Assembly (NCBI GenBank): GCA_030998225.1
Contig: JAPYXD010000742.1
Location: forward strand, 1,178,001 to 1,242,000
Reading direction: 5' to 3'
From: Diplolepis rosae
Lineage: Eukaryota; Arthropoda; Insecta; Hymenoptera; Diplolepididae
DNA length: 64,000 bases
Shown here: in pieces, positions 1-64,000 of the stretch
Numbering within the stretch: the first letter of the stretch is position 1
Layout: each line of letters starts with the position of its first letter
The notes under the pieces: model-generated
Told to the model about the DNA's origin: nothing
Databases searched by the model: none
Seen by the model: the letters and a program-made list of their open reading frames with translations, nothing else
Made by a program: the position numbers and the translations under genes

Positions 1-383
1 ATGAAACAAATTGCTATGTATGTTGAGTCTTTTGATGAGGTTTTTATTCGTAATACTGTATATTTTGGATACTCAAATTTATTTTCAGTGCAAATTTCGT
101 TTAATTTTTTGCAATTTTTACTAATAGAGTTTGGTTGGACGTTTTGATTTGTTTCCTTTGATTCATTAATTAAGGCATTATATAAATTTTGTGCTACCTT
201 TTGCTTTAAATTTTCTTTATCTTTGCCACTATTCATTATTATATAATTTTTATATTGTAAATTAACGTGAAATAGACATTCATTATTATTGGTTTGTTCA
301 ATGAGTATCTCATAAATCAGGGGTGGATCTCCTCTTTGTTGAATAATTTTGTTTAGTAAGGTTGTAAAAGGAACATGCGACAT
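1..383 (-). CDS. Double-stranded-RNA-binding-domain protein, partial (runs off window edge)
   Basis: The ORF opens with ATG at 383-381, ten bases downstream of the env stop, and stays open for 127 codons to the window edge. Residues about 5-70 follow the dsRBD plan: an N-terminal helix (PFTTLLNKIIQQRG), the loop and first strand (PPLIYEIL), two more strands (LFHVNLQYKNYIIM), then a glycine loop and lysine-rich second helix (SGKDKENLKQKVAQNLYNAL). The family fold binds dsRNA without sequence preference. The usual KKxAK motif at the start of the second helix is only partly kept, so binding is not certain. Residues after about 75 are not recognised. Position directly after env suggests a late accessory gene. 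An RNAi-suppressor role is inference from dsRBD proteins of other insect viruses. The C-terminus cannot be judged. Confidence 0.6.
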   Translation of the reverse strand, partial: MSHVPFTTLLNKIIQQRGDPPLIYEILIEQTNNNECLFHVNLQYKNYIIMNSGKDKENLKQKVAQNLYNALINESKETNQNVQPNSISKNCKKLNEICTENKFEYPKYTVLRIKTSSKDSTYIAICF

Positions 384-393
384 TCTGAAGATG

Positions 394-1552
394 TTAGATT
401 TGGATAGAGTAGTGGTTTCTACTAAGTTCTTCTTTTAATTCAGAGTGAGGATAAAGAGTTGTGTTTGTATTATTGTGATCTTTACCTGAAGTAGTGTTTG
501 CGTAATACGATGGACTTTTAGGTGCCTCTTTCGAGCTTTGTGGTGCTGAAGCTGTTAGCAGTTCTTGATGACTCTCAGCAGGAGGTCCAGAAGGTCGATG
601 GGTACCTAAGTGTAATAAGAGGTTAGTGACCGAATCCCAGAAGGCGCCTAGTAGATGGAGAGACCATCCAAATAATCTGTGTAGCGCATATCCATGAATA
701 ATGGTATCAGCTATCAATTTAATCCCTCTAATTATTATTATTAATCCAATTAGGCCTGCACTAGTAGTTCCAAAACTTGTAAAAATTGTCCAAAATCTAC
801 CCCATGCGGATTCAGCAATTTTATCAATCACATCTTCATTAAATAAATTCGTTAATGATATTCCTTGATTAATAGTTGGATGTCCTGTTATTTCTCTAGC
901 TAAAGAATTTAGAATCATTGGTTTTTCTGCTGGAAACATAATATGATCTCGCAGTTTATCAAGATCAGATTGAGAATAAATGCCACTTGTTGCTAAGGAT
1001 GAAGGATTTGTGTATTTCCAGGTTGCTTTTGTGAGAGGTTTAACTATAGTTGGTGCTATGGATTCGACAGGATTTGGAAGTAATTTGTACCAGGTTTCTC
1101 CAAAAAGGTACATTGGTGGAAGGAAAGAATTGCAATTTGTTTGGATACCTGATTTTGTTAATATATGAGTTCGTGGAGAAAGGAAAAAGGATTGATTTCC
1201 TCTAAATATTGGTAGTTGTAGATAACATTCTTCAGTTTTGCGATATTTTACTTCAACCGGTATACATTTTACGATATGTACTACTTCTCCTGAAATTACT
1301 GACATATATCCTGGGCCTTTCATTAAATGATATGCAAATTCGTCTGGTGATTGGGTTGCTAAGGTTAATGTATTTCTAAAAACTTGCTGTTCAAGTATGC
1401 ATCGTTGAGTAAGAACATCGTGATAAAGTCTATTTACTTCAGTGCGTATGTGTCGTTCTACATATATAAATTTAGAATTGACGTATGTGAAAATGTCCAT
1501 ATTTTGAACTTCTAAATGTTTATTTTCTAAAAATGAATTCCCAGGTCTGGTT
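394..1552 (-). pseudogene. env: env, C-terminal part of jingchuvirus-type glycoprotein
   Basis: This frame continues the glycoprotein of the preceding ORF after a one-base frame change near 1,555; the first ATG in it is at 1,500. It holds the membrane-proximal half: an extracellular region with several Cys, then a hydrophobic segment (about residues 240-265 counted from that ATG: SAGLIGLIIIIRG) that should be the transmembrane anchor, a second hydrophobic patch, and a Pro/Ser/His-rich tail ending at the stop at 394-396. Chuvirus-type G proteins are class III-like fusion glycoproteins and are known to have been captured by arthropod retroelements. In this copy the gene cannot give full-length glycoprotein without bypassing the frame change. 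Confidence 0.7.
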
Positions 1553-2425
1553 TCAAAAATTAATAATTTTGGATGTTCGGTTTGTATTAAAACGTAACTG
1601 CAAACTGGTTTTCTTTGTTTTTTCAGCTAGTACGAAAGTTATATCCTCAGTCGTTAAAGAATAAAAGGTTTCAGAATTGTCTGTCGTGTTGTCATAGGTC
1701 TTATTTGCTGGTCCTTCATAAATAATTTCATATTTGTTAAAATTACATACGTCATTAGGTAATGTATCCCAGAATGTTTGTCCATATTCTACGTCAGTAG
1801 AGAATGTGTCTGAAAGTGTGCATATTATTCCAGATCCTAATTGAATTTTATTTGAATTTAAATGAATAGTTGCGTAATGTTCTTGTAAAGTTATTTTGAA
1901 TATTGCTTGGACTACGACATTATTCCATGTTCCGTATGAGTCAGAAAATTGTGTACCAGTACAGTCTCCATTAGGTGTTACAGAACCTGCTAAAGTAACG
2001 CTATGAAATGAAGTTTCATTTACTTTTAACTTTGATATCTGAAGAGAAGGGGTTACTAAAAATGTTCCTATTGTGTGCATTTGATTACATTGATCTCGTG
2101 TAACATCATGTATATATTCACTGTGGCCATTTGCTACTATGGAACTGTGAGAATGCATACCACAATGAGAGATGGCGCGTCGAATTTCTATTTTGCATTG
2201 TATTACTTTTGTATTTGAAAATCCAGTTAATTGTAAAAGTTGTATATAAGTTCTTTCAACATGTACTTGAGATCGAGGTAGATCACATTCTCCTACCTCT
2301 AGTAAAGATAATGTCGTAATATTTGATTGATTTGAACCGCAATCGAATCCTATGATGGCGTAGACTGTTGTTATATAGTTGAAGTTGCAAGTGAGCAGTG
2401 CCAAAAGGAAGCCTCGTAATCCCAT
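1553..2425 (-). pseudogene. env: env, N-terminal part of jingchuvirus-type glycoprotein
   Basis: The frame is open from 2,695, but the likely start is the ATG at 2,425-2,423, because it begins a signal peptide (MGLRGFLLALLTCNF) and lies directly after a pyrimidine-rich splice acceptor; codons upstream are the other-frame shadow of the CARD ORF. The mature N-terminus (IIGFDCG, then TLSLLEVGECDLP) and the HCGMHSH block match the conserved Cys pattern of Chuviridae glycoproteins as I know it; several N-glycosylation sites (NQSN, NETS, NKTY, NNTTD) are visible. The protein would be the entry/fusion spike. The ORF stops at 1,553 through a frame change in a T-rich stretch, separating it from its membrane anchor. 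A rhabdovirus-like G is the nearest alternative. Confidence 0.72.
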
Positions 2426-2440
2426 CTCTGGAAAAAGGGG
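2426..2440 (-). promoter_or_regulatory. Predicted splice acceptor for env mRNA
   Basis: On the minus strand a run of Cs and Ts (CCCCTTTTTCCAG) ends in AG three bases before the env ATG at 2,425. Errantiviruses make env from a spliced mRNA, so this is the expected place for an acceptor. A possible donor (CGG followed by GTACGT) lies in the leader near 10,460. Both are pattern calls only. Confidence 0.45.
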
Positions 2441-2544
2441 GTTCCAATTAGCAGCTTGCTTTGTAATATAAGAATAGGAAAATGTTTTATCATTACATAT
2501 GTATATTTTTGAAGTTATTGATTTACTTTTTGTATTTTGCGTTC

Positions 2545-2826
2545 CTAGTTCATTATATCCAACATGTCGGCTATGATAATGTGATTTGATAGCCGTAAAC
2601 TGAGAATTAAATTTTTGTATGCGTCCGGTCCTCTTGTTTTGATTGTTGAAAAAATGTCTTTTATTATTTCTGGATTGTTTAGATTTCTGTTCCATGTGGG
2701 GATATTACAGTCGTCTTTCTTAAAAATTCCAGTTTGAATTAAGTATGGCCAGAGAGCTACCATGTCGATAAAACAGGGAACTATTTCAATGAGATCATCT
2801 ATGCGTTTGCGATGAATTTGTTCCAT
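2545..2826 (-). CDS. CARD-domain protein (caspase recruitment domain), retroelement-encoded
   Basis: A 93-aa ORF from ATG at 2,826 to the stop at 2,545 is almost entirely one death-fold domain. The residues follow the six-helix CARD plan: HRKRIDDLIEIV (helix 1), MVALWPYLIQTGIF (helices 2-3), NNPEIIKDIFSTI (helix 4), TRGPDAYKNLILSL (helix 5, with the T-R-G-x-x-A-[YF] signature of initiator-caspase CARDs), and a final helix around IADMLD. CARDs form homotypic contacts in apoptosome-type complexes such as Dark-Dronc in insects. There is no protease, BIR or kinase domain, so this is a CARD-only protein and could act as a decoy; that role is inference. It lies 241 bases after integrase and overlaps the env open frame in another phase. 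The reading frame is intact in an element whose pol and env are broken. Confidence 0.75.
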   Translation of the reverse strand: MEQIHRKRIDDLIEIVPCFIDMVALWPYLIQTGIFKKDDCNIPTWNRNLNNPEIIKDIFSTIKTRGPDAYKNLILSLRLSNHIIIADMLDIMN

Positions 2827-3067
2827 TATATCTGGAATAATGTGTTATGTCTGAAAATTCATTTTTATTTTGTTTTATATATTTTTTATTTTATATATAA
2901 AACATATATTTTCATAAAAAAAAAAATTTATTTTTTATATTTTTACTATTTATCGACAAAATAAAATTTCTATATCTTATTTAAGTTGTATATGTATATA
3001 TATAAATATATATATATATTTTTTTTTATAATTAAGGTACAGATATTTTGTTTCTATTTTTATTTAT

Positions 3068-4438
3068 TTACTTTTGTACTTGCACATGTGAGCGTTTTAG
3101 TCTATTAATGTGGACAACAGTAGGTTTGCCTTTATAGCTTATTTTGACATTCCCTTTTCCTAACACTTCCAATATTTCATAAGGCCCTGTATAATGGCTG
3201 TCAAGTTTTTTAATTTTTCCTCCTTTTAATAAAAACACGTAATCTCCAATTTTTACTTCTAAAGGACTTATTTTTTTGTCATAATATAATTTCGATTTTT
3301 CTTTTGCTGAAATAAGATTTTCTCTTGCTTGTGTTCGCATTTCATGTAGTTGTGTTACGAAATTAATTAAATAATCGTCATATGTTTGTAATTTTTCTTG
3401 TTGTGATAAAGGTTCACTGGAAGGTTCACGAGCTAGTTTACCAAAAACCAATTCATAGGGTGTGCATTTTGTGCCTTCATGTACACTAGTATTATATGAG
3501 AACATTGCTAGTTCAAGCCAATCATCCCATTCTGAATTTTTTGCAACAAATTGTTTGAGATATTCTCCTAAAACATGATGTGAACGTTCTAATGACCCGT
3601 TTGATTGAGGGTGAAATGCTGTGGTACGAAATTGTTTAATTCTAAAACGTTTTGCCAATCTTTTTAATAAATTACTTAAAAAATCTCTGCCTTGGTCAGT
3701 AAGTACTCCTTTCGGTGATCCAAATATGCAAATAAATTTTTTCACGAAAGCATCTGCTATCGTACTAGCTTGGTGATTAGGAAGAGGTATTGCTAAAGAA
3801 TATTTGGTAAAATTGTCTTGTATCGTTAGAATATATAAGTTACCAGATTTTGTTTCAGGTAGTGGACCAACAATGTCCATTGATATTTTTTCAAAAGCAG
3901 TAGTGGGTGTGTCAGTGATTACCATAGGGTTTTTTGTTTTGACTCTGATTAATTTTTTCAGTTGACATTGTAAACAGCCTTGAATATATTTTTGAATGTC
4001 TACTTTCATATTTTCCCAAAAGAATTTTTGGCGAATTCGGCTATAAGTTTTTGTCACGCCTTTATGGACTACTAATGCTGAAGATTGATCTTCTTAAATT
4101 AAATGAGTTCGTTGTTCCTTTGTTTGATATTGCGTTATTCCATTGCAAACTATAATTTTTGTAGTTGAATTTGAAAAAATTGAATCGAAAATTGATTTCA
4201 CTTCTTCCCAAGGTATATGATTAATTCTGGAAGTTTTTGATATACTAATAGATCGTAATTTAAATTTTTGAGATAATTCATGTAATGAATGAATTGATAA
4301 TTTTATATTATTTAAAGTTTCAGATAAATTATCTTTAGTTTCTTCTTCAATTGGAAGTGCAAAATGGTAGTAGTTTCCTTTTTTAATCTCTTTTGCTATC
4401 CCCCTTTTGTAAATTTTTAAATTTTGGTAAAGTTTCAC
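3068..4438 (-). pseudogene. pol: pol: integrase, interrupted by one stop
   Basis: Two stretches of the same frame (4,438-4,094 and 4,057-3,068) are separated by an in-frame TAA at 4,095-4,097. The zinc-binding segment (a His-rich start around the stop, then CLQC) is followed by the DDE core: Asp in MDIVGPLP, Asp in LTDQGRDF and Glu in SNGSLERSH, the last two spaced 35 residues apart as in retroviral integrases, then a C-terminal basic domain ending KRSHVQVQK. It would insert the cDNA into the host genome. The first 100 or so residues (after the frame change near 4,400) are a region common to insect gypsy pol between tether and integrase. Confidence 0.85.
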
Positions 4439-5648
4439 GTTTTTCTAAAATTTTTGATCCGTTGTCGCGAGGAGTTCCATTTGTTGTAACAAAATATGCA
4501 TAATTATCTTTTCGCATAGTTAATTGATCGCGACATTCAACTAAATTTTTCTTTGTTATAATTTTTTCTGTTTGAGGGTTTATAGGAGGAGGTTCTGGGG
4601 GTGGACGATTATAATTATCATGATCTTTATCGATTTTTTCACAATTTATTTGAGATCTTCGGTTTAATCTCAAATTTTCTTCAAAATAAGGCTCTTCAAA
4701 TTCTTCTTCCAATTTTTCTTCTTGGTTTTCTTCAAACTTCTTATCAAAATTTTCCTCAAGATTGTCTTCAAAATTTTCTTCAAAATTCTGTTCGAAATTC
4801 TTTTCAAAATCGTCTTCAAGATCATCTTCAAAATTCTCTTCCCAATTTTCTTCATAATTTTCTCCATCATTTCCTTCGTGTGAGGTTTCAATGTCGTTGA
4901 TTTCATCTTCTGAGGTTGAAAAATAATTCTCACTTTCTTCACTTTCAAATTCATTAATATTTTTTGGCTTCTTGGCATTCTTCTTCTTTTTATTTTTGGC
5001 TTGAGTTTGTTTCAAATAATCTAAATAATCAGGATCAGAGTCGGAATCTGATTCTACTTTTGTTCGGCTTCCCTTTTGCACATTTATTTCTGGTAATTCG
5101 TTTTCAAACATTTGTTTTCTTGGCCTACCTCTCTTTCTTTTTGTTTGAGAGGGAATATTTTTCAAATTTGTAAGTAGATTTTTTCTTGGCCTACCTCGTG
5201 GTTTTTTCATAAGAGGTTTAGAAGAAAAATTTTCGTCTAATTTTTCTTGAGTTTCGTTTCGATTCAAATTTTTTGCTTTTTCTTGCTCTATTCTCTTTTG
5301 AGCTCTCGTAGTAATAGTTTTCCATGATAAATTTTCGTATTTTTTGGAAAACACTGGACTTAATAAAAATATTGTCATAAAAATAAGTCTTGAAGCCATA
5401 TTTTTGAATAAATTTGTGTATTTTAAAATATTCTTACCAATCTCACTAAATAATTCTTCACTAAGAAATTCCTGGAAATATTCTGGGATTTTTGAGTCGA
5501 TATTTAATATTTGGGCTTCCGAAATTTCGCTAAAACGATCTACGTCGTCTGGTACGATTTCTGGATTCAAGTTTCTTCGTTTTGAAGGTCTTACCTCATT
5601 TTTAGAGTTTTCTTGTTTCTTTCTTGTAAAAGTTTTCTTTGAAAACAT
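4383..5648 (-). CDS. pol: pol: long tether with AT-hooks and acidic repeat, between RNase H and integrase
   Basis: About 420 codons sit between RNase H and integrase in a frame offset from both neighbours (overlaps at about 5,640 and 4,400, each with an A or T run where the frame changes). Two AT-hook cores, KKPRGRPRK near residue 149 and RKRGRPRK near 171, should bind the minor groove of AT-rich DNA. A Ser/Asp patch (ESDSDSDPD) follows, then a low-complexity block (residues about 260-325) built on repeats of ENFE/ENLE/DNFE. The C-terminal end (CRDQLTMRKDNYAYF) looks conserved rather than random. Typical gypsy tethers are much shorter. A chromatin-targeting role is inference. Confidence 0.7.
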   Translation of the reverse strand: MFSKKTFTRKKQENSKNEVRPSKRRNLNPEIVPDDVDRFSEISEAQILNIDSKIPEYFQEFLSEELFSEIGKNILKYTNLFKNMASRLIFMTIFLLSPVFSKKYENLSWKTITTRAQKRIEQEKAKNLNRNETQEKLDENFSSKPLMKKPRGRPRKNLLTNLKNIPSQTKRKRGRPRKQMFENELPEINVQKGSRTKVESDSDSDPDYLDYLKQTQAKNKKKKNAKKPKNINEFESEESENYFSTSEDEINDIETSHEGNDGENYEENWEENFEDDLEDDFEKNFEQNFEENFEDNLEENFDKKFEENQEEKLEEEFEEPYFEENLRLNRRSQINCEKIDKDHDNYNRPPPEPPPINPQTEKIITKKNLVECRDQLTMRKDNYAYFVTTNGTPRDNGSKILEKRETLPKFKNLQKGDSKRD

Positions 5649-7839
5649 TTTTTTCTTGGGAAGTCATAAAAGTATCATTGGCGTCAACTTGTAAATATCT
5701 TGATTTCTCTTTGTTATCATCAATAGGGTTTCTTGAGAGAGCGTCTGCATTTACATTCATTTTTCCTGCTTTGTAAATTACATCAAAATCATATTCTGCG
5801 AGTTTCAGTCTCCAACGTGAAACTCGTGAACAAGGGTCTTTAGAATTTTGAAACCAAACTAGAGGTTTGTGATCAGTCACTAAAGTAAATTTTCTCCCAT
5901 ACAAATAAGGACGAAAATGAGTTACACAAAATATTATAGCAAGAGCTTCTTTCTCATATGTATCATATTTTTTCTCAGTATCACTTAGACTACGTGAAGC
6001 ATATGCTATTGGCTTATCTTTACCTATTTTACCTTGTGATAAAATACCTCCTACTGCAAATCCTGAGGCATCTGTTGTGAGTATAAAAGGTTGAGAAAAA
6101 TCAGGTCGTTGTAAAAGTGGTTCTTCACATAATTTTGCTTTTAAAATTTCGAAAGCTGCTTGTTGTTTTTCTGTCCAATTAAAAGGTGTATCTTTTTTCA
6201 GAAGTAGATTTAAAGGACTTGCAATTTTTGAAAATCCATCAATAAATCGTCTATAATATCCTGCTAAGCCTAAAAATTGTTTAACATTTTTCTGTGTTTT
6301 TGGGACTGGAAAGTTTTTTACAGCTATTATCTTTTTTGGATCTGGACGTACTCCATTTTTATCAATTATATGACCTAAATATCCTACTTCAGGTCGTAAA
6401 AATTCGCATTTGTCTGGTTGTAAGTGAAGATTTGCTTTTCTAAGTCTTTCTGCTAAATTGTTAAATTTAATTTCGTGCTCTTCTAGAGTATTTGCATATA
6501 TAACTATGTCATCGAGATATACAAAAAGTTCCGTTCCTATTAATCCAGTTAATGTTAAATCCATTAATCTTTGAAATGTGGCAGGTGCAGTTTTTAAACC
6601 GAAAGGCATTCTATCGAATTCGTAATGACCGTGAGGTGTAGAAAACGCGGTTTTATGCGAGTCTTTTGGATCCATTTTTATTGGGTGAAAACCGGTAGCT
6701 AAATCAAACACTGAAAAATATTTTGCTGATCCTAGAGAATCAAGTATATCGTTTATATTAGGTAAAGGATACGAATCGCCAATTGTTTTTTCATTTAATT
6801 TACGAAAATCAAGAACCATTCTCCATTTTATTTTTCCTTGAGAATCAGGTTTTTTAGGAACTATCCACACTGGAGTGTTATATGGTGATTGTGAGGGCTT
6901 GATTATTTTATTTTTTAATAATTCATCGACTTGTCTTGTAATTTCTTCCTTGTGAACTGGGGGAAATCTATATTGTCTTGAAAAAATTGGAGCGTCATCT
7001 ACAGTTGGAATTGAATGTTGTAATACATTAGTAGCTTCAAGTGGTTCTCCTGGGATTTGAAATCTGTCTGCATTATTTTTAATTAATTTTTCTACATGTT
7101 CATATTCATCTTGATTTAAATGGTCTAATCGAAGAAGTTTTTTAATACATTCTACTCTGTCTTCGTCTGTTACATTATAAAATTTGCATGAGTTAATTAG
7201 AGAATTGTCAGTTTTTAGAAAGTTATTTAATATTTTACTTGATAAATCTTCGTTATTTGTTTGTTTGAAATTAATTAAATTTTCAATTTGTTTATAGCAT
7301 TCTTGTTCTTCAAAGTCTTCTAAATTAACTAATGGGACGGATAATGTAATTGGGATTTCATTTGTGTTTGCAAATTTTAAATAAGCTTTTCCTCTGTGAT
7401 TTTTTACAACTGCGTCACCTACGTAGACGCCATCTTGGATATGAAATCGAGGTACATACCCTTCACTCTTTTCTGTATTTTTTATATTAACATAAAATGT
7501 TGTAACTGTTCGAGCTGGAATAGTAAATGTATTGGTAGATTTAAAAGGGTAACAGTGGTTCTCAATTTCTAAGCATTTTGAAGTATAGTTTATATTCACT
7601 CTATTATCTTGAAAAAATTCTGATCCCAATACTCCATCTTCTTCTACTGGGACTTCATTCGGAATAATGTTAAATATTGTTGGGTAACCAAAAATGTTTA
7701 TTTTTACTTGTCCTAATGTGTAAAGTGGTAAATCATTAATTCCTGTAAGTTTTAATACGTTTTGGCTATTTATTGGTACTTCAGGGTTGAGAACCTTTTG
7801 TTTAATTAAATTTCGAGCAGCACCAGTATCAATCATCAT
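5602..7839 (-). CDS. pol: pol: protease, reverse transcriptase, RNase H
   Basis: The 745-codon stretch begins MMIDTGAA, the aspartic-protease active site, but the open frame reaches back to about 7,950 and overlaps the end of gag in the -1 phase, so pol is probably made by frameshift. RT motifs are in order: LDFRKLN, FSVFDLATGFHPI, FDRMPFGL, YLDD at residues 441-444, and LGHIIDKNG. RNase H follows (TTDASGFAVGG, then YEKEALAI, then TDHKPL) and ends with a chromodomain-less NADALSR junction. Order and motifs are Ty3/gypsy. The frame is lost at an A-run near 5,645. Confidence 0.92.
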   Translation of the reverse strand: MMIDTGAARNLIKQKVLNPEVPINSQNVLKLTGINDLPLYTLGQVKINIFGYPTIFNIIPNEVPVEEDGVLGSEFFQDNRVNINYTSKCLEIENHCYPFKSTNTFTIPARTVTTFYVNIKNTEKSEGYVPRFHIQDGVYVGDAVVKNHRGKAYLKFANTNEIPITLSVPLVNLEDFEEQECYKQIENLINFKQTNNEDLSSKILNNFLKTDNSLINSCKFYNVTDEDRVECIKKLLRLDHLNQDEYEHVEKLIKNNADRFQIPGEPLEATNVLQHSIPTVDDAPIFSRQYRFPPVHKEEITRQVDELLKNKIIKPSQSPYNTPVWIVPKKPDSQGKIKWRMVLDFRKLNEKTIGDSYPLPNINDILDSLGSAKYFSVFDLATGFHPIKMDPKDSHKTAFSTPHGHYEFDRMPFGLKTAPATFQRLMDLTLTGLIGTELFVYLDDIVIYANTLEEHEIKFNNLAERLRKANLHLQPDKCEFLRPEVGYLGHIIDKNGVRPDPKKIIAVKNFPVPKTQKNVKQFLGLAGYYRRFIDGFSKIASPLNLLLKKDTPFNWTEKQQAAFEILKAKLCEEPLLQRPDFSQPFILTTDASGFAVGGILSQGKIGKDKPIAYASRSLSDTEKKYDTYEKEALAIIFCVTHFRPYLYGRKFTLVTDHKPLVWFQNSKDPCSRVSRWRLKLAEYDFDVIYKAGKMNVNADALSRNPIDDNKEKSRYLQVDANDTFMTSQEKNVFKENFYKKETRKL

Positions 7840-7958
7840 GTGTGTTGGGTTTTTTAAACCTTCCGTTGATATTATAATTGATGGAATTGAAGTGGACTTT
7901 GAAATATTTATTGTTGTTGTTGTATGATCGTTAGAATTGGATGCCAGTGGTTCTCGAT

Positions 7959-9824
7959 TTATGCTTTCCTCAGTGCACCCGTGCTGGGGAGAGCTTTGGA
8001 GTTTTCCTGATGAGCTGTTTGTGATTGGCTATTTGGTCGTATCTTGCAGTCTCGTACTAAATGACCGGGTTTTTTACAATAATTGCAAACTACTTCAGTA
8101 TAATTTGAATTTTGTTGATTATTATTATTTTGTAAAAACCTATATTCATATGGTTTATTTCGATTTTGAGACTGTCCTAAGTTAAAGTTTTGATACTGTC
8201 CTGGATTCCATTGTCTATTATTATTATTAACATTATTGTTATTATTGTAAAAATTTCTAGGAAAATTGTTATTATTGTTGTGTCTTTGTTGTAAAACATT
8301 ATTATTATTGTTTTTATAATTATTATTTCTATTTTGCAAATTATTATTGTTATTGTTATTAAAATTATGATTTTTATTTCTTAAAAAATTGTTATTCGAA
8401 AAATTATTGTAATTGTTTCTTGCAAAATTATTATTATTATTACTTCTTTGACCATTGGAATTACTATATCCTTGTTGGTTAGGACGCAACAAAAAATTTT
8501 TTTGTTTATTATTAAAAACTGCATCTTGAGCTTTACTTAAATGAAAACATTTTTCAGTTGTGTGACCTGGTTTTTTACAAATTAAACAAATAGTTTTGTT
8601 TTCAAGTGCTACGTTAAATCGGGTTGTTTTGTTATTTTTATTATTAGATGATTCGTCACTTTTTGAATAATCCATATTTTTATTTCTTCGTAGTGCGGAA
8701 TTTGCAGCTAATCTTCGTTCTATATCAATACTGTCGCTAATAACTTCTTTAAAAGTATCCTTTTCTTCAACACGAATTTCTAACTCAGGACGCAAACCGC
8801 GTATAAAACATTGAATTACGTCTTTTTCAAGGTTTACTTTAAAATTATTATCTACCTGACCATTATTATTGAGCCTGTGAGCATCTTCGATTTTGTCGGC
8901 AATTTCTTTTATCCTAGCAGCATAGGAAAGTACATTTTCTCTTTCCCACATAAATGTATTACCTAATTCTCCCTGTAACTGGTACACGCATTTCGCAGGG
9001 GCATATACTCTTTTCAATTTTTCTATCAATTCTTCTATTGTTGTATAAGTAGAACCAAAAATGCATTTTCTGGCTTCTCCAGTTAATTTACCTCTTAATA
9101 GCCTTGCGAGGTTTTCTTGAGCTGCAGGTGTCGGTAGCATTGCCTTTGCCTCCATGCAACCCTCAATAAAATGTGACAATGGGAGGTTACTTCCGTCAAA
9201 CAATGGGACCACCTCTAGCGCGTCGCGTAAGGATACCTGCTGGCTGTTGGGTATGACCACGGCCATCTCTTCGTTATTTACTCTTACGGGATTATCCTGA
9301 TTTATGGCTTCTGTGTCGCTTTTGTCGTCGTCGCTATCGTTGTTACTAATTATAGATTCGTGTGCCAATGAGGTTTCCAATCTTTCTTTCAAAGTTTTAT
9401 TATCTACTGTTATTACTGTTGAGCTTAGCAAATTGAATTCGTCAAAATAAGATAATTCATTCGTTAGAGTTTGATCTTGATTACTGGATCCTGTTACAAT
9501 GCTTAAATCTGGACAGAAACTTGAATGAAACCCGCTAGTTTTTTCTGAATTTTCACGTGATATATTTTGATTATTAATTAGAGTCTTGTCTAAACTTGAA
9601 TTATCTAACTTAAGAGTGTTATCTAATTCTTGTTCTGTAGGGATTGGATCAGGGATATTTTGGCATTTATTATCAGTTGAATATTCTCTATTTCTAATTG
9701 GTTTTATTTTTAAATTACCCTTTTGATTCAAATCTACTATTTTTGCAAGCTGACTATCGTGTTTAGCTTGACTACGTGTTATAACTTTCGGGGTAGATTC
9801 TAAAGGGATATTTGGTTTTGACAT
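7959..9824 (-). CDS. gag: gag: capsid and nucleocapsid polyprotein
   Basis: A 621-codon intact ORF starts at ATG 9,824, the first in the transcript after the leader, and ends at 7,959. The N-terminal third is Asn/Ser-rich; the middle (LEVVPLFDGSNLPLSHFI onward) is the Ty3/gypsy capsid fold; two CCHC knuckles, CLICKKPGHTTEKC and CNYCKKPGHLVRDC, mark the nucleocapsid. Between the knuckles lies a long Asn-rich tract coded by AAT/AAC repeats (roughly 8,220-8,460), which is unusual for gag and probably grew by slippage. The protein forms the particle and packages the RNA. Pol overlaps the 3' end in the -1 phase. Confidence 0.9.
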   Translation of the reverse strand: MSKPNIPLESTPKVITRSQAKHDSQLAKIVDLNQKGNLKIKPIRNREYSTDNKCQNIPDPIPTEQELDNTLKLDNSSLDKTLINNQNISRENSEKTSGFHSSFCPDLSIVTGSSNQDQTLTNELSYFDEFNLLSSTVITVDNKTLKERLETSLAHESIISNNDSDDDKSDTEAINQDNPVRVNNEEMAVVIPNSQQVSLRDALEVVPLFDGSNLPLSHFIEGCMEAKAMLPTPAAQENLARLLRGKLTGEARKCIFGSTYTTIEELIEKLKRVYAPAKCVYQLQGELGNTFMWERENVLSYAARIKEIADKIEDAHRLNNNGQVDNNFKVNLEKDVIQCFIRGLRPELEIRVEEKDTFKEVISDSIDIERRLAANSALRRNKNMDYSKSDESSNNKNNKTTRFNVALENKTICLICKKPGHTTEKCFHLSKAQDAVFNNKQKNFLLRPNQQGYSNSNGQRSNNNNNFARNNYNNFSNNNFLRNKNHNFNNNNNNNLQNRNNNYKNNNNNVLQQRHNNNNNFPRNFYNNNNNVNNNNRQWNPGQYQNFNLGQSQNRNKPYEYRFLQNNNNQQNSNYTEVVCNYCKKPGHLVRDCKIRPNSQSQTAHQENSKALPSTGALRKA

Positions 9825-10824
9825 TGAGTCATTATAAATTTACAATATTTTGTATTGAGCGTTGATTGTTTATTGTTATTTTAAATTTGTTTATAACAAT
9901 AAAAAAAAACTATATATAAAATTTGTTTTTTAAAAAAAATAAAATGAATTAGTAAAATTTATTTTTAATTTGTTTATTTATTTTTAATAACAATATAATT
10001 TGAAATGAAATTTGTATTTCGTCATTTGAAAATAAAATAATGATATAAAAATATAATTATTTCAAATATTCAAATTAAATAAATAATCGCTCAATTGTTT
10101 GTAAATTTATAATTTTTAATAATAAATTTCTTAAAATAATAAAATATTTTTCTTTACCAACTGCATGTGCCCTTTATGTAAAATTAAAATAATTTATTTT
10201 ATTTATTTATAAATTGTTTATAACAATTAAACAAATTTGTTTATAATAATGATCATTCGAAATATTCATAAATTATTTTTATTATATTGGAAAAGTTAAC
10301 TTAAGTGCAAATCTTTGGACAATTTTTTTGTTTGCAAATAAAAATATTTTGTTCCTTAACAGAGTTAGAATTAAAGTTATAAACAATACAATCACAAGCA
10401 CTTCGAACTTTGCCCTACCCAATGATCGCAATCAATGGTGACCGTTCAACGTACCCGAAAGGGACTTATGCTCTCGTGTGCTGTTTTTTTTTTGTTTGTT
10501 TTAACTTAAATCAAAACTTAGTTAACAAATTAGAATAATTTTTTAAATAAGATAAGTTACTTAATCACTTAGGTTAGCCTCAAGGTCAGATCCCTGCGTG
10601 ATTTTTCAAACTTATTTTATTTTATATAATTTATATAAATTATAAAATTTCAAAGAAATGACTTGTTTATTAAATCATTAAGGTTAGCCTCAAGGTCAAA
10701 TCCCTTTGTGATTTAACAAATCTATTTTATTGAAATTTTAAGTTTTAAAGTTGAAATAATATTTGATAATCATTTATTTATTTATTATTAAGAACCAATG
10801 TGTTCAATTTCAATTGACTTGTGT
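9825..10824 (-). other. Retroelement leader (5' UTR) with a direct repeat
   Basis: This AT-rich stretch separates the primer site from gag and has no ORF. Two copies of a unit containing GGTTAGCCTCAAGGTC lie at about 10,560-10,625 and 10,668-10,735, roughly 107 bases apart. It may hold the packaging signal and the env splice donor (candidate near 10,460); neither can be confirmed here. Confidence 0.5.
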
Positions 10825-10842
10825 TTCCCGGCCGATGCACCA
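10825..10842 (-). promoter_or_regulatory. Primer-binding site for tRNA-Gly
   Basis: On the minus strand TGGTGCATCGGCCGGGAA is complementary to the last 18 bases of a mature tRNA-Gly(GCC)-type 3' end including CCA. It lies 14 bases beyond the LTR end, where minus-strand DNA priming is expected. Confidence 0.8.
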
Positions 10843-11129
10843 GAAAAAAGGAAGTATGTTACGTCACAAGTACGTAAATACTTACTTTGATCGAAGATTC
10901 CTCGTTTTAAGTTAGGATCGAATGATCCTCTCTTAGGGATGAGGATAAGTCAATGAAAAGTACACAATGATTAGTAAAGTAATACAAATTGAATTTATTT
11001 AAATTAACACTGATATAAACAAGGTTAAAATTTTACAATGATTCAAACAATGGCACAGGGAATAGGTAAAGAATAGAGAGAATTTTCGGTACCTTTGTTG
11101 AGTTGTGAATAGTCCCTTTTTTATGAATG

Positions 11130-11262
11130 ATCCTCACAGGTGTGAGGGAGAGAGAAAGATTCTTCCACTGGTGCGACGAAGACAGCAATAGGTATCCCAC
11201 TGGTGTGAGGAAGACAGAAACAAATATCCCACTGGTGTGAGGAGGACAAGAATAGTTATTTC
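11130..11262 (-). repeat. Tandem repeat inside the LTR
   Basis: Four imperfect units of about 36-40 bp share the core CCACTGGTGTGAGGAAGACA. They lie downstream of the TATA box, so in transcribed R/U5 rather than in U3, and could be binding sites or simple slippage products. Confidence 0.7.
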
Positions 11263-11440
11263 ACTCTACACTGACTCTAAGATCCTTTCAAAGATTGAAA
11301 GTACAATCAGAGAATTTACGACACGTTTCTTCGGAAAACTGAACTAAACACGTATCTCACGCTGTGAATCCTTTTAAGATTTTAGAAATTTCCCGCACTT
11401 AATTTTGCTCACAAGACTAGTTTTCCCTTGGCGGCGTGTC

Positions 11441-11449
11441 CTTTTTATA
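11441..11449 (-). promoter_or_regulatory. LTR TATA box
   Basis: TATAAAAAG on the minus strand, about 170 bases into the LTR, with a start of transcription expected about 25-30 bases further on. No other TATA-like motif in the LTR is as good. Confidence 0.6.
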
Positions 11450-11618
11450 TTATATTTTTTGGTGACGTCACGCGTTGCGCAGTCTCCCGCTGCGTGTGAC
11501 GTAGTTATACCTCTCTTTTCAATAGGTGGTTTTCTCTCTCTTTTAGTAATTTCCCCAGATTTCTCTCTAGACCTAGCCTATGCCTATAGTACATTCTAAT
11601 GCGTCGCGGGACGTGACA

Positions 11619-12129
11619 CATCAATGGAACTTTTCTTGATTCCCACCCTATTGGAAGAACATTTTCTACAAATATTGAGTCTGTAAATGTATACTGTGCG
11701 TTGGCGTTACAAAATTGTCAATGTAAAAATTGCTTTTCCAGTAGAAATTAATGCGCAACAATAACAAATTGAATAATTACTATTCTTCATATGTTTCATG
11801 CACAAATATGTCTATTAATTTTACAAGAGAGATTAGAAAAACAATTAAAAGTACAAGAATTGTAGGAAAATCTATTAGCCTGTTATTATGTAAAATTGTT
11901 TTCTTATGATTATTTTATTCATTTAATATTACGCCAATGAAATTGAAGTTCATGAAATTAATTTTTAGAAATATGTAAAAGTAATAATAAGCAATAGCAA
12001 TGCCATGTTTTGAAGGAATCAATTTTGGATTTAACCAAGTTTTTTCTCTTCAATGTACCAAGTTACAACGTCTATTAATTCATACATGTAATCAACGATC
12101 CTAATATTTTTTAAATCTCTATTATTAAC
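11619..12129. other. AT-rich sequence without recognised features
   Basis: No ORF, repeat or RNA gene can be supported in this half kilobase next to the retroelement LTR. Confidence 0.5.
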
Positions 12130-12174
12130 ATTTAAAGAATTTGAAAATCTTTCTTTGGAAAAAAAGACGCTTTA

Positions 12175-12245
12175 GACTGCGCTGGGATTCGAACCCAGGT
12201 CTTTCGATTGCCGGTCGACTGCTCTAACCACTGAGCTACACAGGC
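12175..12245 (-). repeat. tRNA-like SINE head
   Basis: The minus strand has an acceptor-like stem (GCCTGTG with CGCAGTC, one mismatch), an A box (TAGCTCAGTGG), and a perfect T arm CTGGG-TTCGAAT-CCCAG. The anticodon loop CCGGCAA lacks T33, and the variable loop is only four bases, so this is a tRNA-derived repeat and not a working tRNA gene. Confidence 0.7.
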
Positions 12246-12465
12246 GCCCGACATCTAATTCGCCACAAGAAGATCTCCTTATATCGCCAAGTGGCTCTGC
12301 CTTGCGGCTGTAAATTAATTTCAAATTAATTAGGTGAATTTGAAATTTTTGTCACTGCCTACATTATCGGAGGTTCACTAGTCGCGTATCAGATAGGATA
12401 CAGCCGCAAGGCAGAGCCACTTGGCGATATAAGGAGATCTTTCTGTGGAGAATTTGAAGTCGGAC

Positions 12466-12536
12466 GCCTGTGTAGCTCAGTGGTCAGAGCAGTCGACCGG
12501 CAATCGAAAGACCTGGGCTCGAATCCCAGCGCAGTC
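12466..12536 (+). repeat. tRNA-like SINE head
   Basis: The same unit as 12,175-12,245 in the opposite direction, differing in a few bases (TGGTCAGAGC for TGGTTAGAGC; GGGCTCGAATCC in the B box). Repetition with a shared tail argues for a SINE family. Confidence 0.7.
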
Positions 12537-12741
12537 GAAAGCGTCTTTTTTTCCACAGAAAGATTTTCAAATTCTTTAAATATTTGAATTAAATTGCATT
12601 ATTTGCGATATAAGAGTTTGAAATTGTCTACGAAGACACCTGTCGACAACGTATCCTATCTGATACGCGACTAGTGAATATCCGATAATGTAGGCCGTGA
12701 CAAAAATTTCAAACGCACCTAATTAATTTGAAATTTCTATT

Positions 12742-14314
12742 ATTAATATTATATGTGTGAAATCCTCTTTTTACTAATGTTTACATCAACGATCGTAATT
12801 CTTGGAAATTACTCTTTAGTATTTTATATCTAATCGATAAAATTTTACAATTTTTAATTTTCTCTTTATCAAAAATCACCATGTTGTGTTACGTACGGCT
12901 ATTATTAATTAGAATAATATGCATAAAAAGTAAAAAAACAATTACTCTTAATATATTTTATTCATTAGTATAATGAGTACGCGGAGGTCATCCAAACTGC
13001 CGAATTTAGTTAATATAAATATTAACTAAATTTGTTTATTATTATGTGGGGTCGCTGGTCTTCTACTCTCGGACTGAAAGTGTATTCTACACGCCTACGC
13101 TTATCACTTTTAATTTTGAACGAAAGAAAAGGGGAAAGGAGCTTCAAATAAGTTTGAATCAAGCTGCTAAAATTCATATACATAAAAAGAGAGAATTTAT
13201 TTTTAAGGAAAATAAAACAACCAAACCGATGTGAACATTTTTACATGAGTTAAAACGGAAAAAGTAAATTAGAACGATACAAAGTATACGTTACCGCCTT
13301 CTTGGTTTTTTTCTAGTTTCTTAATCCTACCGGATGTCCTGGGAGCAAAAGCAAAGAAGGAGAATACGTTCTGGCTGCTGAAGTCCTGGAGATCCGTTCA
13401 AATTCGATTTGAGATTGTCGTGGTTCCAAAAAGGAACCACCCTTGTCCTTACGCGACTCACACGCGCACACGCCCTTTTTCTTTGCTTCAACCTTATAGC
13501 TTTAAGGTGAGAAAGAAATGGATAGCTTTGAACTAGAAGGGAGGCAGTACTTTTAAATTGCCTGTTCGTCGCCACTCCTGTCTCACAATAAACCTATTTC
13601 TGTTTATAAGGAAATAACTCCTCGTCGTTTTGAGATTTAACGAGATGTAGATTTCCTTAGCTGGTTAGTATTTAACTAGCTGGGTTTTCAACGCCAGGCT
13701 GTACACGCACAGTTAACTCTCGCGGCTAGCCGACCACAGACGCACTCAAAATATTATTTCAGCGCGAAGCGTAGTGGTAAAAATTTTACTTGTATAATTT
13801 TTTAGCGCGACAACCCCGTGAACGGCTTTCGTCGGAGGAAAGATTTTAGAAGTATTTACGTCCGCCCAAGTACAATCCCCAATTTGTGGCCCTAGCTAGG
13901 CCTTTTTACGAATCTAAGTCAACTATCCAGGTGATAGGATGTACTTGTTCCGAACCGCGGACGGGCAAAGTAGAAAAACTACATTCTCTGCTGTCCGATT
14001 AGTTCTGGTTAGTACCAGGTTGCTCGAGTAACTGCGAATTTTGATTTCTAATTGATTCATTTTATAGACTTGTATCGATGATGCTTAGGTGGGGCATCTT
14101 GATGATTTTGGTATTTTTCTGGGTGGCCTGATTTTTGGAAGGAATTCATGCTTACCGGTAATTTTGCAATTACCGATTGCCTAAATACTTGGTAGCCTAC
14201 TTGTTATTACCCGTTGCTAATTGAAGTTTGTGATGAAATGGATATTTCTGACATAGTTGAAATTTTTGGATCATATTTCATGACACCAATAAATCAAATA
14301 TCGATATAAAATAA
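12742..14314. other. Gene-poor stretch with a palindrome and a higher-GC block, possibly an LTR fragment
   Basis: A palindrome with 14-base arms lies at 13,003-13,032. From about 13,045 (TGTGGGGTCGCTGGTC) to about 14,050 base composition rises well above the surroundings, with an AATAAA at about 13,590 and, further on, a GCGCGACAACCCCGTGAACG segment near 13,801 of the kind found after insect gypsy LTRs. This may be a decayed LTR plus leader. No long ORF supports it. Confidence 0.3.
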
Positions 14315-14395
14315 TTAACCAGTTAACTGTGATTGACGAGTATACTCGTCATAAATACATGGAACTCGCCATGGTCGCCACAGTTAACTGGTTAA
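14315..14395. repeat. 81-bp hairpin element
   Basis: Perfect 17-bp inverted repeats (TTAACCAGTTAACTGTG and its complement) at 14,315-14,331 and 14,379-14,395 enclose 47 bases, which themselves contain the palindrome GACGAGTATACTCGTC. It would form a cruciform with a second stem in the loop. Confidence 0.8.
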
Positions 14396-15977
14396 ATCGA
14401 TTTCGTTGATTATTTATTCTAGACTCTGACACCTTAAATATTTTTCATCCACGAGAGTTTATTTTCAAAGAGCAGTTGACATGATTCGACAAAAAAGGAA
14501 GCATTGTTGTAATTCATACAAAAACAAAAACCGTAGGTGAATATTACGTGATTTTTCACTCTCGATACAAATAGAAATATAGTGAAATCATCACGTGCTG
14601 ATCTATAAATAATTTATCAAGCTTGAGCTTAAAATTCATTTTCTTCTTAATAAATTATACTCGCAGATTCAAATGAAAGCAGTTTAAGGGCATTCCCTGA
14701 GCATTTTCTCAATAAATTCAAAGATGTCAAAAAAATGCTTTCCTTTGCAACATGTGCAGAATAAGAGTCATGAAAGATTAAGTTTTAGAAGAAGGATAGA
14801 AAATAATAAGATTTGTTCCTCCTAGCATTTATGTTTTCTTTCTTAATTGTTACAATTATCAGAACTCGGCGAATTACTCGAAAAATCTTCCTTCTCACGG
14901 CCTCCAGGTACCTTCCGATTCCAAAAATCCCTCGAAGACTATAACATTGACGAAAAATCAGAGTCCTTGCGATTCATCACATTCTCATCAACGTACAATT
15001 TAAAAAATCACTTTTCATACTTTCTGACGTAAAAAATTTGTTCGTTGATTTTTTACCAAGTAATTTATTTTCATGATAATAAAAAAGATTATTTTTTTGA
15101 TCATTTATGTATAATTATAAAACTCATTACATTATTCATATGTTATGAGTATAAAGCGATAATTAAACAATTAATAATCACTTTCCATCACTTTTTGATA
15201 GTAACGTTCTCAAAAAAGCAGATAGTAATAGAACATTAGTGGAACTTGCGCCCGACGCCGTCGATCGAAGATCGTGATTCCACGCGCATCACTTTACGAA
15301 AAAATTCATATTTCAGACAATTTTCGAGTGCGCACCTTAATTATATACCTAAAATTTGCGTAATACTTGGGGCTATCACTATGAATTTTTTCAGATTTTG
15401 CAAAGAGGGCGTTTTTTCAAAAACTCAATTTGTTTGAAAAAAACATTTTTTTTATTATTAAATTTGGAGTAAAAATGATTCCAAAAATACTACTACATCG
15501 GACATCTAATGATACGTTTGTGTGATTATTTTCAGAATTTTTCCTAGTTTCAGTTTTTAAATAATTGAAAAAGAACAAACATTTTTTTTTCGTTTATGCC
15601 ATAACTTTTTAAATAATGCATGAAATAATCTCAAATTTAGGGTTTCTTCATTATTTATGTTAGTCTATTAATCCTTAAACTTTCAAGTAAATCGGAAACA
15701 TGGAGTCCTGAACCCGTCCGATTTGCCATGGAACACGCCATATACAAAATTAGTATACATTTATTCAGTTTTCATAAAATTATATTACATAGGTCTGCAA
15801 ATAATGGGTTTGTATTTGTTGTTGGAAAACGAAAGATCATTTCCAGGGTAATTTTTGACGTAGAATCCGAATCCGAAATCAGAATCGGCCTATCGCATCA
15901 GGATTTTGAGATATTTGAGGTTATGTGCTCGAAAAATGGGGGTTTTCGCTACTTTTGAGCTTATGTACAGGGCGCAA
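14396..15977. other. AT-rich sequence without recognised features
   Basis: Short ORFs here have no recognisable domain, biased composition or repeat support. No gene is called. Confidence 0.5.
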
Positions 15978-16915
15978 GAAATTTTTTTGGTTTCTTCTCA
16001 AATGTCATCATTTAGCACTACTCTTTCCCTTCAAAATTAGCTATTGAACAGTCACGAGCGATTTTCCTCACAAAGATACGGCCATATAAAGTTTTGACAT
16101 TTATCCGAACAACCTTATGAGCATTCACATTGACTCTTTTGTGCATACCATTTTGCATTCGAAAATTTATCTTGAAAATTTGTGCTTGCGGGTTTTGATG
16201 GTCTGTGAATAAGAATTTTCAGTCATAAAATTGACATTTCCATTTCTAATATGGCGGATTCAAAATGGCGGATCGAAACTCACGAAATTAAACGATTCGC
16301 TCTCAAAAAATTTTCGGACCCTGAGAAATTTAAGGTTGTTTATGCTAGACAAGTAAATTGACTCATAAAAGTTTACCTTCGTAATACACAGAAAAAACTT
16401 CGCATATTGTACACATGCATTCGTACTGAGTGACTCAAAAAACTCTCAAGTACAGAATTTTAGAGATCAATATTGTTTTCCCCGTAAATTTCAGTTCGCC
16501 ATTTTAAAACGGCCGGCCATCTTGTAAATGAAAATGTCAATCTTGCGACCCCGTTTTCGTAATCAGCAATTCAGAAACCCCGAGTAAGAGTTTTTAGAGA
16601 GCAAAATCATGTAATTTCGTAAATTTCGATCCGCCATTTTGAATCCGCCATCTTAGACATGGAAATTTCAATTTTCTGACTTTAAATTCTTATTCACGGA
16701 CGATCAAAACCCGCAAGCACAAATTTTCGAATGCAAAATGGTATGCACCAAAGAGTCAATGTGAATGCTCATAAGGTTGTTCGGATAAATGTCAAAACTT
16801 GATATGGCCGTATCTTTGTGAAAAAAAATCTCTCGTGACTGTTTCATCGCTCATTTTAAAGGGAAAAAGTAGTGCTAAATGATGACATCTGAGAAAAAAA
16901 CCATAAAAAATTATT
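15978..16915. repeat. Foldback element with arms of about 350 bp
   Basis: Arms at roughly 15,978-16,335 and 16,570-16,915 are inverted copies; shared blocks include GATTCAAAATGGCGGATC and ATAAGGTTGTTCGGATAA. Some positions differ, so the arms have aged. The spacer is about 230 bp. No ORF of note lies inside. Ends are about at the AACCAAAAAAATT motif on the left. Confidence 0.8.
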
Positions 16916-17308
16916 TTCTACATTTACTACATAAACGTTTAACATTGTTTCATAATTGTGCCCGATTTCTACGCCAAGGCACAATTGACTGCATGCCACT
17001 CTACGCACAAGCATGCAATGCGACTTTTTCCACCCGTTTGGACACAAAGAATTTTTTTTTTCTTTTTGCGTCGGGAAAAGTCCAATAAAAAAAAGGAAAA
17101 AGTTCTATAACGGATTTCTTCATGTTAAAATGCCCTTAATTGTAGGAGAATTTCGCCTAAAAAAAAGAAGAAACTAAGATATATTTAGCTTATATATAGG
17201 GTAAATATTAATACTGAATATTCGTATATGATGTACATATTTTAAATTATAATTAAAAACGTTGTGACTGGGAATTTTGATGTAAAAATACTCGAAGAAA
17301 TTGCTGAA

Positions 17309-17431
17309 TAATCAACCTAACCCACAAGCACCCTAGCGTAACCTAACCCGTTTCGGTATGAAATGGAAATTCGCCGAAACAAATGGCAGCAAATGGGTTT
17401 AGTTACGCTAGGTTAGGTGCTTGTAGATTAA
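17309..17431. repeat. Small foldback rich in CCTAACC
   Basis: Inverted arms at 17,309-17,350 and 17,392-17,431 share AACCTAACC and ACAAGCACC blocks around a 41-base loop. CCTAACC here is part of the arms and not a telomeric array. Confidence 0.65.
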
Positions 17432-17555
17432 CCCTTTTTGGTCACGCTTTCCCAAAATAACGTAACGGTCACACTGGGTAAAATCAAACCCAGCAACTTT
17501 GCACTGTGAAAAAATAAAGTAGAACTGAATTCCATTGAAGAAAAATACTCACTTA

Positions 17556-18757
17556 CCACCTTGATCAAAAAGTTTTAGGACTTTATTTTTAAAATCAAAA
17601 ATACAAGTTTATTCATCATAATCGATATCGTCCTCTTCAAAGTACTCCCCATCGACTGCAACGCACTTATGCCAGCGCTTCATCCAATCCTCGAAACATT
17701 TTTTATAATCGGTTTGCGGTATAGCCATCAGAGCTATCTTCGATTTTCCCATGACCTCATCTCGCGTGCTGTAACGCGTTGCACGGAGCGGTTTCTTGAG
17801 CCGATCGAATAGGAAAAAGTCGCAGGGAGCCAAATCAGGTGAATTCGGTGGTTGTTGGATGGTATTCATTTCGTTTTTACCCAAATACTCACGGATGACG
17901 ATGGCATTGTGCGACGATGCGTTATCGTGGCACAATCCACGAGTTAATTGCCCACAAATCCGGTCTTTTTTGGCGAATTTCGAATTTTTGGTAAGCATCA
18001 CCTTTTTTTCGACTGAAAACGACGTGGTTTTTTCGGTCACGGCTCATTGGGTGAACGCCATTCACTCGCTTGATGTCTGGAGTGCGTGTCATACTCATAA
18101 ATCCACATCTCGTCACCAGTAATTATCCGTTTGATGAATGATGGGTCGGAGTCGATATTGGAAAGCATGTCTTTTGCGGCATCAACGCGATCCCTTTTTT
18201 GCATGAAATTCAGGTTTTTCGGCACCAGCTTTGCTGCGACACGTCTGAGGCCCAAATCATTAACCAAAATGTCTTGAGCGGATCCGTAAGCAATTTTCAA
18301 CTCCTCTGCAATCTCTCTAATGGTGAATTTGCGGCTTACGGTCATCCACCCTTTCATGTTGATGTTTTCATCAGTTTTCGCCGTCAACGGCCTACCACTG
18401 CGTTCGTCATCCTCGACCGACTCACGACCACTTCTGAAGCGTTCGTGCCAGCGGAAAACGTTCAATCTCGTTAGAATATCGTTGCCGAAACACTTCTCCA
18501 ACATTCCCAAAGACTGCGCACCGATAAATCCATTTTTAACACAAAATTTAATGCAAACTCGTTGCTGCAAAGTCGATGACATTTTTTTGTGAAAAATCAC
18601 AATACAGCGTCACTTCAGCAAATATCAAGCTATCAAGCTGAAAATCTGAAAGAACGTCAATGACACTTCTACCAACACAATAAAAAAGTAAGAATTGAAA
18701 TCGGCCGAACAAGAATGACACACCGTGACGAGTCCTAAAACTTTCTGATCAAGGTGG
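17556..18757 (-). mobile_element. mariner element, full length
   Basis: Terminal repeats CCACCTTGATCAAAAAG and its near-perfect inverse (one difference within 27 bases) bound a 1,202-bp unit, flanked by TA at 17,554-17,555 and 18,758-18,759 as in Tc1/mariner insertions. The single transposase gene fills most of it. Confidence 0.92.
17609..18600 (-). pseudogene. mariner transposase, frameshifted
   Basis: The N-terminal ORF (18,600-18,037) has the mariner HTH region (RSGRESVEDDERSGRP; IREIAEELKIAYGSAQDI) and the first catalytic Asp in ITGDEMW. The frame changes near 18,040, and the second ORF (18,040-17,609) has the second Asp in HDNASSHNA and the third in SPDLAPCDFFLF, 34 residues apart: the D,D34D signature. 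Total length is close to the normal 345 residues. One indel is the only break seen, so the insertion is fairly young. Confidence 0.9.
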
Positions 18758-18759
18758 TA

Positions 18760-19870
18760 TATCTCAACCCTTCTTTAAAAGGTCTGTACGGATTAGAAAT
18801 TTTAAATTTCATTTTACATATGCAAAAGTAATTAAACAAAAAAAATTGAAAAAATTACTTTTTTTACTAAAATGAAAGTAGCTTCTTTAATTTTTAATGT
18901 ATGAAAAGAAAATTGATTTTTGAAGCTGAAATAATAAGCTTTCAATCACTTTATAAATACGGTACTTTCAAAAGGTATATTTATTTTGACATACGCATGT
19001 GGGACTTTGCACGAAAAAATGAAAACGACTAGAAGACTAAGGGACCAATTGATATACTACCTACCTGCCTCGATACTTGAAGGTTCAAAATACCAACAGA
19101 AGGCGGTATAAGTTCCATTTTCTTTGATTTTATGGGCCATTTTCTAGATCGCAAATACGTTGGGGTCGATTTTACCCAGTGTGACTGAAAAGGGTTAAGA
19201 AAAAAGTAATCGATTTCCCCCAATTTTTTTTTTCAATTTTCGCTTTATCCCAAGTTAAGTTAAATTAAGCGGCAAAATTAGGACATGAAAATAAGATGTA
19301 AAAATAGTGCTCATTTGTTTTTTATATTTCTCAAATTTTAGTTTCTTCTTGAGCGCATCAAAAGCGCTCATTTTCGCTCTGTTTAAAACTTGCGTTTCTC
19401 TATTTGGCGAGTATTCTGAGCGAAAATGTACACAAAATTTACTAACGTAAATTTACGCACGTTTTATATGGGAATGTTGTGTAAATTTTATGTAAATTTT
19501 TCATAAATTCATCATGATAAATTTACATAAAAAACAGATACACGGCTAGTAAACTTTAATTTGTGCAAATTCAATTTGATACAGCAATGTAGTTCTTTAT
19601 AACTTAATCTGATTTTTTTACTACATAACATTAAGATGTTCCAAGAGCTGCTCTTATTGCAATTTTATTAAAGCATATCTGCAGCATTATCGTTTCTTCA
19701 AATCAGACCTAAAGGACAGTAGCAGCCTTCTTTGCGCCATTTGCAACCTCAGTTTCCAAGGGACGAAAACACGAAAAATTGAGAAATATTTACATTCCAA
19801 AATCCATTTAAAACACTCGAATGATAACTGAGGCAAACAAAGTAGAAGCAGTAAATTATTACTGAAATGG
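18760..19870. other. Gene-free stretch with a cluster of TTTACATAAA-like motifs
   Basis: No ORF is supported. At about 19,440-19,560 the motif GTAAATTTAC / TTTACATAAA occurs several times; a matching cluster lies at 22,795-22,965, on the far side of the hAT pseudogene. They may be subterminal transposase sites of that hAT element, but no terminal repeats or 8-bp duplication could be matched. Confidence 0.35.
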
Positions 19871-21830
19871 TTGGAAGGTGCGCGCTTCGAATCTTGGTTG
19901 CAAGTGGTGCCGAACGACGAACACAAGATTCGTTGCACCTTGTGTAACTTTGATGGGTCTTGCAGAGACGGTATGAGTAATACACAGTGTGATCTAAAAA
20001 TAACCGAACTTTTTAGTTATGGAATAAAACAAGCATGGTATTATATTTCAAAGCTAATATTTATTAAAAATAGGATCCATTTAACTCAATACTCAGGCGA
20101 ATACGGAGGGTGGTCGATGACACAAATCTGTTTTTTCATAAAAAATCCTTGACTTTTTTGGTCTTGTGAGGTGGTGCATTATCATGCAATAAAAACAGCT
20201 GTTTTCCTTCTGGATATTCGGGTATAACACGAACAATTCTCGACCACAAACGATGTAATACTTGTAAATAGTATTCTCTATTGACAGTTTCACCTTCTGG
20301 AACAAATTCCTTGTGAACAATACCCTTGGAATCATAGAAAGTTATCAACATTGTCGTGATTCTTGACATTGTCTTGGATCACCATTTGAATCGTCACAGC
20401 CATTTTCAAATCGTGTAAACCACGTGTAAACTTGAGTACGACTCATACAATCATCGCAATAAACTTTTTTCAATAATTCGTAAGTCTCAGCAAATCTTTT
20501 TACCAAGTTCAAAACAAAATTTAAATTTAAACAAAGCCCAAAATCCTTCAAAGTATGACCGCAGGTGCAACAAAAGCTTCGGCGATGGTTAGAAACGTTT
20601 TAGCACCAAACAAAGAATCTCGAATAGTCGAAATTCTTCAAAAAACGAAATTTTCTGTCCACGTCGATGAGAGCTTTTAAGGGGTACATGACCGAAAAAA
20701 AATTCTTCTTTCGAACATTCTAGCCGTTTCTTGTGATGACCCTTCGGTCATGATAGGAAACAACAAATCTTTCAAAACGTTTATGCAGTGCGAAAATCCA
20801 TCAATTATCTTTATTCTGCATCAAAAGAGTGCTTATGTTGTATTTATCACTTTTGCATTATTTCACAGAATTGTCTTTTTCGCACAAAAATAAAACTTTC
20901 ACAGATATAACAAATCAATTGGACGATCCAAGAACTCAGGCTTATCTTGCATTTTTGGTTTTGATTCTAAATTTGTTTAACAATATCAATTTATTCTTTC
21001 AAAGGAAAGATACACAAATTCACGAGCTTCACTCGAGATGCCTCCAATTTTCAAAGGACATCGCTAAATATTTTCTGAAAGAAGCTTTATTGCCTTATTT
21101 CATCCAAGGGAGAATAGATTATCGTTTATCGTAAAATAAAAAATCTTTGGATGAGGTATATTTAGGCCATGAATGTAATGACCTTATCACAAATTTGTCT
21201 CGGGATATAAAACGTAATACAGCTGTTATTGAAGAGATTTGTGAAAATTGTCTTGCTTTTTATGTAGAGACTCTAGAGAAAAGTATCTAAAGATTATACT
21301 ACATTCGCCATCAATTTTTTGTCGATTTGGCAGTTTTTTGCGCGGAGCAAGCTTTATCACTTGAAGAAAGTAGAGATTTCAGTTTTCGTAAAGTTAGGAA
21401 TGTCGCTGAAAAATCCGAAGATTATAACAAAGCTCCTTTGGAAAGTGAATGGCGACTTCTCCCGACAGAGTTCTATTCCCAACCTGAAATCCCATTAGAC
21501 ATGCTCTATTTTGATAAAATGTGGAAAACGATACTTTCTCGCAGAGGCTGTGATGGAAATGCACTAAATCCACCTTTAACATCTTTGGTAGGGTGCATTC
21601 GCTCCCTGCCTCATTCTAACGCATCCGCAGAAAGGACGTTTTTTTGTTGCCGGACATCTCGACCAAGAAACGAAATAGACTGTCCAACGAATCCGTCAGC
21701 TTGTTAACAGTAGCGAAATCATCGACAAAGCTCGAGAGAAGATCTGCTTTAACGTTTAATGAGGATTAATTTTCGTTAATGTCTGCGAGTAATTTGTACC
21801 AAGCGCCGAAGAAGAAAGCGAATATTCTAA
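19871..21830 (+). pseudogene. hAT-type transposase gene, decayed and split by a mariner
   Basis: The start (RFESWLQVV, then CTLC) reads as a BED-type zinc finger N-terminus, then stops at the mariner at 19,981. After about 20,550 a transposase frame resumes (MTAGATKASAMVRNV; SVHVDES) and continues with many stops and frame changes to a C-terminal dimerisation segment (SLPHSNASAERTFF) near 21,600, the hATC signature L-P-x-S-N-A-x-x-E-R-x-F. The gene is dead. The element's own ends were not found. Confidence 0.75.
19981..20550 (-). mobile_element. mariner fragment inside the hAT pseudogene
   Basis: The left end (ACAGTGTGATCTAAAAATAA) follows a TA. Fragments of transposase in shifting frames (20,551-20,345, then 20,369-20,093) show the N-terminal HTH region (FAETYELLKKVYCDDCMSR) and pieces of the catalytic region. 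The middle is deleted, and the right end is cut off close to the transposase start, so about half of a normal 1.3-kb copy remains. Confidence 0.8.
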
Positions 21831-23083
21831 CTTTGTATCCGGATAGTGAATGAATGAGAACTTTTGTTAGTGTGTCACACGCTAGAAAAAGAATTCAGTT
21901 GTTACTTAATTACGTTGTTTACGTTTTAGGTATTCCACTTTTTGTTTGACCTCGAGCTAGAAACTATACTCTTCTTCATTTTGTTCCTTTAATTATGCGC
22001 TGAGATTGATTTGAACCAAAAGCCGGATTGGCATTTTAATTTGTTTTCCTCTTTTTGTTTTGTTTGAATTTTAGCTCGATTTAATCTTAATTTGTTTGGT
22101 GTGTATTGAGTATGATAAAAATTTTCATACTAAGAAATGCACGTTTACTAGCGAAATGAAGTGTTCATGTCAGTTTTAAAATTGGAATAACTTATACTGT
22201 ATCTTCTTTATAATGTTCTTGCATAAATAATTGCTAACTTTGTATCTCATCGAATAGTCTTACGTAGAATTCGTTATGATTATGTCGTCAAATTTTGAAA
22301 TCGTTGAACCCTGTTATATATTTCATATTTTATAATTTTATTCAATATGTTACGTCAGTATTATCGTATTTTAATCATTTATGGTAACATTTGTCATTTT
22401 ATTTGTACTTCCATTCGTTGGTTTAGCAACCTATGGTTCAACAAATGAAAGGATTGTAATGTTTACATTCTTTCAGTATTATATCTTTAATTCTTTTCCA
22501 ATTCCATTAACTTCACCATTTTTATTTTTGAATTTTACTGCAAATTGTTCTATAGCTTTATTTACATTTTTTTTCAAAATCTTACATTATGTACTTCTAT
22601 CTTCATGTCACGTTTGTAAATATATTTTTAATCTGCCTTTATTTTTGGTGGTATTTTACCTTTAGGGCTTTTCAGCCTTAGGGTCTTAATAAATTAATTT
22701 TGTTCTTATGGCCCAAAACACCACTTGTATCTTTCATCCATTGTAAGCCTTCATATTTAAAAAAAGTATTTTCTCGGAACCAGCGTGAGTAGTAAAGGGT
22801 TTACGTAAAAATTACATGATTTTTGCATGAAATTTACATAAAGTTTATTTCAAATTTACATAAATTTCCATTTCCGTAAACTTTGCATTGATTTTAGGAT
22901 AAAGGTTTATGTAAAATTTACGCAAATCGTTTACACAAAGCCAATATAAACAATACAGCATGTAGGTTTACGATTGAAAACGATTGATATAATTGATTAA
23001 AATTAAAATATTTTGCTCCAGATTTAGATATAAATTTTATTTTAATTTCATATTGCTTAAGAATAGATTTTTAATTCAAAAAT
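21831..23083. other. Gene-free stretch; second TTTACATAAA cluster at 22,795-22,965
   Basis: Short ORFs in this interval are hydrophobic AT-rich translations without domains. At 22,795-22,965 at least four TTTACATAAA/GTTTACGTAAA-like motifs recur, echoing 19,440-19,560. Confidence 0.35.
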
Positions 23084-23872
23084 TAAATGCTGTACGAAAA
23101 AGAGATTCTTTTAAAATGAAGTTGTTGACTTACAACCCCCAAAACTTTTCGATCAATATATTGACGTGGAACATTAAACATTTCTTGAGTTTTGATTTTA
23201 CTAGTAAATTAATTTTAGAGTTTTTAAATCTCCCATTAATTTCACAAGATCTCCCAACAGTTTAATTTAGGCAAGTATTCTTCAAGCTCTAAATCAATAT
23301 GTTCAATTCTATACTAAAATAATTTTTATCTGACTTTTTTGTAGCCTAAGCATACCTTTTGAATTCAAAATGTAAAAATGCTCTACTAGAGTTAAGTATT
23401 TTGTGAATGAATATAAAACTTGCAAATTTTGTAATTAATATATTCATATAAAACTTTGAGTATTTACTGACTTTGAATTTCATCTTCCTACGATATGTGA
23501 AGGACAGACAAATTAGAAACAACAAAATATTTCATTTAAAAATTGCTCTCGTCCGTACGAATTTGCCCAAATGTAACAAGTTTTAATCACTTGAAACAAA
23601 AATTTTCATGTAAAATTTCAGGTCAGTAAATACTTACATGGTCAGATGAAGATATCAATTAACATATTTTTGAGTTTTCTAATTTATGTACTTCTATTAG
23701 AAATTTTTTCCTTTACGTAGAGTATTACATTTTTGGTTTATAAAACGTAAAATGAAAATATTTCTAACATAAAATTAAGAATATCAATTAAATGTTGTAC
23801 GAAAAAGAGAATTTTTTTTAATGTAGTAGTTGACTTGAAAACTACAAAACTTTTCAATTAATATATTATTGA
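23084..23872. repeat. Direct repeat pair about 700 bp apart
   Basis: The blocks at 23,084-23,175 and 23,787-23,872 both contain TTAAATG, GTACGAAAAAGAGA, GTTGACTT, AAAACTTTTC and TCAATATATT-like words in the same order. The pair may be two monomers of a longer tandem repeat or a duplicated segment. No gene lies between them. Confidence 0.6.
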
Positions 23873-24375
23873 TTGTTACAACGAGGAAGCGAGGAGTATA
23901 AGGAAATGTAGGAGGTGTAAATGAATGTAGTCTGCAAGAGGTGAGGGATCTCCCCCCGAGCACTGACTACAGAAGGCAATATTACCAAGAATTGTTTCTT
24001 TGTAATGACAGCTACCATTGACTTTCCGAAATTATTTATGAACAACACTTTACTTCACCGACAGGCCGCTTGAACTCGGTCTCTACAATATTCATTTACC
24101 GAATGCATAAATTTTTACCTGCGAAATACTCGCGAAACTTAAAAAATCGATAATTCTTTCTCGAATCCACCGAAAAAAAATTTCTGGACTTTAGGCGACG
24201 TAACGCTTTTTGTTACCAGAATTTAGGGAACTCTCTTACTTTTTCTTGATTGCGTTAGTATGTATATGTGTGTATAGTTATCAAATCTAGGGAATCCCCC
24301 TCTTTTCGTTTGATTGTGTGATATGTCAAGCGACAATAACAGCAAACCACAACTATATGAATAATTGTTATATTA

Positions 24376-25668
24376 CACTGAAAGAAATGGTATTGTGTTT
24401 CTACCTAACCGAGTTTTTTAGAGAATTTCTATGCAAATTAGAAAAAAAATCTTCTTACTTCAGTTACATTATTTTGTGTGTTAATAAGTATGAATAAGAA
24501 ATTAACAAATACTAGTTGACATAATAACTTGTCATTAAATTAGCTTTCAGCTCAGGAAACTTTCATAAACGTCCTTCTGATTGTATTATCCATCGACTGT
24601 TATGCTGATTTAGCAATACAAAATGGTTTGTTTCAAGGATGTATATTGGTGTGCGTTCAAACGTTTGCAGAGTGATCGTATGTGATCATGGAGAATAGAC
24701 ATAAGGAGACCAAACTAATGTACTTGAAAATAAGCATCTTTTTGTCGGAAGTACATTGATTGAGTACGGGAACTTCCCAAGAGATGGCGCTCCTGCAAGT
24801 AGCGTAAAAAGAAAAAGAACTCTTTGTACACCTTTGCATGCATGCAGGTTGTCATGGTAACATATATTTATTATAAGAATGTTTACAAACATTTACAAAT
24901 ATTAACCTTAATTTGCGGTTATGTTAGAATATTTTGAGCGAACAGAAGGAAGCCGCCATTTTTTTACGCCACTTGCATTCGCGCCATCAATCGGGAAGTA
25001 CTTGTACCTTTACCATGTACTTCCGACAAAAACGTGCTCAACTTTTGTGAAGTTCATGCATAAGAGATTGGTCTCCTTATGTCTATTCTCCATGGTATGT
25101 GATCATGCAAACAAAACACGTATTGCTGGTATCGATTTAATTTTTTTTTTTTAGATTTATAAATTTTATGTAAGGTGTACAACTTTGCCGCTTACTGTGT
25201 GACAATTTTGATTTGTCGATTTCGATTAGCAATTACCGCTGCAGCCATCTATCGAAAAACGGTGAAAGCAAACTTGTACATTTAATAATACAATAATTCA
25301 TATATAGATCTATGAAATTAGTTATTTGATACAGTCTTGGAATCTTAAAATCAACCACTGATATAATAGTTTACTGACCCCTAACCTCTGAAACTACTAC
25401 GCATCACTAGCAGACAAGCGTCTGTTTGGAGTTGAGCCAATTTTCCAAAAAAGAGTTTGGCTAAAGGAACCATAACCATGTTTCCTCTGTTGCAGCCATA
25501 TCAGTTTGGATGTGTGTATTGAAAATATATTACTGGTGCAGTAGTATCCCTTCAACTATAACTGTTTTTATGAAACACCCATACAGTTTAGCTGTATCTG
25601 AGACAGCCAAACTCTTTTACTAATATAGCCAGAAAATTGTCTGTATTCACGATAAATTTCTTTCAGTG
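24376..25668. mobile_element. Non-autonomous TIR element, TA-flanked, CACTGAAAGAAAT ends
   Basis: Perfect 13-bp inverted ends CACTGAAAGAAAT and ATTTCTTTCAGTG bound 1,293 bp; TA lies directly outside on both sides. The same end sequence closes the 241-bp MITE at 59,622-59,862. There is no transposase. About 410 bp of it is a second element (24,687-25,094). Tc1/mariner-like by its TA duplication. Confidence 0.75.
24687..25094. mobile_element. MULE-type MITE nested in the CACTG element
   Basis: Inverted ends CATGGAGAATAGACATAAGG continue for about 27 perfect bases and weaker pairing runs inward. The nine bases GTATGTGAT are repeated directly at 24,678-24,686 and 25,095-25,103. A 9-bp duplication with long inverted repeats is the Mutator-like pattern. 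No ORF of its own is supported. Confidence 0.85.
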
Positions 25669-25670
25669 TA

Positions 25671-26288
25671 TGATGAAGAATAACGTTGAACAGAATTTTC
25701 AGGTAAGTAATATATAACAATGTTTTTAATACTAAAATCGCATAATAAAAGTGAAACGGTCACATCGGACCAGCGACCCCAGCGTATCGGTTGTTAGGGC
25801 TACACGTGTTCCGCGGCGTAGCAGGTCTGCAGGGGCAGTGACTCCAAAAGTCACCGCTAGGCTCGCGGCGCGAGCTTGCCCGCTGTCGACTCGAAACCGC
25901 GAGGCTGTAACCTAGCTTGCGTAATTATCAGTGGTATCTCGAGTCGGGACATTCGTATTATTCAGGGGGGAACCAATGTTATTCTAGAGGCGAATCCCCC
26001 TTCTTTAAATGTAAAAATATTTGTTTTCATTTAAGGACTTCCGGCAATAATCAATAATTTACAATAAATTTCCTGCCCCCCCCCCCCCGCCCTAAATTTG
26101 TCTGTGAACGTCGATTATACGTGTGTGTAAAACTCAGTCTCATTTGAATAACGATTTTTTTTTGTTTCACATTCAGACTTCAGATGCCAGGCTATCAGGT
26201 ATAAAAGATTATTTAAAAGTTAATTGTGCTTTGTCCGAATCAATCGGACGTATAAGGAAAGTTCCAGATATATCAAAAGTTACACCGT
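25671..26288. other. Gene-free stretch with a GC-rich block and a C-run
   Basis: 25,765-25,930 is markedly GC-rich and contains GACCAGCGACCCCA, the inverse complement of a word at 13,047; it may be a decayed LTR or SINE fragment, not recognised further. A run of 13 C residues lies near 26,077-26,092. Confidence 0.35.
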
Positions 26289-26440
26289 TGAGCTGCTTGC
26301 CTCGAGAATTATTTCTTACTGGGTTTGTTTGTTGCCCCGAGAATTTTATTTCTTGCTGGGTTTATTTGTTGCCCCGAGAATTTTGTTTCTTGCTGGGTTT
26401 ATTATCCTCAAAATATCATTTCTTGCTGGTTTTTGAATAT
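26289..26440. repeat. Tandem repeat, about 40-bp unit, four copies
   Basis: Units share TTGCCCCGAGAATTTT and TTTCTTGCTGGGTTT; the outer copies are more diverged. The ORFs read across it are a by-product of the repeat and are not called as genes. Confidence 0.8.
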
Positions 26441-27104
26441 TTTGTGATATTTTTCGTTGGGCAGTTTTTTTTATTAATCGCATCAATTGACAATTGAAAG
26501 AGAACTATGCTCTTTTAATGTTATTCAAACCTCATGTATTTTTAGTATAGCGTTTCAAAATACTTTTGTGAGGAATAAATTAATATTTCATTAGTATAAT
26601 ACCATTTATTAACTTTCTATAAAATTTATCATTAAAATGTATTGTATGTCAAATTATAATAAAATCATGATTAAATTAATATAACGTAACTTCAGAAAAT
26701 TAGAGTAAGTCAGTGGCAGTTGACATTAGATTACCAAAAAATATCCATATCCCCCAAAAAAAACATTTTCAATGTAAAACTAGGGAGGTGAGGGCTCTCG
26801 TATGAACAAGGTACCAAAAAAAACCAAATCTTCGCATACGCTCAGTGAGGGCTGAACTTCATTCGAGTGATTTATGTGATAAGGCTATATGCATGGTAAT
26901 GTTTTTTATGGGTTTCTTACATTGAGATTACGACAGGTCATACGCAACACTCTTCTTTTAGTTGATTTGGAGTCAAGCATTTCCAGTCACTCACCTGCCC
27001 GCTTTTCCTGACAAACCATTATTTTTAAACTTCTATTTTTGCATGTGTAAGTTGTAAGTACTTCTTTAATTATCAATTTTTTTCCAAATATTGTTGTCTA
27101 TGAA

Positions 27105-27430
27105 ATTACTGTGAACCAAAAGCAAAGAGAGGAATGGGGTGGTGCATTTGAATTATTCGAAATTTATCTTGTAGTGACAATATTATCATCTTAATTGAAG
27201 TTACTGTTAATTAGACGCAAGGAGAAGAATGAGGTGGCGCTTCTAACTTATTTTAAATTCATTATAATGACAATATTATTGTATTTTGGAAAAATTATTG
27301 TTGACTAGAAGCAATGGAAGAAATGTGGAGGCGTTTCTGAATCATTCAAAATTTATAGTAATCATATCATGATATTGTATAAATTATTGTTGACCAGAAG
27401 CAAGGGGAGGCGTTTCTGGATCATTTTATA
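27105..27430. repeat. Tandem repeat, about 100-bp unit, three to four diverged copies
   Basis: Units share AGAAGCAA, GGAGGCGTTTCT and AAATTTAT words separated by about 85-115 bp (for example AAAGCAAAGAGAGG near 27,120 and AGAAGCAAGGGGAGG near 27,395). Considerable decay; no coding signal. Confidence 0.65.
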
Positions 27431-27475
27431 CTAGGCCGCGCGCCTCTGCTGATATTGTATCAGACCACTCAATGT

Positions 27476-27812
27476 ATAGCATTTTCCATTTTTAGCACCA
27501 GTTCTTGCACTCAGTGCAAAAATTGAATTGAAAAAATATATTTGTTATATGCTGAAAGCCTGAAAAAACCAAAAAAGTATCTGGAAAAAAAGTTCCAAAA
27601 AATCCTAACACCATCGCACTTTTTCAGTTTTTCTACACTACCTCTTCAAGACGGTGTAGAAGAATGGAGAAAGTGTAACAAAGTGTAATACTTTTTTTTG
27701 TCAAGTTTCTGGTTTTTTTTCAGCGTTCAGAATAACCAAAAATAAAAAATGATTAATTCAAAAAGTTCTTGCACCGAGTACAAGAGCTGGTTCTAATAGT
27801 GAAAAATACTAT
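27476..27812. repeat. Foldback MITE of about 340 bp
   Basis: The left arm (from TAGCATTTTCCATTTTTAGC, then ACCAGTTCTTGCACTCAGTG) pairs with the right arm ending near 27,812 (CGAGTACAAGAGCTGGTTCT). Pairing continues inward, so nearly the whole unit folds back. No target duplication was clear. Confidence 0.7.
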
Positions 27813-29332
27813 TAGACATAATTTTTAAACTCACTTATCCATATAAATAATAATTTGCACTTAACTTATTATATTATTATTCCATTTTTTCCATTTGGTT
27901 ATTTAAATTCTGGACAGCTAGATTTGCCTTTGCTTTAGCTATAATATCAGTGCTACAACACTAAAGATTTCATAATTCACTACATTTATGCAAACTGAAT
28001 ATTTTTGAAGTCCCTAGAAAGGACCCCAGATCTACCTATGTCGGAAGTCAGATTTGTTACCGTGATTCTATGTGCGTAAAAAGTGGTACATCTCATGCAT
28101 GTGTTATAAAAAAAATTATGTATGTCCTGAAGATGCCTTCAGAGAGGAAATGGAAAATTGGTAATTAGGTAATGAGGCATTTTTCACTCCCATAAAATCA
28201 TAACTTCTTCTTCGTCAAACACTAAAGGAATTGCTGTCATTGTGAATGTACAGGAAGGTGTCTTATTTTTCAATTTTTGCAACAAAGAAGCATTTTTTGA
28301 AAAAATGGTGCTGTTGAAATTATATTTTATTATATGAATGAAATAACAAATTTCACTAATTTTATGTTCAAATAATTTTGTTATTCAGTTCAATTACTTT
28401 TGCATAATAAAAAATCTTTTGACTAATACAATTTTTTCAGAAAATTCTGTTTTTCTGCAGAAATTTCAAAATAAGATCTCTTACCATACATCTTCAATGA
28501 AAGTAATTCCCTCAGAGTTCGATAAATTGAAGTTAGCTCTTAAAAAAGTTTCGAGCACTTTTTGAAAGAGCAAGAGACAAAGGTCAAAACTGCTCAAAAC
28601 ATTATAAGGTGTCTATGACGTCACATTTGCTTCTGTTTTTGAAGAAAAGAGTTTATAAAATGACATTTTATCATAATTCGACTAGCTCCATGAAATAGAT
28701 TAGTTAGTGATGAGTTAGAATTCGTTCAACGAATTTCTTTAAATTAAAAAATTACTTTATTCTTCTTACTCAATTTGTGAATTTTGTTATTTAAATATAT
28801 ACTAATATACATATTTTTTTAGAAATATACATAGTTTATAGTCTCAAAAATTTAATTTAATAAAATATTTTTAAAAAACTTACTCCAAAAAGTCACTGTT
28901 AGTTTAATTAATTCCAAATTCCAGTCATACAATAAAAAGTAAACCAAACTGTTTCAAAATTTTTCGGTTTTTGCGCTTGGGTTCTAGACATGCGCTTTGA
29001 GTAATGCCAATCCTAGGGAAGATCAAAGAAAGAGACTCTTGTTCGCGTAAAAAAAACTATTTCAAAGGCAGAACACATTCAACGCTTTTCTTTCTCCCGA
29101 ACACTGCGGTGCATTGAAGGCGACTAACCGGCTTTCCGCGTCGCGGCACACACCACGAAACCTTTAGCCGTTAGCTCTTTAAACCCATCTCTCTAATAGG
29201 TCCACCATAAACTTTACCCTGGGCCTGCTTGAGAAGACACAAAACCGGAGATACGCAACCGAGGTTTCAGGTGTTCCAAGCCAGAGCTATTTGCACTGAC
29301 AAATGAGGAGATAAATATTATCGGGATCCAAT
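27813..29332. other. AT-rich sequence without recognised features
   Basis: No ORF with recognisable domains, no RNA gene and no convincing inverted repeat were seen in this 1.5 kb. Confidence 0.45.
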
Positions 29333-29503
29333 GAGAAAAAAATGCTATTGAATTTATAGCATTTCTGCCAAAAGCATTATTGATTTTAGAAAATATGCTA
29401 TAAGAACCAATAAATGTGCTACACAAATTTTTTAATATATTGATTTGAATAAATGATATACATGTTATGGCAGAAATTTTATAGATTCGATAGCATTTTT
29501 ATC
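29333..29503. repeat. Foldback MITE of about 170 bp
   Basis: Inverted arms of about 33 bases (AAAAAATGCTATTG, then TAGCATTTCTGCC on the left) face each other across about 105 bases. A few mismatches. No ORF. Confidence 0.7.
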
Positions 29504-29607
29504 ACAATATCGGTATGTCGAGTCTTTGAGGGCAATCTTTTGCATGAGATACGATAGAATTTATGCAATATATGCTCTCTTTGCCATGGGATTTTTGTAT
29601 TTATTAA

Positions 29608-30311
29608 GGGGCTGTTCTCATCGAACGGTTTCAGAAAATCGATTTTTTTTCATTTTTTCAAAGATTAGGGACCTAAGAACGATTCAAAGATGTACAACTT
29701 GTTTTACTATGGCAATTACGTCAAGAAAGTTAAACTCAATTTTTCGCTTTTTTTCCTTGGAAACTTTAAACGCGTTTTTCTCAAAACTACTTTTTCCAAA
29801 CTGGTTCCCACGATTTCTAAGAAACTAGTAGACGGATTTTGATGGATTTTTTTTTAATTTGTGGAAATGTACTCGCTATCGTCTGACTGACGCTTTTTCC
29901 CCTATTTTTTATAAAAAATGTTTAATGAATTTTGAAAGATGAAAAAAGGTGAAAAAAACGATTTTTTTTCCTATAGCCCGCTATTTTGAAAATTGTTATA
30001 ATAAAAAAAAAGCCTCCGTCAAACGATAACTACACTACCATAGATTAAGAAAAACATTTACTCTTGTGTTTCAGACCAGCCATTTTTGAGATTTGGTGGG
30101 AACCATCAACCAACTTTTTTCGGAAGGCCTATGTTCGCGAGGGTGCAGTGGCCAAACCGTGCAAATTTTTTTATACAAGGTTTCAGAATTTTGTATTCTA
30201 AGGGTTAATAAAACTTTTAAAAGAAACCGCATTGAAAAATCATTTATAGTTTTCTCACAGTAAAATTCCAAAAAACGCTTCGAAATACGGCCAATCCATG
30301 AGAACACCCCC
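29608..30311. mobile_element. Kolobok-like non-autonomous element 1, TTAA-flanked
   Basis: Ends GGGGCTGTTCTCAT and the inverse of GGGGGTGTTCTCAT bound 704 bp. TTAA lies at 29,604-29,607 and 30,312-30,315. TTAA duplication with G-rich ends fits Kolobok or piggyBac; the neighbouring transposase fragment favours Kolobok. ORFs inside are not coding-like. Confidence 0.7.
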
Positions 30312-30315
30312 TTAA

Positions 30316-31591
30316 GGGGGTATTCTAGTCTAGAGTTACAAATTTTGGGTGTTTTTTGAACTCTATAAAAAAAAACTAAAAATATTTTTACCATCCATTT
30401 TTTTATGAGATATTTATTAATATTTAAACAATACAAAAAAAAATTAAAAATTAAAAAAGTTTGAAAATTGACAAAGTTACAGGCTGGTGAAGTGGCGGGG
30501 GTGAAAAAAAGGGTGCGTCCATTGTGACACGATTCTAACCCTTCTGGTGATCCAAAAAAAAAAAATAGAGTCTTAATGAGTAAGAATATCGCTATCGCCT
30601 GAACTAGGGAAAAAAACAAAAAAAATTTTTTCACAAAATGGCGACTATTTGAAAAAAAAGTTTGTTTTTGCCCTGTTTTTTATAAAGTTTAAAATTTTTT
30701 TAAGATAGTAAAAATCAAAATTTTCACATAATCCTAGTTCGAACGATGTAGGGATATATGAAGAAGGTCCACGCCAAATTTCAAGTTAATCGGTTCATTA
30801 GAACTTGAGAAATCATGTCAAACGTGTTGGAAAAAGTAGTTTCGAGAAAAACGCTTTTAAAGATTTGAGAAAAGTTGCAGGCAGTTTTTACTCACATTTC
30901 GTTAATCGGCGATTCCTGCTCCATACATTGGACCTTCCTCTTGTTCAAATAGATCTTCTTCTTCGCTTCTTTCTGCTAGACGAGCAGTTCTAGCTTCCTT
31001 AGAAGCATCAGAAGCTCGTACTTCGGAGCGGCGTATCCGAGTTTCGTCCCGTTTGCTAGCGAACGCATGGGCTTCTGGACCAATTGTAATTCCCATGACG
31101 CCCATTATTTTCAAAATTGGTAAAAAGCCTTCATTGAAAATGCAAACTGCTAAATAATTTGCAATTTCAATTGTCTTCTTTCCTGCATGAATGTGTTTCG
31201 GCTCAAAAGTCCAAATCAATGAATTCAGCGATTCATTGTTATTTTGGGTTTCCGAGCCCAAACAACGGTGCAGCAAATTTTCATCGGATAAACTTTCGTA
31301 TATCGGCTGGATTGCTTCTAATATTTTGTCATTCAGAGGGGGGTGTTCGTGAACAAAGTCATCTAATGTACCCTCAGCCGCTGCTTTTTGCCACTTACAC
31401 CAGCTTGATGAACCAGGTGGACAATACATGTGACCGGTTCGCACGCTGCATCACTAAAATAGCTATAACTCCGTAAATAATTAAATTTTTCTTAAATTCC
31501 TTTGGAGGAAATATTCTTAAAGGTCTATTCTTTAAAAATATGGGAAAGAAAAAAAATCGATTTTTTCAAAATTCTAGACTAGAATACCATC
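30316..31591. mobile_element. Kolobok-like element 2 with transposase remnant, TTAA-flanked
   Basis: Ends GGGGGTATTCTAGTCTAG and the inverse of GATGGTATTCTAGTCTAG bound 1,276 bp; TTAA lies at 30,312-30,315 and 31,592-31,595. The left TTAA is the right TTAA of element 1. A C-terminal transposase fragment lies inside on the minus strand, so this is an internally deleted copy. Confidence 0.78.
30902..31444 (-). pseudogene. Kolobok / 'Mutator-like domain' transposase, C-terminal fragment
   Basis: An open 180-codon stretch begins CPPGSSSWCKWQKA and continues IQPIYESLSDENLLHRCL, TQNNNESLNSLIW, and a charged C-terminus ending EGPMYGAGIAD. This is the end of a widespread animal transposase family in which CP-G-x-S-W-C-x-W/F and the NE-x-LN motif are conserved. 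The upstream catalytic part is absent, so the product would be inactive. Naming as Kolobok rests on the TTAA context. Confidence 0.7.
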
Positions 31592-31719
31592 TTAAAGAAA
31601 GCAATTACTTTTTGTTTCAGCAGTAACACGAGCGAAGATACATCTAGTAATTACGAATATCTTGAAAAAGAATCACATTCATATAAAATAAATTATAATC
31701 CCCATAACGAAAAACATAT

Positions 31720-31935
31720 TTTTACATTCTCATCATATGAAAAAATTTGAAAAACCACTTTCGAAATTTTCATTAAATATCCACGTCTTGTGACCCTGAA
31801 TCAGAAAAAAACGGTTTTTACGAAAGTGTCTGTCTGTCTGTCCGGTGTCTATGGACACAATAACTCTTAATAGAATTATCGGATTCGAATAAAAGTTGGC
31901 ACGCCTTTTGAGGGTTCAAATGAAAGACAAGTTCG
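31720..31935 (+). repeat. Dispersed repeat with (GTCT)n, second copy inverted at 46,340-46,615
   Basis: Shared order of blocks: ACATTCTCATCAT, CTTTCGAAATTTTCAT, CAGAAAAAA, GTTTTTACGAAAGTGTCT, a GTCT run, TAGAATTATC and GACAAGTTCGT. The copy at 46,340-46,615 is inverted and has the longer (CAGA)n run. No coding content. Confidence 0.8.
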
Positions 31936-32272
31936 TGAACCAGACATGTTTGATCAACAGTATACTGGTTTTATCCATAAAAAACGTTTTTGTAACAATC
32001 AAACATTTCATTTTCCCGTTGAAATATATGAAACACGGCAAAGTGTTATTAGGGAACAAAATTCCTTATTTCAATGAGATCTGCAAATTTACTGTTGGTA
32101 GTTTTTTTATTTGAGTTATATCATTTCATTTTTTCATGATAGTTACATCTTTTGTTTATTAATAAAAAATATTATCAAAACTAAAAAAATCTGTGTGTGA
32201 GCAAAACTCTACGCAGAATACGAAAAAAATGTTGGGGACAAATTCAGTAATTTAAATGATAAAGACATAGAA

Positions 32273-32394
32273 CACTGAAAAAAAAAATTCGACGATACAG
32301 ACATAATTGTGGTTCCTTGACTTATATTATATTGGAAATTTACCGAAAACCAAGGTTTGCTTGTATCAGTTCTGCCTGTATGTATATTCCAAAT
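32273..32394 (+). mobile_element. Left half of a 241-bp CACTG MITE split by the giant element
   Basis: Starts CACTGAAAAAAAAAATTCGA and matches the left half of the intact copy at 59,622-59,862 base for base with few changes, up to the giant element's border. Its other half is 48,090-48,216. Confidence 0.9.
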
Positions 32395-32461
32395 ATGCCC
32401 GTGAAGTTAGCACGCCGACTATAATATTTTTTGATTTTATTATTTGGAATCGTTTTTTAGT

Positions 32462-32830
32462 CGTTTGTTAATGTTTGGTCGTCAGGTTTTAACGTTTGGT
32501 AGTCAAAATTAAAAAAGTTATTAAGGTTTTAAAGTTGGGGTGCTAACTTCACGGTAGCACACCACATTTTGGAATTTCTGAATAAACATTGTTGCAATCG
32601 TTTGTTAGTTCGTTTATTAGTGTTTGGTCGTCAGGTTTTAATGATTGGTAGTCAAAATTAAAAAAGTTATTAAGGTTTTAAAGTTGGGGTGCTAACTTCA
32701 CGGTAGCACACCACTTTAATATTTTTCAAAAATTCCTTTTGGAATACTTTTATTTTCGTTTGCTGATGTTTGGTCGTCAGGTTGTGGCGTTTGGTAGTCA
32801 AAACTTTAGAAAATATTTAACTTTTAAGAG
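32462..32830. repeat. Subterminal repeats in the giant transposon arm
   Basis: Three units of about 150 bp contain GTTTGGTCGTCAGG, then TTTGGTAGTCAAAA; two of them also repeat GGGGTGCTAACTTCACGG, which is the terminal sequence itself. The mirrored set lies at about 47,680-48,060. Such arrays are typical transposase-binding regions. Confidence 0.75.
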
Positions 32831-33261
32831 TGTAAAAATCAACCGGAAATATCATGAACAACTGTTTCACCGCGCAGCCGCGCAGCTGTTCCTGCTTTCA
32901 GCGCACGTAAGACAAGCGCGAAATTTAAATTTAAAAAAATCTTCATATCAGTCGAAAAACTATTTGGTGTTATAATTATCCTTAACTGTTGTGGGTTTTC
33001 TTATTTTTAAATATAATAGAGTATAATTCTATAATAATAGTAGGAAAAATCTTTCATCCTGCAAAGGTAAATTAATCTTTTCAATACTTTTCGATTTGCC
33101 ATTAAATGATTTGTTACGTTTGAATATTGTACACAGGTTCAAATTACATTTATTGAACATATTTTATAAAATTATAAAATGGAATTTTTATCATTAGTAC
33201 ATTTCAATTCCATTCACCTTTTTTCATCTGTATCTTATCCACCGAAAATTTTCTTCATCCG

Positions 33262-34334
33262 CAGTGTTGCCGGAGTGAGCGCTCTTAACTTCCCGGCAGA
33301 TCGATAGAAAATTCCCAACTTTTCCCGGACAAATTTCAAAACTTCCCGGAACTTTCCCGTAAATTAAAATCATCTAAAACTTCTTAAAATTGTTTAAATA
33401 TTTTAAACTCTGTTAAAATATGTCTTATCCTAGGTTTTCATAGTTTTAAAAAAATATATATTTGTTAATTTCGAAAAATAATCAAAATTCTAAATCAAAT
33501 AATTGTCCATCGACCTCAGTCTTTATGTTCTTTACGTTGATGAACAAATATTATTTTGAAAAATTGTGGATAAAGACCTGTAGAAACTAAATTACTCTTA
33601 TGGTAAAGTACCACATGCCCTACTAGAGACAATATTTTACTAATAAAGGTATTAACAATATACGCGTACTGATCAAGTTTAGAAAATACTGTACAGAAAC
33701 ATAACTTTACTTTTCTATCTTTTCACTCCTATAATCAAAGAGAATCAAAATAATTATATAATTTATACTTACAGGCATACAAGGTAATTTGAAGTTCTCT
33801 TTTCTAATCAAAAATATATCCATTTCCGAATTTTATATTTTAAAAATCTATTTGAAATTCCATTCAATGATTCTTTTATGGGACATAATACTTTTATACA
33901 ATCAACATAGATACTGTGAGAAACTTTAGGCTAATTTTACACATAAGCGACTATCAAGAGATGTGACTCATTCATTTGAAAACCTGAAAAATCTGTTCAT
34001 CTCACTTCAGCATATGACGTCAGAAGGAGTTAGAGTGAAATGAATAGCAATAGGCCTTTTCCACTTGGTGGCATGAGAGCACTATGACATATGAAAGCAC
34101 CCTAAGGGCCTGCAACCAATAAAATGCTTTTTTTTTTTAATAAAAACTCATTATGATTGGTTGTGTTTAACGAAAGATCTCTTATTAAATCTTCTATGCA
34201 AATTTAATACATAATAAGGCAATTATAAGACAATATCCCGGAAATTCCCGGAATTTCTTGACATCCCGTAAAATTTCCCAAGTCAGTCAAAATTTCCCGG
34301 ACTCCGGGAAATTTTCATGCAATTGGCAACACTG
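33262..34334. mobile_element. hAT-type non-autonomous element in the left arm
   Basis: Ends CAGTGTTGCC and its inverse; TTCATCCG is duplicated at 33,254-33,261 and 34,335-34,342, and the other arm has this site once. Both ends carry many TTCCCGG-type motifs (about six near each end), the usual subterminal binding sites of hAT transposases. 1,073 bp, no transposase. Confidence 0.92.
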
Positions 34335-35338
34335 TTCATCCGATGCTACAATTGATTTTTTCCTCCATAAAATCATAATTCAAATTTTCAAGCTGAGGAT
34401 TTTAATGTAATAATAAATATTAAAGGTTGGATACTTGGATAGAGTTAATTTTATGTAAGCAATTAGACTCTTTCAAATCTAATCTAGAAAATTATTCACT
34501 TTCTCTAAGACAGAAAAATTATTACTTCATCTTACTTTGACACTTATATAAAACACTTGCTAAAATCAGATGAATAGATTATTCTGTTTTTCAAACAGGA
34601 AATAATCTTTATTTTTATATTTTTCTTTGTTTTTATATAATTAAATTGCTAAGAATTATTCAAGTGGTAATAAATAATAACACAAACCTTTCGATCACAA
34701 TAAATATAATTGATATTAACAATTTAATTGGAAAACATACAATTTAGCTGTTTTTAAAAAAATCAATTATTCGATCAAAATAACCACATTGATTTTTGTT
34801 TACAGAATTGATAATTATTAAGTTCTTGATAATTATTCATCGGTATTTACAAAATTCTTAACGATTTAATTTTCGCCTACTTTTTCATCTCTAAACTTCA
34901 ATCTTAGACTGATACTTTAAAGAATCGTTTGTCTAAAAATCTTTTTTGTTTTAATATGCCTTGTCTATTAAATTTTCTATGCTTATTTAATAACTTATAT
35001 TTATTTTCTACTTGCTCATATCGTTTTTCATGAAAATTATATTGACTCTTGTTATTCTATTGTGGAATTAATTTTAGTTACAGGGATGTGGAGAAGGCGT
35101 GACGTTGAAAGGCTCCAGAATGCTTTAAAATATTTTTGTAACATGAAAATTCTTATCAATATCAATAATAAATACACTAGAACACAAATCTTATATAGGA
35201 ATATAAAAAAAATATTTTTATAAAAGAAATCAAACTTTTTTAAATTAAAATTACAGCCAAATCTTGTCGGCAATTTTTTTAAAAAAGCGCGTGAAGTGTC
35301 ACGTGACCATACATGCGACACTAGCGTTGCCGCTGATA

Positions 35339-35690
35339 TCTGTATCCGAACCAATGCGAATCATTTCGAACCAATCCGAAAAATTTTTTGTACCTCGTTT
35401 GATGAAAAACGGTAAAAAAATCGATCTGACCGAATCCGATTTAATCCGAGGCAACAATCCGAATGAATCCGAAACTAATTTTTTTTAGTCCAAATCATTA
35501 CAACCTCGGATTCATTCGGATTGATTCTGATTGAAAATTCGGTTTGGATTGATTCGGATTGAAAACTTGATTTCGTTACAAAACCTTTTTTGGATTGGTT
35601 CGGAATGATTCGCATTGACTCGGATACATAAATCGGAATGATTCGGAATAGTTCTGATTGGCTCGGAATGAATTCCTATCCGATACTTTC
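35339..35690. repeat. Foldback rich in GATTCGGA / TCCGAATC motifs
   Basis: Arms GTATCCGAACCAATGCGAAT (35,340 on) and the inverse of GTATCCGAGTCAATGCGAAT (ending about 35,628) pair; the whole block contains about fifteen copies of ATCCGAA in one direction on the left and TTCGGAT in the other on the right. It lies just inside the left arm. Confidence 0.7.
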
Positions 35691-36524
35691 GCCAGGGATG
35701 TTTTTTTGGTTCATCTTAGTACAAATTTTCGAACAAATTTACAGCTAACCGTATTTATAATTTTTTAAGTTCTATTTTGTACAAAAAGATTTTCTGAAAA
35801 ATTATTTTTGCATTCTATAATGTTAACCAAATTTGCAAAAATCAATTTTTTTATAAAAAATGTATCTTAAATGAATAAAAAATTTGATTTAGTAACGTGA
35901 TCGGGTTGGCCCATGGCTTTAATAATTTTACAAAGTTTTAGTTTATCTGTCCACTTATAATATATGAACTATCTACAGCTTAAATTATGCAGTCGTTTTT
36001 TTGTACCAGGAACAATATATGTATTTTTTTCATACGCATAGATTTTTTCTTTTTTAAGCCGCTTTATAGTATATTCATTCTTATAAATTATTAGATAAAA
36101 ATTCATAAAAAGCAAACATTAATGATTATAATGGCATAATAATATCACAACTTTTTATTCAATCTTTCTACATAAAATATATATATTTAAAGCTTAAATC
36201 CTTCAGCCTTCTTGGTTGCTAGTGTATACATTTCGCATCTTTTTCTTACACCTGTAGATACTGTTTTCTCGTTTAAAGCTGCTCAAAAGTAATTTTATGT
36301 TTTTGAAGCATTAAATAAAAACTTACACAGTGAAAACATAAAGAACTCTAACAATATGCATAATTTTAAAAACTCTTATTTTTCATATCTACTTAAATTG
36401 TGTCAAATACTTTAAACTTAAAATATTCAGCATTTTTCGTTGTAAGTAAATCGTAAGTCAAATACTTTTCGCTCACATAGTGTAATATATAATATTGTAT
36501 AAATTGTAATCTTGGTACTTATTT
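35691..36524. other. AT-rich filler inside the giant transposon
   Basis: No ORF or repeat of note; lies downstream of the transposase-peptidase stop codon and may include its polyadenylation region. Confidence 0.4.
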
Positions 36525-39500
36525 TTAGTTAATGTCCTTGATGTAAATAGCTGCCTGGGGCATTATGGCCGTTGTTATTCTTAAGGCACTTATGCGGCTA
36601 GCTAAATCGTCATGAACCTCCCATCTGCCAGTTGCCCTCCTGCATAGGGCGTAAAAATGACCAGGACGATAGGCGATGATGCCTGTCAATCTGTAAACCA
36701 TTCATTTAATCATTACATACATTCATATATTAATTTTCAACTAATTGAGCAGTTTAAAATTTATGTGTGCAATCAACAAATTATATTAAGTGAACTAGGA
36801 AGTATGAACAAATTTGTAAAGATCGTAGCAGTATAGTCATGGGTGGCATGTCCCCATACTAATTGGATCCATATTTGGGGGGTAAATGACTGCTATATTA
36901 TCACAACAATTAACGCAAAGTATCATTTTCAAAAATTATTTTCGATCCAATACGTACGGAGGCACCACACCCTTTTTATTCCTGCTATGACCTTTACAAC
37001 CTGGCCAAATAAATTGTTTTTTTATATAGATACAGTGTATGCATCAAATTTCATTGTGTATTTTTTTTCTAAAGCTAATTTATGAATATTTTGACAAAAT
37101 ATTTGAGCTCAAATACTTATTGTTGGATTTGAAATAAGTCAAAAATTTGGAAAAAGCACAAATAAATTTCTGAATTAAAAAAAATTGTAAAGTTATTAAA
37201 TTTTGAGTAAAATAGGCCTAGGTCAGTTAAATTTTATTAATTTATAAATAAGCTTTCAAATCAAAGATAGAAAAGTCGTAAATTTTTCAGTCTCTTTCTG
37301 AATGCCAATTGAGGCTCCGGATCAAGAAACCGGCCGAGCGCTCAGCCCGTATCTCGATCCGGAGCCTCAATTTTAAAACGAATTTGAAAAAATAAAAAAT
37401 AATATTTAATCAAATACTCAACTAATTCTGATTTTGAATCCAACACAATTTATTCTAATTTTATCTATCAATCTATGCGCAAATATTATCAACATTATAA
37501 GAAATTAATAAGCATGCGATACCTGAACTTTTCGCCTAGTATAGATATATGCACAGGAAAGTCAATTACATTGCATGTCATTAGAACATGTTCATTTTTC
37601 TTATTGATTATCTTTTCAACCGATACTTCTGTGTCTATAATGACATGTCCATTTGGTTTCATTTCCTCTTGTATGAAACTGCCACAGATTTTTTCAATAC
37701 ACATTTCTTGCAGAACTGGATGAATTACAATGGCTTTTTCTAATGCTTTATAGCCTTCCTTTTCAATGATATGTGTATTAATGTATAGCATGGATACTTC
37801 TTGATTCCTACGATAACCACATTTACAACTTTTAACTCGAAATAAACTAGGTTCACTTGACATTAGGAAAGCCCACATTTTCGAGATGCTGGTTGTAACG
37901 CCTACTACGCGCAACGTACGTGGTGATCCACTTTCAAACATTCCTGAATTGAGACTATGTGTTTCTTCTTCTAGAATGAAGTCCTTTAAAATTGTACATC
38001 GCTGTAAATAAACGTGTTTTTTCACGCCAGAGTCAATGAGAACTAGAATGAAACCACAAGTATTGTTTTCAGAATTTGTAATGTGTTCACAATATTTTTC
38101 ATAATCTATGGCACTCACTGCTAAAATTTGGATTATAGAATCGAAAGAGCATGTGTTTCTGACTATAATTTTCCTATTTCTGACTAAAAAATGTTTTCTA
38201 AAACGGCCACCATTTTTAAGAAGCAAATCTTTTGTAACGGGTACTTTTTTAGCAGTAGCTACTGCGTTGTGAACAGATTTATAATCGGGATAAGGTCGAA
38301 AATAATGAGATGGTTTTCCAGTTTTCATCTTTAGTGGAGATTTCTTAGAAGATTTTTCCTTCAATTTTGGAGCATCATCAAGACACTGATTTACCAAAAC
38401 ATCTATTCTTTCCTCTTTATTTCGCCACTTCTCATTTTCAATTAAATCACAGTCCAGTACAACAAGGCTTTCAGTTAATGAAACGTCTTCTTCTCTCCCT
38501 TTATCTTGCCAAATTACCTTTATATTTGATTCAAAAATACTCGATGCATCTAATCCTATAGAATTTAAAGAACAAATGCTTGTTTCTAAGTCAGGTTCAT
38601 CGGGAACTTCAACATCATCTTTGTTTTCGATGACTGTACTGCTGTGCACAGGAATTATAATTTGTTCATTACAAAGGCTTGAGAAATCATTTCCGGTGTC
38701 AGAAGTTATTGAAAGTCTGTTATCACCATCTTTATTGGTAGCATCTTGCATCTGCTCGACAATTTTGTTTTTGTTGGAATTGGAAAACTGTTTTTTACGA
38801 TGATCCGTTAAAAGAGAATCTGCTATCAGTGCCTGACCTTTCAGAGCCTCAAAATGAAATCTAAAAAGCTTGTCGGCACGGAGTGGTCAATGTACCCATT
38901 TGCGGAGAACATTATTCTTTAGCTCACCAAAGTCTCCTTCTACGTAACAACTTGTAGGTCTTACGTGCGATGAATTATAATATTTTCGCATGACTGCTGT
39001 CCATAAAGGAAACTATGCCACCAGAGTACAGAGATGTTTGTAGAATTTTTCCAATCGATATGGATTTGCTCTTTCAGATTCAGTTTTTTCGTCTTTACCC
39101 TTTTCTGATCTACGTTTTACGTCGGTAAGCCATTCATCAATACTTTGGTCAAAATCGGGCTCTTCGTCCAAGAAACTTTCGTCTTTTTGTGGATCGAGCC
39201 CACTATTCGACATTTTAAAAACAGTTTTTTGATACTGCTATATAAGTTGATAATTTTAATCGAGCGTTTTCAGCAGGGGATGGAATTGCACTGCCGAGTA
39301 TCATACCGTCGTAACGATGAATCGTTAATGTCAAAGTAAGAAGCAAAATCTCTTCTAAACGGTTGAAGTCGTCACAGGATAATGTGACACATCAATTCTT
39401 ATATATGTAGCAGGCTTTTTTTCAAAATATTTATTTTTTAGTGCTAAAAAACATACTCTGTTGTATTCTTTAATTGGAATTTCATTAAAAGCTCGGGACT

Positions 39501-40839
39501 CTGCAGCTAAAAGGGCTTTAGAATAATCTGAAACTATTTCAGGAGGAATAACTCCTGTTTCCACTAACCAGCAATTTAAAAAATGAAGTATAGTAATAGT
39601 ATCTTGCTTTGACGAAAGCATCTGTCCCACAGAAACAGTTATGCCAAAAAAGTTTATGACTATTTCAAACAAAAATATATTCACTGTCTTGATATTATCT
39701 ATTAATTACAAAGGTTTGGCAAGACTGGATGTACTATCCAGGCATAGAGTGGCAACATTTTTGAAGAGACGACAGTATTCCTGTAAAACCGAAATTTGTT
39801 CTGGTAACATATAATGAAGTATAAAGGGATCTAGTCCGACAAAAGTTATACTGCCAGCATACGAAGCTCTGTATTTCAATTTATCTAGAATGAGGACTGG
39901 ATGGTTTCCATCTAATGGGTCAACACTCAATTCTTCATTAATACATTCTTGCATCAATTTTCGCAAAACGTCATTAGTGTATAAAATCGGTGATGAACCA
40001 TCTCCCAAATTCAAAACTTTCCTGGCAATGTTTCTTTTGGTATTAGCAACTTCATCCTTTAAAACGTGTTGCCCAATAAGCTTACGCTTTTCATTTTTTA
40101 ATTGTCTCTTGAGAGGTTCATGAGAAGTATCTCTAGTATCTTTGGTTTTAATTTTTAGCCATAAATCTGCACCGTCACAAGGTTCCGTTTTTGCAATTGC
40201 ATGAAATTCATTATTGCATACTTTACTTTTGCATTTTCCTTGAATATAAATATATGGTCTTTCAGGATTTGACGACACAGCAGCTTTTTTAAAACTGAAA
40301 GCACAAGGCATTCGATACTGCAACCAGTATTCATCAACTAAAATATCAGTCCATATGCCAGGCGCTAGTATAAAATATTCTCGATTTTTGTAATTCTTTT
40401 TTTCTGGTTTCATTCTGTTCCATAATTCTTTTCTGATACATAAATTAAATTCTTAATTTTTATTATTCACATAAAAAGAAGTGAACTCGGATTCACAAAA
40501 ATCTGCCGGTTCCGATTCGGTATAATCTAAGCATTCAATACTTGCTTTCGTAAGATTGGCGTTTTTATTAATATTTTCTTTATTATTGTCTATTTTAATT
40601 TCCAATTTCTTAAAAACTTTGGTCTGAAGTCCTCTTCTGTTTTCACGTAAATTTGTGTAAATATCGCGTGGTGACCATTTATTTTCTAATTTGCCACTAA
40701 CATTTTGGTAAAATTTGTCCGTAAATGTAGGTAATTTTCCACTTTGTAAATGCTATCCAAAAAAGGAAATGGCGTCAACAGCATCTTCAACTGTAACTTT
40801 CGCTGATCGCGGAATCTGTATACAAACAAAATTGCTCAT
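36525..40839 (-). pseudogene. DDE transposase fused to a USP-like cysteine peptidase, decayed
   Basis: One reading frame runs from ATG 40,839 to the donor at 37,522, with stops at 40,753, 40,453, 39,706, 39,355, 39,013 and near 38,890 and a lost piece at about 39,216-39,354. The first half has the animal transposase blocks LCLDSTSSLAKP (first Asp), SVGQMLSSKQD, VSDYSKALLAAESRAF (second Asp) and YIRIDVSHY. The second half has a peptidase Cys box NTCSFDSIIQIL, a zinc-like KCGYRR segment, and, in the last exon (36,690-36,525), the His box RPGHFYALCRRA and HDD. The intron 36,691-37,522 is GT-AG and keeps frame (phase 2). USP-type peptidases remove ubiquitin; role in transposition unknown. Superfamily (Mutator-like) is inferred. 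Confidence 0.72.
37308..37371. repeat. Perfect 15-bp hairpin within the intron
   Basis: TTGAGGCTCCGGATC and its exact inverse flank a 34-base GC-rich loop. It stands out in AT-rich intron sequence; meaning unknown. Confidence 0.75.
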
Positions 40840-41367
40840 AATTAAATCCTCTTTTTTTTATGTTTTGTAAAATATATTTATTTTATTTTAATTATGAAAA
40901 TCGATAATTAGATTGAGTACACATAAATTGAATATTAATTTTGAACAAATTTTATCAAATAAATTTACATTGACAAAAATTGAGCTGTATAATTCCACCC
41001 GGCCTCCTTCGCAGGCACGCAAGTCGGCCCTGCCCATAGAAGAAAAACCGGCATTTCGTTTCTCGCAGAACTCTTGAAAAACCATTTTTTCACGAATAAA
41101 AAAGAATTTCACCATTGTAGAAATTGATACCTACCTACTTTTGTATTAAAATTTTGTTTCTATTCTCTCAAATTCTTATTAATTTATACAGAAGAAGTCA
41201 GGTATCAAGTTCAACAAAGGTAAAAAAATTGTTTTTCGGCAAAAACAAATAATGGATTTTTCAGAATTCTGCCAAAAACCTAAAAGTGGCTTCTTTTCTA
41301 TCGACAGGGGGTCACTGCATTCCACGCTCAGTCTCGTATTCTTCGCTAACATTCAAGTTTATTCCCC
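40840..41367. other. Upstream region of the transposase-peptidase gene
   Basis: Expected promoter side of the minus-strand gene. A GC-richer patch lies at 40,995-41,040. No TATA box or other element is called with confidence. Confidence 0.35.
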
Positions 41368-41588
41368 ACTCACTAAATTTGAATCAGTCAAAATCTACTG
41401 ATTATTAGTGAAATTTGACTGATTCAAATAGCTAAAAAGAGGTTACTGTAAATCAGTCAAATTTCACTGATTATTTTTGTGAAAATTAACTGATTTAACA
41501 GTGAAAAATATTTTTCACTGATGAATCAGTGAAAAGGCAAATCACTGATTCAATCAGTGAAAATTTGACTGATTCAGATTTAGAGAGC
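41368..41588. mobile_element. MITE with AATCAGT subrepeats, copy 1
   Basis: Ends ACTCACTAAATTTGAATCAG and the inverse of GCTCTCTAAATCTGAATCAG; the interior is made almost wholly of AATCAGTGAAAA / TTCACTGATT words in both directions. 221 bp. Confidence 0.75.
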
Positions 41589-42642
41589 ATTATTGTATAC
41601 TGTAACTCTAGTAAATTTTATAAAATTATAGATGTCAATTTAATTATTTCAAAGTTACTTCAACCTTGAGAAATACATTCTCATTACGACACACGTGCTT
41701 CGCGCTCTATATGGAACCCTTGTAGAAATAATCGATTAGGCACGATTGGATTCGATTGATCCGATTGCGAACGATTAAGATACACGATAGAAATCAATCA
41801 ATTTAATTGTTTTCAATCGTGTTTTTGGTATCTCGCATAGATTGACTGAAAAATGGAATTTTAAAATTCATTTTCATTCAAATTTTAAAATACTTTATTA
41901 ATTTTGGTCTGATTAGAAAGTTTTCTGTGAGTAAATTGTAGGGCTTTTTTAGTAGCACGATTTAGCACCATCAAGATCACTGTAAATATTTAGAAAATTC
42001 ATTTTTTTTATAGTACTTTCTTATACATGATGAGAATGTCAAAATGAGCATTAGTATACTAGCAAATCATAACTCACTGCAAAAAATGTTTGACAATCCA
42101 ATTCATGTAACCCCCTTTTCACATCCACGTCACATAAGGTATATTAGATTTATGTAAAATTTGGCACTTTTTTCAACAAAAGCAGCATTTGTGGAATTTT
42201 TGAAAACTACTTTTGCAAGAAATTAAGATTTTTAATATTCTTTACTCATAGTGCTAAAAACGTTCTGTAAATTATCCTTTTGTCAATTTTGATCAGACAA
42301 CAATTATATAAGTTACAGTATTTCATAACTTGAAAAAACAATCATTGATAAAATTCCATTTTCTAGTCAAATTATGCGAGGCATGAAAAAAAGTTGAAAA
42401 ACAAAATTATTTCTCTAAAAACGATCTACAAGTTTTCTCCAGAACATTTTTTGATAAGATGTATATTTTTTCTTTCGAGCGAAAACAAATTATACAATTA
42501 AAAATTAAGAATCCTACTTTTTATTTAAATTATGCGATGCACGAAAAATAAATTAAGGAACAAAATTATAAGCATACTTTTTCAACCACAATTTGGGCCC
42601 ATTTGAAAGGGATCATAAAGAATTGAAGAATAAAAGTATTTT
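41589..42642. other. AT-rich filler inside the giant transposon
   Basis: No gene. A patch at 41,730-41,830 repeats CGATTG / CAATCG words, resembling in style the foldback at 35,339. Confidence 0.4.
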
Positions 42643-42772
42643 ACTCTCTAAATCTGAATCAGTGAAAATTAACCAATTTAACAGTGGAAAAATATTTTTC
42701 ACTGATAAATCAGTGAAAAGGCAAGTCACTGATTCGATCAGTGAAAATTTCACTCATTCAGATTTAGAGAGT
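42643..42772. mobile_element. MITE with AATCAGT subrepeats, copy 2 (shorter)
   Basis: Ends ACTCTCTAAATCTGAATCAG and an inverse with one change bound 130 bp of the same AATCAGTGAAAA-type repeat as 41,368-41,588. It is a shortened relative. Confidence 0.8.
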
Positions 42773-43452
42773 ACTTGAGTCATAGAATCCGAATCTGTAA
42801 TAAAAAATCGTTGCTTTTAATAAAAAACAAAATTTATTAGATCTTAAGTGCAAGAATCTTTATCCATAATTAATATTTATGTATTAAACTATCATTCACG
42901 CATATTTTTCTTGCATAAAATAAACAATATTTATAGGAAATTAATTCACGAAAAAATTCCATGAAAACCGTCTAGAACAAATTCTGAGAAATGACATACA
43001 TCGAATCGCAACAATCCAGGCTCTAAATTAATGCCTCAGATGCCGTAGGGTACAGGGTAGAAAAAGAAATTGTAATGTAAGCGAGTAAAGAAACTACGTC
43101 ATTCGGTAACGTACAGTAATTTATGCACTGAATGGTCTATTATGTCAATTTTGTTTTAGCTTTCATTCATAAATGACTTCTGTGTATTATTGAGACACCG
43201 TATCCGAACGATCTCAATAATCCAAGTTCAAGTATAATTTTGAAAAAATGTTATTTTATACCTTTAGACCTATAGTATTCATTCATACTTTTCCATCAAC
43301 AATAGAAATTTTACTGCGATCAATATTATTCAGTAGATAATAAATTTTACCTACCTATTGCACAAATATTTATTTAAACACTTTTGCACTGTAGTCTTGC
43401 TGTTGCACATTGAAACGCTACACATTTTTGGCACTTTAAAATCGTGCCAGTT
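42773..43452. other. AT-rich filler inside the giant transposon
   Basis: Nothing recognised between the second MITE and the right inverted arm. Confidence 0.45.
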
Positions 43453-44380
43453 CAGTGGCAACGCTAGTGTCGCATGTATGGTCACGTGACACTTCACGCG
43501 CTTTTTTAAAAAAATTACCGACAAGATTTGGCTGTAATTTTAATTTAAAAAAGTTTGATTTCTTCTATAAAAATATTTTTTTTATATTCCTATATAAGAT
43601 TTGTGTTCTAGTGTATTTATTATTGATATTCATAAGAATGTTCATGTTACAAAAATATTTTAAAGTATTCTGGAGCCTTTCAACGTCACGCCTTCTCCAC
43701 ATCCCTGTAACTAAAATTAATTCCACAATAGAATAACAAGAGTCAATATAATTTTCATGAAAAACGATATGAGCAAGTAGAAAATAAATATAAGTTATTA
43801 AATAAGCATAGCAAATTTAATAGACAAGGCATATTAAAACAAAAAAGATTTTTAGACAAACGATTTTTTAACGTATCAGTCTAAGATTGAAGTTTAGAGA
43901 TGAAAAAGTAGGCAAAAATTAAATCGTTAAGAATTTTGTAAATACCGATGAATAATTATCAAGAACTTAATAATTATCAATTCTGTAAACAAAAATCAAT
44001 GTGGTTATTTTGATCGAATAATTGATTTTTTTTAAAACAGCTAAATTGTATGTTTTCCAATTAAATTGTTAATAGCAATTATATTTATTGTGATCGAAAG
44101 GTTTGTGTCATCATTTATTACCACTTGAATAATTCTTAGCAATTTAAGTATAAAAAAACAAAGAAAAATATAAAAATAAAGATTATTTCTTGTTTGAAAA
44201 ACAGAATAACGATACCCACGTTCTAATATGTCGTATCCCACAAAATTTGAGAAATTGACTTTTTTTTGAAAAATGTATTAATAATAATGTTTTACAGCTT
44301 GTATTAAAATATTGGGAGTCAAATTGTTTATTTAATATTTTTAAATAAATATTCTAATATGTCGTATCCCACATCCATTG

Positions 44381-46003
44381 CACGGAGAAAAATAGTTGAA
44401 GTAATTTTACTCAACTCTGTCGATTAAACTTGGGACATAAGGACATTTGAACATCTATTAAATCCTAGTCAGGTAAAATCAATTTGATATATACCTAATT
44501 CACCCAAAGTGAATAACAATAAGCGTAACATAGGGAATAGTAAGGAGTTGAGTAAAACGTTATCGACGACAGGGCACCAACATGCGTCAGTGGGTTAACA
44601 TGAAATGTATAAGTATATCACCGACGCTTGAGCAATGATCCCAGAATGCGTAAGATTTTTGCTCCCACCATGGATCCCACCAGCTCATGGTTTCTTCCTC
44701 GCTCTACTGCACGAAGTTGGTTGAATGAGGAAGACGCAATGAGCTGGTGGGATGCATGGTGGGAGCAAAAATCTTACGCATTCTGGGATCACTGCGCTTG
44801 AGGTGCTTCAAACCGTAGTTGGGTAAAATGAGCATCGGGAGTATTATTTGAACTGGCAATGGTATGCTTCTCTCAAATAAAAAAAAATTCTTACCTCGAG
44901 CCTGCTAATAGTCATCCGGTACATACATAAACAACTTACAAATGCATTCACACTATTCAGACGTAGCCAATCACATTTCAAATTACAAATACACTTAAAC
45001 ATATAACCTTACATACATAAACCTAATAACTTATATATAGTACGATACGCTTTCGTCGAATCACGCACACGCTCGCTTACAATGCTGAGATATAAAATTT
45101 GGAACTTTCTTATATAGTGACTGCATGAGTTATTCAGAGCTTGTGAAAGTAAGTGCCGTCAATAAAATTTTTTAGCCTTACTCAAGTAAAAATAAATCAA
45201 CTTTTTTCATAAATGATTAATAAAATATTTTTTTAAATTAATATAATTACACAATTATTATAACTATGATTATTGATATATATAATATAATTATTAAATT
45301 ACATTTAGTATACATTTTTATTATAACAACGTATGAAGTTTAGTGAAACTAAATTTTCAAATGTATATTAAAAAATTGCATTATTATTAAGAAGTATCTT
45401 GTATAAAAACATTTAAAAGAAGGTTCTTTTATTTTCTGTGTTTTATATTTTCAAAATATGGATTTTACATTTGGGAATTCCAAATTATTATTCTGCCTGA
45501 GTAATTTATGTGATATTTCATATTTTATGTAATACACTTATCGATTTTTGTTTTGTTTAAATTTTCATAAGATCAATTTAATTTTAAGAATTTAAGTTTT
45601 TGAAATTAAAAATTTTTCATGTGTGCCCAAGGCGCAGATTACTTTCATTCGTTCCTGCGTGAATAGATGTAGCTCTTGGAATAAATCTTGCGATTCACGG
45701 TTTACTCAACTCTTGATGGAAGCGTAAAGTAGAATGAACGGAAAGCTCTACTATTTTGGTGATTTAATAAAAGATTGGTTTTTTATAGTTATACTACGAG
45801 TAATAATATATATATTTAAAAATTTTTAATGCACGCTTTCATACTTCACCCTACACTTCTGAATTTTACTCAACTTTGATTCATTTTCGAACATTTAATA
45901 CATCACAAATAAATACAGTGATACTAAATAACTTCTAACTTGTCCTTATGTCCCAAATTTGATCGGAAGTTGAGTAAAATTACTTTAACTATTTTTCTCC
46001 GTG
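44381..46003. mobile_element. CGGAGAAAAATAG-family element, complete copy
   Basis: Ends CACGGAGAAAAATAGTTGAA and the inverse of CACGGAGAAAAATAGTTAAA, both continuing to TTTTACTCAACT. Other, rearranged copies occur at 54,150-59,312 and 60,449-63,060. 1,623 bp including a 162-bp hAT MITE. No ORF with a recognised domain; the short ORFs shared by copies (for example 58,846-59,154 and 61,399-61,626) are similar only because the DNA is. Confidence 0.8.
44633..44794. mobile_element. hAT MITE, near-perfect palindrome, 162 bp
   Basis: Ends CAATGATCCCAGAATGCG and the inverse of CAGTGATCCCAGAATGCG; pairing runs through CTCCCACCAT to the middle. CGCTTGAG is duplicated at 44,625-44,632 and 44,795-44,802, and relatives at 61,425 and 59,120 have it once. 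An 8-bp duplication marks hAT. Confidence 0.95.
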
Positions 46004-46339
46004 TGGTTAAGTCAGCGCTAGCGATGTGACAGTCAATTTTTATTTTGTGATTAGTCTTAAGTTTATTTTAAGAAATTATTTAATAAAGTGAGTAAGAAGG
46101 TAATTACAAATAATATTTTTACAACTCCAATTAAATCTAGAGCATCCGCTGAAACCTCTGTTTGTAGATCGGTTAAAAATAATTAAAAGTAAATGGCAAC
46201 AATTACAGGCATTAAAAAAACTGATAAGGTAACTGAACAGACTAAGAGTAAGAAACGAAAAGCTAATCAAGTTTTTGATTTTTTAAAAAAATTATTTTCA
46301 AAAACACAAAAGTAGTGCTCAATCCCTCAATTTTGATTG

Positions 46340-46446
46340 GATGTGGCTGGTTAACGAACTTGTCCTTACTTTTTCGGCTCCGATAAAGTGTACCAAAGCT
46401 CAATTCAATCTGATAATTCTATCGAGAGTTATGCCGCACACGACCT

Positions 46447-46479
<33 letters not shown>

Positions 46480-46615
46480 AAGACACTTTCGTAAAAACCA
46501 TTTTTTCTGACTCAGGGGGTCTCAAAACGTAAAGATTTGATGAAAATTTCGAAAGTCATTTTTCACATAAAACCAATACCTTCTCATCCATGATGAGAAT
46601 GTAAAAATGCTTTAA
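46340..46615 (-). repeat. Dispersed repeat with (CAGA)n microsatellite
   Basis: Inverted relative of 31,720-31,935; the tetranucleotide CAGA is repeated about eight times at 46,447-46,478. Confidence 0.85.
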
Positions 46616-48089
46616 GCAATATTAAAGATAGTAAAAATAAAATGTATCAATAATGTTATATTATAATAATTATGAATTAAACAATACAAAATAAGAGAGA
46701 AAAATGTTATATATGGGATGAAACAATATTTAATTATAAAACGATTAAATCAATTTCTTTTCTAAAATACATTTTAATTTTTTCTTCTTGCGTAACCCAC
46801 ATAAATATCATAAAATTTATTTAAATAATTTTTTTTGCTTTAATTATTATTATTTATGCATTGTTATGAACGTATAAAAAAAAATTTTGTTTACATTTAT
46901 TTATTTGTGCTAACAACACGTTTTTATCGTTTCCTGAAAAATTTTCCAAATGTGGGATACGACATATTAGAACGTGGGTATCGATAATCTATTCATCTGA
47001 TTTTAGCAAGTGTTTTATATAAGTGTCAAAGTAAGATAAAGTAATAATTTTTCTGTCTTAGAGAAAGTGAATAATTTTCTAGATTAGATTTGAAAGAGTC
47101 TAATTGCTTACATAAAATTAACTCTATCCAAGTATCCAACCTTTAATATTTATTATTAAATTAAAATCCTCAGCTTGAAAATTTGAATTATGATTTTATG
47201 GAGGAAAAAATCAATTGTAGCATCGGATGAAGAAAATTTTCGGTGGATAAGATACAGATGAAAAAAGGTGAATGGAATTGAAATGTACTAATGATAAAAA
47301 TTCCATTTTATAATTTTATAAAATATGTTCAATAAATGTAATTTGAACCTGTGTATAATATTCAAACGTAACAAATCATTTAATGGCAAATCGAAAAGTA
47401 TTGAAAAGATTAATTTACCTTTGCAGGATGAAAGATTTTTTCTACTATTATTATAGAATTATACTCTATTATATTTAAAAATAAGAAAACCCACAACAGT
47501 TATGGATAATTATAACACCAAATAGTTTTTCGACTGATATGAAGATTTTTTTAAATTTAAATTTCGCGCTTGTCTTACGTGCGCTGAAGGCAGGAACAGC
47601 TGCGCGGCTGCGCGGTGAAACAGTTGTTCATGATATTTCCGGTTGATTTTTACACTCTTAAAAGTTAAATATTTTCTAAAGTTTTGACTACCAAACGCCA
47701 CAACCTGACGACCAAACATCAGCAAACGAAAATAAAAGTATTCCAAAAGGAATTTTTGAAAAATATTAAAGTGGTGTGCTACCGTGAAGTGAGCACCCCA
47801 ACTTTAAAACCTTAATAACTTTTATAATTTTGACTACCAAACGTTAAAGCCTGACGACCAAACACTAACAAACGACTAACAAACGATTGCAACAATTTTT
47901 ATTCAGAAATTCCAAAAAGTGGCGTGCTACCGTGAAGTTAGCACCCCAACATAAAAACCTTAATAACTTTTTTGATTTTGACTACCAAACGTTAAAACCT
48001 GACGACCAAACACTAACAAACGACTAGCAAACGATTCCATATAATAAAATCAAAAAATATTATAGTCGGGGTGCTAACTTCACGGGCAT

Positions 48090-48216
48090 ATTCCAAACAT
48101 ATGAATTACTATTGCAGCAATATTTTTGATTAACTATCAAATATATTTTGTTGAATTACTTAAAAACATTCAGCTATATTCATATGGCTGATAAATCCCA
48201 AGCATTTCATTCAGTG
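48090..48216 (+). mobile_element. Right half of the split 241-bp CACTG MITE
   Basis: Matches the right half of 59,622-59,862 and ends in CATTTCATTCAGTG. The first nine bases repeat the nine left of the giant element. AA lies outside both MITE ends. Confidence 0.9.
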
Positions 48217-48516
48217 AACACCGAGCGCGAAATTTAAATATTAAAGAGCGCGAAGTGCGATTACCAAAACACGCGTCCTAGATGCGCTTAAATGTATAAT
48301 TTTGATGCTAATAAACTGATACTAAACTTGAATGTATGCAAAGAATATAAGAACGAGTGCGAAGCGCGACAATCGACTCGCACGCCCTAGGCACGCTCAA
48401 ATTTTTTTATTATATTAATCAAAAACTTCTTGTCAGAAATGAATAAAATATAAAATTTGTCATGAAATATTATTTTTAATGGCAAATTAGATCTTTTGGA
48501 TTTATTCAAAAAATTG
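48217..48516. other. Sequence without recognised genes
   Basis: Two stretches with GCGCGAAGTGCG / GTGCGAAGCGCG and CGCGTCCTAGATGCG / CGCACGCCCTAGGCACG words suggest a diverged duplication of about 115 bp. Nothing else seen. Confidence 0.4.
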
Positions 48517-48660
48517 AAATTAAAGCGTGCACCTTGCATGTGTAGGGAGGAACCAAACCTCCGTTCTATGCATGTCTTGCCGTTTATCGCAGCAAGTCCC
48601 CGGCAAGGCAAGCATAGGACATAGAACTTCCGACACATGCAAGATGCACGCTTTAAATTT
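48517..48660. repeat. Long hairpin of 144 bp
   Basis: Arms AAAGCGTGCACCTTGCATGT and the near-perfect inverse pair; inner pairing (TTGCCG with CGGCAAG) extends the stem. No protein signal. Confidence 0.8.
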
Positions 48661-48762
48661 TTTCGGTTTTTTTATAAGTTCAAAACATCTACTTTACCGT
48701 AAATAATAATATTGCACGATAATTTAACGACTTGCTGTTACATAGAAATTCATCCATAAGTA

Positions 48763-49484
48763 CTATATATAAATTTTTCCAAATCATTTCAGTCGATTAT
48801 GTCGATAATTAGAAGAGTGTATCACTCACCATGATAACAAAACTCTACCATATCGACCTTATCAACCTGTGATTTAGAATTAACGCCATTTAAGACCAGA
48901 TGGAATTTTCAATACATATTTAAAAAAAAAAAATTTCTGTGAAAAAAGGAACGTTTCCACTCCGCTGGGTATCGAGCCCAGGACCTTTCGATTGCCGATC
49001 GAATGCTCTATATCTGAGCTACGGAGGTTCCATAAAAATGTTCTTACAGAATCTATTTATACCAATTAACCATATCAACCTTATCAACCTGTTATTTAGA
49101 ATTAACGTTATTTAAGACCAGATGGAATTTTCAATATATATTTGAAATTTTTTTTTTTATATCAATCGAAAGACCTGGGCTCGAATCCCAGCGCAGTCGA
49201 AAGCGTCATTTTTTCCACAAAAAGATTTTCAAATTCTTTAAATGAAAGACCTGGGCTCGAATCCCAGCGCAGTCGAAAGCGTCATTTTTTCCACAGAAAG
49301 ATTTTCAAATTCTTTAAATATTATATATATATATTGAAAATTCCATCTGTTCTTAAATGTTGTTAATTCTAAATCACAGGTAGATAAGGTTGATATGGTA
49401 GAGTCCAGTTATCATGGTGAGTGATACACTCTTCTAATTAGCGACATAATCGACTGAAATGATGTGGAAAAATGTGTATATAGT
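48763..49484. repeat. Foldback with about 160-bp arms carrying tRNA-like units
   Basis: Arms 48,763-48,925 and 49,322-49,484 are inverted copies (AATCGACTGAAATGAT, GGTGAGTGATACACTCTTCT blocks). Inside lie a minus-strand tRNA-like unit (48,957-49,030, other subfamily), a second partial copy of the left arm (49,070-49,143) and a tandem pair of tRNA-like 3' halves with tails (49,162-49,244 and 49,245-49,320). Confidence 0.8.
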
Positions 49485-49540
49485 TCATGATATATTCGTG
49501 GCCAAATTGGTGTAAATAGATCCTGTGGGAAAAGTCTCGT

Positions 49541-49618
49541 GGAACCTCCATAGCTCAGATGATAGAGCATTCAACCGGCAATCGAAACGTCCTGGGCTTG
49601 ATACCCAGCAGAGTGGAG
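49541..49618 (+). repeat. tRNA-like SINE head, second subfamily
   Basis: TAGCTCAGATGATAGAGC (A-box side) and a T-arm-like CTGGGCTTGATACCCAG are present, with the same GGAACCTCC and GGAGGCGTTCC edges as 48,957-49,030. Acceptor pairing is poor, so it is not called a tRNA gene. Confidence 0.65.
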
Positions 49619-49835
49619 GCGTTCCTTTTTGCACAGAAAAAAAAATATCGACATCAGTACTAAGTCTATGTAGAAGAATCAAATTTAAAATATAATCAAC
49701 TCAATATCAGAAGTTTTGAGAAATTAAATTTATAAAATAAATTAAGAAATTTAAGGTCTGAATTAAAAAGTAAAATATTGGTTGAAAAATAATTTTAGTT
49801 CCATAGAATCTCCATTTGTCATATAAAAGCAAAAA

Positions 49836-49882
49836 CTAAATTAAAGTTTTGAATAAGGTGAAATTCAATCATTCCTTGAACA
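49836..49882 (-). repeat. Truncated 3' LTR of the BEL/Pao element
   Basis: 47 bases match the start of the 5' LTR (TGTTCAAGGAATGA with one difference over the length), then the match ends abruptly. Confidence 0.8.
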
Positions 49883-49934
49883 TACCGCCCGCCTCGAGTG
49901 CAGCTGCAGCTCGAGAACCTTAAAATTTTCCTTA

Positions 49935-50449
49935 TTACGCAATATTTGAATACAACTTGTGGTGCTTTTGTAAGGAATGTAAATAGTCAATAGCCCATCT
50001 TTTCCAAAATATTTCGGAGATTTTCTGCACTAATTGCCAACGAGTTAATTGATTTTCGGCAGTAAATTCTACAGAGGGTTCTGTAATGCTAGTCAATGGA
50101 GTTCCAATAAAAAAATGTCCCGGCGTTAAATAAGAGAAATCTTCCGGATCATTGGATAGTGGAGCGATTGGAAGAGAATTAAAACAACTCTCAATACGTG
50201 TCAAAAGAGTTGAAAACTCTTCAAAGGTGAGAGTATGGTTGGCTACGATTCGCTTAGATGGTGTTTAAAACTTTCAACGCCTGCTTCCCACAAACCCCCG
50301 AAGTGAGGAGCAGAGAGAGGCACGAAATGCCATGTAGTACCTTGAATAACAAACTCATTATGTAAATCAGTATTTAGTCTCAACCGCACGATTCCCCTCC
50401 TCAATTCCTTGTTAGCACCATGAAACGTCGTCCCGTTGTCGCTGTACAA
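49935..50449 (-). pseudogene. pol: BEL/Pao integrase, catalytic and C-terminal parts
   Basis: Two ORFs in different frames: 50,449-50,243 with the catalytic Asp in YSDNGTTFHGA, followed by GGLWEAGVES where the Glu-containing segment is expected, and 50,204-49,935 with the C-terminal PLTPGHFLIG-type block (here YLTPGHFFIGTPL) and RWQLVQKISEIFWKRW. They would join cDNA to the host genome if intact. Confidence 0.85.
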
Positions 50450-50592
50450 ATGAGCAGGTCTTCCTCGCCTTGAAGATAATCGCTGAGAGGCGGCTAGAAA
50501 GGCAGCAGAAAAATAATCAGAAACCAGCTTTTGTTACCACGTCCAGGAGCGTAACGTACATTAAAGGGACCAGCATAGTCTAGTCCTGTGTG

Positions 50593-51243
50593 TTAGAAAG
50601 GGCGATTAGGGGTTACTCTAAAATCGAGTAAATCACTCATTAGTTGTCGGGAGAGGGTTGCCTTCTCTCTCGTGGACTGTATGCAACCTTTGATTAAGCC
50701 CTTAACAAGAGAACGCGCCCTTAAAATCCAAAACCGTTGTCTAAGCGTATGAAGGGTCAATTGTGGACCAACATGTAAGGATCTCATATGCGCAAGCGCA
50801 GCTATAAGCTCATTTATTTGATGCCGTGGTGAAATGATAGGGTGTTTCTCATCATAACTGATGGGAGCATACCGTAGTCTTTCCCCTACTTGCAAAAGAC
50901 CGGAGGAATCCAAGAAGGGGTTCAACCTTTTTAATGGGGAGTTCTTCTTAATTTCTCCATCATCATTCAAGGCCCTGATTTCACGCGAAAAGGAACTGGT
51001 TTGAGCAATTTTTATCCAAAACATCCCGGCTTTTTGGATCTCAATCATACTGAGCGAACGGGACAAAAACTGAGGATCTGGTCTGACTGATTTACTGAAT
51101 TTTAAGACAAATATGTCGATAAACCTTTTGCAGTAAGCAGTCACTCGGAGTAATTTAGGCCAAAATGAAAATTTGAACATTAAATTAAGCGGAGTCTTAG
51201 TCACGGTCGAAATGTAATGACTTTTATGCACTCGCAGTTCCAA
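50593..51243 (-). pseudogene. pol: BEL/Pao linker and integrase zinc-binding region
   Basis: Residues around HMRSLHVGPQLTLHTLRQRF are the His pair of the HHCC domain. The Cys pair reads CIQST where CxxC is expected, so the second Cys is Ser in this copy. The end (DFRVTPNRPF) leads to the catalytic core, whose start is disrupted by a stop at 50,593. Confidence 0.82.
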
Positions 51244-51279
51244 GTCAATTGGCGAAGGGGAGTCTTGAAACTCATTAGG

Positions 51280-52701
51280 TCATTTAGTGAAATGGAATTT
51301 CAACCACGGTGGACCTTGCCACCATAATGAGTACGTTGAAATTCTTTTTGGCGAGAGTCCTCTCGTGGCACAATCAGCCGGATTATCCTTGGTTGAAATA
51401 TATCGCCATTTGGCGAATGGTACTAGCTCATGAATCAAGGATACCCTATTTGCCACAAAAACCGGCCAATTAGAAGGATGTTTGCCAAGCCAGGCCAAAA
51501 CTGTTACGGAATCAGTATAACAGTGTATTGGAACACTTTCAAGTGACATAGTTTCCATTAAGAATCTAAGCAATTTTGCCAGCAATGCAGCTCCACATAA
51601 TTCCATGCGTGGAATTGACAAGTATTTGACTGGAGCTACTTTTGATTTAGCAATTAACAAGCAAACGTAAGCGTTATTAAGATCTTAATTAAGAATTCTA
51701 AGATACACAGAAGCCGCATAAGCCTTAGAAGAGGCATCCGAAAATCCATGCAGTTCAATATTTAAGGTTTGTAGTTGTCCGGTCCATCTGGGAACTTTCA
51801 GAGACTCGAGATTGTTCAAGGTATTATGATAGTCAAACCACTGGCCCTGAAGGTTGGCAGGCAACCTTTCATCCCAATCGAGCTTTCTTAACCAAAGCTC
51901 TTGCATTAATAACTTGGCCACCACTATAACTGGAGCTAGCCAACCCATGGGATCATATAGTTTAGATATTAAAGAAAGGACGACCCGCTTAGTGGCAATC
52001 TCGATTGCATAGGGACTTACTTTAAAAAGAAAGGAATCAGTTTTAGGATCCCAAAACAAACCTAATACCTTAAGCTGAACATCTTCTGTCAATGGAAATT
52101 CTATTGCCCTTTCATGTTTGCCGAAGGGACAATTTTCTAATAATTCTGAATCATTAGATGCCCATTTACGCAAGTAGAAGCCTCCAGATTCCAATAATTG
52201 AGATACTTGAACTCGTTTCTCTTTGGCTAGTACTTTAGTATTTGCTCCAAACAAAACATCGTCAACGTAGATTTTTCTCTCTAGAATACCCTTAGCTAAA
52301 AGAAACCTTTCTCCCTCATCACTAGCTAATTGTCTTATTACCTTATTGGCCAAATAAGAAGCACATACCAACCCATAAGTGACAGTCAGAAGTCGATAAG
52401 CCACCACTCGGTTATCACGAGAGCACCATAAAATTCTCTGGTAGTTGCAGTCTCGAGGATCTACCAAAATTTGTCGGAACATTTTTTCGATATCGGCCAT
52501 GTACACAAAACGAGATGATCTCCAATTCAGAATAATCGAGTCTAAGTCATTCAAAATCCTTGGACCCACGTGTAAATGTGTATTTAAGGATGTATTGTTA
52601 GAAGTGAGACTTGATGCATTAAAGACAACCCTCAGCGTCGTAGTAGAGCTACTTTCTCTTAACACTGGGTGATGTGGTAAGTACACAATTTGAGCAGTCA
52701 T
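51280..52701 (-). pseudogene. pol: BEL/Pao reverse transcriptase and RNase H
   Basis: The ORF 52,701-51,685 has RT blocks YLPHHPVLRESSSTTTLRVV, YMADIEKMFRQI and YVDDVLFG, then the Pao-type continuation ISKLYDPMGWLAPV. Frame is lost near 51,670 and RNase H continues in 51,660-51,280 (IPRMELCGA, YTDSVTVLAWL, NPADCATRG). Upstream of 52,701 about 20 further codons in another frame belong to RT before homology ends near 52,770. Confidence 0.9.
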
Positions 52702-52774
52702 CTAACTGCTCTTCCAACACACGTTCTATATGTCCTAGTCTGTCATATTCGGATAAAAGTTCCGAATATATATA

Positions 52775-53589
52775 TTTAAATTAAATATAATTTCGCTTAC
52801 GGAAACAATTCATTGATACATTAATTTACATTCTCCCCTTTTGAGAAAAGAGAATTAAGAGTGTGAGTACAATACTTGACCATGTTTATGTTATTTTCAT
52901 AATTCTTCGTGAAAATTGTAAACAATTCGTTAAAAGGAATTCACCAGCAAAGTTTTCATTTAATTTAAAATCAAAGCATTCAATAATGTAGTATATTATA
53001 ATACAGCAATGCATGTCATCATCAATATAGACCTTACTGAAGTAAGAAATAAACAGCCTCAAGCTGTTGACGATGATAAGCTTGTGAACTTATTATTTCT
53101 CCACTTGACTGAAGAAGAGTTTCAATCCTACGAAGACTTCAAGCGACAAAGTGTTGACTTCCAAATTTGAGAGGGACAACGTTATCCAAATGACAGAGAA
53201 AGGACTCCTTGGTGAAAGCAATTTGACTTTGCCTGCTGATGTCAGGTCACACACAGTGATAAATGCCACACACAGTGATAAATTTCACACACTTGCTTTT
53301 CCCAAATGAGCGTCTTAAATTGTTGATTTTTCCAATCAAAAAAATAATAATAATTTTATTAAGTCCAACCGCAGCGACTTAATTACGATTACTGCCAAAA
53401 CTGTGGTACTTTAATCTTTGATAGCCACAAGAGTTTAATGTGAACCGCGAACTTCTTTTATCGAACTTGCCACTCTGTGATGCTATAGTAGCGATCGACA
53501 TTCAAATTTTCACTAACTGTCTTTTGGTAGTTATTTCACACCTTTTGCGTTAGAGACGTTTTCCACGCACTATCCGGCTCGAAGGACAA
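52775..53589. other. Rearranged 5' internal region of the BEL/Pao element
   Basis: Gag is absent. The part next to the LTR (GTCCTTCGAGCCGGAT on the minus strand) is the usual post-LTR leader. The tandem pair CACACACAGTGATAAAT lies at about 53,248-53,285. The rest is unrecognised AT-rich sequence. Confidence 0.5.
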
Positions 53590-53967
53590 TGTTTAATTTA
53601 TTTTCAATAGCTTCTTATTATTCGTTAGAGATTGCTGGATTCGGAAGAGGTAGACAATGATGATTCAAATCGTCTTGTTATGAACTGTTTATTATTCACT
53701 ACATTAAAGTTTTGATCCTTTTTGGTTTTGATCTGACTCTCACTAAGAGTAGTTAACTTAATACATGTAAATTGAGATTAAAGAGAGTTTGAATAATTGT
53801 CCTTTTAATTAAAGGTTCGATAGGCAACGATAATCCGTCGCGGTTCACAAGTAGAGTCACACTGACTCTCTTATCGCTTACTTACTAACACGCACTCAAC
53901 ACACCTTCACACTCACAAGCATAAATTAAAGTTTTGAATAAGGTGAAATTCAGTCATTCCTTGAACA
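53590..53967 (-). repeat. 5' LTR of the BEL/Pao element
   Basis: 378 bp, starting TGTTCAAGG and ending AACA on the minus strand, with AATAAA signals near its end and the BEL-type leader directly after. Confidence 0.75.
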
Positions 53968-54149
53968 GTAACTTTCTTTCATCTATTCTATAAAATGTTA
54001 GTTTTTTATTTTTTAGTTTTGGAATTATTACAACTTACCATATCCGCAGAATAGTAATTGAATTATGATAATTATTATTATTTATAAGTTTACAAAACTG
54101 CAAAAATGACTTTATGAATTGGGTGCCATAGAATAATTAGTTTACGCGA

Positions 54150-54727
54150 TTACTATTCGTTTTTACGTAGTATACGCTATTTAAAATGCTTTGTATAATC
54201 ACATTTTTACAATGCGGTTGTAATACAAAATAGGATTCATGATATGTCGTACAATTTAACTTTTCAACCGTAATTTTTCAAAACTTGAGTAAATAAGAAT
54301 GAAAGTGATATTAAATCACGAAAACTGTAGAGCTTTCCGTTCATTCTACTCTACGCTTCAACCGAGAGTTGAGTAAATCGTGAATCGCAAGAATTATACC
54401 ACCAATATCAACTCACGCAGGAACGAATGAAAGTAATCTGTGCCTTAGGGCACACATAAAATATTTTTAATTTGAAAAACCTGTTGAATTTTCAGCATTA
54501 ATAGTGGATTCTACATATTTATAAACTATTGATTTTAAACATTCATCGTATTGCAGTCGTGTTTGATCGTGTTTTGTCTGTTCGTCACGAAGCTTTTATA
54601 CTTGCTTCTCAGTGGCAACCACTATTTGTCTTAATGATTATCCACTAGTTTATATAATTTATTTAAAACTTTCACATGATCTAGTTATATAGATTCTGTA
54701 AGTTTAATAAATTCATAATTTTTTCTT
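54150..54727 (-). mobile_element. CGGAGAAAAATAG-family copy, first part
   Basis: Inverse of 45,590-45,770 and beyond in the complete copy at 44,381 (shared: GAGCTTTCCGTTCATTCTAC, GCAGGAACGAATGAAAGTAA). Its end is missing on the left. The copy continues at 58,270 after the LINE insertion. Confidence 0.75.
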
Positions 54728-54822
54728 AATGTTTTTATAATTAAGAAAAAATTATGAATTTATTAAACTTACAGAATCTATATATTTTTTTTTTTTTTTT
54801 TTTCCTTAATGTTTTTATAATT
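54728..54822. repeat. Inverted duplication and T-run at the LINE insertion point
   Basis: AATGTTTTTATAATT occurs at 54,728-54,742 and again at 54,808-54,822. Between them lie an inverse copy of the 40 bases before 54,728 and a run of about 22 T. It looks like a by-product of target-primed reverse transcription. Confidence 0.7.
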
Positions 54823-54849
54823 CTGGAATCCCAACCCGCCTCGAAAAGG

Positions 54850-55863
54850 ATGGGTATCTTCCGGAGACTGCGCTCTGCGTCTCTGGGAGATACCCCGAAA
54901 AAACCCACGAAGGGGGAGAAGAGGGTTGCTCCTTCTCCTCCCGAAGATCGGATTCCCAAAAAAGGGAAGGGCAGCTCATCGCCCACATACGCTGCGGCCA
55001 CCAGAGACCAGACCCCATAGAAGGATGGGGAATGGCAGCTGCTGAAAAAAAAGAAAAAAAATAAGAAAAAGAAGGAAAACAAGGTTCCTGTGCCCCCTGC
55101 ACAGGAACCTAGAGCCAAGGCAAAGTTGCCGAGGCGCACTCCGACTGCTAGGTCAGGCAACGCTGTCAGGGTATCGGCGAAGGACGGCGAGTCCTACGCT
55201 GAGATCCTGAAAGCCATGAAGGCCAAGGTGAACCCCCAGAATTCGGGAGCGGAGGTCCTCTCCATCCGGAGAACTAGGAGGGAGGAGATTCTTCTGGTCC
55301 TTAGAAAAGGGGGTGACGTCTCGGCCTTCGAAAAGGCGCTCGACCAGGCGGTCGGGGAGAAGGCCGAAGTTAAATCTTTGGTCTCGAAGAGGTCCCTGGA
55401 AGTTAGGGACCTTGACGAGACCGTCACAAGGGAAGAGGTTGTTACCGCGCTATGCATCCCGCTGGGCAAGCCAGACCTCGGGGACCAGTGCAGGCTGTAC
55501 AAGCGCTTCGGTGGTGTGCAGACTGCGGTGGTCCGTTTAACCGAGGCGGACGCCCAGAGCTTGCTCGGGCTCGGTAGGCTAAGGGTGGGGTGGGTGAACT
55601 GCCGCATCCGAGAGCATGTCGAGGTTGCCCGGTGTTTCAGGTGCCAAGGATATGGCCATGTGTCGCGCGGCTGCACGCTTCCAGGCAGGAAGGATGCCTG
55701 CTGGAGGTGTGGGGGCGCGTCGCACGTGGCCAAGGAGTGCAAGGCTCCCCCTTGGTGCCTGACCTGCGCTGACAGGGGTGAAAAAGATGTCGCCCATGCT
55801 TCGGGGAGCGGTTCTTGCCCAATATTTAGGGCAGAGCTCCGGAGGTTGAGAGGAAGAAATTGA
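54850..55863 (+). pseudogene. R1-like ORF1 (Gag-like nucleic-acid-binding protein), one stop
   Basis: From ATG 54,850 (MGIFRRLRS) the frame is open except for TAG at 55,018-55,020, just before a Lys-rich stretch. The C-terminal half has three Cys-rich knuckles: CFRCQGYGHVSRGC, CWRCGGASHVAKEC and CLTC followed by a His/Cys pair. It would bind the element RNA. ORF2 begins at the stop codon (AATTGA). Confidence 0.88.
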
Positions 55864-56294
55864 AGTTCCTGCAGCTCAACCTTGGGAGAGGAAAGGAAGC
55901 CCAGAACCTTCTGATGCAGACTGCCAGGGAGAGGAGGGCCGATGTGTTGCTCATTAGTGAGCAACACAAATGGTCCGAAAACTCTTCTTGGTACCAGGAT
56001 GCATCAAGGAGAGCTGGGATCCTTGTTTGCAGCCCTGATTTGAGCATCGGGGATTTCCTGGAGACCGACGCGGGATTCGTTTGGGTGGAGGTGGCGGGGG
56101 TACGTGTGTACAGCTGCTACTTCTCTCCCAACGATCCCTTCGAGATCTTCGAGACCCAGATCCTCCTCCTTGAGGAAAGCCTCAGAGAGGCTAGTGGGCG
56201 GTCCCTTATCGCGGGTGACTTTAATAGCAAGTCGCCCGAGTGGGGCGAAGCCCGTCTGGACAGAAGGGGGATCTTGGTCGGCGAGAGTCTTTAA
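55860..56294 (+). pseudogene. R1-like ORF2, endonuclease N-terminal part
   Basis: No ATG starts it; the frame opens with TTG overlapping the ORF1 stop, then FLQLNLGRGKEAQNLL and LISEQHKW (N and E of the AP-endonuclease active site) and IAGDFNSKSPEWG. It would nick target DNA. The remaining third of the domain is deleted and the ORF ends at 56,294. Confidence 0.85.
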
Positions 56295-57898
56295 CTCCTG
56301 TCTTCGGGAGGAGAGGTTCTTCGGAGACTGGAAGAAGCAGAGGTTGGTCCTGCTGAGGAAGGGGCAACAAGCCTCCAGGGGATGCCTCATCGTATAGACC
56401 AATATGTCTATTGGATACGATGGGGAAACTTCTGGAGGAAATGATCCTACAAAGACTACAGGGTCATATGGTCCGCGAGAATGGTCTATCGGAAACTGGT
56501 AAGCGTAAGGGATTCTGCGCGTTGATCGGCATTGACATACGCAATGCGTTCAATACCGCGAGATGGAACATCTGCATCGAGGCGATGGTGCGGAAAAAGG
56601 TTCCAGACTACCTGTTGCGAATGATAGATGACTATCTCAGAGACAGGTGGGTGATATATGAGGGCGACAAATGGTCTCTCAAGGAGGAGATGACATGTGG
56701 CGCCCCTCAAGGGTCGCGGGTGGGTCCACTCGTTTGGAACGTCATGTACGACGATTTCCTGCGCATGGACCTGCCTGCTGGAACGAGCATCATTGGTTTC
56801 GCGGATGACGCACTTGTCGTGTGCGCCGCTAACGACGTCAAAATCCTGGAGCTGAGGATCAATGATACTCTGTGGCGGGCAAAGCGTTGGTTGGATAGCA
56901 GATGCCTGAAAATGGCCCCTGAGAAGACCGAGGCTTTGCTGGTCACAGACAGGAGATCCTTCAAATACCCGAGGATCGTTCTCGGGGAACATGAAATCAA
57001 GTGGAAAAAGAGCATTAAGTACCTGAGTGTGCAGTTGTATCGAAGGCTTAGCTTCGGCGAACACCTGGAGATCGCGACTGCCAAAGCCATCCAGTGTGGG
57101 GCCGCCCTAACTCGGCTCATGCCCAACATTGGTGGACCCAGGGAAGCTACGAGAAGGCTGGTGGCGAGCGTGGTAAATTCGAAGCTGCTTTATGCAGCTC
57201 CGATCTGGACAAGTGCCCTTAACAACCATGCTATCCTGAAGAAGCTGTTCTCGGCACAGAGAGGTGTTGTGATGAGAATTGTCTCGGCATACCGAACTGT
57301 GTCGTCGAGTGCTGTGCTGGTCCTGGCCAGCGTCTCGCCAATTGACTTATTGGCGGAGGAAAGGAATGAGACCTTTCAGCTCCGTAAGGAGCTAACCTGC
57401 TTAACAAACCCGCAGGTAATCGCTCGCGCAAAGGAGGCCATCCGCAAGGATGGAAGGCGCAGACTCGTCGAGAAATGGCAGACGAGATGGCATGGTGACC
57501 AATCCGGGAGATGGACACACCGTCTAATCCCGGAGCTCACCACCTGGCTGGATAGAAAGCACGGTCAAGTCGGCTTTTACCTGGCGCAAGCGCTTTCAGG
57601 CCATGGCTGCTTTAATGCGTACCTGAAGCACTTTAAGAAAAGAGACGACGAGTCGTGTTGCTACTGCGGATCCCTTGTGGACAATGCAGAGCACACACTC
57701 TTCTTCTGTGCCAGGTGGGGCGTGGCAAGAGAGGCTGTCGGTCGGGAAGTGGGCGCCCAACTGACACCTGACACGATGGTCTCTCTCATGCTCCAGTCTG
57801 AACAAAAATGGACACTTATCGAGTCATTCGTCACCGTGGTGATGAAGACGAGGGAGCTCGATGGGCGTGTAGAGCGCGGCAGCAACGGGGGCCAGTAG
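56295..57898 (+). pseudogene. R1-like ORF2, reverse transcriptase and C-terminal zinc knuckle
   Basis: RT starts in broken frame (FFGDWKKQRLVLLRKG) and continues from 56,411 in a long open frame: LLEEMILQRL, GIDIRNAFN, GAPQGSRVGPLVWN, FADDALVV, and the C-terminal CCYCGSLVDNAEHTLFFC. About 25 residues normally after ENGLSE are missing. The catalytic Asp pair remains, but the protein lacks its full endonuclease. Confidence 0.88.
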
Positions 57899-58269
57899 AA
57901 ATCGCATCGCGGCCTGCACCCGCGGTCCTGCGTCTTGGACGGACTTGGCCGTCCGCGTCGTCCGGGGGAGGAATTGCTTTATTCCTCCCCTGACTGGCGC
58001 AGCTAGTCAGTCTGCCTAACGGGCGTGCGACCGCGGATGGGAGTCCCGGGCGAATGGATGACGGAAGAGTCGTACGCAACTTTAAGCTGGAACCAACCGC
58101 CCGTGAAGTTTAAAGCCGAAAGGCGGTTCCGCGGGCGGTGTATTGGTTCGAGAGAGGGGGTTTTCTGGTTTTAACAGGTATGCCTAGCCCCGTCCTAGGA
58201 GAGTCCTGTACAACGTCTATAAAAGATTTCGCCATTTTTCCTCCTCACCAAAAAACAAAAAAAAAAAAA

Positions 58270-59312
58270 AATGTTTTTATAATTACTTCTTTCTTTTTCA
58301 CTTAAGTTTTTCAAATTAAATTCATTTCATGAAAATTTAAACAAGTCATCATAAGTGTATTACATAAAATTTGAAAAATCTACACAGGATTTAGATTTCA
58401 CATAAATTTCTTAGGCGCAATAATAATTATGAATTGGCAATTATAAAATCCATATTTTGAAAATAAACAACACAAAAAATAAAAAAACTTTCTTTTTAAA
58501 TGTTTTTACACAAGATGCTTTTTGATAATAATGCAATTTTTTAATGTACATTTCAAACTTTAGTTTCATTAAACTTCATACGTAGTTATAATAAAAATGT
58601 ATACTAAATATTAATTAATAATTATATTATATATATCAACAATCATAATTATAATAATTTATTAATTAATTATATTAATTTTAAAAAATATTTTATGAAT
58701 AATTTATGAAAAAATTTGATTTATTTTTACTTGAGTAAGGCTCAAAAACTTTATTGACGACACTTACTCTCACAAACTCTGAATAACTCTGGCAGTCACT
58801 ATATAAGAAAGTTCCAAGTTTTATGTCTGAGGATTGTAAGCGAGCGTGTGCGTGATTCGACGAAAGCGTATCGTAATATATATAAGTGTAGTTATTAGGT
58901 TTATATATATAGGTTATATGTTTAAGTGTACTTGTGATTTAAAATATGATTGGCTACGACTGAATGGTATGAATGTATTCGTATGTTGTTTATGTATATA
59001 CCGGATGACTATTGGTAGGTTCGAGGTAAGAATTTTTTTTAGTCATGAGAACCATACCATTGCCAGTTGGAATAATACGCCCGATGCTCATTTTACACAA
59101 CTACGGTTTGAAGCACCTCAAGCGTCGATGATATACTTAAACATTTCATGTTAACCCACTGGCCCATCTTGATGCCCTGTCGTCGACAACGTTTTACTCA
59201 ACTCCTTACTATTCCCTATGTAACGCTTATTGTTATTCACTTTGGGTGAATTAGGTATTTATCAAATTCATTTCACCCGACTAGAATTTAATAGATGTTC
59301 AAATGTCCTTAT
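58270..59312 (-). mobile_element. CGGAGAAAAATAG-family copy, second part
   Basis: Continues 54,150-54,727 after the LINE's target duplication; inverse of 44,440-45,560 in the complete copy. It ends at the mariner at about 59,312 (AATGTCCTTAT). Confidence 0.75.
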
Positions 59313-59318
59313 ATTAAT

Positions 59319-60235
59319 TTATTCTTGAATTTCCTTGTTTTCTCCTTCAAAGTAATAACCCTCAGATATAATGCACTTGTGCCAACGTTTTTTCCAATTT
59401 TTAAAGCACTTCTGATATGCACTTTTTGGTATGTCCTTAAGCTCTCTCAGCAATTCGGTATTCATCTCCTCAATCGTGGCAAAACGCCGTCCTTTCATGG
59501 GTCTCTTCAATCTGGGGAACAGGGAAAAGCCACAGCGGGCTAGATTTGGTGAATACGGTGGCTGAAGCATGATTACGGTGTTGCTTTTGGCCCAAAAATC
59601 TCGAACAAGCAATGACGAGTGCACTGAAAAAAAAAATTCGACGATAAAAAGCATAATTGAGGTTCCTTGACCTATATTATATTGGAGATTTACCGAAAAC
59701 CAAGGTTTGCTTGTATTAGTTCAGCCTGTATGTGTATTCCAATAATATGAATTACTATTGCAGCAATATTTTTGATTGACTGTCAAATATTTTTTGTTGA
59801 ATTACTTAAAAGCATTCAGCTATATTCATATGGCTGATAAATCCCAAGCATTTCTTTCAGTGTGAGCAGGTCAAAATTCAGCAATTTTGGAACGAACTTC
59901 GCTGCCACACGCTTCAGAACCAAAATATCCGAAAAATTGCATGGCATGAGCCAACCGATATGCCGACATCCTCAGCAACTTCTCTAATAGTGATTCGATG
60001 ATTCTCCATAACAATTTTCTTCACTGCTTCAGTGTTTTCATTAGTTGATGACGTGCTGGGCCGTCGAGGGCGAGCGTTGTCATTCACCTCTTCTCGACCT
60101 TCTGTGAAAAGCTAGTACCACTTGTAAAGACTTTTTTGACTTACAGTACACTCACCGTATGCCACTTTCAATATTTCGAGTGTTCTTGAGTACTTAACTC
60201 TATTTCTTACACAAAATTTGTTGCATGTTCATTGA
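59319..60235 (-). pseudogene. mariner transposase, fragments
   Basis: The C-terminal fragment (59,654 to 59,319) has SPNLARCGFSLFPRLKRPMK, where the third Asp is replaced by Gly (ARCGF for APCDF). The N-terminal fragment (60,235-59,863) reads VKKIVMENHRITIREVAEDV and VGSCHAIF with stops. The part holding the first two catalytic residues is gone. Confidence 0.82.
59622..59862 (+). mobile_element. 241-bp CACTG MITE, uninterrupted copy
   Basis: Ends CACTGAAAAAAAAAA and ATTTCTTTCAGTG-type; TG lies outside both ends. It is the empty-site relative of the split MITE around the giant transposon, and its right end is shared with the element at 24,376-25,668. Confidence 0.88.
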
Positions 60236-60448
60236 TCAATTTTCTTCGACAGCAGAAAATCGCCAACACACGCAAAACACTTCTAACTTTTATGCCTCTC
60301 ATAAACAAACGAAAAATGCTATATTGATGAAACTGTGAACATACATTCGGGACAAGTGTGCCAATATAGGAGAAAAAATCGAAAATCGAATGTACATAGC
60401 CCGCGAAATTTTAAAATTCACCTTATTTTTTGAACAGACCTCGTATAC

Positions 60449-60890
60449 GGGGAGAAAAATAGTTTAAGTAACTTTACTCAACTTTCGATCAAAGTTGGGG
60501 CATATGTACAAGTTAGACGTTATTTAGTATCACTGCAATTATTTGTGATGTATTATGTTAAATGTTCAAGAATGAATCAAAGTTGAGTAATATTCAGAAG
60601 TGTAGGGTGAAGTATGAAAGCGTGCAATTAAAGATTTCTGAAAATATATATTATTACTCGTAGAATAATTATAAAAAACTAATATTTAATTTAGTCGCAA
60701 AAATACTAGAGCTTTCCATTTTTTCTACTCTAGGCTTCAATCGAAAGTTGAGTAAACCGTGAGTCGCAAGACTCGTTCCACAAGTTATATCTATTTACGC
60801 AGGAACGAATCAAAATAATCTGCGTCTTGGACACACATACAAAATTGTTAATTTCGAAAATGTGGTTAATTTTCAGCATATTAATGTTCC
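60449..60890 (+). mobile_element. CGGAGAAAAATAG-family fragment
   Basis: Begins GGGGAGAAAAATAGTTTAAG directly after the mariner and is the inverse of the right 410 bases of the complete copy (45,590-46,003). Match ends near 60,890. Confidence 0.75.
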
Positions 60891-61257
60891 AAGTTATTAT
60901 GTTTAATAATCGATACCAGTTATAAAAATACTAAATACAATTGGGGTTTATTTTGGTAGGGAGTTATTAATTTTATTCCAATTCGTCTTGGGCACAGAGA
61001 CAAGTGGCGCCGCCAGGCGTCAAAACGTCGCACTTTCTCCGATCATCGTTTATATTGAGTTAAATGGCAAATTGACGTTTTTTCTTCTTTATTTGTGATT
61101 TCCTCTTTCAAAAAAGGTAGACAGCGTCATCGTTCAGTTAAAGTTCACCTTCTTTTCATTTTAAGCTAGTTCCCATAGTGTGAAGCTAAAATATTTCACG
61201 TTAAGGTCAATATTTCCCATAGTTTAATTCCCAAAAGTCGTTAAATCGAGTTAGTAT
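60891..61257. other. Sequence between repeat fragments
   Basis: No ORF or recognised element. A short GC-richer patch (GCGCCGCCAGGCGTC) lies near 61,010. Confidence 0.45.
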
Positions 61258-61965
61258 GGAAGTCGTTTTGAGTCGGGTAAAATGAATTTGATAAATACCT
61301 AATTCACCCAAAGTGAATAACAATAAGCGTTATATAGGGAATAGTAAGGAGCTGAGTAAAATGTTGTCGACGACAGGGCATCAACATGCGTCAGTGAGTT
61401 AACATGAAATGTTTAAGTATATCATCGACGCTTGAGGTGCTTCAAACCGTAGTTGGGTAAAATGAGCATCGGGAGTATTATTCCAACTGGAAATGGTATG
61501 GTTCTCATGAATAAAAAAAATTCTTACCTCGAGCCTACCAATAGTCATCCGGTACATACATAAACAACATACAAATACATGCATTCGTAGCCAATCATAT
61601 TTTAAATCACAAATACACTTAAACATATAACCTTATATATATAAACCTAATAACTACACTTATATATATATTACGATATATACATGATATATATGATATA
61701 ATTATTAATTAATATTTAGTATACATTTTTATTATAACTATGTTATGTATAAAGTTTAATGAAACTAAAGTTTGAAATGTACATTAAAAAATTGCATTAT
61801 TATCAAAAAGCATCTTGTGTGAAAACATTTAAAAAGAAACTTTTTTTATTTTCAGTGTTGTTTATTTTAAAAATATGGATTTTACAATTCCTAATTCAAA
61901 ATTATTATTGCGCCTAAGAAATTTATGTGAAATCTAAATCCTGTGTAGAAATATTGTCGGCAAAA
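61258..61965 (+). mobile_element. CGGAGAAAAATAG-family fragment, direct orientation
   Basis: Same order and direction as 44,465-45,500 of the complete copy, but without the hAT MITE and with a deletion near 61,680. It ends near CCTGTGTAG. Confidence 0.75.
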
Positions 61966-62374
61966 AACTCGGGTTTAAAGGATGATACGATTTTTGATTA
62001 TTAATGGAATGGGCGACGCAAATACAAGATTATTTTGTAAGTTTCCAAAGGGATCCATCGGAATCCCGAAGTCATCGACTTTTAGATATGATTAGTCAAT
62101 GAGAATTTCGACAAATTTTATAGAAGCTTTCATTGAAAGGTGTGCGAAATTATTGAAATCGACAAAATGGATTTTTTTACAATTTCGGTACCATTCAAAG
62201 ATCAAGAACAAGTGACTACAATAAGAATTTTTATCTCCATTCCATCTGAATCTTTCGTTACTTTTAAGGTATAAAAAATACAGTCAATTTAGTGAAAAAA
62301 AGGATGTTTTCTCATCTAACACTTTTATGACAAATCCTGTTTTAGTCTAACAGTTTATATAATTTATTTAAAAG
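61966..62374. other. Spacer between inverted repeat fragments
   Basis: No recognised feature. Confidence 0.45.
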
Positions 62375-63060
62375 TTTCACATAATCTAATTATATAGATT
62401 CATTGAGCTTAATGATTAATTCAGTTTTAAATTGATTCATAATTTTCTCTTTATTCATTTATAATTACTTCTTTTTTTTCACTTGTTTTTTTAATTAAAT
62501 TGATTTCACGAAAAATTAAACAACAAAAGTCTTGATAAGTGTATTATATAAAATTTGAAAAATCTACACAGGATTTAGATTGCACATAAATTTACTAAGG
62601 ACAATAATAATTTGGAAATCGCAATTGTAAAATCCATATTTTGAAAGCATACAACACCGAAAATAAAAGAAGCTCCTTTTAAATGTTATTACACAAGATA
62701 CTTTTTGATAATAATGCAATTTTTTAATGAACATTTCAAAATTTAGTTTCATTAAACTTCGTACGTACTTATAATAAAAATGTATACGAAATATAATTAA
62801 ATATCATATTTTATGTACCAATAATCATAATTATATTAATTTAAAAAAATATTTTATGAATAATTTATGGAAGAAGTTTATTTATTTCTACTCGAGGGAG
62901 GCTCAAAAACTCTAGTGACGACACTGGTACACAAGCTCTGAATAATTCTTTCAGTCACTATATAAGAAAGTTCCAAATCTTAAGTCTCAGCATTGTAAAC
63001 AAGCGTGTGCGTGATTCGACGAAAACTTATCGTCCTATAAATAAGTGTAGTTATTAGGTT
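62375..63060 (-). mobile_element. CGGAGAAAAATAG-family fragment, inverse orientation
   Basis: Inverse of 61,640-61,950 and similar to 58,285-58,905 in the same orientation. With 61,258-61,965 it makes a large inverted repeat of several hundred bases per arm. Confidence 0.75.
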
Positions 63061-64000
63061 TTAAAGTTAGGGTACTTTTCGAAAAAAAGTAATTTTCCAT
63101 ACTTACAGTTACTAGAGAAGGGTAGTGCAACCATAAAAGTGTTTTACGAATAGGATAAATGATGAAGCAAACTTTGGTATGAAACTGATTGTCGGCGATA
63201 TAATAGACACAGAATTTTCCAATCGAAAGTGTCGAATGAGAAGTTGGTTTTTTAGGCAAAAAAAATAATCAAAATTTCTGTAATAAAGTGTCCAATTAAA
63301 CGCTCAATTTCCCTTAACTGAACGTCATTTCTCATTCGTAATTTAGCACAGATGATAAAGCAAAGTTTCAGCTTCATATCATATCAAAAAATTTCAACTG
63401 GAAATGCATAGAACTTGAGATTTCGGTGTTTTCGCAGTTACATAAATTCGTATAACTTGACATAAATTTAACTTTCTGAGCGTAAGCTATGAGACGAATC
63501 GTCGCACAATTTTTGTTGTCCAGCTCGAAATCCAACCCCGAATCAGGTACTTTATCAATTACTTTCCCAGTATGATGCGTTTTATTCCAATTGAATGGGT
63601 TAGATTACTTTTTTATCATATTGACACTTTACAGACAAGTTTGTGTGTTAGATGTCTCAAACTTCTATATCATAAAGTGAAAGAATTTTTTGTTTTTGAA
63701 ATTTTTCTTATTTTAGATTTCGATATTCCGTGATGTCAGAAAATGTCGCAAAAATATAATTTGATCTTAGAACTTTCGTTCCAATAGTTCAGGAGATATG
63801 TTATAGGGTGTCTTACCCTTTATGTCGAATTCCTAATATTGGATATATGAATTTGGAAAAAGAGAGGTAAAGGTTAAATCTTCGCACTCCCTATAATAAG
63901 GAAGACGCAAAACATTTAGAGCGTTTCAGGGAAGCGTTGAGTTCTTTATTTTCTAGAATTTCAGCCTTGGAGAGGGTGCTGGAAGAGCACTGAAACGTCG
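63061..64000. other. AT-rich sequence without recognised features
   Basis: The last 940 bases hold no ORF with a recognisable domain and no clear repeat. Confidence 0.5.

Follow-up and report, generated by a model that had tools for sequence, protein, structure and literature searches.

The Diplolepis rosae genome harbors a gypsy-class endogenous retrovirus with an accessory gene that encodes little more than a caspase recruitment domain (CARD), which by sequence is homologous to the CARD of the wasp's own Dronc-type initiator caspase but lacks its intron. We think it probable that this gene was derived from the host CARD by capture of a spliced mRNA and that its product serves as a decoy that blocks Dronc activation. 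If so, this would be the first retroelement found with a captured apoptosome domain, within the literature that we searched. It would also allow a test of whether Dark-Dronc apoptosis serves insects as a defense against endogenous retroviruses, which is difficult to address when no viral antagonist dedicated to it is at hand, and would suggest that gypsy-class elements can turn into complex retroviruses by acquiring host genes as well as genes of unrelated viruses.

The CARD-only open reading frame (ORF) encodes 93 amino acids (aa) on the minus strand of the window (the whole 64,000-nucleotide stretch of DNA that was analyzed) at 2826-2545, from an ATG at 2826-2824 to a TAG at 2547-2545. It is placed between the integrase ORF (4093-3068) and a chuvirus-type env ORF, whose stop-to-stop frame (2704-1553) overlaps its end. 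The preliminary description of this DNA had reported an intact 93-aa ORF between integrase and env; its coordinates and open frame were verified, and the neighboring gene is indeed an env, but only the first of two in the provirus. Just upstream of the ATG are two splice-acceptor-like sites (minus strand, 2832..2857; TTTTCAG at 2857-2851 and TTCCAG at 2837-2832), which might provide the acceptor for splicing of a subgenomic mRNA. The signature TRGPDAY occupies residues 64 to 70 of the product; K63, T64, G66, A69, and Y70, around this helix-5 signature, are at least 90% conserved among relatives down to ∼50% identity.

The earlier reading of the product as a full CARD stands as regards its homology to the host CARD and its predicted six-helix bundle, but the window copy alone scores 15 bits against the Pfam CARD family (PF00619), below the gathering cutoff of 23.9. 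Within a set of similar sequences (A1), 27 of 34 members match Pfam CARD at an E value of ≤1 (best, 1.3e-5), and the relatives P0064, P0070, and P0084 exceed the cutoff. A first, low-quality AlphaFold2 model (pLDDT 62), for which 34 similar sequences were used, still had mostly CARDs among its fold matches. In a confident model, the predicted structure is a six-helix bundle that superposes on known CARDs along its whole length; neither a lack of CARD similarity nor a lack of such a bundle, named beforehand as refuting outcomes, was encountered. The fold matches of this model include MAVS, CARD9, and NLRC4 filament structures and PDB 3j9k, titled as the Dark apoptosome in complex with the Dronc CARD. 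A phmmer search of PDB sequences with the single CARD sequence yielded nothing but one designed protein and one WD-40 protein; with the profile, two designed helical repeats (E = 2.4e-4 and 0.012) came out ahead of the Dronc CARD, which had an E value of 0.8. The element CARD had no match in NCBIfam and no relative in a scan of viral contigs, a collection from which records near the D. rosae genome may be absent.

A caspase-domain search of the 757.7-Mb assembly gave eight matches on four contigs, and pieces of 9.5 to 10 kb around four caspase loci contained no CARD exon. When P0079, a host-like exon, was used as the query, the best match was a CARD exon ∼12 kb upstream of the caspase locus on contig C95, on the same strand; from strand and distance, we infer that the C95 CARD exons and caspase domain form one gene. 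The single caspase exon tested from this locus had caspase-2 and -4 (E = 3e-6) as its best PDB rows, followed by caspase-9 (1.6e-5), with no row named Dronc among the best 60 of 129. Two exons encode the host Dronc-type CARD, and the 159-base intron between them starts with GT and ends with AG. It aligns with the element CARD without gaps at 45 of 90 identities (E = 1e-32), compared with a maximum of 17 in 20,000 shuffles. The element CARD also shares 43 of 90 identities with P0097, a protein with the same CARD type as the host Dronc-type CARD, which continues into a Peptidase_C14 domain. Because of this homology to a host Dronc-type CARD whose intron it lacks, the link to Dronc is stronger than a reading of the sequence alone could show; the CARD-only layout, the location, and the CARD pattern recognized earlier were all borne out.

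The host also has a CARD-only gene, L052 (G000:C395, 1256-1650), which encodes 101 aa in two exons, with an 89-base intron at the site of the Dronc intron; its 3.1-kb piece contained no match to any other part of the element that was searched. Its relatives are uncharacterized proteins of Belonocnema kinseyi (LOC117174601; 77% identity) and Leptopilina boulardi (LOC127278982), and L052 may represent a host-encoded regulator of the CARD-only kind in gall wasps and parasitoid wasps. In a 34-row tree composed without fly Dronc and rooted on P0097, a host CARD-only clade (support, 99/98) and an element-type clade (90/83) were joined (96/83). The element-type clade has 26 rows, 4 of which lie inside elements (the window copy, L053, L057, and L079), the other 22 being database sequences; two further database rows, P0101 and P0106, fall outside it, near Dronc. 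A first tree that included fly Dronc was weak, with a long branch, and placed element-type and database CARDs together (85/76). The source of the element gene would be the CARD of the host Dronc-type initiator caspase, taken directly or via a host CARD-only duplicate, and capture would have occurred in the course of reverse transcription, from a spliced mRNA; the element gene is intronless, whereas the host Dronc-type CARD and L052 each have an intron.

The known partner of initiator-caspase-type CARDs is Dark, which, as the element CARD belongs with those of the caspases, would most likely be its partner as well. If expressed, as we suppose, an element CARD without a protease domain would occupy the Dark CARD (or join Dronc CARDs), blocking recruitment and activation of Dronc and so delaying death of the infected cell. 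Such a decoy role is likely. The 91-aa iridovirus protein GIV-CARD inhibits apoptosis, according to the available text of PMC4457926; GIV-CARD and FV3 064R, of iridoviruses and ranaviruses, are stand-alone viral CARDs, as is that of the element, but their carriers are large DNA viruses that infect fish, amphibians, and turtles, whereas here a reverse-transcribing insect element carries a Dronc-type CARD; the resemblance drawn here is one of layout. Host CARD-only proteins (ICEBERG, INCA, and COP; L052, P0057, and P0094) resemble the element product in having a single CARD and no protease; L052, in contrast, is a host gene with an intron, whereas the element gene is mobile and has none.

The captured CARD could instead be agonistic or scaffolding, nucleating Dronc or another CARD protein such that caspase activity at sublethal levels, for instance in cells of the gonads, aids release or transmission. 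Nonlethal Dronc roles exist in insect gonads, and CARDs polymerize in known assemblies, including the filaments among our fold matches. We nevertheless consider an agonist unlikely: the CARD-only proteins described in the available part of PMC4457926 are inhibitors or decoys, and the host, too, keeps a CARD-only gene (L052, with relatives P0057 and P0094). A target outside apoptosis, in some other immune or scaffold pathway that uses CARDs, is similarly unlikely. The element CARD is as close to host CARD-only proteins (49% identity to its own host's, 52% to that of Belonocnema) as it is to its own Dronc-type CARD (48%), but the homology is to the initiator-caspase CARD type. That the ORF encodes a virion or assembly protein, which kept the fold while losing death-domain signaling, is very improbable: it is a small ORF between pol and env and some copies differ at several residues, but the residues around the helix-5 signature are conserved, although this is a weak point, as it fits fold as well as binding.

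Persistence of the CARD ORF among copies bears on whether it has a function at all. No internal stop was present in 143 of 150 genome copies scored, which argues that the ORF is not due to chance, although these copies were taken from 1,175 first-look candidates ranked by protein similarity and are therefore biased toward intact ones. The selection test used 49 of 56 loci examined (25 distinct), with the last two codons cut; we left out L054, L058, L062, and L063 (stop), L064 and L072 (partial, L072 also having stops), and L060 (diverged). Across copies, the comparison proposed in the preliminary description gave a pN/pS of 0.32 (0.317) for the CARD frame versus 1.53 and 1.23 for the other two frames of the same DNA; purifying selection acts on the CARD frame. 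Of the columns in which at least three distinct rows had a minor letter, 2, 2, and 18 were at codon positions 1, 2, and 3, respectively. Relative to the window row, variants in at least three rows comprised 14 synonymous and 9 nonsynonymous changes versus ∼57:216 sites (P = 3e-5), while those in one row were near neutral (24:57; P = 0.055), variants in exactly two distinct rows being outside both counts. Sampling by protein similarity biases these numbers toward conservation, but the contrast between shared and singleton variants (Fisher P = 0.013) lies within the sample. The pattern is that of a gene selected during replication of the element and decaying after insertion. That the ORF is a functionless passenger, whether a chance ORF or a decaying pseudogene, is scarcely credible: stops do occur in some copies (7 of 150 scored; 5 of 56 loci), but the codon-position and synonymous excesses contradict it, and open 93-aa forms persist across diverged relatives.

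The provirus is 17,762 bp long (C414:1171857-1189618) and is bounded by identical 762-bp long terminal repeats (LTRs). The 5′ LTR lies at 10857..11618 (minus strand; 100% by blastn to the other LTR) and the other beyond the window (G000:C414:1171857-1172618); a 4-bp target-site duplication, CATC, is found at 11619..11622 and also beside the other LTR. Since the provirus around the CARD ORF has identical LTRs and a duplicated target site, a domesticated host gene in the window is ruled out. All of its genes are on the minus strand. A gag-like ORF (626 aa; 7959..9839) has a CCHC zinc knuckle, with matches to zf-CCHC_2 (E = 1.4e-4) and zf-CCHC (E = 4.8e-4) that are both under the Pfam cutoffs. 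It is followed by a gypsy-type reverse transcriptase (RT) and RNase H ORF (5602..8028; RVT_1 and RT_RNaseH over cutoff), which also contains a weak protease match (gag-asp_proteas; E = 0.074, below cutoff), and by the integrase ORF (3068..4093), with an H2C2 zinc finger and rve core over cutoff and the p58 C-terminal domain just under; in the window copy, changes of frame and a stop divide pol into separate ORFs. An acidic/basic ORF (4383..5663), located between RNase H and integrase, has no Pfam match at an E value of ≤1; it has AT-hook-like GRPRK motifs and might encode a chromatin tether. We take the RVT_1 and RT_RNaseH Pfam types here to mark gypsy rather than BEL/Pao; on the basis of its Pfam domains, RT-RNase H-then-integrase order, 4-bp duplication, and F-type env, the element is a gypsy-class insect endogenous retrovirus.

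Downstream of the CARD ORF, the chuvirus-type fusion glycoprotein gene (env-G) is split by a frameshift in the window copy into an N-terminal part with an interrupted frame (1553..2704; PF24664, E = 7.9e-88) and a C-terminal part in another frame (394..1626; PF24664, E = 6.7e-151); judged by coordinates, the parts share one frame in four of six other copies. Next are three ORFs, the double-stranded RNA-binding (dsRBD) ORFs, of which the first and the third match the dsrm family (PF00035). The first starts in the window (3..434; E = 5.3e-6, over cutoff) and continues past its low end into L031, where the dsRBD ORFs lie at 2934-1524; the third has a match at 9e-4, below cutoff. A stop between the first two is present in the window copy and is absent in all six other copies. 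The PDB sequence nearest the first dsRBD ORF is Loquacious (E = 3.8e-4), so an antagonist of RNA interference (RNAi) or of dsRNA sensing is possible. The second env (env-F), of the Baculo_F type (E = 3.1e-23), also lies beyond the window's low end (L031 1539-1 and L044 5599-5183), followed by two Cys-rich ORFs with no Pfam family above cutoff (L044 4848-4438 and 4361-3867) and, before the 3′ LTR, an ORF with a dsRBD and a CCHC zinc knuckle (L044 3518-3048; dsrm, E = 9.3e-7). The order CARD, env-G, dsRBD ORFs, env-F was kept in six of six other copies, which came from the top of a similarity-ranked list and so are young and similar. The Cys-rich ORFs came next in all six and the last dsRBD-CCHC ORF in five, the sixth piece ending before it. 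This constant order rules out two nested elements as the explanation for two env genes.

Errantiviruses have gag-pol, an F-type env (available text of PMC12992720), and a 4-bp target duplication in common with this element, which differs from them in its 17.8-kb length, extra ORFs, and second, chuvirus-type env. Such a type III glycoprotein is also carried by the LTR element Anakin, which, however, has a BEL/Pao pol (PMC7642597, in the part available). The accessible text of PMC10084718, from 2023, reports no clear gypsy capture of a chuvirus-type glycoprotein, but gypsy elements with type III glycoproteins are mentioned in that of PMC13172572, and a chuvirus-type env in a gypsy element is therefore not new by itself; we did not, however, come across one together with another env and a CARD in the accessible literature on such LTR elements. 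Bdelloid rotifer LTR elements took up non-env ORF3s (PMC5408684, as far as available), in that case GDSL esterases and exonucleases, whereas here it is a death-domain protein. As claimed earlier for gypsy elements and errantiviruses, no standard gene of the CARD kind is described in the literature searched, and no publication in which a retroelement carries a CARD turned up within the scope of that search, beyond which lie many subscription papers and preprints. For the provirus as a whole, the case is evenly balanced that its lineage has become a complex retrovirus, 17.8 kb long and recently spread to many copies in a cynipoid wasp, with a counterdefense set in which the CARD would act against apoptosis and the dsRBD/zinc-knuckle genes against RNAi or dsRNA sensing, joined by accessory genes rich in Cys and by two fusion glycoproteins that are unrelated to each other.

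The ORF also occurs in related elements. One copy that carries it belongs to a second lineage (L079), and its integrase, 73% identical to that of the window element, is directly followed by a CARD that is 57% identical; no env of the window-element type was seen downstream of this copy (L079 and L080). Among database proteins outside the 34-row tree, P0052 and P0055 by our reading combine a CARD with integrase-like pieces, and P0049 carries an env domain. In the second lineage, too, an ORF located between RNase H and integrase has AT-hook-like GRPRK motifs (L079 4279-4998, minus strand).
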